DNA from: a virus
Strand: one strand, 5' to 3'
Length of the DNA: 39,014 nt
IMG/VR virus record: IMGVR_UViG_3300025137_000095
Location: 1 to 39,014 of that record
The notes below the pieces were generated by a model. It worked only from the letters and a program-made list of their open reading frames with translations. It did no database searches and was not told the DNA's origin. Numbering within the stretch: position 1 is the stretch's first letter; every line of letters begins with the position of its first letter. Below are positions 1-39,014 of this stretch, piece after piece. The translations under genes were made by a program, and so were the position numbers.

Positions 1-1
1 C

Positions 2-511
2 ACCCAAGCATCTGCAAAGCTAGGTGACTTGTTCAATCGTGATGAGTATCCATCAATCGACAGCTTACGCAACAAGTTCGGGTTTCGTTTGTCGTATATC
101 CCATTGCCTGACAGCGGTGACTTCCGCATCGACATTGGCAACGAGGCAACCGAGCAAGTCAAGTCGCACTACCAAGACTACTATTCGGCACAGCTTAACA
201 ACGCAATGAATGACGTGTGGCAACGTACACACAAGGCGTTGTCTGCCATGTCGGAGCGTCTCGACTATTCGGACAATGATGACAAGAAGATCTTCCGCGA
301 CACGCTCGTGACCAACGTGCTTGACATGGTAGAACTTCTTAACGTGTGTAACGTCAATGGTGACGGCCAGATGACTGCGGCACGTATGAAACTTGAGGAC
401 GCATTTCGTGGTGTCAATGCCGAGGCACTACGCGAGGACGAACATCTGCGGTCGGAGACTAAGCGTACCGTGGATGAAGTCATCAAATCACTACCATCTA
501 TCGGCCTTTAA
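2..511 (+). CDS. C-terminal part of a probable DUF3150-like protein (5' end outside window)
   Basis: The reading frame is open from base 2 to the TAA at 509-511, and the codons before the TTG at 29 read as ordinary protein, so the gene starts upstream of the window. About 170 residues are visible. The visible part begins with an FNRDEYPS-type segment, passes through a region rich in Asp, Asn and aromatic residues, and ends in predicted helices with many charged residues. No signal peptide, membrane segment or catalytic motif is visible. In phages and plasmids a DUF3150 protein often precedes a MoxR ATPase and a VWA protein, and the order here fits; the FN-x-x-x-YPS segment and the following DFR(I/V)D pattern also resemble that family from memory. 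The family call is an inference. The cellular function of DUF3150 is not known to me. The gene is followed by a palindrome (514-531) before the ATPase. Confidence 0.5.
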   Translation, partial: TQASAKLGDLFNRDEYPSIDSLRNKFGFRLSYIPLPDSGDFRIDIGNEATEQVKSHYQDYYSAQLNNAMNDVWQRTHKALSAMSERLDYSDNDDKKIFRDTLVTNVLDMVELLNVCNVNGDGQMTAARMKLEDAFRGVNAEALREDEHLRSETKRTVDEVIKSLPSIGL

Positions 512-513
512 CT

Positions 514-531
514 TTTACGCAAATGCGTAAA
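514..531. promoter_or_regulatory. Palindrome copy 1 (TTTACGCAAATGCGTAAA)
   Basis: This is an 18-bp inverted repeat with 8-bp arms TTTACGCA/TGCGTAAA around AA. It lies three bases after the preceding stop codon and 23 bases before the ATPase start at 555. The identical 18-mer occurs at 1652-1669, and variants occur at 3391-3410 and 5597-5624. No T-run follows, so it does not look like a terminator. A binding site for a dimeric regulator is the simplest reading, which is inference. Confidence 0.75.
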
Positions 532-554
532 CAACTTATGAAATGGAGACTATC

Positions 555-1649
555 ATGAATACAGCAACAGCAATGTATGCACTCGGACTTGATCAAGTAG
601 CAAAACTTATCTTGTCAACAGGTAACAAGCGTACCGTACTCGCACAGGGTGACATAGGCACAGGCAAGTCATCACTACTACCAGCGATCGGCAAAGAGAA
701 ACCCGATCACACCTTATGCTACTTTGATTGCACCACCAAGGACTTGGGTGATATCACGATACCAAACATCGCCAAGATGGATGATGGCTCTGGCTATGTG
801 ACGTACCTCACCAATGAAGAGTTGGGCGCACACAACAACACGCCTATCGTTTTGATGATTGACGAGTTTGGCAAGGCTAATCCTGCGGTCAAGAACGCAC
901 TGTTGCGTCTTATACTTGAGCGTAAGATCGGCAGTTACACACTACACCCTGACAGCATAATATTTGCTACGACAAACAAAGGCTCTGAGGGTGTCGGTGA
1001 CTTGCTACCAGCACACGCACGTAATCGTATGACTGTCGTGCAGACACGCAAACCTACTAACATGGAATGGATTGAATGGGGGATTAACAATGACGTCGAC
1101 CACACACTACTTGGCTTTGCAAAGGACAACCCGCAAATCTTCTACTCTTTCGAGGACGTCAAAGACCCAGACGACAATCCATACATCTTCCATCCCAAGC
1201 AAAACCGAGCCGCGTTTATTACACCACGCTCGTTGGAAGCGGCAAGCGACATACTCAAAGAGAGGCATCTGATGGATGACCAGACTACGACTGCCGCACT
1301 CATGGGTACTATCGGTGAACGTGGTGCTATGGACTTGATGGCGTTTGTCAAGCTGGCTGACCAGATACCAAGTGCTGACAGTATCAAGCAAGACCCGAAG
1401 AACGCCAAGATACCAAGCAGTGCCGCTGGTGTGTGCATGGTGGTGTTCAGAACGCTTGCCTCTATCGAAGCTGACTGGATCAATCCATGGATGGACTACC
1501 TTGTTCGCCTCGACAAAGAAGCACAGGGTATGTTTGCCAATGGCGTACGCGCACCCAAGTATGCCAAGCAGTCACTTGTTATGACAAACAAGAAGTTCAC
1601 ACAGTGGGCTATGGACAACAACTATATGTTCGCGGCTGACAAAAAGTAA
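555..1649 (+). CDS. MoxR-type AAA+ ATPase
   Basis: This 364-residue protein is an AAA+ ATPase of the MoxR/dynein-related kind. Visible motifs are Walker A GDIGTGKS (residues 32-39), Walker B ending in MIDE (E104), a sensor-1-like FATTN (N141) and an arginine-rich ARNR (155-158) in the arginine-finger region. I chose the ATG at 555 rather than 543 because GGAG (545-548) sits six bases before it. MoxR ATPases act as chaperone-like remodelling engines and are typically paired with a VWA-domain protein that presents the substrate or metal. Here such a partner is the next gene, and a palindrome stands before each of the two. The substrate is unknown. The ATPase class is clear; its role in phage growth is not. 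Confidence 0.9.
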   Translation: MNTATAMYALGLDQVAKLILSTGNKRTVLAQGDIGTGKSSLLPAIGKEKPDHTLCYFDCTTKDLGDITIPNIAKMDDGSGYVTYLTNEELGAHNNTPIVLMIDEFGKANPAVKNALLRLILERKIGSYTLHPDSIIFATTNKGSEGVGDLLPAHARNRMTVVQTRKPTNMEWIEWGINNDVDHTLLGFAKDNPQIFYSFEDVKDPDDNPYIFHPKQNRAAFITPRSLEAASDILKERHLMDDQTTTAALMGTIGERGAMDLMAFVKLADQIPSADSIKQDPKNAKIPSSAAGVCMVVFRTLASIEADWINPWMDYLVRLDKEAQGMFANGVRAPKYAKQSLVMTNKKFTQWAMDNNYMFAADKK

Positions 1650-1651
1650 TC

Positions 1652-1669
1652 TTTACGCAAATGCGTAAA
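1652..1669. promoter_or_regulatory. Palindrome copy 2 (identical to copy 1)
   Basis: The 18-mer is identical to the one at 514-531. It begins two bases after the ATPase stop codon and ends 42 bases before the next start at 1712. An ATG inside it (1661) opens the frame of the next gene but has no ribosome binding site and would translate the palindrome itself. That supports the ATG at 1712 as the true start and the palindrome as a non-coding site. Confidence 0.75.
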
Positions 1670-1711
1670 CAATCGGGTGGGGTATGTGCCTCACCCAGAA
1701 AGGACAGACCA

Positions 1712-2947
1712 ATGCTTGCTATTGGAAAAGAACTGACTACCGAACAACGACTGAACAAATGCACAGTCGATATCATGGGCAACCCCAAGTATATCGCACT
1801 GGCTGGTATTATGATGATTGGTGAGAAGCGTATCTGCGAGACAACGCCGACAGCATATACCAACGGACGTGATGAGGTGTACGGGCGTGTGTTTGCTGAC
1901 CAGCTTAACGATGCTGAGTTTCGCTTTCTCATACTGCACGAGTGCTATCACAAGCTGTATCGTCATCTTATAACGTGGCAGCATCTGTGGAAAGAGAACC
2001 CACAGCTTGCGAACATGGCGATGGACTTTGTTATCAACCTCAAGATTGTCGATGACAACAAGGATGGCTTTGCTACCATGACAGGCGCACTCACAGTGGG
2101 TTGTTATGACGAGAAGTATCGTGGCATGGACACAGCCCAAGTCTTCAACGCACTCAAGCAAGACCCACCAAAGGGTAAGGGTAACTCTGGTGCAGGAGCG
2201 CCCGGAAGCGGTGATGGTACACAGGGTAACTCGTCACCACAACCATTCGACGAGCATGACTTCGAGGGCGCACAAGAGCTATCGGTGGCTGACCAACAAG
2301 AGTTGGCACGAGACATTGACGAGGCCATACGCCAAGGCGCATTGATTGCTGGCAAGATGGGATCGGGTGGTGATCGTGGTTTGCAAGAGTTGCTACAACC
2401 ACAAGTCGATTGGCGTGAGGTTATGCGTGACTTCATCACAACCACTTGCACAGGCAACGACTACTCGACATGGCGCAGACCAAACAGACGTTTCATGTCC
2501 AGTGGCGTGTATCTGCCAAGCGGCATATCCGAGCGTGTTGACGAGTTAGTGATTGCCACTGATATGTCTGGCTCTATTGGTGATCGTGAAGTGTCTGTTG
2601 CTCTGACCGAGATCAAGTCAATCGCTGATACTGTGCATCCAGAAGCAGTGCGTCTGTTGTACTGGGACACTCGGGTATGTCAGGACGAGAAGTATGACAT
2701 GCACGAACTCGACACCATGATACAGTCAACCAGACCCAAGGGTGGCGGTGGCACTAGTGTTGAGTGTGTGCCAGCTTACATGACCGACAAACATATCACA
2801 CCACAAGCTGTTATCGTGATTACCGATGGCTACCTTGGCGGATCGTGGGGTCAATGGTCGTGTCCAGTGTTGTGGGTCATCATCGACAACAAAAATGCAA
2901 AGCCCGACTGTGGCATTACAGTCCATGTAAAATCAGGAGATATGTAA
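1712..2947 (+). CDS. VWA-like / HExxH metallopeptidase-like protein (DUF2201 type)
   Basis: The protein has 411 residues. The N-terminal part carries a zinc-peptidase motif HECYH (residues 76-80) in a helix, followed by LYRH, as in the putative metallopeptidase domain next to DUF2201. A linker rich in Gly, Ser and Pro (about 150-180) precedes a C-terminal von Willebrand A-like domain. That domain has a complete-looking metal site: DMSGS (D284, S286, S288), T348 and TDG (D372). The start at 1712 is supported by AGGA at 1701-1704, seven bases upstream. The partner is the MoxR ATPase immediately upstream, as in RavA-ViaA-like and other MoxR-VWA pairs. Whether the HExxH site is catalytic is unknown. 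The stop codon is followed after one base by the next gene. Confidence 0.88.
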   Translation: MLAIGKELTTEQRLNKCTVDIMGNPKYIALAGIMMIGEKRICETTPTAYTNGRDEVYGRVFADQLNDAEFRFLILHECYHKLYRHLITWQHLWKENPQLANMAMDFVINLKIVDDNKDGFATMTGALTVGCYDEKYRGMDTAQVFNALKQDPPKGKGNSGAGAPGSGDGTQGNSSPQPFDEHDFEGAQELSVADQQELARDIDEAIRQGALIAGKMGSGGDRGLQELLQPQVDWREVMRDFITTTCTGNDYSTWRRPNRRFMSSGVYLPSGISERVDELVIATDMSGSIGDREVSVALTEIKSIADTVHPEAVRLLYWDTRVCQDEKYDMHELDTMIQSTRPKGGGGTSVECVPAYMTDKHITPQAVIVITDGYLGGSWGQWSCPVLWVIIDNKNAKPDCGITVHVKSGDM

Positions 2948-2948
2948 G

Positions 2949-3431
2949 ATGGGATACCGAAGCGATGTAGTCATTGCAGTAGCGATGGCAAGTAAAGAGA
3001 ACATGGACGAGTTACTGTCCGTCTATGCTCTCAATATGTATGTGCAGAAAGAAAACCTCATACCCGAATGGGAGGTGGGTGAGTATGAGGGCGCATGGGT
3101 TGCCATGTACACAGCAGAACACGTCAAGTGGTATGACAGCTACGATGATGTCAAAGGTTTTTCTGCACTGACCAAACTTGCAGAGACATTCTGGGAGGAG
3201 CGTGGCTTGCCATATGCTTACAGGTTTATACGTGTGGGCGAGGAGTATGAAGACATAGAAGTCTCATGCAACGAGAGTGACTGTGGCGGACATGACGACA
3301 AGACAGGAGGCCACTTGGCGGACTTGCTGACCGATGCACTACAAGTACAGACTACCATTACTAACGAGGTAAATTTTGCTAACGACAATACTTTACGCAA
3401 TTGCGTAAAGACTGATGAAAGGAAAGACTAA
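2949..3431 (+). CDS. Conserved phage-type protein of unknown function (MGYRSDV family)
   Basis: This 160-residue acidic protein begins MGYRSDVVIAVAM. That opening is shared by small proteins I have seen in many tailed phages, but I know of no assigned function. It has a cysteine pair (ESDCGGHDD region, near residue 115, and another Cys slightly before it) and no membrane segment. AGGAGA at 2935-2940 gives a good ribosome binding site. Its last codons run through the third palindrome (3391-3410), so the C-terminus NTLRNCVK is partly dictated by that DNA site. The stop overlaps the next start by one base (TAATG), so the two genes are probably translationally coupled. Confidence 0.75.
   Translation: MGYRSDVVIAVAMASKENMDELLSVYALNMYVQKENLIPEWEVGEYEGAWVAMYTAEHVKWYDSYDDVKGFSALTKLAETFWEERGLPYAYRFIRVGEEYEDIEVSCNESDCGGHDDKTGGHLADLLTDALQVQTTITNEVNFANDNTLRNCVKTDERKD
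3391..3410. promoter_or_regulatory. Palindrome copy 3 (perfect 20-bp)
   Basis: CTTTACGCAATTGCGTAAAG is a perfect 20-bp palindrome. It lies inside the 3' end of the preceding coding region, 20 bases before the next start at 3431. Unlike copies 1 and 2 it is constrained by both the protein and the site. That it stays perfect inside a coding region argues for selection on the DNA (or RNA) itself. Confidence 0.75.
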
Positions 3432-4396
3432 TGGCTATAACATATGAAAGACTATCGACATTCGATGAGGTGGCTGAACGCTATCACAACACCAAGCCAA
3501 TGAAGGGTAAGAACACAGGTAAAGATGTTAGACCTATTGCTGACAGAGCGCGTGACCATGAGCGCATTAAGAAGATATCAGACAACTGCTATCTGCTGAT
3601 GAACGGTGGCTACTACGATGACGTGTTTCAGTGGTATTGCTTTAGAGGTAGGCCAGCGGCTCCAACACAAGCAGAGATGGTGGCACTAGCACCGATCTGT
3701 TGGAAGCGTCACAGCGATGGCACTGAGACTATCAAGATACGCAATGGCATTGGTACTAGTGCGCACATGAGTCACTACACGTTTCTTGAGAGGATGTTAC
3801 CACGCGGTATGGGTTTCTTCGTACTGAACGGCAAGCAATACATACGTGTGGATGCTGGTGAAGCACTCTACCTACCCAAGTGTATGTACGTGTCACGTAA
3901 TGCGTTTGATGATGGTTCCTCGTATATCAATTGGATGAGAGCAACCGATGACGGATCGGCTCTTACATTCAAGCGTGATGATGACAGATTTACTTTGGTT
4001 GGTGCTAGGTGTGATGCACCCAAGCCGCCACGTACCTTGGTCAACAAGAAGCAGAAGGCCAGATACAAAGACCACATAACAAGTTACCTTGAGTGGATCA
4101 GTGCTATGGCTCCGCTAATGCAGGTTGATGACTACAAGTATCGTGGGCTTATGCGTGGACAGGTGACGGAGATCACAGGTGTGAATTACTACGACCATGA
4201 CGAGTTGGCAAAGTTCATGCGCCATGCTCTCACAAAACAAGATCATCCGTTACGTTTACCCATGGCTGTTGACTTTGTGTCAAGTTATGATACTATTCGT
4301 AATGTTCAGTCAGAGGCTGACGCTAAACAAGTTAAGGTAGAGTTCAACAGATGGATCAACAAAGTATGTGGGTTCACAAAGCAAGTGAAGGGATAA
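3431..4396 (+). CDS. Hypothetical phage protein, 321 aa
   Basis: I do not recognise this protein. It has 321 residues, is rich in basic and aromatic residues, and has no signal peptide or membrane span. A stretch around residues 55-75 contains YLLMNGGYYDDVFQWYCF, which looks like the start of a beta-rich domain. The C-terminal third is helical and charged. The start overlaps the preceding stop (TAATG), with AAGGAAAG eight or so bases upstream. It lies in the block of unknown genes downstream of the MoxR-VWA pair and directly after palindrome 3, and a four-base gap separates it from the next gene. A host-takeover or DNA-associated role is possible, but nothing in the sequence decides it. Confidence 0.7.
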   Translation: MAITYERLSTFDEVAERYHNTKPMKGKNTGKDVRPIADRARDHERIKKISDNCYLLMNGGYYDDVFQWYCFRGRPAAPTQAEMVALAPICWKRHSDGTETIKIRNGIGTSAHMSHYTFLERMLPRGMGFFVLNGKQYIRVDAGEALYLPKCMYVSRNAFDDGSSYINWMRATDDGSALTFKRDDDRFTLVGARCDAPKPPRTLVNKKQKARYKDHITSYLEWISAMAPLMQVDDYKYRGLMRGQVTEITGVNYYDHDELAKFMRHALTKQDHPLRLPMAVDFVSSYDTIRNVQSEADAKQVKVEFNRWINKVCGFTKQVKG

Positions 4397-4400
4397 GAAG

Positions 4401-5279
4401 ATGGGAGTTGATTTCAAAGATCGCACAGTTACAGAGATAATCAAGGATACTGAGTCGCAGACGTTTAATCCTAATGCCGATTTGCAGACGTTTATGGACA
4501 GATTGCAAGGCGTGTTTCGTGGTGTAAAGTTTGCGAAGATGAGGAGCAACAAGGTATGGGTATACTATCCAGACGAGCCATACCCGATGGGCTACATTGG
4601 GTACGGTGACTTTCGCACTGAGACTGCTGGTGACGATCAATACATGGTTGGTTCTCGCAAGATTACTAACGAGAAGTATGGCGAGTATCAGGATCAGTTC
4701 CGTATGAAGATGTCTGGTAATATGGACACGGCCATACGTAACGCTAAACGTTTTCTCCGTAACTTCTCACCACATGAGATGGCGAAGGCTCATGCTAATC
4801 TGTTGCGTTCCAAAGCCAACGATGCACCAGAGATGCTTGGCTCCAAGTTTCGCAAGTCCATGCGCGAGTTGTTTGACCATGAGGCAGGTAACAAGACTGG
4901 CGCGTTTAAGGGTCGTATGCTTACAGAGTTGAGACATTTGATAGACTCGGATCATGGGTTTGTCGATGGCGAGTTCGGGCATCAGTTGAAGCAGATGTTT
5001 GAGGTTGGCGACGAATGGAGAGAGTCATTCCTAAAGACAGTCAACGTGTACTTTGTTCGTGTGTTTGAGAAATTTGGCAAGCAGACATTCCAAGTAACCG
5101 AGTTGGATGATGTGCGAGATTACAACCCCCGTGTATCTGATCAGTTCGTTACATACACTGACGACTTACCAGAAGATATTATGGGCAAGTTAGCTGTCCT
5201 CTCTATGACAGAGGATGGCAACTATGTTGATGATGTGGGTATGCGCGTAGACCAAGGTATGTTCTATGTCGTTAGATGA
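4401..5279 (+). CDS. Hypothetical phage protein, 292 aa
   Basis: I do not recognise this protein. It has 292 residues. The N-terminal third contains a likely beta-rich part (VWVYYPDEPYPMGYIGYGDF, residues 49-68). The middle is helical with many Arg and Lys residues (about 110-160, RNAKRFLRNFSPHEMAKAHANL region), and an acidic C-terminal part follows. No catalytic motif is visible. The start is preceded by purine-rich AAGGGATAAGAAG. It overlaps the next gene by 14 bases, which suggests co-translation. The gene is part of the same left-end block as the two genes before it. Confidence 0.7.
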   Translation: MGVDFKDRTVTEIIKDTESQTFNPNADLQTFMDRLQGVFRGVKFAKMRSNKVWVYYPDEPYPMGYIGYGDFRTETAGDDQYMVGSRKITNEKYGEYQDQFRMKMSGNMDTAIRNAKRFLRNFSPHEMAKAHANLLRSKANDAPEMLGSKFRKSMRELFDHEAGNKTGAFKGRMLTELRHLIDSDHGFVDGEFGHQLKQMFEVGDEWRESFLKTVNVYFVRVFEKFGKQTFQVTELDDVRDYNPRVSDQFVTYTDDLPEDIMGKLAVLSMTEDGNYVDDVGMRVDQGMFYVVR

Positions 5280-5598
5280 TGACGCGTTATGGCGTGTTTG
5301 CGTAGACCCCGATACAAATACTGTCGAAGTGGCATGTATTGGCATAAATAGGGTTGACAACAAACTTGCCGCTACCTACTTTAGTATAGATCACTTACCG
5401 CAATGGGTACAAGAGAGGGTGGCAGTGTTGATGATGTTAGAACCACCTGTGCCAGAGCGCGATGAGGGAGGTGATATACCGAATGAACGTAAGGTTAATC
5501 AGTATACGTTCTGGGTTAGTAAGAAACAGTCTTTGGTTAACGCCAAGTGGAACAAGGGACAGGACGCTTTCGGTTGGGAGCATCCAAGTAATAAATGA
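5266..5598 (+). CDS. Hypothetical protein, 110 aa
   Basis: This small acidic protein of 110 residues starts inside the end of the preceding gene (14-base overlap). It has no recognised motif; the sequence alternates short hydrophobic strands with charged turns. A weak AAGG lies about nine bases before the ATG. It is the last gene of the left block, and palindrome 4 begins one base before its stop codon ends. The reading frame is well defined, because the overlap and the stop fit the tight packing seen across this region, but the function is unknown. Confidence 0.6.
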   Translation: MSLDDDALWRVCVDPDTNTVEVACIGINRVDNKLAATYFSIDHLPQWVQERVAVLMMLEPPVPERDEGGDIPNERKVNQYTFWVSKKQSLVNAKWNKGQDAFGWEHPSNK

Positions 5599-5624
5599 AA
5601 GTTTACGGAATTGCGTAAACTTTC
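5597..5624. promoter_or_regulatory. Palindrome copy 4 (extended 28-bp, one mismatched pair)
   Basis: The core GTTTACGGAATTGCGTAAAC (5601-5620) is the same motif with one changed base (G for C at 5608). The symmetry extends outward through GAAA/TTTC to 28 bp, longer than in the other copies. It sits 68 bases before the nuclease start at 5693 and is followed by a second hairpin (5632-5654). The outer arms could make it act as an RNA hairpin as well as a DNA site. Confidence 0.7.
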
Positions 5625-5631
5625 GTGAATG

Positions 5632-5654
5632 AGGGGCGGCTCGTTGTCGCCCCT
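5632..5654 (+). terminator. GC-rich hairpin, possible weak terminator or leader structure
   Basis: AGGGGCG (5632-5638) and CGCCCCT (5648-5654) form a perfect 7-bp stem with a 9-base loop. A run of six T (5664-5669) comes nine bases later, too far for a classic intrinsic terminator. A short direct repeat, ACCAGTTTTT, occurs twice at about 5659-5683, just before the ribosome binding site of the nuclease. The hairpin is clear; its role is not. Confidence 0.4.
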
Positions 5655-5692
5655 TGAAACCAGTTTTTTGATACCAGTTTTTGGGGGATCAG

Positions 5693-5995
5693 ATGGCATT
5701 AACGCCAGAAGCGAAAGTAAAGAAGAAGGTGGTGGCAGTCCTCAAAGACTTGGGTGCGTACTACTTCTATCCAGTTACAGGTGGCTACGGCACCAGCGGT
5801 GTACCAGACATAGTAGGATGTTATCAGGGAATGTTCTTTGGTATCGAGTGCAAGGCTGGCAAGAACAAAACCACACCACTACAGCAGTTAGCCTTAGACA
5901 ATATTTCCAAACAGGGTGGCCTCGCTTTGGTAGTCAACGAGGACAATATCAGTGATGTGGCTAAGTGCCTCGCCACGATACCGTTTGGACGGTAA
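5693..5995 (+). CDS. VRR-NUC domain nuclease
   Basis: This 100-residue protein is a compact PD-(D/E)XK nuclease of the VRR-NUC family. The motifs are GVPDI (D39), IECK (E52, K54) and a following QQ (64-65), with GG and a hydrophobic strand after it, all in the family order. Stand-alone phage VRR-NUC proteins of about this length are thought to cut branched DNA such as Holliday junctions. The ATG at 5693 is chosen over the TTG at 5681 because GGGGG (5683-5687) lies five bases upstream. It follows the fourth palindrome and a hairpin, so it probably starts a new unit. It would help process replication or recombination intermediates made by the polymerase and helicases downstream. Confidence 0.9.
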   Translation: MALTPEAKVKKKVVAVLKDLGAYYFYPVTGGYGTSGVPDIVGCYQGMFFGIECKAGKNKTTPLQQLALDNISKQGGLALVVNEDNISDVAKCLATIPFGR

Positions 5996-6069
5996 GCAGT
6001 GAGTGCCGTAATTAACCACTGCAATGGGGGCGATCCAATGTTAATCCTTTCTATAGATCGTGACCTCAA

Positions 6070-6100
6070 GGGGGTAGGGTTGTCTTTCCGACTCTCCCCC
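6070..6100 (+). promoter_or_regulatory. Strong leader hairpin before the zinc-ribbon operon
   Basis: GGGGG (6070-6074) pairs with CCCCC (6096-6100). After a bulged T, seven more pairs form between 6076-6082 and 6089-6095 (two are G-U), leaving a 6-base loop. No T-run follows. It lies 26 bases before the start at 6127, inside the 131-base gap that follows the nuclease gene. It could be an attenuator, a processing site or a structured 5' leader. No -35/-10 promoter is convincing in this gap. Confidence 0.4.
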
Positions 6101-6126
6101 GACTTTAACTTAGAGGGGTAAGAAAG

Positions 6127-6474
6127 ATGCTATGCGTAAAATGTAAAAAGGACACAAAGGTTACAAACAGTAGGGGTATAAACAGTGCGTGTAGATCCGC
6201 ACCAAAAGAAAACACAGTAAAACGTAAAAGGGTGTGTTTGACTTGTGGTCATCAGTTTTGGACGCGAGAAATATTATGGGTTGATCTTGTCAAAGAACCG
6301 CAAGCAGTAAGCAGTCCAAAACAGAAACTGGAAGCACCGCGCCTCAAGAAGTCCAATTTACATAAGTTAAGACCTAAGAAAAAAGATATAGTTAGAGATG
6401 TAGACAAGATGACAGATGCAGAACTAGAGGCTCTCATATACGATGGGGGAGGATTTGATTATGACGAAGATTAG
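6127..6474 (+). CDS. NrdR-like zinc-ribbon protein without ATP-cone
   Basis: The protein has 115 residues. The first 45 or so residues look like the zinc ribbon of the transcription repressor NrdR: CVKC near the start, a TKVTNSR segment, then a basic KRKRVCLTCGHQFWTRE. The matching NrdR pattern is CxxC, S-R, R-R-R-x-C-x-x-C-x-x-x-F-x-T-x-E. NrdR is about 150-160 residues and carries an ATP-cone after the ribbon. Here the ribbon is followed by a Lys/Pro-rich linker and an acidic tail instead, so nucleotide sensing is not expected. It may bind DNA or act on host transcription, which is inference. GAGGGG upstream supplies the ribosome binding site. It overlaps the next gene by 14 bases. Confidence 0.65.
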   Translation: MLCVKCKKDTKVTNSRGINSACRSAPKENTVKRKRVCLTCGHQFWTREILWVDLVKEPQAVSSPKQKLEAPRLKKSNLHKLRPKKKDIVRDVDKMTDAELEALIYDGGGFDYDED

Positions 6475-7114
6475 CGCAAGACGTGCAGAGGTATTGGCAT
6501 CTTATGGTAAACGTAAACCCATGAGTGCTAAAGAGAATAAACCAGATAACGATTTACCAATACATGCACCGATTGCATGGAAAAAAGATATTGAAAGTAG
6601 GATCGAAGAGCGCAACATTCGCGCCGCACTTAAAGATAAACCCAAGCTAAACCTGAGTAGCGAGGATCGGGCGTTTCGTAAATTGCTTGCAGATAAACAA
6701 AGAAGGCTTGAAGTCAATAGAATACACTTAGATGGTTTGTTGACAGCCGCAGGTGCTAAAAGAGGCACTAGAGATTTACCATCTGCTTTTGATGACACGT
6801 CAGCAATTTATTACAATATGCAGGACAACTTTATTGAGGAGCAGTACAACAACAGAACATCCGCATTTGATGTACGTCATAACGACTTAATAGAAACAGA
6901 TCCTGAGACAGGTAAGATGCTGTGGCATGGTAACGTATGTGAGATATGCAAAATGCCACCAAGCACTATGGGCGAAGTCGTGCTGGCTCAATACGGTACG
7001 GCAGATTTTGTCTGTGTGGACTGCGGCAAGCTAATTGAAACCAAAGGCTTGGGTATGCGCGGTTGGATATTTGAATCTAGGAACATGGCTAATAAGGAGG
7101 ACGAAGATGAGTGA
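6461..7114 (+). CDS. Hypothetical protein with C-terminal zinc-binding cysteines
   Basis: The protein has 217 residues from the ATG at 6461. I chose this over 6443 because GGGGGAGG (6445-6452) lies eight bases upstream. The N-terminal 110 residues are highly charged and probably helical. The C-terminal part has two CxxC pairs, VCEICK and FVCVDCGK, spaced about 30 residues apart as in a treble-clef or zinc-ribbon fold. The tail is acidic (NKEDEDE). I do not recognise the family. It belongs to the run of small zinc-binding proteins between the nuclease and the polymerase, and its last 8 bases overlap the next gene. Confidence 0.65.
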   Translation: MTKISARRAEVLASYGKRKPMSAKENKPDNDLPIHAPIAWKKDIESRIEERNIRAALKDKPKLNLSSEDRAFRKLLADKQRRLEVNRIHLDGLLTAAGAKRGTRDLPSAFDDTSAIYYNMQDNFIEEQYNNRTSAFDVRHNDLIETDPETGKMLWHGNVCEICKMPPSTMGEVVLAQYGTADFVCVDCGKLIETKGLGMRGWIFESRNMANKEDEDE

Positions 7115-7340
7115 AAACAAAATATTAACTGATGATAAGTTAGTGATTGACGGTAATGAATACTTCTATAACGAACTTGCAGAAGATCAGAAGTATGCTG
7201 TAAATCAGATAAGGAATCTGGATGCAAAGTTAGCAGAAGTAGAGTTTAGCGCAAACCAATTACGAGCGGCTAGACAATATTTCCAAATAACTTTATCTGC
7301 TTCTTTAAAGAAAGAACCCAGTGATGATAACGCAGGGTGA
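7107..7340 (+). CDS. DUF6447-like small protein
   Basis: The protein has 77 residues starting at ATG 7107, which has a textbook AAGGAGG (7094-7100) six bases upstream; the frame is open further upstream, but those codons lie inside the previous gene. The layout is a short beta hairpin (KLVIDGNEYFYNEL) followed by a long helix (KYAVNQIRNLDAKLAEVEFSA region). That is the pattern of the DUF6447 family: I-D-G-x-x-Y, then L-x-x-x-x-x-x-Q-I. This small family is widespread in phages and has no known function to my knowledge. The gene overlaps both neighbours slightly. Confidence 0.7.
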   Translation: MSENKILTDDKLVIDGNEYFYNELAEDQKYAVNQIRNLDAKLAEVEFSANQLRAARQYFQITLSASLKKEPSDDNAG

Positions 7341-7536
7341 TGGTAGCTTTCAAAAAGCTATTGATAACGGCCTATGCCCACGGTGTGAGGCGGCTGTAGA
7401 TTATCACGAAGAGATAGTCACATGTAATGTCTGTGACTTAACAATGGCTGGTGCAGGGATACAAAAACAAGAAGACCCTGACCAGTTTGGATTGCCGTTA
7501 AAAGGAGAACAACATGGCACGGAAGAAAATGAATAA
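7324..7536 (+). CDS. Small zinc-ribbon protein
   Basis: The protein has 70 residues from ATG 7324; a GTG at 7321 in the same frame is an equally possible start. CPRC and CNVC, about 16 residues apart, form a plausible zinc ribbon (LCPRCEAAVDYHEEIVTC). The C-terminal part is acidic and polar. It overlaps the DUF6447-like gene by 17 bases and the HTH-DUF6378 gene by 23 bases, so all three are likely translated together. The function is unknown; it could be an adaptor or an inhibitor of a host enzyme. The CxxC pairs are the only firm evidence. Confidence 0.6.
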   Translation: MITQGDGSFQKAIDNGLCPRCEAAVDYHEEIVTCNVCDLTMAGAGIQKQEDPDQFGLPLKGEQHGTEENE

Positions 7537-8068
7537 AAAAGAAAAAGTATTACGTTATATGATTAAGCATAGGACTGCCTCTGTAAAACAAGTGGCAGAA
7601 GCTTGCGGTTGTACTACTAAGTACGTGTACACTCTTAGGTCACAATCAGGCACACCAAAAGAAGTTATAGAGAAAGAACTCAACGTGCAGCCTGTAGTCA
7701 CCGAGACTTTCAAAGACTATTCGGGTAACAAATATAGCACATACGCATTGGAAGAGGTTGAAGAAACCACCGATGATCGTGTGCGTTCAGAAACGTTGCG
7801 TGAAGCAGAGAGCCTCGTGTCTGGTGACAGAGAAGAAGAGCATGGGGAGTTTTGGAAGAACGCCTACCTCACCTCTAGGTTATGGCAGGGTTACACAGGT
7901 TGGGACATCCAGCCAGAACAAGTGCCTGTCATGCTCGCACTCCTTAAGATAGCCAGATCGGTTGGGGCTAGACAGCAAGAGTCCAGCGGCAAAGATAATT
8001 TTGTTGATGCTTGTGGATATCTGGCACTAGCCGCAGAGTTAGATCAGTTTGATCCAGAAGATATTTAA
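7514..8068 (+). CDS. HTH + DUF6378 fusion protein
   Basis: The protein has 184 residues. Residues about 8-45 form a winged-helix-like HTH (KVLRYMIKHRTASVKQVAEA, then CGCTTKYVYTLRSQ). A middle linker is followed by a C-terminal DUF6378 domain (about 93-180), recognised by the LREAESLVSGDREEEHGEFW opening, the VMLALLKIAR helix and a DNFVDACGYLALAAEL ending. DUF6378 proteins are frequent in phages; the helical fold recalls MazG-type nucleotide pyrophosphatases, but I cannot show catalytic residues. The HTH suggests DNA binding, so this is a candidate regulator for the palindromes in the left arm. AAAAGGAG before the start is a good ribosome binding site. The polymerase starts two bases after its stop. 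Confidence 0.75.
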   Translation: MARKKMNKKEKVLRYMIKHRTASVKQVAEACGCTTKYVYTLRSQSGTPKEVIEKELNVQPVVTETFKDYSGNKYSTYALEEVEETTDDRVRSETLREAESLVSGDREEEHGEFWKNAYLTSRLWQGYTGWDIQPEQVPVMLALLKIARSVGARQQESSGKDNFVDACGYLALAAELDQFDPEDI

Positions 8069-8070
8069 TA

Positions 8071-9897
8071 ATGGATCTGATTACACTCGACTTTGAAACA
8101 TATTACGACAGGGATTATTCCCTGTCGAAACTCACTACTGAAGCCTACGTCCGTGATCCTCGTTTTGAGGTGATAGGCGTGGGTGTAAAAGTAAACAAAG
8201 AAGAAACGGAGTGGGCTAGTGGCACACACGAACAGATCAAGGAATACCTCAAGTCATTCGATTGGCAGAACTCTATGTTACTTTGCCATAACACCATTTT
8301 TGATGGCGCAATTCTTAATTGGATATTTGATATTAGCCCTCGGAATTACACTGACACAATGTGCATTGCTCGCGCTATTCACGGGGTCGAAACTAGTGCG
8401 AGCCTCAAAGCGGTCAGTGAAAAGTATGGAGTTGGAGTCAAAGGAACCGAAGTTGTTAACGCGCTCGGTAAGCGAAGAGAAGACTTCACACCCGAAGAAC
8501 TAGGTAACTACGGTGATTACTGCGTCAATGACGTGGATCTCACATACAAACTGTTTACCATCATGGCGAAGGATTTTCCGCGTCAGGAACTGAAGTTGAT
8601 TGATCTTACCCTGCGCATGTTTATAGTTCCGATTTTGGAGTTAGATCTGGGCCTACTAGAACAACATCTCACAGAAACACGTTATCGTAAGGATGAGTTG
8701 TTGGAGAGCGCCGGGGTAATCAAAGAAGATCTTATGAGTAACCCTAAGTTTGCGGAATTACTCAAGTCGCTTGGCGTTGAGCCGCCGATGAAGATCAGCC
8801 CTACAACTGAGAAAGAAACATTTGCATTTGCCAAGTCAGACGAAGCGTTCAAGGCGTTAGCTGACCATGAGAATGAGCAGGTACAAGCGTTGGTTGCGGC
8901 AAGGCTAGGCACTAAATCTACATTAGAAGAGACACGCACACAACGTTTCATAGACATAGCAAAGCGTGGCACACTACCTGTGCCTGTCAGATACTATGCC
9001 GCGCATACTGGTAGGTGGGGTGGTGATGACAAGATCAACCTGCAAAACCTGCCCAGCCGTGGTGTGAACGGTAAGAAGTTAAAGCGTAGTATTATTTCGC
9101 CAGTCGGTTACACATTGATAGATGCAGACTCGGCACAGATAGAAGCGCGAGTGCTGGCTTGGCTTGCAGAGCAGGACGATCTCACGCACGCGTTCAGGGC
9201 TGGTGAGGATGTATATGTAAAGATGGCATCACGTATATATGGTGTGCATGAACCTGACGTAGATAAAGACCAGCGGTTTGTTGGTAAGACTACGATCCTT
9301 GGTGCTGGCTATGGCATGGGAGCCATGAAGTTTCAAGCACAGTTAAAGACATTTGGGTTTGATATGGATATCGCAGAAGCACGGCGTGTAATCAAGATTT
9401 ACCGCGAGGCTAACTGGAAGATAAACAAGTTATGGCGTGATGCTCAACAGGCTCTCGTGGCCCTATCCAGAAAAGAAGAAACATCGTTAGGGTTAGCTGG
9501 CGTACTTAAAGTAATGCCTCAAGAGTCCGCGATACGACTGCCCTCTGGCTTACTACTACGTTATGATGATCTGGGGTTTGACACCACTGATAAAGGCACG
9601 GAGTTTCACTACAGAGTCAGGCGTGGGCGCAATCGAATCTATGGTGGCAAGGTTATAGAGAACGTATGCCAAGCCATAGCGCGTTGCATAATTGGTGAGC
9701 AAATGCTAAAAATAGCTAAGAAACATCGCGTAGTGTTAACAGTGCATGACTCTGTTGTGTGCTGTGTTCGTGACGAAGAAGTGGGTGAGGCACAAGCGTA
9801 CATTGAAGACTGTATGCGGTGGATACCCGATTGGGCAGAGGGTCTGCCTATCAACTGTGAGTCCGGTTCTGGCAAATCTTATGGGGATTGTGAATGA
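8071..9897 (+). CDS. Family A DNA polymerase with 3'-5' exonuclease
   Basis: This 608-residue replicative polymerase carries two domains. The exonuclease domain has DFE (D7, E9), N74...D78 and YCVND (Y150, D154), so proofreading is probably active. The polymerase domain has the HTGRW...NLQNLPS region (about 312-328), motif A ADSAQIEAR (catalytic D353, E358), motif B R402-x3-K406-x3-L410-G-x2-Y414-G, and motif C VHDS (H559, D560). In E. coli Pol I the residue matching L410 is Phe762, so this is a Leu762-type enzyme. Motif C reads HDS where HDE is usual. The length fits phage enzymes lacking the 5'-3' exonuclease. The stop overlaps the next start by four bases. The ribosome binding site is weak. 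Confidence 0.96.
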   Translation: MDLITLDFETYYDRDYSLSKLTTEAYVRDPRFEVIGVGVKVNKEETEWASGTHEQIKEYLKSFDWQNSMLLCHNTIFDGAILNWIFDISPRNYTDTMCIARAIHGVETSASLKAVSEKYGVGVKGTEVVNALGKRREDFTPEELGNYGDYCVNDVDLTYKLFTIMAKDFPRQELKLIDLTLRMFIVPILELDLGLLEQHLTETRYRKDELLESAGVIKEDLMSNPKFAELLKSLGVEPPMKISPTTEKETFAFAKSDEAFKALADHENEQVQALVAARLGTKSTLEETRTQRFIDIAKRGTLPVPVRYYAAHTGRWGGDDKINLQNLPSRGVNGKKLKRSIISPVGYTLIDADSAQIEARVLAWLAEQDDLTHAFRAGEDVYVKMASRIYGVHEPDVDKDQRFVGKTTILGAGYGMGAMKFQAQLKTFGFDMDIAEARRVIKIYREANWKINKLWRDAQQALVALSRKEETSLGLAGVLKVMPQESAIRLPSGLLLRYDDLGFDTTDKGTEFHYRVRRGRNRIYGGKVIENVCQAIARCIIGEQMLKIAKKHRVVLTVHDSVVCCVRDEEVGEAQAYIEDCMRWIPDWAEGLPINCESGSGKSYGDCE

Positions 9898-10280
9898 TTG
9901 ATGAATACGATATGGAGATGGGTTATGGGAAGCATGGCTTCCATAATGCCGACCTAGCAACAAGTGATGGCTTTCTATGTTGCAATAAGTGTGGATCAGT
10001 TGAGTTGACTATGAATACAACGTCCATGTCGCATGGAATAGTGTTTACACAAAGCGGAGTTATTGCGGAGTTTACCTGCAATAGTTGTAGAGCAGAATTA
10101 ACTCTTGCATTGTCTAACCGAGATATAGGCAAGCCACAACTTACTGCCAGTGCAAGATGGGTTATTAAGAGATTACCACCGGAACCACCAACCTCTCTTC
10201 AAAAGTTACGAAGTTATTCGCTCACAGGTAAGTCTCATAAACTGAAGAAAAAGCTTTTATGGCATGGGGGCTATTTATGA
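9894..10280 (+). CDS. Zinc-ribbon protein of unknown function
   Basis: The protein has 128 residues and its start overlaps the polymerase stop (ATGA). CNKC (after FLC) and CNSC, about 37 residues apart, are the likely zinc ligands, with a beta-rich stretch between them. The tail is strongly basic (LRSYSLTGKSHKLKKK). The family is not recognised. The tight coupling to the polymerase and the basic tail would suit a nucleic-acid-binding accessory factor, but this is inference. Its stop overlaps the start of the next nuclease gene by four bases. Confidence 0.6.
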   Translation: MIDEYDMEMGYGKHGFHNADLATSDGFLCCNKCGSVELTMNTTSMSHGIVFTQSGVIAEFTCNSCRAELTLALSNRDIGKPQLTASARWVIKRLPPEPPTSLQKLRSYSLTGKSHKLKKKLLWHGGYL

Positions 10281-10942
10281 GTATAAAGCCGTGGTCATTT
10301 AGTAGGATTAAGGCGTTTGAGCAATGCCCCAAGAAGTTCTATCACCTCAAGATTGCCAAAGACTACACCGAGCCTGAGACTGATGCTATGTCATACGGCA
10401 CGGCGTTCCATCTCGCGGCAGAGGAATACGTGCGTGATGGGACGACTATCCCTGATAATTTTAAGTTTGCAAAACCCGCGTTAGATGGTCTTAAAGCCAA
10501 GCGTGGTAACAAGTTATGTGAAATAAAGATGGGTTTGGATGAGAACCTTGAGCCATGTGGCTTCTTTGACAAGAAAGTTTGGTGGCGTGGCATTGCAGAT
10601 TTGGTTATCCTAGATGAAGGTACTGCTTGGGTGGTGGACTACAAGACCAGTAAGTCAGCCAAGTATGCGGATAAAGGTCAGTTGGAATTGATGGCGTTAG
10701 CCACATTCAAACACTACCCCGAAGTAGACACTGTACGTGCAGGGTTATTGTTTGTAATATCTAGAGACCTTATTAAGGACACTTATACTAAAGATATGAT
10801 ACCAGTGCTTTGGTCTAAGTGGTTAGCTAACTATAAACGCATGGAAACAGCACATGAAAAAGACGTATGGAACGCCCATCCCAGTGGGTTATGCAGGCGA
10901 CATTGTGTTGTACTGGAGTGTGTTCACAACGGGAGTAATTAG
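10277..10942 (+). CDS. Cas4/RecB-like PD-(D/E)XK nuclease with probable Fe-S cysteines
   Basis: The protein has 221 residues from ATG 10277 (GGGGG six bases upstream). The motifs are those of the PDDEXK_1/RecB nuclease group: SFSRIKAFEQCPKKFY at the N-terminus, GTAFH (H45), GIADLV (D108), VVDYKTSK (D121, K123) and Q135. Four cysteines, C17 and C206/C210/C215, sit where Cas4 and AddB place their 4Fe-4S ligands. Such phage enzymes are usually exonucleases used in recombination, end processing or degradation of host DNA. It lies between the polymerase and the SNF2 helicase, so a helicase-nuclease partnership is plausible. The next gene starts immediately after its stop. Confidence 0.88.
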   Translation: MSIKPWSFSRIKAFEQCPKKFYHLKIAKDYTEPETDAMSYGTAFHLAAEEYVRDGTTIPDNFKFAKPALDGLKAKRGNKLCEIKMGLDENLEPCGFFDKKVWWRGIADLVILDEGTAWVVDYKTSKSAKYADKGQLELMALATFKHYPEVDTVRAGLLFVISRDLIKDTYTKDMIPVLWSKWLANYKRMETAHEKDVWNAHPSGLCRRHCVVLECVHNGSN

Positions 10943-11188
10943 ATGGCGTACACAAAGAAACCCAGACCGTACAAACGTGAGTATCAAAAACAAAAGGAAC
11001 GTGGTGAACATGAGTCTAGAATGGAACGCCAACGCGCCAGACGTGCATACGATAAAAAAGGTATAGAGCGTAAAGGTAAGGATGTAAGTCACAAAAAAGC
11101 ATTAAGTAAAGGCGGCAAAAACAAAGACGGTACAAAGCTGGAAAGCCCAAAGAAAAACCGCAGTCGCAATTATAAAAAGAAAAAGTAG
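10943..11188 (+). CDS. Small, very basic protein with a degenerate HNH-like motif
   Basis: The protein has 81 residues, with about 40 percent Lys plus Arg by eye. The middle holds SHKKALSKGGKNKDGT followed by KNRSRNYKKKK, which resembles the H-x-x-P-L-x-x-G-G...N part of HNH endonucleases. A complete HNH site is not visible: there are no zinc cysteines and only one histidine in the right place. Similar small basic proteins are common in phage replication regions. It may bind nucleic acid. The start is directly adjacent to the previous stop. The gene is well supported by packing; the HNH link is weak. Confidence 0.6.
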   Translation: MAYTKKPRPYKREYQKQKERGEHESRMERQRARRAYDKKGIERKGKDVSHKKALSKGGKNKDGTKLESPKKNRSRNYKKKK

Positions 11189-11194
11189 GAGAAC

Positions 11195-12736
11195 ATGGTG
11201 GAGATTGTCGAAAATGGCAAAGCCCTGTTGTTGCGGTTAAAAAACCCACAGCAGGTAACAGAAGTTATACCTAAAAGCAAAGCACTATCTGATAACAGGG
11301 TAGTAGTAAACTTTGGTGTTGATGAAACACAAGTGCTTAAAAACTTAAATATAAAAGCACCGTCACCCATAGAGATGCAATATCAATGGACAGGGAGCCA
11401 TGAGCCTTTCGCTCACCAGAAAACCACGGCATCATTTCTTACGTTGAACAGGAAAGCTTTCTGTTTTAATGAACAGGGTACAGGTAAGACTGCCAGTGCT
11501 ATATGGGCATCTGACTTCCTACTTAATAAAAATATTATCAAACGTGTGTTAGTTATCTGCCCGCTTTCGATCATGGATAGCGCATGGCGTGATGACTTGT
11601 TTACATTTGCTCCACATAGAACTGTTGATGTGGCCTATGGTAGTAGCAAGAAACGTAAGGAAATAATTGAACAAGGCGCAGATTATGTAATTATAAATTA
11701 TGACGGCCTTGCCATTGTAAAAGATGAGATAGACGCAGGTGGTTTTGATTTAATTATTGTCGATGAGGCCACACACTACAAAAACGCGCAGACAAACCGT
11801 TTCAAAACTCTTAATAAATTGATTAAACCTGAAACATGGCTCTGGATGATGACAGGTACGCCAGCCGCACAAAGTCCGCTAGATGCGTACGGGTTAGCAA
11901 AATTAGTTAATCCAGCATCTGTACCACGTTTCTTTGGGTCTTTCCGCGATCAGATTATGGTTAAGGTGACTAACTTTAAATGGATACCTAAAGAGAACGC
12001 CACGGGTATAGTATTTAATGCCTTACAACCTGCCGTAAGATTTACCAAGGATGAGTGTCTAGACTTACCTGACATGGTGTATGTCAAGCGTGAAGTAGAG
12101 ATGACACGCCAACAGAAAAAATACTACGAAGAGTTACGCAAGAAACTCGTTATGCAGATTACGGGTGAACAGATTACCGCAATGAACGCGGCTGTAGCTA
12201 TGTCTAAATTATTACAAATAGCAGCAGGTGCGGTGTACACAGACGACAGTGACGTATTAGAGTTTGATATAGCACATCGTTACAAAGTGTTACGCGAAGT
12301 GATTGACGAATCTAGTCAAAAGGTTCTGGTGTTTGTGCCGTTTAGACACGCCATTGATATACTTACAGATAAATTACGCAAAGATGGGATTACCACAGAA
12401 GTAATACGTGGGGATGTGTCTGCTCCAAACAGGACACAGATATTTAAAACGTTTCAAACCACACCTGATCCACGGGTGCTGGTTATTCAACCTCAAGCAG
12501 CAGCACATGGTGTCACGTTAACAGCCGCTAACACTATAGTTTGGTGGGGGCCAACTAGTTCCTTAGAGACATATGCACAAGCCAATGCTCGTATCCACAG
12601 ATCAGGGCAAAACCACAAATGCACTGTTGTGCAGTTACAAGGTTCAGCTGTAGAGAAACGTGTTTACTCACTGTTAGATAATAGAATAGACGTACACACA
12701 AAAATGATAGATCTATATAAAGAACTACTTGACTAA
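11195..12736 (+). CDS. SNF2-type DNA helicase/translocase
   Basis: This 513-residue superfamily 2 protein of the SNF2 type is preceded by GGAG close to the start. Visible motifs are Walker A GTGKT (95-99), the Q-like FAHQ before it, motif II DEAT (190-193), motif III TGTP (220-223), and in the second RecA domain a motif VI QANARIHRSGQ (about 462-472). The first 60 residues are probably a beta-rich lead-in. Phage SNF2 proteins use ATP to move on double-stranded DNA and remodel protein-DNA or branched structures; here the gene follows the Cas4-like nuclease. No other fused domain is visible. It could act in replication fork restart, recombination or stripping of host proteins. Confidence 0.93.
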   Translation: MVEIVENGKALLLRLKNPQQVTEVIPKSKALSDNRVVVNFGVDETQVLKNLNIKAPSPIEMQYQWTGSHEPFAHQKTTASFLTLNRKAFCFNEQGTGKTASAIWASDFLLNKNIIKRVLVICPLSIMDSAWRDDLFTFAPHRTVDVAYGSSKKRKEIIEQGADYVIINYDGLAIVKDEIDAGGFDLIIVDEATHYKNAQTNRFKTLNKLIKPETWLWMMTGTPAAQSPLDAYGLAKLVNPASVPRFFGSFRDQIMVKVTNFKWIPKENATGIVFNALQPAVRFTKDECLDLPDMVYVKREVEMTRQQKKYYEELRKKLVMQITGEQITAMNAAVAMSKLLQIAAGAVYTDDSDVLEFDIAHRYKVLREVIDESSQKVLVFVPFRHAIDILTDKLRKDGITTEVIRGDVSAPNRTQIFKTFQTTPDPRVLVIQPQAAAHGVTLTAANTIVWWGPTSSLETYAQANARIHRSGQNHKCTVVQLQGSAVEKRVYSLLDNRIDVHTKMIDLYKELLD

Positions 12737-12787
12737 CACACATATCGTCACTACATTACATCAAATGATAAGTTTAAGGAGAACGAT

Positions 12788-13180
12788 ATGGGTGGTGTTA
12801 CCGCTGAAAAGCTGACTAAAGCTTATATAAAGATCCGCGAAGAGCGGGCAAAGCTATCAGCAGAATACAAAGAAAAAGATTCTGTTCTCTCTCGCCAATT
12901 AGAGAGGGTCAAAAAAGGACTACTCGACTATTGCAATGCGCATGGTGTCGAGAGTGTGAGGACTGCTGAAGGTCTGTTTTATAGATCTACAAAACAAAAG
13001 TTCTGGACAAACGATTGGGAGAAAATGCACGCCTTCATCATGGAACACAACGTTCCTGAGTTGTTGGAGAAGCGTTTGAATCAGACAAACTTTAAGCAGT
13101 TCTTAGAAGAAAACCCTGAGTCAAGGCCAGACTGCCTAAACATTGACTCTGAATATTCTATGGCAGTGAGGAAGAAGTAA
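12788..13180 (+). CDS. Possible Gam-like / conserved phage protein
   Basis: The protein has 130 residues. The N-terminal half (about 8-50) is a charged, coiled-coil-like helix. The second half has an aromatic KFWTNDWEKMHAF stretch and ends NIDSEYSMAVRKK. The general plan (long helix, then a compact domain reading the ...W.....E pattern) recalls phage host-nuclease inhibitor Gam and a family of unnamed proteins common in marine podoviruses. I give Gam only as a possibility. AAGGAG precedes the start, and the 13-mer GGAGAACGATATG at its start is repeated at the ssDNA-binding gene. Its stop overlaps the next start (TAATG). Confidence 0.55.
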   Translation: MGGVTAEKLTKAYIKIREERAKLSAEYKEKDSVLSRQLERVKKGLLDYCNAHGVESVRTAEGLFYRSTKQKFWTNDWEKMHAFIMEHNVPELLEKRLNQTNFKQFLEENPESRPDCLNIDSEYSMAVRKK

Positions 13181-13488
13181 TGGAACCAAAATATGTGCCT
13201 ATAGAAGATGTAGCTAAACACTTTAGTGTTTCTGTATCGACAATACGTGCTTGGGTTCGTCAGGATCAGATTCCGCAGGAAACCTACATTCGTGTAGGCA
13301 ACACCTACAGATTCTGCATCCCTGATATATCTGAAGCATTAACAACTAAGAAGACCGCACCTGACATCAATGACTATGAGAATGAGGTTGTGGTAGAACC
13401 AGAAGTAATTTCAGAGGTGGCAACTGAAGAAATGGCTCCCATGCCATATGATGACGACCTACTAGAATTACTTGATGACGATCAATAA
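13180..13488 (+). CDS. Small HTH protein (excisionase/MerR-like) with acidic tail
   Basis: The protein has 102 residues. Residues about 5-55 form a MerR/excisionase-type helix-turn-helix: VPIEDVAKHFSVSVSTIRAW, then the wing (RVGNTYRFCIPDI). The rest is acidic and ends in LLELLDDDQ, resembling the acidic tips of single-strand binding proteins. No integrase is visible, so it need not be an excisionase. Possible roles are a transcriptional regulator (a candidate for binding the four left-arm palindromes) or a replication-loading factor. It sits between the Gam-like and ssDNA-binding genes and overlaps the former by one base. Confidence 0.75.
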   Translation: MEPKYVPIEDVAKHFSVSVSTIRAWVRQDQIPQETYIRVGNTYRFCIPDISEALTTKKTAPDINDYENEVVVEPEVISEVATEEMAPMPYDDDLLELLDDDQ

Positions 13489-13505
13489 GACATTGGGAGA
13501 ACGAT

Positions 13506-14171
13506 ATGTCTGAAGCTGTAAACATGAACTATAACATTAATAATATAGAAGCACTGTGGCCTCGTATTAACCGCACGTACAAGTTTGATCCGCAAGAAAA
13601 GCGGTCTGTGCCTTGTGATGCGTTTGATGATGGTGCCACGTATACCATTCAGTTCAAGATGACTGAGGCGCAAGCTAAAGATCTGTATAAACAAATGGCA
13701 GCAGCCTATAAAGCCAAACGAGAAGATAGCTGGCCTGATAAATTTCCTATGCCTTTTAAGAAAGAGGATGATGGAACATTCAGCCACAAAGCCAAGCTCA
13801 AAGGCGCTTATGGTGTAGAAGCCACTCGTAAACCTGCACAGTATGATGCCGCAGGAGTAAAGTTAGATGATGACTTCTTGCTCACAACAGGAAGTACGGT
13901 TAACATCGCTATTGCTTTTACTCCTTATCACGGGGCAATAGGCACTGGAGTATCACTCCGGTTACGCGCAGTACAGGTTATCGAACTGAAACCTATGGAA
14001 GAACAGTCACCTTTTGGTGCAGTAGAGGGTTTTGAAGCAAGTCCAAAAGAAGACGACAACCCTTTTGCAGACGTGGAAGAACCAAAGAAAGCAGTTAAGA
14101 AAGCTGCCGCTCCCGCACCAGATAAAGGTAGCGACGACTTAAGTTCTATCATAGATGATTGGGACGACTAA
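13506..14171 (+). CDS. Single-stranded DNA-binding protein (gp2.5/DUF2815-like)
   Basis: The protein has 221 residues. The body (about 20-160) has alternating strands typical of an OB-fold (YTIQFKMTEAQAKDLYKQM, later TTGSTVNIAIAFTPY and GVSLRLRAVQVIEL). A flexible Pro/Ala/Lys-rich linker precedes an acidic tail ending DDWDD. Body, linker and acidic aromatic tip together are the plan of phage T7 gp2.5 and DUF2815-type SSBs, whose tail contacts the polymerase and helicase. GGGAG upstream gives the ribosome binding site. Its place just before the primase-helicase supports the role: coating single-stranded DNA at the phage fork. Confidence 0.8.
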   Translation: MSEAVNMNYNINNIEALWPRINRTYKFDPQEKRSVPCDAFDDGATYTIQFKMTEAQAKDLYKQMAAAYKAKREDSWPDKFPMPFKKEDDGTFSHKAKLKGAYGVEATRKPAQYDAAGVKLDDDFLLTTGSTVNIAIAFTPYHGAIGTGVSLRLRAVQVIELKPMEEQSPFGAVEGFEASPKEDDNPFADVEEPKKAVKKAAAPAPDKGSDDLSSIIDDWDD

Positions 14172-14185
14172 ACCACCATACTATA

Positions 14186-14236
14186 CTGCGGCTAGGCATA
14201 AGCTGAAACGGGTGTGTACCGACACCTTTGCCGCAG
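14186..14236 (+). repeat. Nested inverted repeat in the gap before the primase
   Basis: An outer 7-bp pair CTGCGGC (14186-14192) / GCCGCAG (14230-14236) encloses an inner hairpin GGTGT (14211-14215) / ACACC (14222-14226) with a 6-base loop. It occupies most of the 89-base gap between the ssDNA-binding protein and the primase. No T-run follows. It could be a structured leader RNA controlling the primase, which has no clear ribosome binding site, or a DNA structure used in replication. I do not recognise a known riboswitch. Confidence 0.5.
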
Positions 14237-14260
14237 TGTCTCTCGGTTTTGGTGTTAGTT

Positions 14261-17032
14261 ATGGATGTAAAAAGTTTTTTGAAAGGTGCGTTAGCGAGCG
14301 AAGGTCACTATTGTGTATTTGCTTTTCGCACCCACGATGATCGTAGAGTACAAAAATTTTACGATACAATAGATCAAGTTGTAGATGTCGCAGAAAATCT
14401 AGACGCAGAGGGTTATGACGTATACTACGCGCTTGCTACGTTTAACGATGCAGGTTCACGCAAGGTAGACAATGTTAAATATCTAAACTCTTTCTTTCTG
14501 GATCTGGATTGCGGTGCAAGTAAAGACTACGCGACGCAAGGTGACGCTATTACAGCGCTCCGGGGGTTCTGTAAGAAGTTATCTTTACCTAAACCTGTTA
14601 TGGTAAACTCCGGTCACGGTGTACATGTATACTGGATGCTGGATGCACCTGTGTGTCTAGACGACTGGCTAACTGTGTCAGAGCGGCTAAAAAAACTATG
14701 TGCAGATCACGGTTTACTGGCTGATCCTGCGGTCACAGCAGACGCTGCACGGGTGTTACGTATACCTACCACACACAACTATAAAAAAGACCCACCTGCC
14801 CCTGTTAACTTTGTATTTGCTGATACAGTCAACACGGTAAACTTCGATAGTTTTTCTGAGTTATTAGGCAATGACCCTGTGTCCATACCCAAGAAGTATG
14901 TGCCAGAAACAAACAGTGCTTTCAGAGATGCTTTGAATAGTAATATAGAAAGCACATTCAGAGAGATAATACGTAAGACACAGGAGAAACGCGGCTGTCA
15001 GCATCTGAAGCACATACTTAAAAATCAGGAAGAATGTAGCGAGCCTATGTGGAGAGCAGGGTTATCTATAGCTAAGTTCTGCACGGACTCACATGATGCC
15101 ATACATGCAATATCAAAAAATCATGCTGACTACACAGCACATGACACTCAGAAAAAGGTAGATCTTATAAAAGGCCCGTATCTGTGCAACACGTTTGATG
15201 AATACGAGTCTGGCATATGCTCCGAGTGTCCACACTGGGGCAAGATAAAGTCACCCATAAATCTTGGTATGCGTGTGATAGAGGCCGAAGAATCAGAAAA
15301 TGTTTTTGAGGGTGCTGATGAAGAGCATGTTATTCCAACGTACCCACGTCCATACTTCCGTGGTTTAAATGGCGGTATCTATGTACGGACTACGAATAGC
15401 GAAGGGGACCCTGACGAGAAGTTAATATACCATAACGACTTATACGTTGTTAAAAGAATACGTGACGTGGAGCTGGGCGAATCTGTAGTTATGCGCCTGC
15501 ACTTACCAAGAGACGGGGTACGCGAGTTCACTTTACCTCTTACTGCGGTTACTTCCAGAGAAGAGTTTCGTAAATATATGTCCATGCAAGGCGTGGCGGT
15601 TACAAAAATGGATGAGATTATGAGTTATACTACAACATGGGTTAATGAATTACAGGCTAACAGTGTTGCGGATGAATCCCACAGACAATTTGGTTGGGTA
15701 GATGATGAGTGTAGCGCTTTCGTACTTGGTGATAAAACAATATATAAAGATAGAATAGAGTATAACCCACCCTCTCCACAAACCACAGCTTTGTTTCCAC
15801 TCTTTGAACCTCGCGGAACATATGACGAGTGGAAGGATATGATAAGCTTCTACAACCGTGATGGATTTGAAATGGAGCAGTTCGTAGTAGGTGTGTCTTT
15901 TGGCTCCGTCCTAATGAATTTTGCGTCAATAAATTGTGCTAATTTGCATCTTCATGGTGAGACTGGTGTAGGTAAAACTACTGCCGTACAGACAGGGCTA
16001 ACTTTATGGGGTAATCCCGAAGACCTTATGACTCATGAAAACGATACTCTTAACACCAGAATGAACAGGGGAGAAGTTTACCATAACTTACCATTGCTCA
16101 TGGATGAAATAACCAACACCCCCGGCAGGCAGTTAAGCGTGCTTGCATATCAACTTACAGGTGGTAGACAACGAGGGCGTATGGCTAGTGGAAGTAATAC
16201 TGAGCGGTATCGTGGTAAGCCGTGGCGTTTATTATCAATAACAACAGCTAACGCTAGTATAGTAGAGCGAATTAGCATGATTAAATCTATGCCAAAAGCG
16301 GAGGCACAACGTATTCTAGAGTATCGTGTCAAAGAACAAACTTTTAGCACCACAAAAGAAACGCATGAATACAGATTGAATATGTTAAAAACATACGGTC
16401 ATGCAGGCATAGAGTACGTACAGTATATAATGAAAGATTTAGATGGGGTTAAAAAACTCCTTACCTCCGTGCAAGAGAAAGTAGACATAAAAGCTGATTT
16501 AAAAGCAGAAAACAGGTTCTGGTCTATATATGTGGCGGCTACAGTTACAGGCCTTATACTCGCAAAACGGGCAAATATTGTTGAGTATGACCCCAAGAAA
16601 GCATTTGATTGGGGCATAGAGCTATTGAAACAAAATAAACGCGGTGTGTCAGATATGAGCATCAGCGTGACAGAAGTTTTAAATGATTACATAAACGAGC
16701 ATTGGGGTAATGTACTGTGGATAAAAAGCACAGATGACCTGCGAAAAAATGAGGCAGAGTCTATAGTTATACCTGAAGTATTACCTAGAGGTAAGTTAGT
16801 TGCACGCTACGAAACAGACTTGAAACGTGCATACTTAGTGCCAAAACCACTTAAGATTTGGTGTGGCGAGCATCAAATAAATTACAGTTCTTTTATTAGT
16901 GACCTTAAAACCAAGATGGGGGCTAGAAAATCTAAAATTAGATTAAGTAAAGGCACACATATGAACCTACCACCAACAGATGTTATAATTGTGGATTGTT
17001 CTGTGGAAAATTTAGATGCTGAAGATACTTGA
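14261..17032 (+). CDS. Primase-helicase: AEP primase fused to DUF927-like ATPase
   Basis: The protein has 923 residues from ATG 14261. The frame is open further (TTG 14228), but that start would lie inside the nested inverted repeat, and neither has a good ribosome binding site. Residues about 60-180 hold archaeo-eukaryotic primase motifs: DLD (81-83), SGHGVHVYW (117-125) and RVLRIPTTHNYK (164-175). A cysteine-rich part (C309, C320, C323, with PHWGKI after it) resembles the zinc-binding region after such primases. The C-terminal half is a DUF927-like ATPase with Walker A GETGVGKT (566-573) and Walker B LLMDE (612-616), ending in a small domain. It would both prime and unwind for the family A polymerase. 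Its end overlaps the next gene by 17 bases. Confidence 0.88.
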   Translation: MDVKSFLKGALASEGHYCVFAFRTHDDRRVQKFYDTIDQVVDVAENLDAEGYDVYYALATFNDAGSRKVDNVKYLNSFFLDLDCGASKDYATQGDAITALRGFCKKLSLPKPVMVNSGHGVHVYWMLDAPVCLDDWLTVSERLKKLCADHGLLADPAVTADAARVLRIPTTHNYKKDPPAPVNFVFADTVNTVNFDSFSELLGNDPVSIPKKYVPETNSAFRDALNSNIESTFREIIRKTQEKRGCQHLKHILKNQEECSEPMWRAGLSIAKFCTDSHDAIHAISKNHADYTAHDTQKKVDLIKGPYLCNTFDEYESGICSECPHWGKIKSPINLGMRVIEAEESENVFEGADEEHVIPTYPRPYFRGLNGGIYVRTTNSEGDPDEKLIYHNDLYVVKRIRDVELGESVVMRLHLPRDGVREFTLPLTAVTSREEFRKYMSMQGVAVTKMDEIMSYTTTWVNELQANSVADESHRQFGWVDDECSAFVLGDKTIYKDRIEYNPPSPQTTALFPLFEPRGTYDEWKDMISFYNRDGFEMEQFVVGVSFGSVLMNFASINCANLHLHGETGVGKTTAVQTGLTLWGNPEDLMTHENDTLNTRMNRGEVYHNLPLLMDEITNTPGRQLSVLAYQLTGGRQRGRMASGSNTERYRGKPWRLLSITTANASIVERISMIKSMPKAEAQRILEYRVKEQTFSTTKETHEYRLNMLKTYGHAGIEYVQYIMKDLDGVKKLLTSVQEKVDIKADLKAENRFWSIYVAATVTGLILAKRANIVEYDPKKAFDWGIELLKQNKRGVSDMSISVTEVLNDYINEHWGNVLWIKSTDDLRKNEAESIVIPEVLPRGKLVARYETDLKRAYLVPKPLKIWCGEHQINYSSFISDLKTKMGARKSKIRLSKGTHMNLPPTDVIIVDCSVENLDAEDT

Positions 17033-17231
17033 TCTTGATCCTGATGGGGTAAGAATAGTGGTAAACTGGGATAATATGCAGGTAAACGCCTCAATTTTTA
17101 TACCATGCGTAAATATTACTAAAGCAAAAGAACAGGCTAAAGGTGTAGCAAAGTTAAAAGAGTGGAAAATAATAACGCGTGTAGTTATAGAAGATAACAA
17201 ATTAGGCTTGCGAGTTTGGAGAATGACGTGA
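17016..17231 (+). CDS. Small hypothetical protein at the end of the early arm
   Basis: The protein has 71 residues and starts within the end of the primase gene. It is a mix of strands and helix: ILDLDPDGVRIVVNWDNMQV, then INITKAK-type helix, then a strand (KIITRVVIED). No motif is recognised. The last gene of the rightward arm, it lies about 50 bases before the terminator hairpin. The overlap and the clean open frame support it as real, and I have a weak impression that similar short proteins occur in other marine phages. Confidence 0.6.
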   Translation: MLKILDLDPDGVRIVVNWDNMQVNASIFIPCVNITKAKEQAKGVAKLKEWKIITRVVIEDNKLGLRVWRMT

Positions 17232-17283
17232 TAACATGTTTGGGACAGTTTCCTCCCAAGAATTGTCGTTCTCCCTTAACTCA

Positions 17284-17307
17284 CCCCTCGCTTCGGCGGG
17301 GGGTTTT
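17284..17307 (+). terminator. Intrinsic terminator of the rightward arm
   Basis: CCCCTCGC (17284-17291), loop TTCG, and GCGGGGGG (17296-17303) form an 8-bp stem (one T-G pair) followed by TTTT (17304-17307). The UUCG tetraloop is exceptionally stable. It stands between the last rightward gene and the stop codon of the last leftward gene (17310). On the opposite strand no T-run follows, so it would terminate leftward transcription less well. Confidence 0.9.
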
Positions 17308-17309
17308 CT

Positions 17310-20300
17310 CTAATCATCGAATACCCCATACTGACTATACTCTGCTACATGGTTTTGTAAAATCATCCGCATGTTAGGGCTAAGTGTAACCCCGTTGTGC
17401 ATTTTAATTGTACTGCGCATGTGACCTGCTAAAGATCTTTTTATACTGGATGGGGTTATGGCAGCGGTAGGATGTCTACTGTTAAACTTAGCTATATCGT
17501 TAAACACATCAGATACATCATCGCCAAAACGTAACCCAACATAATATCTTTTAAGTAGTTTTGTGCGTTTGGTATTTACCGTGCGGTCTATTCGTTTAAT
17601 AGCCTGATTCTGTTCTTGCGCTAATGTATAGTCTGTAGGTGGAAAACCTATCATCTGTGCTATCAATCCACCGGTAGTAACATCATCAAGAATAGGATCA
17701 CCACGTCTAGTGAGTATACCTTTGTCTCTTGCATACCTACCAATAACCGGCGTGCCTTTTACAAGATTGCGTACAGCCGCAGGTAGCATGGCTTCTATAC
17801 CACGCTCTACATTGCCATCTTCAGATAATATATCTTTCATACCTCTGCCATAGGAACTAGCCACACTCCAAGCAGGTCCGCCTGCAATCTCAAATACTCT
17901 TTCTGGAACGGAGGCTCCGGCATTGTATGGGTTATCACGGTATAACAAGTTAGACAGTCCGATACGTGAGGATATATCTGTACCTAACAAAGCAGTAACC
18001 GGTCCTTTGTAAGCAAACTCTCCAATATGTTTACGCAATATTGTCTCTGCATCATCTTCGTCATCATCCAAGAACAGATTAGCCATTAACAGAACACCAC
18101 CAACAATTGGCATACCTTGCACGCCTGCTAGTAATGCAGAAGCAAGTGCTATACCGAAGAATTGCTCTCTTGCTGCACGTATTTCTTCTGGGGTGTATTT
18201 CTTAGAGTTCTTCATAGACCTAAGAGCTGCGTCACCAGTCTTGAACAGGGTGTAGTACATTTGCACGCCATAGCCTTTATACATCATGGCTACACGCCCG
18301 ATACCCTGTTGAGCAAAACGCCCTGTAGTTGCCAGTGCAGCACCACCATTCATTTCCTGCGCCATGCGTAGAGCTTCTTGTGCTGCCTCTTGTTGCACTT
18401 TTTCGGTATTAATATCCTCTCCTTTTGCCTCACGACTTTGTATTTCAAGATCATACGCAGATATTAGCGCTGTCTGCCTGTTAAAGCTTTCTTGCACGTG
18501 AAACACAAGTGCGCCCCAAGCGTTTACTTTTTCATAAAAACTTCTGGCACGGCCTGTCTGATCAATACCTAACGTGTCATAGAATAATGACCGATTGAGT
18601 AGCCCTCTGTCCCCTGCTGTCTGGACAAGCACAGTAAGACGCTCAAGCTCTTTACGTTTTTTATCGGTAAGGTTTAGATCCTTACGAACTACCAGTTTAC
18701 CGTCGATAGTTTCATAATAGTTGTCTATGGACGGCGTGCCTTTAACTTCTCTATTAGCTGCTTTTGGATCTATCTCAGATATCTTACGATTAAAACCACT
18801 ACCGGTTATTAGTGACATTGCTTTTCCAATAGCTTTGCCAGATGCCGCTATGCCTAGTTGTTTTCTATACTTACCATTCAACATTGGACCCATGACGAGG
18901 GGTATCTGAGATGCGTTAACCACCGCAGAAGACACGTTAAATCCAATAGTGCCTAAGAAAGCTATGCGGTTAGCCTGTGCCGCAGCTCTATTTAATAATG
19001 TGTTTGGAGGGTTACGTGCAAACTTGGAACGCTCTAACAACTCGTTCACTACACTTCTAGCAGCTCTGGCCTCTGTCGGATTATCATAAGTATTAGCTTT
19101 TAACGCATCCGTTAATTTGCTGTCTATACCTCTAATTTTGTTGCCATATTTTATACGTTGTACTTGCCTTGTTAAATCATAAGCCCTAGAGCGAAAAGCC
19201 TCAAACGCGTCTCTGTCGAAACCTAGTTCACCTTTTTGATCTCTGCCACCACGTTTTTGCATCGACTTAGCAAAAGATGTTTCTGGGAGTGTCTTAATAA
19301 ACAACCCCATAATTTCTTTAACTTGTTCGTTGTGTGCATCTACTTCTGCTTTAGTGGCGCCTTTTGCCGGTTTAGACTTTCCTAATATTTCTAAAGTTTG
19401 CTCTACAAAAGAACCGGGTGTTGGACTTGAGAAAGTGATGTTGTCTGCGCTATCGTACAGATCCATATCTTTTACCGCAGCACCGTTTTTGTCCCGCACT
19501 ACATTTCCATCATTATCTACTTTATCAGAAACTCTCGGGTCTTGATTTAGTTCAGCAATACGTCTAGCTCTAGCAGTATCAGTTACAAAAGACTCGTACA
19601 CGTTCTCGGTGCTTTTACCGTCGGAAGCTTTGTATTTTATCCATATGTCACCTGTACGAGTTAACGGAAAGTATGGTCTTATACCTTCGTTATCAAATAT
19701 TTGCTCCATTACGCTCTTTTTAAAATTAGCCTTATCTTCTGGAGTTACATCTCCTACTAGATCATCTACTCTGCCCTCTACTACAGCTTTTAAATCTCTG
19801 TATATAAGCTGGTAAGCATTGCGCATTTTTATGTACGTAGCCCTCCCATCTGCACCTATACCACCTTTATCAGGTTCTGTAGTCCACCTAGCTTGCATAC
19901 CCTTCCATATGGCTATTTTGTCAGGATCTGTTGTCTTGTATTTTTTAGGCCTTCCTTTAGGTGTTTTTAAGATAGGATCAACACCTTCTAAATACTCTTT
20001 ACCTTTTGCATCTGTTTTTAAAATATCTGTAGGATCTACACCGTTAGTAGTGCTTTCATACACTACGCTATTAAATACATCTGTAACTTCCGAGTTATTT
20101 TTTTGCCACTCTTCAAGAGTTTTTAAAGTGCCGTCAACCTCACCATCTGCTTTGTTGGTGTCACCTATCTGTTGTTCTATGGCCTCCTGCAATTCTATAG
20201 CTGCTTCTTGCAAATTAGGACCATATTTTTTAGTTAGATCAGTAACAGCTTGAAACGGAAGTGCCTGCATAACCACATTCTTTGTAGTGGCTGCTGCACC

Positions 20301-23300
20301 GCCATTAATAAAGTCTGTCACCCTATCTAAAAATTTATCTTTGGATGCGGTATCAGTGGGAGCTTTGAACCCCTGATGCATGTTCTTTATATGGTCAAGC
20401 ACATTATCTTGTATGCTGTACAGAATGTCTGCATCGCGTGTTTCAGGTGATGGTGCAAGTATAGCTTCAAGTAGTTTATCTGTTTCGTTTAAAGCAGATC
20501 CTACAGATTTTGTTTGCATATTCATCTTACGTCTAAAGAAGTTAGCAACAGCATTAAAGAACCGCCGCAACGAGCTAATAGGTTCCCCTTTTACGTTTAT
20601 ACCTGCCAGTTTGCGTTGGAACTCTGGATTGCCAAAGGTCTCTGCTACAAACTCATCTAGATTCTGTGATCCGTATGCAGTATCTAACTTATCTTTAACA
20701 TTGTTAAACAGTGTGTTAAGTTGTTTTGTTAGCGGATGTGACTTGTTGGCTATCGTAGCTGAAGTAGCTGCGTGTGCCATCTCATGCAGTATAGTATGTG
20801 GATTGATACCAGTTTCTGCGTTTAGCACTATTGTATTTGTTTTAGGATCAAAGTATCCGGCAGCAGACTCGCCCGCTGTATTGGTTACAAACTTATTTAC
20901 TTTGACTTTTGTATCGCCTGTAAGTTTGGAAAGTGTAGTGGCTATCTGCTCCACACGTTTACTAGGGGTGGTAATAGCAATGGCCCGGAGCGCATCTGAT
21001 AATCTACCTTGTCTTAACAAGTTACCAACAACTGGATGAGTGGGTATATCTAGATTAACCACAGCATTAGACATAAGATAATCAGGTAAATATTTATCTA
21101 TATCCGCTTGAGTCGCAAATAACTCTTTGTCTTTAAAAGTAGCCCCTTGATCTATTAAGTTTTGTTCCGCTTCCAACGCATTATCAAGATCTATTTCTGC
21201 TTGTCTTTCACGCGCTATTCTAACCGGATCATTTTTCTTGGATCTTAATGCTTTGTGCCGTCTATTGGCAGCTTTCAAAGACTCGGCTTGGTAAGCCATT
21301 AAATTAGTCACCTGCTTATTTGTGCTGTCACTAAGATTTTTTTCTATCCATTTTTTGGCCATTTTGGCTACTTCTGGCCCTGTGCTTGAAAAATACGCAT
21401 ACTCACCATCAGGTGTGCCTTCACCTCTACGATACTGTACGGTAGAGAACTTAGCTTCGTGCGTTATAACTTCAATTGCATCGTTTGGATTTTCTTGTTT
21501 TCTAAAATATAACTGTGCTGCCCTTGCCTCTTTACGCTCGTCTGTTTCTTTTTCTTTCTCCTTGCTTTGTAGTTCGGGTATTTGAGTTCTTAATAATTCA
21601 AGTATTTTTGTATCATCTTCCTTTGTGGTTTCTACATCTAAGGATGCGACTACTGGATCGCCTGCTTCGTTCACAAAGGATACTTTTTTTGCTGGACCGA
21701 ATTTTTGAGTGTAAAACTCTAACTGTCCTGACTCTTCTCTGACTTTTGCAGGGACTGCAGCAACTGCTTTGTCTGCGTCTTTTTTAGTCTTTTTTCTTAC
21801 CTCTTTTTTTATTTCTTCTTTTTCTTTTGTTGTTAACTTCTTGGTTGTTGTTCCTTTAGCAGCTCCTTTAGCAGCTCCTTTAGCAGCTCCTTTAGCAGCT
21901 CCTTTTGCAGCAGTTTTCTTACCTGCAGGCACCACAGTTGTAGCAGCTTGTTTTGTAATTTCGTCTATGGCTTCAATAGCTTGCTCTGAAGCTTTTGCCC
22001 TTTGTTTAGGAGTTAAATCATCTCTAGCTTCTCTACGAGCTTCAGTGGTTTCAAGTATAGTTGTTAATCTGTCTTTATTTTTTTGTGGTATGTTTTCATC
22101 TGCTGAGAGTTTTTCTCTTATTTTTCTGGCGGCGGCAGGTGTTGTTTTTCTAGCAGCCGCCATTAGTTTATCAAGACTACTCTGTTCAACTTGAATAGGT
22201 TCAACTGGTGTTTCTAAAGTTACGTCTCTCCTTCTCGCGCCCGTGACATCAACTGTCCTAACACGTTCTGGTGTGGTAGTAGTCTCCTGTGCCGCCGCCG
22301 GGGCTGCTTCTGGTTCTGGTGCAGCTTCTGGAGCAGGTGTGACGACCTCTCGCGCAGCTAATGTGGCCGCTAACGCTTTTTTTGCATCTGCGAGGAGTCT
22401 ATGCCCTGAAATTATTTGTCTGTTATTGTCATTTGTATCAAACGCACGCCATGCAGCTCCTGTGCGATTTTCTAAAACTATGTTTGGTTGGCCTTCCACA
22501 GAAGATCTTGCAGCTTTGCCAGCTAACGAATCCGCTTTACTAATTTTATTGAATGTAAGTTTTGGCGCTGCATCCTCTGCCCCGTCACGTCTGCGTTGTT
22601 GTTCAACTTTTCTTAGCTCTGCATCAACTTCTCTAAAACTTTTTTTCTTTGTGTCCGGTGCAGTTTCCTCTACTGGTGCAGCTTCTGTTCTTACTTCTGT
22701 CTCTGGCACATCTGATTTAGAAAGAATAGTTGCTTGTTCTAATATTCCAGCAAAACGATTACTAGCTTCTTCTGACGTTATTTTACCCGCTTTTAAGTCT
22801 TCTCTTACTTTCAAACCCGCTAGAACTTGCTCTGTTGTAAAGTTAAATTGCGTTCTAAATTCTTTTTCTGTTTGTTTTGCTGTTTTTTTGATGTCAAAAA
22901 CATATACCTCTGGCACAACAGGTGTTTCTCCGACCGCCGCATCTTTTTCAGTAGCCGTGCCTTCAATAATGTCTTCATCGGCTGCTGTGTCTGCTGGAAC
23001 GCCTTCTTTAGCAGCGTCTTCCTCCATTTTCTTACGAGCTGCCGCTGTTGCTCTGGCTGCTGCTTTTTTCTCGGCGTTTTCAGCTCTAGCATCCGCAGCG
23101 ATATCTTCAATTGTTCCAGCTTTCTCTGGTGCTGCCGCCACTGCCGCTGCATCTACTTCTTCTACGCTCGCTGCTAACTGACGTAACTCTTCAGATTGTG
23201 CTTCTAGTGCTGTCGCACCTTCTGGGGCGGTTGGGCCTCCCTCTGGAGTAGGTAAAAGTGGTTTTTCTTCTGGAGCAGAAAGAAGGTCTACATCCTGTGA

Positions 23301-24200
23301 TCCGTCAGGGTCTGTTTTGATGCGTCCACGTACAGCAAGTTCTAGTAAGCCTTGAACAAATCCACCTACACCACCACCGATCAGAGCTTGCTCACCTGCA
23401 CCTTCAAATGTGCCTTGCTCTGGATTGTATATACCCTGCTCGATGAGGTTCTGCATGATACCGGCAGAGGCTTCTTGTGCTGCCTCTACACCACCCTCTT
23501 GTGCTATTCGTTTTAACGAACCAACAAGACCCACGGTTGCATCTTGACCAAGACCTTTTTTGAATACGCTTAATATGCGTAATGGGGAGATAAGCTCAGT
23601 GGCACCGACACCAAAACCAAGTAAGGAAGCTTTCGTTCGTTCTTCTTCTGTAGCGTCACCTGCACGGGCGCGTTCACTTGCTTCACCTGCACCAGCAGTA
23701 GTGGCTAAACCAACAGCCAGCGCTGGATTTATAGCAGCGGCACCAAGGATACCACCAAAAGATCCAAGTCCTTCGCCAAACTTACGCGTCCCAGCAGCAA
23801 AACCGCCAGTATCTCGGTCTATGGATAGTGCTTCTTGTACGGGATCAAATAACGACTGGATGCCGTCACGGACTGCTAATTCCTCACGTTCAGGGAGTAT
23901 TGTGGCTGCACCAAGCGCACCAGACTCTAATATACCCGCTGCACCAGAAGCCGTACCTTTTAACAACTCTTCTAAAAAGTCAGGCGTTATATCGTCTAGA
24001 AAACCTTCATCATCTACAGGCGCTTCGTAGTCATATGTAGGTTGTGATGCTCTAAGCTCTTCTGACCGTCTTGCCCGATCCAAGGCTTGTGGTGTAAATT
24101 GTTGATTTGCTAATGATATTATCTGCGCTTCAGTAGCACCAGCAGGAGCCTCTACATCAAGTGTAGTACCATCTTTTAGGCTTAATTCGTATAGAGGCAT
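17310..24200 (-). CDS. Giant internal virion/ejection protein with zincin motif (2,296 aa)
   Basis: This is the last gene of the leftward arm. Residues 1-35 form a small domain opening MPLYELSLKDGTTLDVEAPA, common at the start of phage internal proteins. Residues about 60-290 are Gly/Ala-rich with hydrophobic stretches. Residues about 300-850 are low-complexity Ala/Glu/Lys with coiled-coil character and a KGAA tandem repeat near 764-783. A zincin motif HEMAH (1139-1143) is followed by DEFVAETF, whose Glu could be the third ligand. The C-terminal third has hydrophobic segments and an end region that resembles the PLxRFG domain of large polyvalent phage proteins (from memory). A virion protein ejected with the DNA and carrying a peptidase is the likely reading. 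Start at 24200 with GGGTAAG upstream. Confidence 0.8.
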   Translation of the reverse strand: MPLYELSLKDGTTLDVEAPAGATEAQIISLANQQFTPQALDRARRSEELRASQPTYDYEAPVDDEGFLDDITPDFLEELLKGTASGAAGILESGALGAATILPEREELAVRDGIQSLFDPVQEALSIDRDTGGFAAGTRKFGEGLGSFGGILGAAAINPALAVGLATTAGAGEASERARAGDATEEERTKASLLGFGVGATELISPLRILSVFKKGLGQDATVGLVGSLKRIAQEGGVEAAQEASAGIMQNLIEQGIYNPEQGTFEGAGEQALIGGGVGGFVQGLLELAVRGRIKTDPDGSQDVDLLSAPEEKPLLPTPEGGPTAPEGATALEAQSEELRQLAASVEEVDAAAVAAAPEKAGTIEDIAADARAENAEKKAAARATAAARKKMEEDAAKEGVPADTAADEDIIEGTATEKDAAVGETPVVPEVYVFDIKKTAKQTEKEFRTQFNFTTEQVLAGLKVREDLKAGKITSEEASNRFAGILEQATILSKSDVPETEVRTEAAPVEETAPDTKKKSFREVDAELRKVEQQRRRDGAEDAAPKLTFNKISKADSLAGKAARSSVEGQPNIVLENRTGAAWRAFDTNDNNRQIISGHRLLADAKKALAATLAAREVVTPAPEAAPEPEAAPAAAQETTTTPERVRTVDVTGARRRDVTLETPVEPIQVEQSSLDKLMAAARKTTPAAARKIREKLSADENIPQKNKDRLTTILETTEARREARDDLTPKQRAKASEQAIEAIDEITKQAATTVVPAGKKTAAKGAAKGAAKGAAKGAAKGTTTKKLTTKEKEEIKKEVRKKTKKDADKAVAAVPAKVREESGQLEFYTQKFGPAKKVSFVNEAGDPVVASLDVETTKEDDTKILELLRTQIPELQSKEKEKETDERKEARAAQLYFRKQENPNDAIEVITHEAKFSTVQYRRGEGTPDGEYAYFSSTGPEVAKMAKKWIEKNLSDSTNKQVTNLMAYQAESLKAANRRHKALRSKKNDPVRIARERQAEIDLDNALEAEQNLIDQGATFKDKELFATQADIDKYLPDYLMSNAVVNLDIPTHPVVGNLLRQGRLSDALRAIAITTPSKRVEQIATTLSKLTGDTKVKVNKFVTNTAGESAAGYFDPKTNTIVLNAETGINPHTILHEMAHAATSATIANKSHPLTKQLNTLFNNVKDKLDTAYGSQNLDEFVAETFGNPEFQRKLAGINVKGEPISSLRRFFNAVANFFRRKMNMQTKSVGSALNETDKLLEAILAPSPETRDADILYSIQDNVLDHIKNMHQGFKAPTDTASKDKFLDRVTDFINGGAAATTKNVVMQALPFQAVTDLTKKYGPNLQEAAIELQEAIEQQIGDTNKADGEVDGTLKTLEEWQKNNSEVTDVFNSVVYESTTNGVDPTDILKTDAKGKEYLEGVDPILKTPKGRPKKYKTTDPDKIAIWKGMQARWTTEPDKGGIGADGRATYIKMRNAYQLIYRDLKAVVEGRVDDLVGDVTPEDKANFKKSVMEQIFDNEGIRPYFPLTRTGDIWIKYKASDGKSTENVYESFVTDTARARRIAELNQDPRVSDKVDNDGNVVRDKNGAAVKDMDLYDSADNITFSSPTPGSFVEQTLEILGKSKPAKGATKAEVDAHNEQVKEIMGLFIKTLPETSFAKSMQKRGGRDQKGELGFDRDAFEAFRSRAYDLTRQVQRIKYGNKIRGIDSKLTDALKANTYDNPTEARAARSVVNELLERSKFARNPPNTLLNRAAAQANRIAFLGTIGFNVSSAVVNASQIPLVMGPMLNGKYRKQLGIAASGKAIGKAMSLITGSGFNRKISEIDPKAANREVKGTPSIDNYYETIDGKLVVRKDLNLTDKKRKELERLTVLVQTAGDRGLLNRSLFYDTLGIDQTGRARSFYEKVNAWGALVFHVQESFNRQTALISAYDLEIQSREAKGEDINTEKVQQEAAQEALRMAQEMNGGAALATTGRFAQQGIGRVAMMYKGYGVQMYYTLFKTGDAALRSMKNSKKYTPEEIRAAREQFFGIALASALLAGVQGMPIVGGVLLMANLFLDDDEDDAETILRKHIGEFAYKGPVTALLGTDISSRIGLSNLLYRDNPYNAGASVPERVFEIAGGPAWSVASSYGRGMKDILSEDGNVERGIEAMLPAAVRNLVKGTPVIGRYARDKGILTRRGDPILDDVTTGGLIAQMIGFPPTDYTLAQEQNQAIKRIDRTVNTKRTKLLKRYYVGLRFGDDVSDVFNDIAKFNSRHPTAAITPSSIKRSLAGHMRSTIKMHNGVTLSPNMRMILQNHVAEYSQYGVFDD
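21853..21912 (-). repeat. 12-bp tandem repeat encoding KGAA
   Basis: Four perfect copies of a 12-bp unit (CCTTTAGCAGCT on the + strand, 21853-21900) are followed by one diverged copy (21901-21912). In the coding frame this gives five consecutive KGAA units in the giant internal protein. Because the copies are identical at the DNA level, the repeat is probably recent and could vary in number between relatives. Confidence 0.9.
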
Positions 24201-24215
24201 TGCGCTTACCCTAAA

Positions 24216-26057
24216 TTATTTTTGTTTTATAGCTGCTATTTGTTCAGCAGTAATACCACTAGCGCCTAGATTTACACCTATTATATCATTTAAACGTGCT
24301 TCTAAATTTGCACGTGTCGTAATTACTCCAGAATCAGTAGCAATTTTTTGTGCTTGTGCGTAAAGTTTTTCCCGCATGGCATTAATTGCAGGTTGTGTTT
24401 TTGCAATGTCTTCTGGATTTCCACTGCGCATGTTGGCAGCATGTTCTATCAACAACATTTGAAACGACTGATCTTTCTCTAAAAGATCCGAATACGTTTT
24501 ACTTATACCTTGATTTAATTTTATTATTTGATCTGTCAATTTATTTGCGTCTCTAGATTCTCTATCCGCAATACGTTGTGCTACTTGACTCATAAGTTGT
24601 AGTTTACCTAAATTAGTTCTTGCGTTAGCAGTATCAGCGGCAAGTTTGTTTTCAACTTCTTTGTTTAATATTTCTTTTTCTTCTCCGACTATACTTCCTA
24701 GTGACTGTAAACCTTGACGACGATCTAAACTAGCTTGCTGTAGTGCTGCTGTTGCTGCTGTTACAGTTGTTTTTCCTAAATCAATATCCACTTCGATTGC
24801 TTTAGACTTTAAATTTAGCTCATCCATCACACGTTGACGTTCATTCTCTGTTTGAGTGTCTTTTGCAGCCATACCAGCTACGCCAGACGTTTTTAAAGCT
24901 TCTCCAACAGTAGATCCTGATGCACCTAGCAAAGTCTGTATTAATCTATCGTTTCTTCCAGCCGCTGTTTGTGATGCATTAAGAGCTTCAAGTTTTGCCT
25001 GCATTTCGGCATAATCAGCTGCTTTTTGATCTCTACCAGTTTCTTGATTTGCAAAATTCGCTGCTTCTGCACGTTCTGCTCTGGGATCAACAGCCGCTAA
25101 ATTACTAGCAAGCGCCCTTTGTTGCGCATCTAATGCCCGAGTGCCAGCGTCTAACTCTCCACGTTCGGCAACTTTAACTTGCTCTAATGCTGCGATGCCT
25201 TCTGTCAAAGGATCTTTTTCAGGCTCTGGTGCAGGTTGTTTCTGTTCTTGTTGGGTCGGTGGCACGACCGGTGGCTCAACTACAGGCTCTTCTGACTCTG
25301 CAGGAGCGGTAGATGTTGGAGTGAATAAATAATCCACTGCGGGCTCCATAAAATCTCCAGAAATAAGATCCTCTGCACCTCCGGTTATAGAACGAGTTAA
25401 CGTATCTGCACCTCTCAACACGCTTTGCACTGGAGACTGCATGTCGTCTGTGCCAAATAAAAATTCTTCCACATCACCATACGCATCTCGCACCACTTGA
25501 GGAGTCGCGGCTCGCCCTAGTTGTTCTAAAGAATCACCTAGTCTTGGAATTGGTAAAGCTTTTACAAGTTCATCTGCTCTTTCTTGCGTTATTTTCCCTG
25601 CTTCAAGGTCGCGGATTATATCCTCTCTCTGTTTAGACCTTGAACCTGTGTAAGGGCTTTCAACTTGTTTACCCTCTTGGAATCCAACGATGCCACCTTG
25701 TGCCATTGTCTGCATGTTTGGTCTTGGCTGTGCAGCTACACCTTGAGATGCTACACGCTGCATATTCTGTTGTTGACGTGCTTGATTATTTTTCATTACA
25801 CCCGCAACGCCCTGTAACACGTCATCTTTTGATTGACCCATAGCTTTCTGTTCTAGCTGTTGAGCAATAGTTCCGGGCTGATTTTCTACCTGCAGCTGCA
25901 GTTCTCTTTTAGCAGCATCATGAGTTGAAGTTATTTTTTGCAGTGCAAGCACATCAATAAGCTCACCGCTCACTTTGCTCTTCTGCGCTAAAGCCGTAGG
26001 GTTGCCACGATAAGCGTCTGTTTTTTGTTCGATAAGTTCATCAATACCGTATGCCAT
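24216..26057 (-). CDS. Internal virion-type structural protein, 613 aa
   Basis: The protein has 613 residues, Gln/Ala/Glu-rich. The N-terminal 110 residues are helical (AYGIDELIEQKTDAYRGNPT onward). A short segment near 115-130 reads MAQGGIVGFQEGKQ; the GG-I-x-x-F motif with preceding Gln also appears in the 461-aa protein. Residues about 270-300 are Pro/Glu-rich, and long helices follow. This is the make-up of internal (core/ejection) proteins of short-tailed marine phages. No enzyme motif is visible. Start 26057 with GGGG upstream. It is followed closely by the giant protein (15-base gap), so they are probably one transcript and one ejected complex. Confidence 0.65.
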   Translation of the reverse strand: MAYGIDELIEQKTDAYRGNPTALAQKSKVSGELIDVLALQKITSTHDAAKRELQLQVENQPGTIAQQLEQKAMGQSKDDVLQGVAGVMKNNQARQQQNMQRVASQGVAAQPRPNMQTMAQGGIVGFQEGKQVESPYTGSRSKQREDIIRDLEAGKITQERADELVKALPIPRLGDSLEQLGRAATPQVVRDAYGDVEEFLFGTDDMQSPVQSVLRGADTLTRSITGGAEDLISGDFMEPAVDYLFTPTSTAPAESEEPVVEPPVVPPTQQEQKQPAPEPEKDPLTEGIAALEQVKVAERGELDAGTRALDAQQRALASNLAAVDPRAERAEAANFANQETGRDQKAADYAEMQAKLEALNASQTAAGRNDRLIQTLLGASGSTVGEALKTSGVAGMAAKDTQTENERQRVMDELNLKSKAIEVDIDLGKTTVTAATAALQQASLDRRQGLQSLGSIVGEEKEILNKEVENKLAADTANARTNLGKLQLMSQVAQRIADRESRDANKLTDQIIKLNQGISKTYSDLLEKDQSFQMLLIEHAANMRSGNPEDIAKTQPAINAMREKLYAQAQKIATDSGVITTRANLEARLNDIIGVNLGASGITAEQIAAIKQK

Positions 26058-26066
26058 GTCTAACCC

Positions 26067-26930
26067 CTAAGTACCCGGAAATATGCTCTCGTATAAATTC
26101 ATAATGCCACCGGCAGTATTCATTGCGCTAGTTAGACCACTAGGTTGTGCATAAGTGTATGACTGTGTGGCTAGTGGTAAACCTTGCAACAACGACTGCA
26201 TGTACTGAACTTGTTTATAAGGATAATCACGTTCTTCTCTAAATTGTGCATAATCTGCACCAATACCTTCAGATTCAATACCACGTTGTGCAGCACCTAA
26301 ATCAGCTTGTTTTTGTAATGCTGCCAACCCAAACACGTTAGTTGCATCTTGAGCGGTTTGTTGCCTACCCTGCTCTACATTAAATTGTCCTGCTGCCTTG
26401 TCAAAGGCGTCTCTGTATCCAGCACCTGTAATACCAGCAAGATTTTGTAACAGATTACGTTGATTTTCCGAATCCATTATAGCTTGACGTGACCCACCAA
26501 ATGAACCGGCTCTTGTAAGCCTACCCGCATTTCGTACACGTTCAATGTCAGCCTGACGACGCGCCTCGTCAATTTGTGGTTGTAGTGCAGACTGTAGATA
26601 CGGATTCATATACTGACTGGCAACGCCTGTATCGGTAAAGCTAGTGGGAGTAAACGCACCCATCTGTGTTGTAGGTACATTCAGTCCAGCTATGCCCTGA
26701 AACGCTGCTGTTTGCGGTGCAGATGCCCCTGCAGTAAGAGGCCCGCCATAACCTTGATACCCCATAGACCCAAGAGCTTGACCTCGACCAAGCATTTCAG
26801 TGACATATGGACCCACATAATTAGAAAGAGCAGACTCAGTTCCAGTTTGTTGCTGCCCCGCTGCACCTGCGGTGGTTGCTGCTTTTTGTGCTGCACTAGT
26901 TGTACTAGCTAATGGTGGTACTGCTGTCAT
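26067..26930 (-). CDS. Probable internal virion protein, 287 aa
   Basis: This 287-residue protein is rich in Ala, Gln, Gly and Thr. The first 40 residues are a low-complexity lead. The centre (about 115-200) is helical with repeated Gln/Arg (QPQIDEARRQADIERVRNAG). The end includes SYTYAQPSG and closes IFPGT. I know such proteins only as unnamed members of marine podovirus structural clusters. No catalytic motif is seen. It lies between two large internal-type proteins, with gaps of about 10 bases, and probably takes part in the same internal structure. Confidence 0.6.
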   Translation of the reverse strand: MTAVPPLASTTSAAQKAATTAGAAGQQQTGTESALSNYVGPYVTEMLGRGQALGSMGYQGYGGPLTAGASAPQTAAFQGIAGLNVPTTQMGAFTPTSFTDTGVASQYMNPYLQSALQPQIDEARRQADIERVRNAGRLTRAGSFGGSRQAIMDSENQRNLLQNLAGITGAGYRDAFDKAAGQFNVEQGRQQTAQDATNVFGLAALQKQADLGAAQRGIESEGIGADYAQFREERDYPYKQVQYMQSLLQGLPLATQSYTYAQPSGLTSAMNTAGGIMNLYESIFPGT

Positions 26931-26940
26931 AATTTATCTC

Positions 26941-28326
26941 CTACGCAGGCAAAAATTCTTCGGGGTCGATTTCCTTGCCTTGCTTTGTGCTACCGGTGCG
27001 TTCTTTACGTACCCTCGACATCATTTTTTCTAACACTTTAGCACCTGCATCTGAGTTGCCATTACCAAGATGACTAACAACGTCTGCTGGGATTACAAAT
27101 TCACCGTCACTAAGAGCTGCAGGCTGTTCACCTTCTATGCTTGCATCTATTTCATCAGCCATGCCATCGGTAGCACCGTCCAAATATTGAGGATTTTTAA
27201 GTTCTGCCATACCGCCTTCTTGAAATGGATTAATAGCATCAAACCCCTTAGATATTGTACCTGTGAGTCTGTTTAATTGTTCCATAGCATCACTAGTGAG
27301 ATCACTACCCGAAACGCCTTCATCAGCATAGCCTAGAAACACATTACCTTGAAACAACCCTTTTTTGCCGTTAGGCATCGTGCGTGTCGTTATAGGTTTA
27401 TTTGATCTGATGTTGGCTACCTTTTGCATCGGTGAGTCTGATGAGTCCGGCGCGTCTACTCTACGTCCAGCAGTAAACTGAGCTATGCCCCCCTGTGCAA
27501 ACCCTTTTGCCGGTGTAGCTACGGCACCGCCCAGTAATGCTACCTGTGCAAGGGGGCTTAACTGATTAAAAGCTTGTGCGGCAGCAGGGTTATTAGATGT
27601 AACAACACCAGAACCCTGTAAATTACCACCTCCAAGCATGGTGCCACCTCTGTTACCAAGCGCAGAGGCTAACTGTGCTGCCTGTGCTGCCTGTGCAGGG
27701 GGAGTAGCCGCAGCGGAAGCAGCTGTTTGTTGAGCGGCGGCGGCTTTGACGACTTTAGCGGCTTTAGCGGCATCTTCTGCAGTGCGGATGGGAGCTAACT
27801 GCTGCCCTGCTCTGTTTTGTGCTGCTAGATTCGCTCTGTTTAGTGCTTCTAGCCCAGCTGCCTGACCCGACAAGTCACCACCTGAAAAGCTAACATCAGT
27901 AAAGTATCTTTGCCCACCACTACCGGGTCGGCGTGCAGGATCATACGTGTTAGGCACTTGCATACGACTAGCTGTATAGGTAGGAATTTTGCCCTGATAA
28001 CCAGATTTTTGTTGAGGAGTGCTACCAAATAAACCTAGTGCATCAGCCCCTGCACCAGCAGCACCGAGTATTCTTGCATAATCAAGATTACCTTTATCAT
28101 CTTGGAACATGTTAGTAATTCCGCCAAGGGCGCTACTGCCTAGACCACTCAATATGTCCGCTATGCCACCAGAGGATTGCTGTTTTTGGTAGTTTTGAAG
28201 CGTAGACTGCATATTTCCATAGGGGTTGCCGCCAGTGCTTTGTGGAGTAGATGGGGTAGAACTACCACCAAACAGACTTGATGCGGCGCCACTAACTGTA
28301 TCTACAACGGAATCATACCAAGCCAT
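26941..28326 (-). CDS. Internal virion-type protein with ALSDGEFVIPADVV motif, 461 aa
   Basis: The protein has 461 residues. Residues 1-100 are Ser/Gly/Gln-rich, and about 170-250 are Ala-rich. The segment FAQGGIAQF (about 275) resembles the GG-I-x-x-F segment of the 613-aa protein. Near the C-terminus a well-preserved stretch reads EGEQPAALSDGEFVIPADVV, then SHLGNG and a Lys/Arg-rich end. This end pattern (GMAD...I...QPAALSDGEFV-x-PADVVS-x-LG-x-G) is frequent in marine podovirus structural clusters, although its function is unknown. The gene overlaps the upstream gene by one base (TAATG). Possible role: an internal core protein that leaves the capsid with the DNA. Confidence 0.7.
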   Translation of the reverse strand: MAWYDSVVDTVSGAASSLFGGSSTPSTPQSTGGNPYGNMQSTLQNYQKQQSSGGIADILSGLGSSALGGITNMFQDDKGNLDYARILGAAGAGADALGLFGSTPQQKSGYQGKIPTYTASRMQVPNTYDPARRPGSGGQRYFTDVSFSGGDLSGQAAGLEALNRANLAAQNRAGQQLAPIRTAEDAAKAAKVVKAAAAQQTAASAAATPPAQAAQAAQLASALGNRGGTMLGGGNLQGSGVVTSNNPAAAQAFNQLSPLAQVALLGGAVATPAKGFAQGGIAQFTAGRRVDAPDSSDSPMQKVANIRSNKPITTRTMPNGKKGLFQGNVFLGYADEGVSGSDLTSDAMEQLNRLTGTISKGFDAINPFQEGGMAELKNPQYLDGATDGMADEIDASIEGEQPAALSDGEFVIPADVVSHLGNGNSDAGAKVLEKMMSRVRKERTGSTKQGKEIDPEEFLPA

Positions 28327-30662
28327 TATCTATCTCCTATAAGCCGCAGCAGCTCTTCATTAGCGCTACCTTGTGAGTACGGGCCTCTATAAAAAGCATC
28401 TTGCACAGGGTCTCTAAAAATACTTTCAAAATCATATGCAGGTCCAATCTTAGCAGGATCTGGACCTTTTACTGTAACTGGAGTGAACGCTGTTTGCATA
28501 AGTGGCATTATACCTTGTGATTGCTGCTGCTGCTGTTCGCCTTCGCCTTCGCCTTCGCCTTCGCCTTCGCCTTGACCTTCTCCTGTGCCTGAACCTATAC
28601 CGGCACCTATACCGGCACCGATTATAGACCCTATTGCAGTGCCAATTCCGGGATCTCCAGTTACAGGGTCAACAGGGGTTACAACCTGCTGATCTACCGG
28701 AATATAATCAAACACGTTAGTAGGCACCTCATTTTGCACATTCTGCGGTATAGTGTCAACTTGTGGTGTGCTTTGTAATTCGGCTATAGCCGATGTCTGT
28801 GCAACAAGATCTGCAATAAAATCTGTGTCTGAGTCGGTTACTTGATCTATAGGTTTACCGATGATCTCCGCTATAACTTCGTTAGCAGTTGAAGGCTCTG
28901 ATGTAGGTTGCTCACTTAGTATATCGGAATCTGCATCAAATCCGGCTTGTTGCTCTTGTATAAATTCAACTGGATCTTGACCTACCTCTTCAAAAAACTC
29001 TAAATCGTCCTGTGTAAGATCCGAAAGTTCTGGTCTAGTTGGCAGATCAGCAGGATCTACTTTGCCCGTGCTAACGGCTTCTGGTGCAGGTTCAGCTACA
29101 GGCTCTGGTGTAGGTTCAGCTACAGGCTCTGGTGCAGGCTCTGGTGTAGGCTCTGGTGGGCTATAATAGTCTTTAGCAATATTAAATACTTTATCTTTGT
29201 CTGCTTGTGATAGATCGCCGTAGTTTATGACTCCTGATTCGTTTGGAGTAACACCGGATTCAGAAAGAATATCGCCAATCTGACCTTGTATGTCAGACTG
29301 GAACATCGCATCGCCAGCTATCTTATCTTTCATTAGAGATGCTAGAGATTCAGACCCTTCGGCAATAGTTTTTACTTCTTTTAAATCGCCACCTTCATAA
29401 CTGACAATTTCTTCTCGCAAAAAATCTTGTTGCGCTTGTGTTAGATCTTCAGGTTTTAGCCCTAAAGATTCTATTGTGTTAGTAAATGACGCATTTTCAG
29501 CAGCAACATATTGTTCTGTGTATTGTGTTTGGTTAACAGGTAGATCTCCTAACCTGCCTTCTTTTAAGAAGTGTCTTCTAGCAGCTGAGTCGGTTACATC
29601 ACCAAGTTTATTAAGTTGTTTATATTCTCCTACGTTAAACTGATCACCTGTTAACGTGTTTACAAATCTATCTTCTATCTGATTATTTACTTCGGTTACA
29701 TTTACTCCTAAAGCATCACTTTTAGTTGTTAAATCACCTTTTAGTTCTTGATATTCATTAGAAGCTGTCTGTATTTTTTCAAAATCACCTTCTAATTCTG
29801 TCCTTAATTTAGTAGCGGGTGCATCTTCTGCAAAATTTTCATCGTAATAAGACTGTGCGTCTTTTACAGATTCGTTGTACTCACGCACTTTTGTATTGTA
29901 GTTGTTTACAGCAGTTGCATATGCACCCTGTTCTGTTGTGTTTTTAAGTGTTTCTTGTAATTCGTCTACTTCAGCTTTTAGTTCGTTCTGTGTATTTATT
30001 TTACCGTCTAGAGTATCTGCATATTCGTTGTATTGACCTGCTTTTCCCTGATATGCAGAGTTCATCTGATCTATTTCATCAGCTTTGGCCTCGGCACTTT
30101 GGTAGCTATCACTAACTTCCTGCACACTATCTTTAAGTTCTTCACTTAAAGGCTCGACCGCATCAGAACCATAAAATACTTCTTCGATCTCTGGTGGTGG
30201 ATCGTCATCACCAAAAACATCTTCCTTAATTCTGGTTATAGCCTCTTGCGCAACAGCTTGTGCAGCAGCTTGTTTAGCACCGGCTGCTAAAATCTCTCCA
30301 GTTGTGGCCTCTGCACCGGGTGCAAATCCTCCAGCTATTTGTTGTGTTACATATGCTCGGGCAGATGCTTCAAGAACATCTCCAATATCACCCCCCTCTG
30401 CTGCTACATCTGCACCTTCTATAAGAGGTAGCGCCCACGCATTGCCGGTTGCTACAGCCGCAACTTGCGCGGCAAATTTTACAGGATCTTCTCCTATTTG
30501 TTTTATGCTTTTTTCTACACCCTCAATAACAGGGTCAAATACTTCTTCAACAGCCCACTCGCCCACGTCTTCAACGGTATCACCAACCCATTTAATAGGC
30601 GCAGTAACAGCTTTAGCTACGCTTTTCGCTGCTCTTCGGACGGGTTTTACTATTGCGCTCAT
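28326..30662 (-). CDS. Large internal virion-type protein, 778 aa, with GE and PE repeats
   Basis: The protein has 778 residues. The N-terminal 150 residues start with a basic amphipathic helix (VKPVRRAAKSVAKAV) and then Ala/Gly-rich helices. The middle (about 180-450) is coiled-coil with many Glu/Gln/Asn. A Pro/Glu repeat (about 505-535, PEPAPEPVAEPTPEPV type) is followed by a second acidic part. A Gly-zipper stretch (GTAIGSIIGAGIGAGIGSG, about 690) leads into GEGQGEGEGE and a run of Gln. Such Gly-zippers can insert in membranes, which would suit DNA-channel formation on entry, as in other ejected proteins; that is inference. It overlaps both neighbours by 1-4 bases. Confidence 0.7.
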   Translation of the reverse strand: MSAIVKPVRRAAKSVAKAVTAPIKWVGDTVEDVGEWAVEEVFDPVIEGVEKSIKQIGEDPVKFAAQVAAVATGNAWALPLIEGADVAAEGGDIGDVLEASARAYVTQQIAGGFAPGAEATTGEILAAGAKQAAAQAVAQEAITRIKEDVFGDDDPPPEIEEVFYGSDAVEPLSEELKDSVQEVSDSYQSAEAKADEIDQMNSAYQGKAGQYNEYADTLDGKINTQNELKAEVDELQETLKNTTEQGAYATAVNNYNTKVREYNESVKDAQSYYDENFAEDAPATKLRTELEGDFEKIQTASNEYQELKGDLTTKSDALGVNVTEVNNQIEDRFVNTLTGDQFNVGEYKQLNKLGDVTDSAARRHFLKEGRLGDLPVNQTQYTEQYVAAENASFTNTIESLGLKPEDLTQAQQDFLREEIVSYEGGDLKEVKTIAEGSESLASLMKDKIAGDAMFQSDIQGQIGDILSESGVTPNESGVINYGDLSQADKDKVFNIAKDYYSPPEPTPEPAPEPVAEPTPEPVAEPAPEAVSTGKVDPADLPTRPELSDLTQDDLEFFEEVGQDPVEFIQEQQAGFDADSDILSEQPTSEPSTANEVIAEIIGKPIDQVTDSDTDFIADLVAQTSAIAELQSTPQVDTIPQNVQNEVPTNVFDYIPVDQQVVTPVDPVTGDPGIGTAIGSIIGAGIGAGIGSGTGEGQGEGEGEGEGEGEQQQQQSQGIMPLMQTAFTPVTVKGPDPAKIGPAYDFESIFRDPVQDAFYRGPYSQGSANEELLRLIGDR
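28536..28571 (-). repeat. 6-bp tandem repeat encoding Gly-Glu
   Basis: Six copies of TTCGCC (+ strand) lie in a row and encode a GEGEGE segment in the 778-aa protein. Next to them, a TGC/GCT run (28521-28535) encodes consecutive glutamines. These are short simple-sequence tracts that can slip during replication. Confidence 0.85.
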
Positions 30663-31126
30663 GCGACTAAACCTTCTAAAGACTCTTTACCTATCCTAGT
30701 AAATACACCATAGTCATCACTATCTTCGTATTGTCCTAAATATAGTTTAGTGTCTGTATCCACTAGCTTTTTTTGCACTATGCGAACTAGTGGCACCAAC
30801 TCATCGCCGGTAAAAGTAGCGTTCCAGTGAGTCATGCCTTTGTCTTGCAAATACGCATAGTATTTGACCATGTTATTTGCATAATTTCTGGCAGTGTCTA
30901 CATTTAGAGGGCGACCTACCATCTTAGTCTTGTTCTTACCTTCACCCACATGCCCAACAAACACAGTATTTCCTATCTGAGTCACATCTGCAGACGGCAA
31001 AGTTGCTTCACTAGTAAATTTAAGTAAGTTCTCCTGTAAGGAGCTGTCACCGCGCTGCTCATCTATAGCCATTGTTATGACTTCGTGCGTTTCTAACTGC
31101 TGTTTATTGCTGTCTATCACCTGCAC
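30659..31126 (-). CDS. Hypothetical structural-region protein, 155 aa (GTG start)
   Basis: The protein has 155 residues. The start is a GTG at 31126 overlapping the previous stop (TAGTG). GGAG eight bases upstream supports it, whereas an internal ATG further on has no ribosome binding site. The middle is beta-rich (VTQIGNTVFVGHVGEGKNKTKM) and the second half helical with KLYLGQYEDSDDYGVF near the end. Function unknown. It stands between the small beta protein and the 778-aa internal protein. Confidence 0.6.
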   Translation of the reverse strand: MQVIDSNKQQLETHEVITMAIDEQRGDSSLQENLLKFTSEATLPSADVTQIGNTVFVGHVGEGKNKTKMVGRPLNVDTARNYANNMVKYYAYLQDKGMTHWNATFTGDELVPLVRIVQKKLVDTDTKLYLGQYEDSDDYGVFTRIGKESLEGLVA

Positions 31127-31455
31127 TAGCTTATCTCCAGTATACTTGCAACAACATGTAGTCTATTTGCTGTGGCTGCAGTAACTTTTAATATTTCACC
31201 AGTTTGTACCACAAGAGGAGCTGTCAATAGTTCTACTGTATTGTTCGCACTAACAGCTTTAGTTTTAAATAGGCTAAATGTAGCAGGAGATGATTCTGCA
31301 TCCGTTATTGTCACTGTTATGGTATCTGCATTGCCTGAATCTTCGGACACAAGAATAGATTTTACTATGCCTGTTGTAAGTGCAGCCGCAGTATATAGCG
31401 TAGTGGCGCTGGTGGTAGTCAGATCTTTTTTTGCATTTGTATATACGTTTGGCAT
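31126..31455 (-). CDS. Small beta-rich virion-type protein, 109 aa
   Basis: I start this gene at ATG 31455 (MPNVYTN) because it overlaps the previous stop as TAATG, the arrangement used by neighbours; a GTG at 31470 is less likely. The 109 residues are almost all beta-type: many Thr/Val/Ala, no charged helix, no cysteine. The YTNAKKDLTTTSATTLYTAA opening and ILVSEDSGNADTITVTI strand pattern resemble small structural proteins I associate with marine podoviruses, which may decorate the head or head-tail joint. The family name is not known to me. Confidence 0.65.
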   Translation of the reverse strand: MPNVYTNAKKDLTTTSATTLYTAAALTTGIVKSILVSEDSGNADTITVTITDAESSPATFSLFKTKAVSANNTVELLTAPLVVQTGEILKVTAATANRLHVVASILEIS

Positions 31456-31649
31456 TAGCTTAAAAACCACCCTACTGCTTCCGCCCTATCAGACACAGTA
31501 GCGTTACGTATTGCTGTATCTAACTGATTAAAATACAACCGTAAAACACTGTTAAACTGCTCAAACTGCTGTTGATTATACTCAGCAGGTGCATACGGCA
31601 ATGCTGGAGCGCGGAAAGCTACTCCATAATTTGTAGTATCAATAGCCAT
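31455..31649 (-). CDS. Small hypothetical protein, 64 aa
   Basis: The 64-residue protein begins MAIDTTNYGV. Much of it is one helix (AEYNQQQFEQFNSVLRLYFN). It overlaps the tail nozzle gene by one base and the following small structural protein by one base, so it is tightly coupled to both. Small proteins with an NQQQF...L..YFNQLD helix sit at this position in other marine podovirus-like sequences in my memory; no function is established. Confidence 0.65.
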   Translation of the reverse strand: MAIDTTNYGVAFRAPALPYAPAEYNQQQFEQFNSVLRLYFNQLDTAIRNATVSDRAEAVGWFLS

Positions 31650-33502
31650 TACCGTCTCCCATCAGGACGCATATCGAGTCTTGGTGCGCCTAACTGCCAT
31701 GTGACACCTTCCGCAGAAGATTCTAGTTTCATAGAAATCTGCCTACCACGAATCCTTACATTTATTTGATCTGTAAATACTTCTACAGGGGATGTAGCTG
31801 TACGAGTTACAGTCGCATTGTTTACCCCGCCCGAAGATGGAGTAGAATGTATGCCAGAACCAGAGTTACGTAATGGATTTAATGTCATGGTAACAACGGG
31901 GCTTGTTGCCGTAGAGCCATCAAAACTTACATCGGGTATTATTCTGTTTATGTGCATAAATTTATGTCCATCATCCAAATCAAATTCAGAAGACTCTATA
32001 TATGCACTTATGGCGGCTGTGCTTGATCCTTGGTTATCGTCTATACCACTCTCATGATCTACTAAATTGTTGTCGTAAGTTGCTGCTAACGGGTTATCAC
32101 GTAACCCAGAGTCAAGCCACGCGGTTCTGGCTAAAGTTCCGTAATACCATATGTCTTCTAAGTAGTTGTATATTACATATTTATCTATGTTTGTTTCACC
32201 GTCTGAACAGTAGAACCACCATACTTCATGGAACGATTCGTTAGTTCCTGAAAATACTTGTGAGTATTGTTCCGTATTGAAATCATTAAATATATACCTA
32301 CGAACATCACATTTTAGTGGTGCAGTACGACCATCGTATTTGTAAAACTTATCCTTACCCATCCAGTAGGCAATACCGTTTGCATACGCCACAGCATTTT
32401 GAGACGAGATAGATATATTCTCTCCAACGACGTTAGCTGTCCATACAGTAGGTGCGCCAACATATTGTAATGAATATAAAGAAGAGTCAGTCCACACTAG
32501 AACTTCTTGACGCGCTTGAGATGCAGCTACGATCTCTGTACCTCTTGATAGTCGTAAGCTACCAGCTTGATTTGTAGCAGATGGAGTCCAATTTTCTGCA
32601 TTTTCCTGATCAGACCATCGGAGTAATGTTGGATCTAACGTAGTGCTTCCTATCTCATTTGTACCAAAACAAAATACAAATCTGCTTATGTCAGACACTA
32701 ATATTAAATTTTGTATAGTAGGCACATCAGAAGCACCGCTACGGCTGGACACTAACACTGCGCGAGTTTCTACGCCGTTTGTAGCATCCCAATAAAATAA
32801 ACCACCACCCCTGTGTCCTAGTATAAGATCTTCGCCAAAATTTGATTGCGACCAAAAACGAATTGCTGATGTAGACGACACACCAATACCCCAAGCACCC
32901 TGCCCCCAAGTGCCAGCACCCCAACCTGTGATTGGTGTGGCAAAAGCGTTACCAACATTTATCTGGTAGGCTGCAGATACTGTCCCCCCACCGGTTGCGC
33001 TAGAGGTAGCATTGGATGCAGCTGTTATGGTGTATGTGTTTGCAGCAGATACCGTTGTAAGGCCAACAGTAAACTCACCATCTATGGTTAGACCACCTAC
33101 AGCGGAGGCGTTACTAAATGTAACATAATCACCGTTTTTATACCCACCATTAGCATCAGTTACAGTAACTACTGCAGAGCCAGAAGTTGTAGCGAAAGGG
33201 TTTGATAGTGATACAGTGCTGCGCAGAGGTGTTATATCGTTATAATTACCCACGTTCTCTATATAGAACTTAAGGTGTGTGCCTATACCTATTAAGTTTT
33301 GATCGCCTAAAGTTACCCAGTTATGTAATGATCTAGCTACACCTTCAAAAGTAGATGCAGATATACGTAACCAACCACCTATTTTTTCTGGTAGCCCCTG
33401 TCTAAACCTTATCTTATCTCCGTCATAATACCCACCTTCAGTAGAATAACGAGTTCCTTCACGATTTATACCGGGTTTTAACGACACTTTTTGCAGTGGC
33501 AC
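31649..33502 (-). CDS. Tail nozzle / P22 gp10-like DNA stabilisation protein
   Basis: The protein has 617 residues. The start is a GTG at 33502, chosen because GGAGG (complement of 33511-33515) lies eight bases upstream. The opening MPLQKVSLKPGINREGTRYS, then GGYYDGDKIRFRQGLPEKIGGW, is the hallmark of the phage stabilisation/nozzle family (P22 gp10-like), which closes the portal-tail channel. The body is a beta-propeller-like repeat of Trp- and Gly-rich strands. Residues about 95-180 are Thr/Val/Ser-rich and read like an inserted Ig-like domain. Its presence supports a short-tailed phage. Followed by the 64-aa gene with a one-base overlap. Confidence 0.8.
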   Translation of the reverse strand: MPLQKVSLKPGINREGTRYSTEGGYYDGDKIRFRQGLPEKIGGWLRISASTFEGVARSLHNWVTLGDQNLIGIGTHLKFYIENVGNYNDITPLRSTVSLSNPFATTSGSAVVTVTDANGGYKNGDYVTFSNASAVGGLTIDGEFTVGLTTVSAANTYTITAASNATSSATGGGTVSAAYQINVGNAFATPITGWGAGTWGQGAWGIGVSSTSAIRFWSQSNFGEDLILGHRGGGLFYWDATNGVETRAVLVSSRSGASDVPTIQNLILVSDISRFVFCFGTNEIGSTTLDPTLLRWSDQENAENWTPSATNQAGSLRLSRGTEIVAASQARQEVLVWTDSSLYSLQYVGAPTVWTANVVGENISISSQNAVAYANGIAYWMGKDKFYKYDGRTAPLKCDVRRYIFNDFNTEQYSQVFSGTNESFHEVWWFYCSDGETNIDKYVIYNYLEDIWYYGTLARTAWLDSGLRDNPLAATYDNNLVDHESGIDDNQGSSTAAISAYIESSEFDLDDGHKFMHINRIIPDVSFDGSTATSPVVTMTLNPLRNSGSGIHSTPSSGGVNNATVTRTATSPVEVFTDQINVRIRGRQISMKLESSAEGVTWQLGAPRLDMRPDGRR

Positions 33503-33505
33503 GAT

Positions 33506-33955
33506 TCAATCCTCCGCTAATGCTCTCATTCTATCTACTAAACGTCTAGCACGATTTGGCACCTGAGTATACCATTTGGAATCAACCATCTCATCTGCGG
33601 CTTTATTCCAATCTCTAGCATCTACACCAGATTTCATACCTTTGAATTTACTGAGTCTAGGGCGGCCCATATTGAACATCATATTTGCAACGATGTGCTG
33701 GCACTCTTCGGGCAGGTCATCGAAGTTCGGATACAATACTTTGCACTCATCAATAGTTACAGCAATGTCTAAAGAAAATAAGTTTCTAACTCGTTCCTGT
33801 TCAACAACGGTGCCGACTGGCTTGCCATATTCTTCGTCATGCTCAGTAATTAAGTGACCCACGCCACAGGTTGGCAGTGCTAAATGGTCCAAATACACCT
33901 CGTACTTACAACCTTCATCTTCCGCGATTTCCTCGCGTAATCTATCTTTGTTCAT
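33506..33955 (-). CDS. GH24 lysozyme (T4-type endolysin)
   Basis: This 149-residue muramidase cuts the peptidoglycan glycan strand at lysis. The catalytic triad is in family spacing: E14, D23 and T29 in DEGCKYEVYLDHLALPTCGVGH, matching E11, D20, T26 of T4 lysozyme. The conserved middle (ANMMFNMGRPRLSKFK) and the C-terminal helix (PNRARRLVDRMRA) are present. No signal peptide is visible, so it should need the holin encoded just upstream. The start overlaps the holin stop (ATGA). Its length is that of single-domain phage lysozymes. Confidence 0.95.
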   Translation of the reverse strand: MNKDRLREEIAEDEGCKYEVYLDHLALPTCGVGHLITEHDEEYGKPVGTVVEQERVRNLFSLDIAVTIDECKVLYPNFDDLPEECQHIVANMMFNMGRPRLSKFKGMKSGVDARDWNKAADEMVDSKWYTQVPNRARRLVDRMRALAED

Positions 33956-34329
33956 TTTTTAAATCCTTTTATCCCGCGTATTCCGAAGCTCGCACCAATT
34001 GAAGCGTACATCGCCCACTGGAACCACTCTGGTGTACGAGAAAGAGCCGCAAAGCCATCTTCGACATACGGTTGAGTAAACGGAATAAAGCACATGGCAA
34101 TTATAACAATGAACAGAATCGTCCATGCTTCGTCCTTCCAACTGTTGTCAGAAGACTGTGCCATTATCTTTTCCCAACCAGCTTCGTGAGTGGCTGCGAC
34201 TTTCATAACTTCAGCTTCGGCCTCGGCTTTTGCTTGTGCAACTCTGCCTTTAGCCTTTGTTTGCTCTATCTTTGACTCCATGAAAGAACCAGCTAGATTA
34301 GCTATGGGTCCAATAAGTGCCTGTATCAT
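33952..34329 (-). CDS. Holin of the GTA 3TM type
   Basis: The protein has 125 residues. A weakly hydrophobic N-terminus (MIQALIGPIANLAGSF) leads into an Ala/Glu/Lys helix (about 20-55). Next is a strong membrane segment (AWTILFIVIIAMCFIPF, about 68-84) with PYVEDGF after it. Last comes a second hydrophobic stretch (FQWAMYASIGASFGIRGIKG). That layout fits the GTA_holin_3TM family, which releases lysozyme through the inner membrane. It lies directly before the lysozyme in the same transcript and overlaps it by four bases, which supports the role. Confidence 0.75.
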   Translation of the reverse strand: MIQALIGPIANLAGSFMESKIEQTKAKGRVAQAKAEAEAEVMKVAATHEAGWEKIMAQSSDNSWKDEAWTILFIVIIAMCFIPFTQPYVEDGFAALSRTPEWFQWAMYASIGASFGIRGIKGFKK

Positions 34330-34535
34330 TGCTCAATAATCTCCATTATCTCGCCTGCTTCAATTTTTACCTTCAACTGCTTACATGCCCACCTTTTATC
34401 AAAATCAATTGTATGTCCAGTATTACGCTTGATTTTACGGCGCACGGTCAAACACTGAGACAGGTTTTCATACGGCGTGTATTCAATTTTCTCATCGCCA
34501 ATCATTAATAATAAAACAAAGGTTACTTCAATCAT
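34326..34535 (-). CDS. Small protein with N-terminal hydrophobic segment, 69 aa
   Basis: The protein has 69 residues. The N-terminus (IEVTFVLLLMI) is hydrophobic and could be a signal or membrane anchor. It is followed by Glu-Lys-Tyr residues, two cysteines (C28, C51) and a basic patch (TVRRKIKRN). The closing EIIEQ is acidic. It resembles unnamed small proteins in the lysis region of marine and cyanobacterial phages (from memory). A spanin-like role is possible but not shown. It overlaps both neighbours (8 bases and 4 bases). Confidence 0.6.
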   Translation of the reverse strand: MIEVTFVLLLMIGDEKIEYTPYENLSQCLTVRRKIKRNTGHTIDFDKRWACKQLKVKIEAGEIMEIIEQ

Positions 34536-34929
34536 TGTTTGTGTTTGTCAACTTTTCAATGTTGTCCTCTATCTTGGTTAGCCGCCTATCGTAAAACTCT
34601 AACACTAGCTTTTGTTGCTGATCATGTGGTGCGTTACCTGATTCTATATTTTCAGCCAGCTTTTCTAGTTCAGTAGCAAGATGTTCGATCATCATAAACT
34701 GTTCGCTGTCGGCTGGCAAACTACCCATTTCGCCTCTAGGCCACTTAATACGAAACTCTGTGTTTTGACCCAAGTCTGTTTCGACAAGAATAAACTTATT
34801 TTCAATAGTGTTTAATCTTTCAATAACTCCAAAATACGCCCATGTTGCTACTGCTGCTCCAACTACCATCGCAATTAAATTGCGAATTGGCATAGATAAT
34901 TCAGTGTTTTCGCTTAACTTAGTAGCCAT
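34528..34929 (-). CDS. Membrane-anchored hypothetical protein, 133 aa
   Basis: The protein has 133 residues. One membrane segment (about 15-34, IRNLIAMVVGAAVATWAYFG) follows a short polar N-terminus. The rest is soluble and ends in a long acidic coiled-coil (EFYDRRLTKIEDNIEKL). This layout (N-terminal anchor, then periplasmic or cytoplasmic coiled coil) fits a spanin or accessory lysis protein as well as other membrane factors. No lipobox is present. It belongs to the cluster of small membrane proteins upstream of the holin. Confidence 0.6.
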   Translation of the reverse strand: MATKLSENTELSMPIRNLIAMVVGAAVATWAYFGVIERLNTIENKFILVETDLGQNTEFRIKWPRGEMGSLPADSEQFMMIEHLATELEKLAENIESGNAPHDQQQKLVLEFYDRRLTKIEDNIEKLTNTNND

Positions 34930-34941
34930 AAAACGAACTCT

Positions 34942-35148
34942 TTAACCATCAGTAATTACAACCCATTTAACATCATTCTGAGTGCTTACCATTCTGAAAT
35001 TACCTGCTTTAGACCAATCAATTTCTTCTAAACCTTCATTAAAAACAACTTTTTGACCAACCTCTATTGTTGGATCTTGTTGATCCTCTGCTTGATGGTA
35101 ATGGTGCATCCCGTAAGCTAATGCGCCAATTATTAATAATGCTTCCAT
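34942..35148 (-). CDS. Hypothetical protein, 68 aa, with hydrophobic N-terminus
   Basis: The protein has 68 residues. MEALLIIGALAYGMHHYHQA gives a short hydrophobic helix followed by a His-rich turn. After an acidic linker comes a small beta domain (IEVGQKVVFN, FRMVSTQNDVKWVVITDG). The segment is short for a membrane span (about 12 residues), so a peripheral or signal-like role is possible. GAGGAA precedes the ATG. The family is not recognised; the context is the lysis/membrane cluster. Confidence 0.55.
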   Translation of the reverse strand: MEALLIIGALAYGMHHYHQAEDQQDPTIEVGQKVVFNEGLEEIDWSKAGNFRMVSTQNDVKWVVITDG

Positions 35149-35155
35149 GTATTCC

Positions 35156-35281
35156 TCACTTTTTCTTTTTATTTTTTAACATACTTTTAAGGGTCTTAGC
35201 CTGTTTAGCGTGTGTTTTAGAAGCTTTACTAAGACCTTTAACAACTTTTTTTACTTTTCTTTTATTTCTACTAGAAAGCAT
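35156..35281 (-). CDS. 41-aa Lys-rich small protein
   Basis: A 42-codon frame runs from ATG (complement of 35279-35281) to TGA (35156-35158). The product begins MLSSRNKRKVKKVVKGLSKA and ends LKNKKKK; about 40 percent of it is Lys/Arg. AGGTGG just upstream, inside the end of the preceding gene, is a good ribosome binding site. The frame fills the gap between two neighbours almost exactly, which supports it as real. It would bind nucleic acid or an acidic surface; no family is recognised. Confidence 0.6.
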   Translation of the reverse strand: MLSSRNKRKVKKVVKGLSKASKTHAKQAKTLKSMLKNKKKK

Positions 35282-35283
35282 TA

Positions 35284-35634
35284 CTACCCACCTTTTTCAT
35301 CTTTTTTCTTATCCACGTAAGCATTAGCACCAAAATACGCAGCAACTAACGCGCTATTAGCAATAAAATATGTTGGTGCAATGTCACCTATAATTGTTGC
35401 AGCTTTATCATAACCTAGCATAGCTGTTATTAGTATTGCGGCTGGGTAATTAAGAGTCCCAAACAAGGCAAACCAAGTCATGTATCTCATGCTATCGCGT
35501 CGAGCATCAGCGTCTTCTAACTCTTTACGTTTAAACTCAAGAGCCATAGCGATCTCGTTATCACACAGAATATTGTCGTTGTTCTTATCCATGTGCGAGT
35601 AAGCGCTATCTTTCTGTAACTTCTTTTGAGTCAT
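35284..35634 (-). CDS. Two-span membrane protein with EF-hand loop, 116 aa
   Basis: The protein has 116 residues. Near the N-terminus DKNNDNILCDNE (residues 16-27) is a canonical 12-residue EF-hand calcium loop: D at 1 and 5, N at 3, hydrophobic residue at 8, E at 12. Two hydrophobic spans follow, about 51-71 (MTWFALFGTLNYPAAILITAM region) and 86-106 (PTYFIANSALVAAYFGANAY). The C-terminus is charged (DKKKDEKGG). A holin-like or membrane-sensor role is possible. It overlaps the upstream gene by four bases and sits in the cluster before the holin. Confidence 0.65.
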   Translation of the reverse strand: MTQKKLQKDSAYSHMDKNNDNILCDNEIAMALEFKRKELEDADARRDSMRYMTWFALFGTLNYPAAILITAMLGYDKAATIIGDIAPTYFIANSALVAAYFGANAYVDKKKDEKGG

Positions 35635-36131
35635 AACACGATCTCTTCCACGTTACTCTGGGCTACAGTTACAAACAAAAAGGCAAACAAGACAAGAGCT
35701 ATCAAGATGATACCGGCGACAAGTAGCGTTCCTTTAACCGTATCTTCAATTTCTTTAGCCTTACGAGCCGCTTCACGTCTGGCTTGCGCTTGCGCTTCTT
35801 TCTGTTCTCGTAATGCTTTATTATGATGCTCAAGTATTTCTTTCCATGTATTAGGGCCAAACCTCATATTTATAAGTGCTGCTATTTGCTGCATCTCTTC
35901 AGCCAACCTCTTAGATTCCAGCACTGCGTCCATAGACCCTTTAAAGCTAATATCGCCAACGCCAGCTTGTTTATTACGTTCTTCGTTAATCTTCTTTTGG
36001 CAGTCAAAGAGTGTTCCGATCTGCTGTGAAATATCAGCAACTGACTGAACATCATTTATCCTTGATTTTATAAATGCAATGGCGTTCGATGCTGCCGTTA
36101 CGGCGGCTATAGCTGTAGTAATTGGCTCCAT
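35631..36131 (-). CDS. C-terminally membrane-anchored helical protein, 166 aa
   Basis: The protein has 166 residues. The N-terminal part is Ala-rich helix (EPITTAIAAVTAASNAIAF). The middle is a long charged coiled-coil (HHNKALREQKEAQAQARREA region). Near the C-terminus a strong membrane span (GTLLVAGIILIALVLFAFLF, about 134-153) is followed by a short tail. It is tied to both neighbours by overlaps (TAATG and ATGA). I do not recognise a family with a function. A virion or membrane-bound assembly/lysis factor is possible. Confidence 0.6.
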   Translation of the reverse strand: MEPITTAIAAVTAASNAIAFIKSRINDVQSVADISQQIGTLFDCQKKINEERNKQAGVGDISFKGSMDAVLESKRLAEEMQQIAALINMRFGPNTWKEILEHHNKALREQKEAQAQARREAARKAKEIEDTVKGTLLVAGIILIALVLFAFLFVTVAQSNVEEIVL

Positions 36132-36703
36132 TAAATCTCATCAGGCCAGTCGTTAATCTTAGCAATGGTTTTTATTGTACCGTCTGAGTTCATTTCATTT
36201 TCAAACAAAGCCATAAATGCTGTGAGGTTAGCTGCGCCATTCAACGCTGTCTCTATCTCTGCACATTTAGTACGAACCGCATCTCTGTATGTAGTGACTG
36301 AACTTGGGATGGCTGTAGACTTTTCAGCGTTGCGAGTAACGTACCAGTCATGCGCTGCAAGTTTATCTGCCGCTGTTCTTTTTGTTTGTGCCACGTTTAC
36401 GTATTTAAGTCCTCGTGTTACACCCTGTGCGCCTGTCATTGGGTCTGTAACAGCATCGCCATCACTATCTACCCACAACGTATCTGTCAGACTTTTAGGT
36501 ACGAGTGTGCCATCTGCCTGCCTGCCACTATAAAATCTATCGTCAAATGCAGCCTCACTTGCTGGTGGGTCTTCCCATGTAATGCCAATAGCAGACTTTT
36601 GACTGTCACTGTATCTCATCCATACTTTAGGATACTGTGTACCGTCAGTACCAGTAAACTCTCGTCCTTCTTTAAGGGTTGCCCCATTGTATTTCCACGG
36701 CAT
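36131..36703 (-). CDS. Tail-fibre assembly-like protein, 190 aa
   Basis: The protein has 190 residues. The first third is beta-rich with Trp/Tyr (MPWKYNGATLKEGREFTGTD). The C-terminal half contains AAHDWYVTRNAEKSTAIPSS, then VTTYRDAVRTKCAEIETAL. This matches the D-W-x-x-x-R/x-D...YR-x-x-x-R pattern of tail-fibre assembly chaperones (Phage_tail_APC/DUF4376-like). It lies immediately downstream of the fibre gene, the usual place for such a chaperone. AGGAG precedes the ATG, inside the end of the fibre gene region. Confidence 0.6.
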   Translation of the reverse strand: MPWKYNGATLKEGREFTGTDGTQYPKVWMRYSDSQKSAIGITWEDPPASEAAFDDRFYSGRQADGTLVPKSLTDTLWVDSDGDAVTDPMTGAQGVTRGLKYVNVAQTKRTAADKLAAHDWYVTRNAEKSTAIPSSVTTYRDAVRTKCAEIETALNGAANLTAFMALFENEMNSDGTIKTIAKINDWPDEI

Positions 36704-36712
36704 AATTATCTC

Positions 36713-39014
36713 CTAAAAGGCAGTGCCAAATTTAAATGGGCTACGAGCAAAGGCCATATAAACAAATGTTCCACCACTAGCATTTACATATGGCTCTGAC
36801 CCTCTAATCTTGAACCCATTGCTCACGAAGTCACGATTGTATGCAGCGTCAGAGCTTTCGTTATTAGCAAGATTAGCAAACAAAAGACCATCCATCGGGT
36901 TGGTAGGATTTCTTACATCATCCATAATATGCCAGTCATTTGCAGCATCTAAACGTTTAATCCAAAGCCAAGCTGGCCTGAATCCTGTGTAGACAAATGG
37001 CCCGTCATCGGCTCCATTTCCTTTAAATGAACCTATAGCACTATATCCTTCAATTTCTGCCCACACCCATGCCACATAATCTTCACCAGATTTATTAACA
37101 CTATCAACAGATGAACCAGTATAGCCAATTCTAGGCACTATAGTTGTGGTGTTGCTACTATCAAAATCTGACCAGCCACCACCTGCATAGTTTGTTGCTA
37201 TATTAGTTTGTGCGTCTGTAAAATTTAAAAGCAAGTTGTTGTTGCTAGTTTGCCCGTTCCACTTAATAAACCAATAAGACCCACCACCACTACCTGTGTC
37301 ACGACTTTTGCTCATAACGAAAGCAGGTGTTTTACCCAATCCATGCCCAATAGTATGAGAGGTATTGCCAGTCCCTGTGTATGTTAGTACGCTAAATCCG
37401 GCATCAACATTAGCCGATACGCTAGAATCAATACCACTTCCGTCTGTATTTGTTGAGGCACTGCCGCCGCCTTTCCAGTTCCAAGCGACATAACTTTGAC
37501 CACCACCATCGTTATAATTTATTGAAGAATTGCTGCTGCTTCCATCGGCTGTGGTAAAACCAGTTGAAGTAAAAGCACCTATATACCCAGATGATTTATT
37601 AGTAACTTCTGCTGCAAGTGAGTCAGTCTTCAAAGTTTTTCCTGCGCCTCTTACGCTGTCAAACAACTCACTCCCATTAGCGTACTGTGTCCTTGTTTGA
37701 GTCCACGAAAAATCAGGCTGGAACCCAACTGCAATAGCTCTGTTATTTGCATTGTTACCAGTCCAAATAACAGTATTAAAATTATCACTAGCTTGTTCGT
37801 CTTGTCCGGGGCCGATTGTTATGTCGCTCATATTACTAGTACAAAGAGCAAGGTAATCTGTGGGCGGAGCATACTCAAATGTGCCTATACCCCCACCACC
37901 TGAAGCTGCGCTAGCAATATTTACACTATCCTGTCCAAAATTTACAAATATATTATCTGCGCTTGTGCCACCACCAAGTACAAAAAACACATCATCTGTA
38001 GTGCCGCCAGTTATTGTTCCTATTTCATTAGACCCAGCAGATGGGTTGCCAGTAGTGCCGCTATCATTTGTACTCGGTGATTTGAAATATGTGCCGTTAC
38101 GACTAAACCAGACCTTGCCTGTTGCCCCATCTATAGCACATCCAAGAATGTCACCAGCCGCTAACTTTGCTACGCTCAGTCCACCAAGTCCAGCACTTGA
38201 ACCATAATCAGTTTCAGTACCATTTACTTTAACACTTCTATTGTAAACAGTGATTGCCCCACTGCCGCCAGTGTTCCCAGCAGGGCCAGCTTCAATTGAG
38301 GTTTTTGTAGCAAATCCAGCAAACCAGTTATCTCCAGCCGCCCCAGTGTCCTCAACTTCAATGTATATTTTTTTATCTTTTGGGATGTCGAATGTTGATA
38401 TCGCACCATAACCGTATGCAGCAGAACTAAACCCTGCGGTGGCTGCTTTTAAATTACCTTCAAATAAGACAGCTTGACTAGCTGATGCATATAGTGGATT
38501 TAACGTAGCAAAATTATTCGTGGGAGAGTCTAAAACTACATCTGTTGCGGCTAAATTATTTGCAGTAAAGTCGTTTGTGTTTGCGCTTTCATCATCACCA
38601 ATTGCACTACTGTCGTCAAATGGTAAATAAAACCCATTAGTGCCGTGTGAGCCAGAGTATGCTTTTGGAACCCATACTCCATCTTTAGTTTCGCCTAGAC
38701 CTAAAGTTGTAGGGTCATTTGCTATGCCATCTAAAAGATGAACTTCAGCCATATAGCCATCAAAATAGTATGAACCGTTATCATAACTACCTATGCTGTG
38801 TAGGTTAGCTCTGTTTACCGCTGTCTGATAATCTTCTGCTGGATAACTTTCTGTAGCAAAACTAGTAACACGCTCACCATTTACATATAACTTCACCCGG
38901 TTGCCAGCAGTGCCATTTGTTGTATCCACTGCAACAACAATATGATACCAACCGTTTGTGTCACGAAAAAGTTGATTGGTTGTTAACTCAAAACTGTCTG
39001 AAGCAGGATAATTG
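36713..39014 (-). CDS. Tail fibre / receptor-binding protein (N-terminus outside window)
   Basis: The frame is open to the right edge of the window, and codons before the GTG at 38929 read as protein (WYHIVVAVDTTNGTAGNRVK), so the gene starts beyond 39014. The visible 767 or so residues contain three parts. First is the end of a LamG/concanavalin-like domain (KLYVNGERVTSF, then YFDGYMAEVHLLDG). Next, about residues 190-330 of the visible part, is a SPRY-like domain (KIYIEVEDTG, GCAIDGATGKVWFSRNG, NIFVNFGQD). Last is a long region of Ser/Gly/Thr-rich repeats with WNWKGGG and WLWIKRLDAANDW motifs, resembling the DUF7483 domain seen in marine phage fibres. The product should bind the host surface. 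Head and tail genes upstream are not in the window. Confidence 0.8.
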   Translation of the reverse strand, partial: NYPASDSFELTTNQLFRDTNGWYHIVVAVDTTNGTAGNRVKLYVNGERVTSFATESYPAEDYQTAVNRANLHSIGSYDNGSYYFDGYMAEVHLLDGIANDPTTLGLGETKDGVWVPKAYSGSHGTNGFYLPFDDSSAIGDDESANTNDFTANNLAATDVVLDSPTNNFATLNPLYASASQAVLFEGNLKAATAGFSSAAYGYGAISTFDIPKDKKIYIEVEDTGAAGDNWFAGFATKTSIEAGPAGNTGGSGAITVYNRSVKVNGTETDYGSSAGLGGLSVAKLAAGDILGCAIDGATGKVWFSRNGTYFKSPSTNDSGTTGNPSAGSNEIGTITGGTTDDVFFVLGGGTSADNIFVNFGQDSVNIASAASGGGGIGTFEYAPPTDYLALCTSNMSDITIGPGQDEQASDNFNTVIWTGNNANNRAIAVGFQPDFSWTQTRTQYANGSELFDSVRGAGKTLKTDSLAAEVTNKSSGYIGAFTSTGFTTADGSSSNSSINYNDGGGQSYVAWNWKGGGSASTNTDGSGIDSSVSANVDAGFSVLTYTGTGNTSHTIGHGLGKTPAFVMSKSRDTGSGGGSYWFIKWNGQTSNNNLLLNFTDAQTNIATNYAGGGWSDFDSSNTTTIVPRIGYTGSSVDSVNKSGEDYVAWVWAEIEGYSAIGSFKGNGADDGPFVYTGFRPAWLWIKRLDAANDWHIMDDVRNPTNPMDGLLFANLANNESSDAAYNRDFVSNGFKIRGSEPYVNASGGTFVYMAFARSPFKFGTAF

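Follow-up and report, generated by a model that had tools for sequence, protein, structure and literature searches.

The marine phage DNA analysed here (record IMGVR_UViG_3300025137_000095, positions 1 to 39,014; this whole stretch of 39,014 nt is referred to below as the window) encodes, on the plus strand at positions 2-2947, a DUF3150 protein, an AAA+ ATPase and a protein combining an HExxH motif with a von Willebrand factor A (VWA) domain, in that order. On balance, we favour the view that this triad constitutes one ATP-driven machine of mobile elements, which works inside the host and acts early rather than in building the virion. Phages with the AAA+/VWA pair have been described before, and so have conflict systems built on a ternary MoxR-vWA principle; what appears to be new is the recurrent DUF3150 partner, the sharing of the triad with plasmids and bacterial genomes, and a set of palindromes specific to each phage.

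Results

The central gene (543-1649, plus strand; 368 aa) encodes a MoxR-like AAA+ ATPase, the start at position 555 being likelier than that at 543, because a GGAG sits directly ahead of it. The protein matches phrog_1297 (E 3.5e-48) and carries the Walker A sequence GDIGTGKS, the Walker B residues DE and the sensor-1 residue N145, and the residues conserved among its relatives (G36/G39/G41/K42, D107/E108, N145, R162 and R229) cover Walker A and B, sensor 1 and the arginine finger. Pfam AAA_5 is found in 12 of the 14 relatives, while the window protein alone scores under the Pfam cut-off. When the family profile was compared with a structural database, midasin (9e-45) stood far ahead of all other matches, among them NorQ (6e-9) and a CbbQ/NorQ-domain protein (2e-7), with ClpE and VCP in the same range.

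Downstream, the longest open reading frame spans 1661-2947, but its translation probably starts at 1712, because residues 1-17 of the long version are missing from relatives and overlap a palindrome (see below). The resulting protein (1712-2947, plus strand; 411 aa) consists of a metallopeptidase-like domain (DUF2201_N, 72 bits, cut-off 23.2) and a VWA domain (DUF2201, 52 bits, cut-off 26.4), and matches phrog_1314 with an E value of 2e-84. The label of that PHROG, 'HNH endonuclease', is unsupported, as Pfam shows DUF2201_N, DUF2201 and a weak VWA_CoxE match only. The HExxH motif reads H76-E-C-Y-H80 (1937-1951, plus strand), and the metal ion-dependent adhesion site (MIDAS) is formed by the DxSxS motif D284-x-S286-x-S288 (2561-2575, plus strand), completed by T348 (2753-2755) and D372 (2825-2827). 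A previous reading of this DNA from its sequence alone had described a complete AAA+ ATPase followed by a VWA protein with an HExxH site and an intact MIDAS, which these motifs and the Pfam and PHROG matches confirm; the residues that it had singled out, H76/E77 and D284, are correctly numbered when counted from the start at 1712.

Across 71 viral homologs, H76, E77, H80, H85, D105 and all five MIDAS residues are invariant. Conservation extends to a diverse set of 19 homologs from marine, N4-like and jumbo phages and from plasmids, where the five MIDAS residues and H80 are kept in 19 of 19 and H76/E77 in at least 18, the HExxH motif having been lost from the Variovorax plasmid copy. The HExxH domain is probably a zinc peptidase, for which D105 or H85 is, judging by conservation, a candidate third ligand of the metal. 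In the predicted structure (pLDDT 79), residues ~273-411 form a clear VWA domain, which superimposes on known VWA domains with Z scores of 12-13 and an rmsd of 2.5-2.9 Å across ~135-155 residues, and in Foldseek the model is matched best by the MIDAS domain of human MDN1 (Rea1/MDN1). A search of the PDB with the profile of the VWA protein returned no true match.

The NorQ and CbbQ/NorQ-domain relatives of the ATPase raise the alternative of a metal-insertion or enzyme-activation chaperone of the NorQD or CobST type, in which the HExxH domain would serve metal delivery rather than proteolysis. NorQD inserts iron (PMC9976466; PMC13036017), and the VWA protein of plasmid pCAR1, described below, is annotated as NorD. 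However, the annotated neighbours and family hits that were examined, whether from phages or from plasmids, included no gene for a metalloenzyme target, and we regard this alternative as highly doubtful.

The first gene (2-511, plus strand) is open at its 5′ end at the left edge of the window, leaving the C-terminal 169 residues of a DUF3150-like protein. A Pfam scan of this 169-aa fragment by itself yielded zero matches, but the complete ortholog (L001:1978-2907, 309 aa), which is 98% identical to it across the shared 169 residues, matches PF11348 (DUF3150) with 28.2 bits (cut-off 24.9), so the DUF3150-like neighbour suspected from the sequence alone is indeed one; PF11348 is likewise matched by 12 of 17 relatives. 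With an E value of 6e-9, tblastn links the fragment to the DUF3150 protein of phage MinM2. The DUF3150 model (pLDDT 84) is composed mostly of long helices with few strands, and this predicted fold, that of ortholog L006, matches phage DUF3150-like models only (E 8e-20), one of them named DUF3150. Comparison of the model with the PDB gave no confident match, the helical bundles retrieved having Z scores of up to 9.8, a range usual for helical models. By its predicted structure, DUF3150 is a largely helical protein without a known enzyme fold, and its genetic linkage suggests that it may act as an adaptor or regulator of the machine. Between related phages, dN/dS is ~0.1 for each of the three genes, and by this sequence measure all three are under purifying selection.

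The viral loci used for comparison (100 of them distinct, others partly overlapping) were fetched by VWA similarity and, having been picked in this way, represent one clade. Wherever the sequence reaches more than 1.6 kb upstream of VWA, the locus contains all three genes, and phage MinM2, which falls outside that clade, has them as well. The genes are arranged as DUF3150-AAA-VWA (98 records, some overlapping), AAA-DUF3150-VWA or AAA-VWA-DUF3150, and because the order varies, the association evidently outlives rearrangement. The pairing of ATPase and VWA genes, whose lack in related genomes the sequence-only reading would have counted against itself, is near-universal in relatives. On the other hand, we did not detect DUF3150 beside the pair in the N4-like phage SP-058, Vibrio phage D505, PA5oct or phage G; since N4-like, jumbo and Desulfovibrio versions occur with no detectable DUF3150, not all MoxR-VWA/peptidase pairs can depend on this protein.

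Nor is the pair a phage oddity: the VWA protein is encoded in 748 phage records, N4 gp24 (AAA) and gp25 (vWFA) are core genes of the N4-like phages (PMC4193335, PMC2784036), and a MoxR AAA+/metallopeptidase-vWA pair was described in the group 2.2 jumbo phages in 2021, with a proposed role in the virion (PMC7824862). According to that proposal, a MoxR-VWA chaperone would fold virion proteins and the metallopeptidase would process them, and it cites a MoxR-vWA system required for archaeal virus tails (PMC7824862). In addition, the PA5oct ATPase (gp149) bears an ESI-MS/MS note like that of the structural proteins in the same record. Yet the triad belongs to the replication arm, sharing its strand with the genes for a polymerase, a helicase, an exonuclease, an annealing protein and a primase, and the structural genes are on the opposite strand. 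Furthermore, neither the ATPase nor the metallopeptidase of the N4-like phage KP8 is among its MALDI-TOF virion identifications, although these comprised seven bands only (PMC6950046). The best argument against a role confined to the virion is that the triad also occurs on plasmids and bacterial chromosomes, with no virion genes in view. Virion maturation, one of the functions first suggested for the pair, is thus weakened by the plasmid and chromosomal copies, the replication-gene setting and the KP8 virions, and kept alive by the PA5oct note; we consider assembly or processing of the virion improbable.

On Simplicispira, Burkholderia, Cupriavidus and Variovorax plasmids, the gene order is AAA-DUF3150-VWA, the AAA gene of the Simplicispira plasmid lying ~3 kb away from the other two. 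A profile of the plasmid VWA proteins retrieved 34 genome loci, in Acidobacteriota and other phyla, of which 28 contain DUF3150; the remaining six, which are Desulfovibrio-like, do not. In the Acidobacteriota triad, the genes overlap by 4 bp. Many of the Burkholderiales and Acidobacteriota loci have PRTRC cassette genes nearby, as does a Methylobacillus contig. Starting conversely from DUF3150, we found the AAA+, DUF3150 and VWA genes within a few kb of each other at 10 of 15 bacterial loci, several of which share a genome and are therefore not fully independent. The VWA proteins of these ten complete loci carry both the HExxH and the MIDAS motif in nine cases, and the incomplete loci are genes standing alone, fragments or loci at the end of a contig, plus a single locus that lacks an AAA+ gene.

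Plasmid pCAR1 encodes an AAA+ protein, a DUF3150 protein (8e-92) and a VWA protein with HExxH and MIDAS, in this order. The published description of this region (ORF100-103), which is conserved in R478, Rts1, SXT and R391, noted the MoxR and VWA proteins but not DUF3150 (PMC2642839). The three components are alike in pCAR1 and in the window, but very divergent, and of the three the AAA+ protein alone is matched by the phage-family profiles; an hhalign comparison of the phage-family and pCAR1 DUF3150 profiles gave a probability of 3%, with a WTxRK motif aligned.

The occurrence of the triad in both phages and conjugative plasmids is consistent with counter-defence, whereby the machine would dismantle or cleave a host immune complex so that the incoming phage or plasmid DNA can establish itself. 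DUF3150 is, moreover, rare and patchy in bacteria (with PF11348 alone as the query, it was found in 4 of 148 genomes of one phylum and 8 of 200 of one order), and ssb, recT and exonuclease genes lie close to the pCAR1-type copies. Against this, none of the three components has a PADLOC match, nothing found ties them directly to a known defence target, and genes that are core in N4-like phages would seem to meet a general need rather than serve an accessory anti-defence role. We view counter-defence as possible, if rather unlikely.

Alternatively, the triad might itself be a defence or inter-element exclusion system of mobile elements. A precedent would be the VMAP/iSTAND ternary conflict systems, which combine MoxR, vWA, peptidases and variable sensors (PMC7159879; PMC12839542), and the AAA+/VWA pair of a Synechocystis plasmid sits near toxin-antitoxin and CRISPR genes. 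These ternary systems resemble the window's triad in having MoxR, a peptidase-fused vWA and a variable third protein; in the triad, however, the third component is DUF3150, and there is no match in the defence library. Given also that no variable effector domain is present in the copies examined and that the pair is core in N4-like phages, we attach a low probability to a defence or exclusion function.

In the window, the triad is accompanied by an 18-bp palindrome, TTTACGCA(A/T)(A/T)TGCGTAAA, present in three exact copies plus a fourth bearing one mismatch, against 0.05 expected by chance. Two perfect copies occupy the two intergenic gaps, where the sequence-only reading had placed a palindrome: TTTACGCAAATGCGTAAA at 514-531, between the DUF3150 and AAA+ genes, with phage-specific counterparts in the same place in relatives, and a second at 1652-1669, between the AAA+ and VWA genes. 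The third (TTTACGCAATTGCGTAAA, 3392-3409) lies inside the 3′ end of the open reading frame 2949-3431, and the palindrome search located the one-mismatch copy (TTTACGGAATTGCGTAAA) at 5602-5619. Copies inside genes were also seen elsewhere.

Related phages have palindromes in the same places but with other arm sequences (for example, GTTAGTG-NNN-CACTAAC, TTTACGG-AATT-CCGTAAA and GTAGGGG-NNN-CCCCTAC), the arms being identical or nearly so within each phage. At least three copies of one palindrome with 7-bp arms occur in 69 of the 100 distinct loci, compared with 0 of 300 shuffles. Counted by gene, the phage's own palindrome type lies close to the start in 43 of 59 cases for AAA+, 32 of 56 for DUF3150 and 31 of 68 for VWA, and in four records of 60-62 kb every GTTAGTG-type copy falls within one stretch of 8-14 kb around the triad.

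Among copies with a single mismatch, T-C (22) and G-A (18) combinations outnumber G-T/T-G (10) and A-C/C-A (6). An RNA hairpin is therefore disfavoured, the mismatched copies looking like half-site variants rather than wobble pairs, although the variable spacing of the arms (3, 4 or 5 nt) is a mild point in favour of one. We also rejected hairpin promoters of the kind used by the N4 virion RNA polymerase, given that the loops vary freely and that the 2296-aa protein of the window (17310-24200, minus strand) does not read as such a polymerase, having a weak phrog_2206 match only (9e-5) and no Pfam match. In contrast to the N4-like Schitoviridae, no convincing virion RNA polymerase is encoded in the window, which is itself a fragment of the genome. 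Our best guess is that a phage-encoded dimeric protein binds the palindromes, which would form an operator-like set whose specificity changes between phages.

Discussion

Like the pair in the window, NorQ-NorD, CbbQ-CbbO and RavA-ViaA combine a MoxR-type ATPase with a VWA partner in which the MIDAS is conserved. Their targets are known and are metabolic; to our knowledge, neither an HExxH domain nor DUF3150 has been described for any of them. N4 gp24 and gp25 are encoded, as in the window, by adjoining AAA+ and VWA genes, and the HExxH motif is kept in the N4-like relatives examined, but the identity is ~28%, and no DUF3150 gene was detected in the N4-like phage SP-058. Both proteins of the group 2.2 jumbo phages share the domain architecture of those in the window and were reported as a pair, whereas in PA5oct no DUF3150 gene adjoins and other genes lie between those for the ATPase and the VWA protein. 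DUF3150 went unmentioned in the literature searched, the scope of which fell short of most subscription journals, and this counts as weak evidence of novelty.

How the machine may work can be proposed by analogy. Like its counterparts in NorQ-NorD and further pairs of the MoxR-VWA kind, the AAA+ protein would form a hexameric ring, and the VWA domain would sit on this ring and grip an acidic patch of the target via the MIDAS metal. In NorQ-NorD, the VWA domain has been modelled at the centre of the hexamer, and the MIDAS residues are required for activation of the target but dispensable for binding to the ring (PMC9976466). ATP hydrolysis would then pull on the target or open it, and the fused HExxH domain, brought to the target in this manner, might cut it or assist in its cutting. 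DUF3150 would be a third subunit, responsible for recognising the target or for regulating the machine. Most likely, the machine would act early in infection, its target being a protein of the host or one associated with replication, with remodelling of the replisome as one possibility, because the triad sits with replication genes and occurs on plasmids, which also argues for a role outside the virion.

Going further, we tentatively propose that MoxR, DUF3150 and the metallopeptidase/VWA protein represent a distinct three-subunit remodelling protease, a general establishment tool common to phages and conjugative elements. In it, DUF3150 would serve as a substrate adaptor that has so far gone unrecognised, and a phage-specific set of palindromic operators would control the machine in the marine phages studied here.

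From the definition of the N4-like group onwards, gp24 and gp25 of N4 have been core genes of unknown function. The association with DUF3150 and the sharing of the triad with plasmids and bacterial genomes make the virion-assembly reading less likely and offer a test system that is tractable in common laboratory strains. Should the target prove to be a host protein that the machine cleaves or remodels, invading DNA would have in it a common, overlooked means of taking hold.

Short palindromes are confined to the stretch surrounding the triad of genes for a MoxR-like AAA+ ATPase, a DUF3150 protein and a metallopeptidase-like/VWA protein (window 2-2947, + strand), with copies in the window at 514, 1652, 3392 and 5602. 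They also occur in related loci (L003, L010, L013, L040, L118 and others), reaching up to 13 copies per locus, and across the window and these loci their arms span 7-8 bp around a centre of 2-5 nt. The palindromes are phage-specific, with one type inside each phage and another type in other phages, and some copies are intragenic, lying in the DUF3150 N-terminus (L012) or within the VWA gene (L004, L042).

The metallopeptidase/VWA protein is widely labelled 'HNH endonuclease' or 'homing endonuclease', both in PHROGs (phrog_1314) and in many phage records, a label for which a Pfam scan gave no support. In the VWA protein of a Variovorax plasmid (L143:11010-12329), the HE of HExxH is gone while the MIDAS residues are retained; some copies may therefore be able to do without the putative peptidase activity. 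Genes of the PRTRC cassette (ParB-related, ThiF-related) are found near the bacterial triad in Burkholderiales, in Acidobacteriota and in one Methylobacillus contig (L140, L141, L144, L145, L157, L159, L161, L162, L164, L165 and L166).

Elsewhere in the window, a 2296-aa protein (17310-24200, - strand) carries a HEMAH motif and Ala-rich repeats. Its match to phrog_2206 (virion RNA polymerase) is weak, and it looks less like such a polymerase than like an internal protein of the virion, or an ejection protein, that has a metallopeptidase-like motif. Finally, because the nearest relatives of a virion structural/tail protein fragment (36713-39013, - strand) come from phages of Roseobacter, Methylophilales and Pelagibacter (CRP-811 at 39%), this fragment suggests that the host of the window phage is marine.
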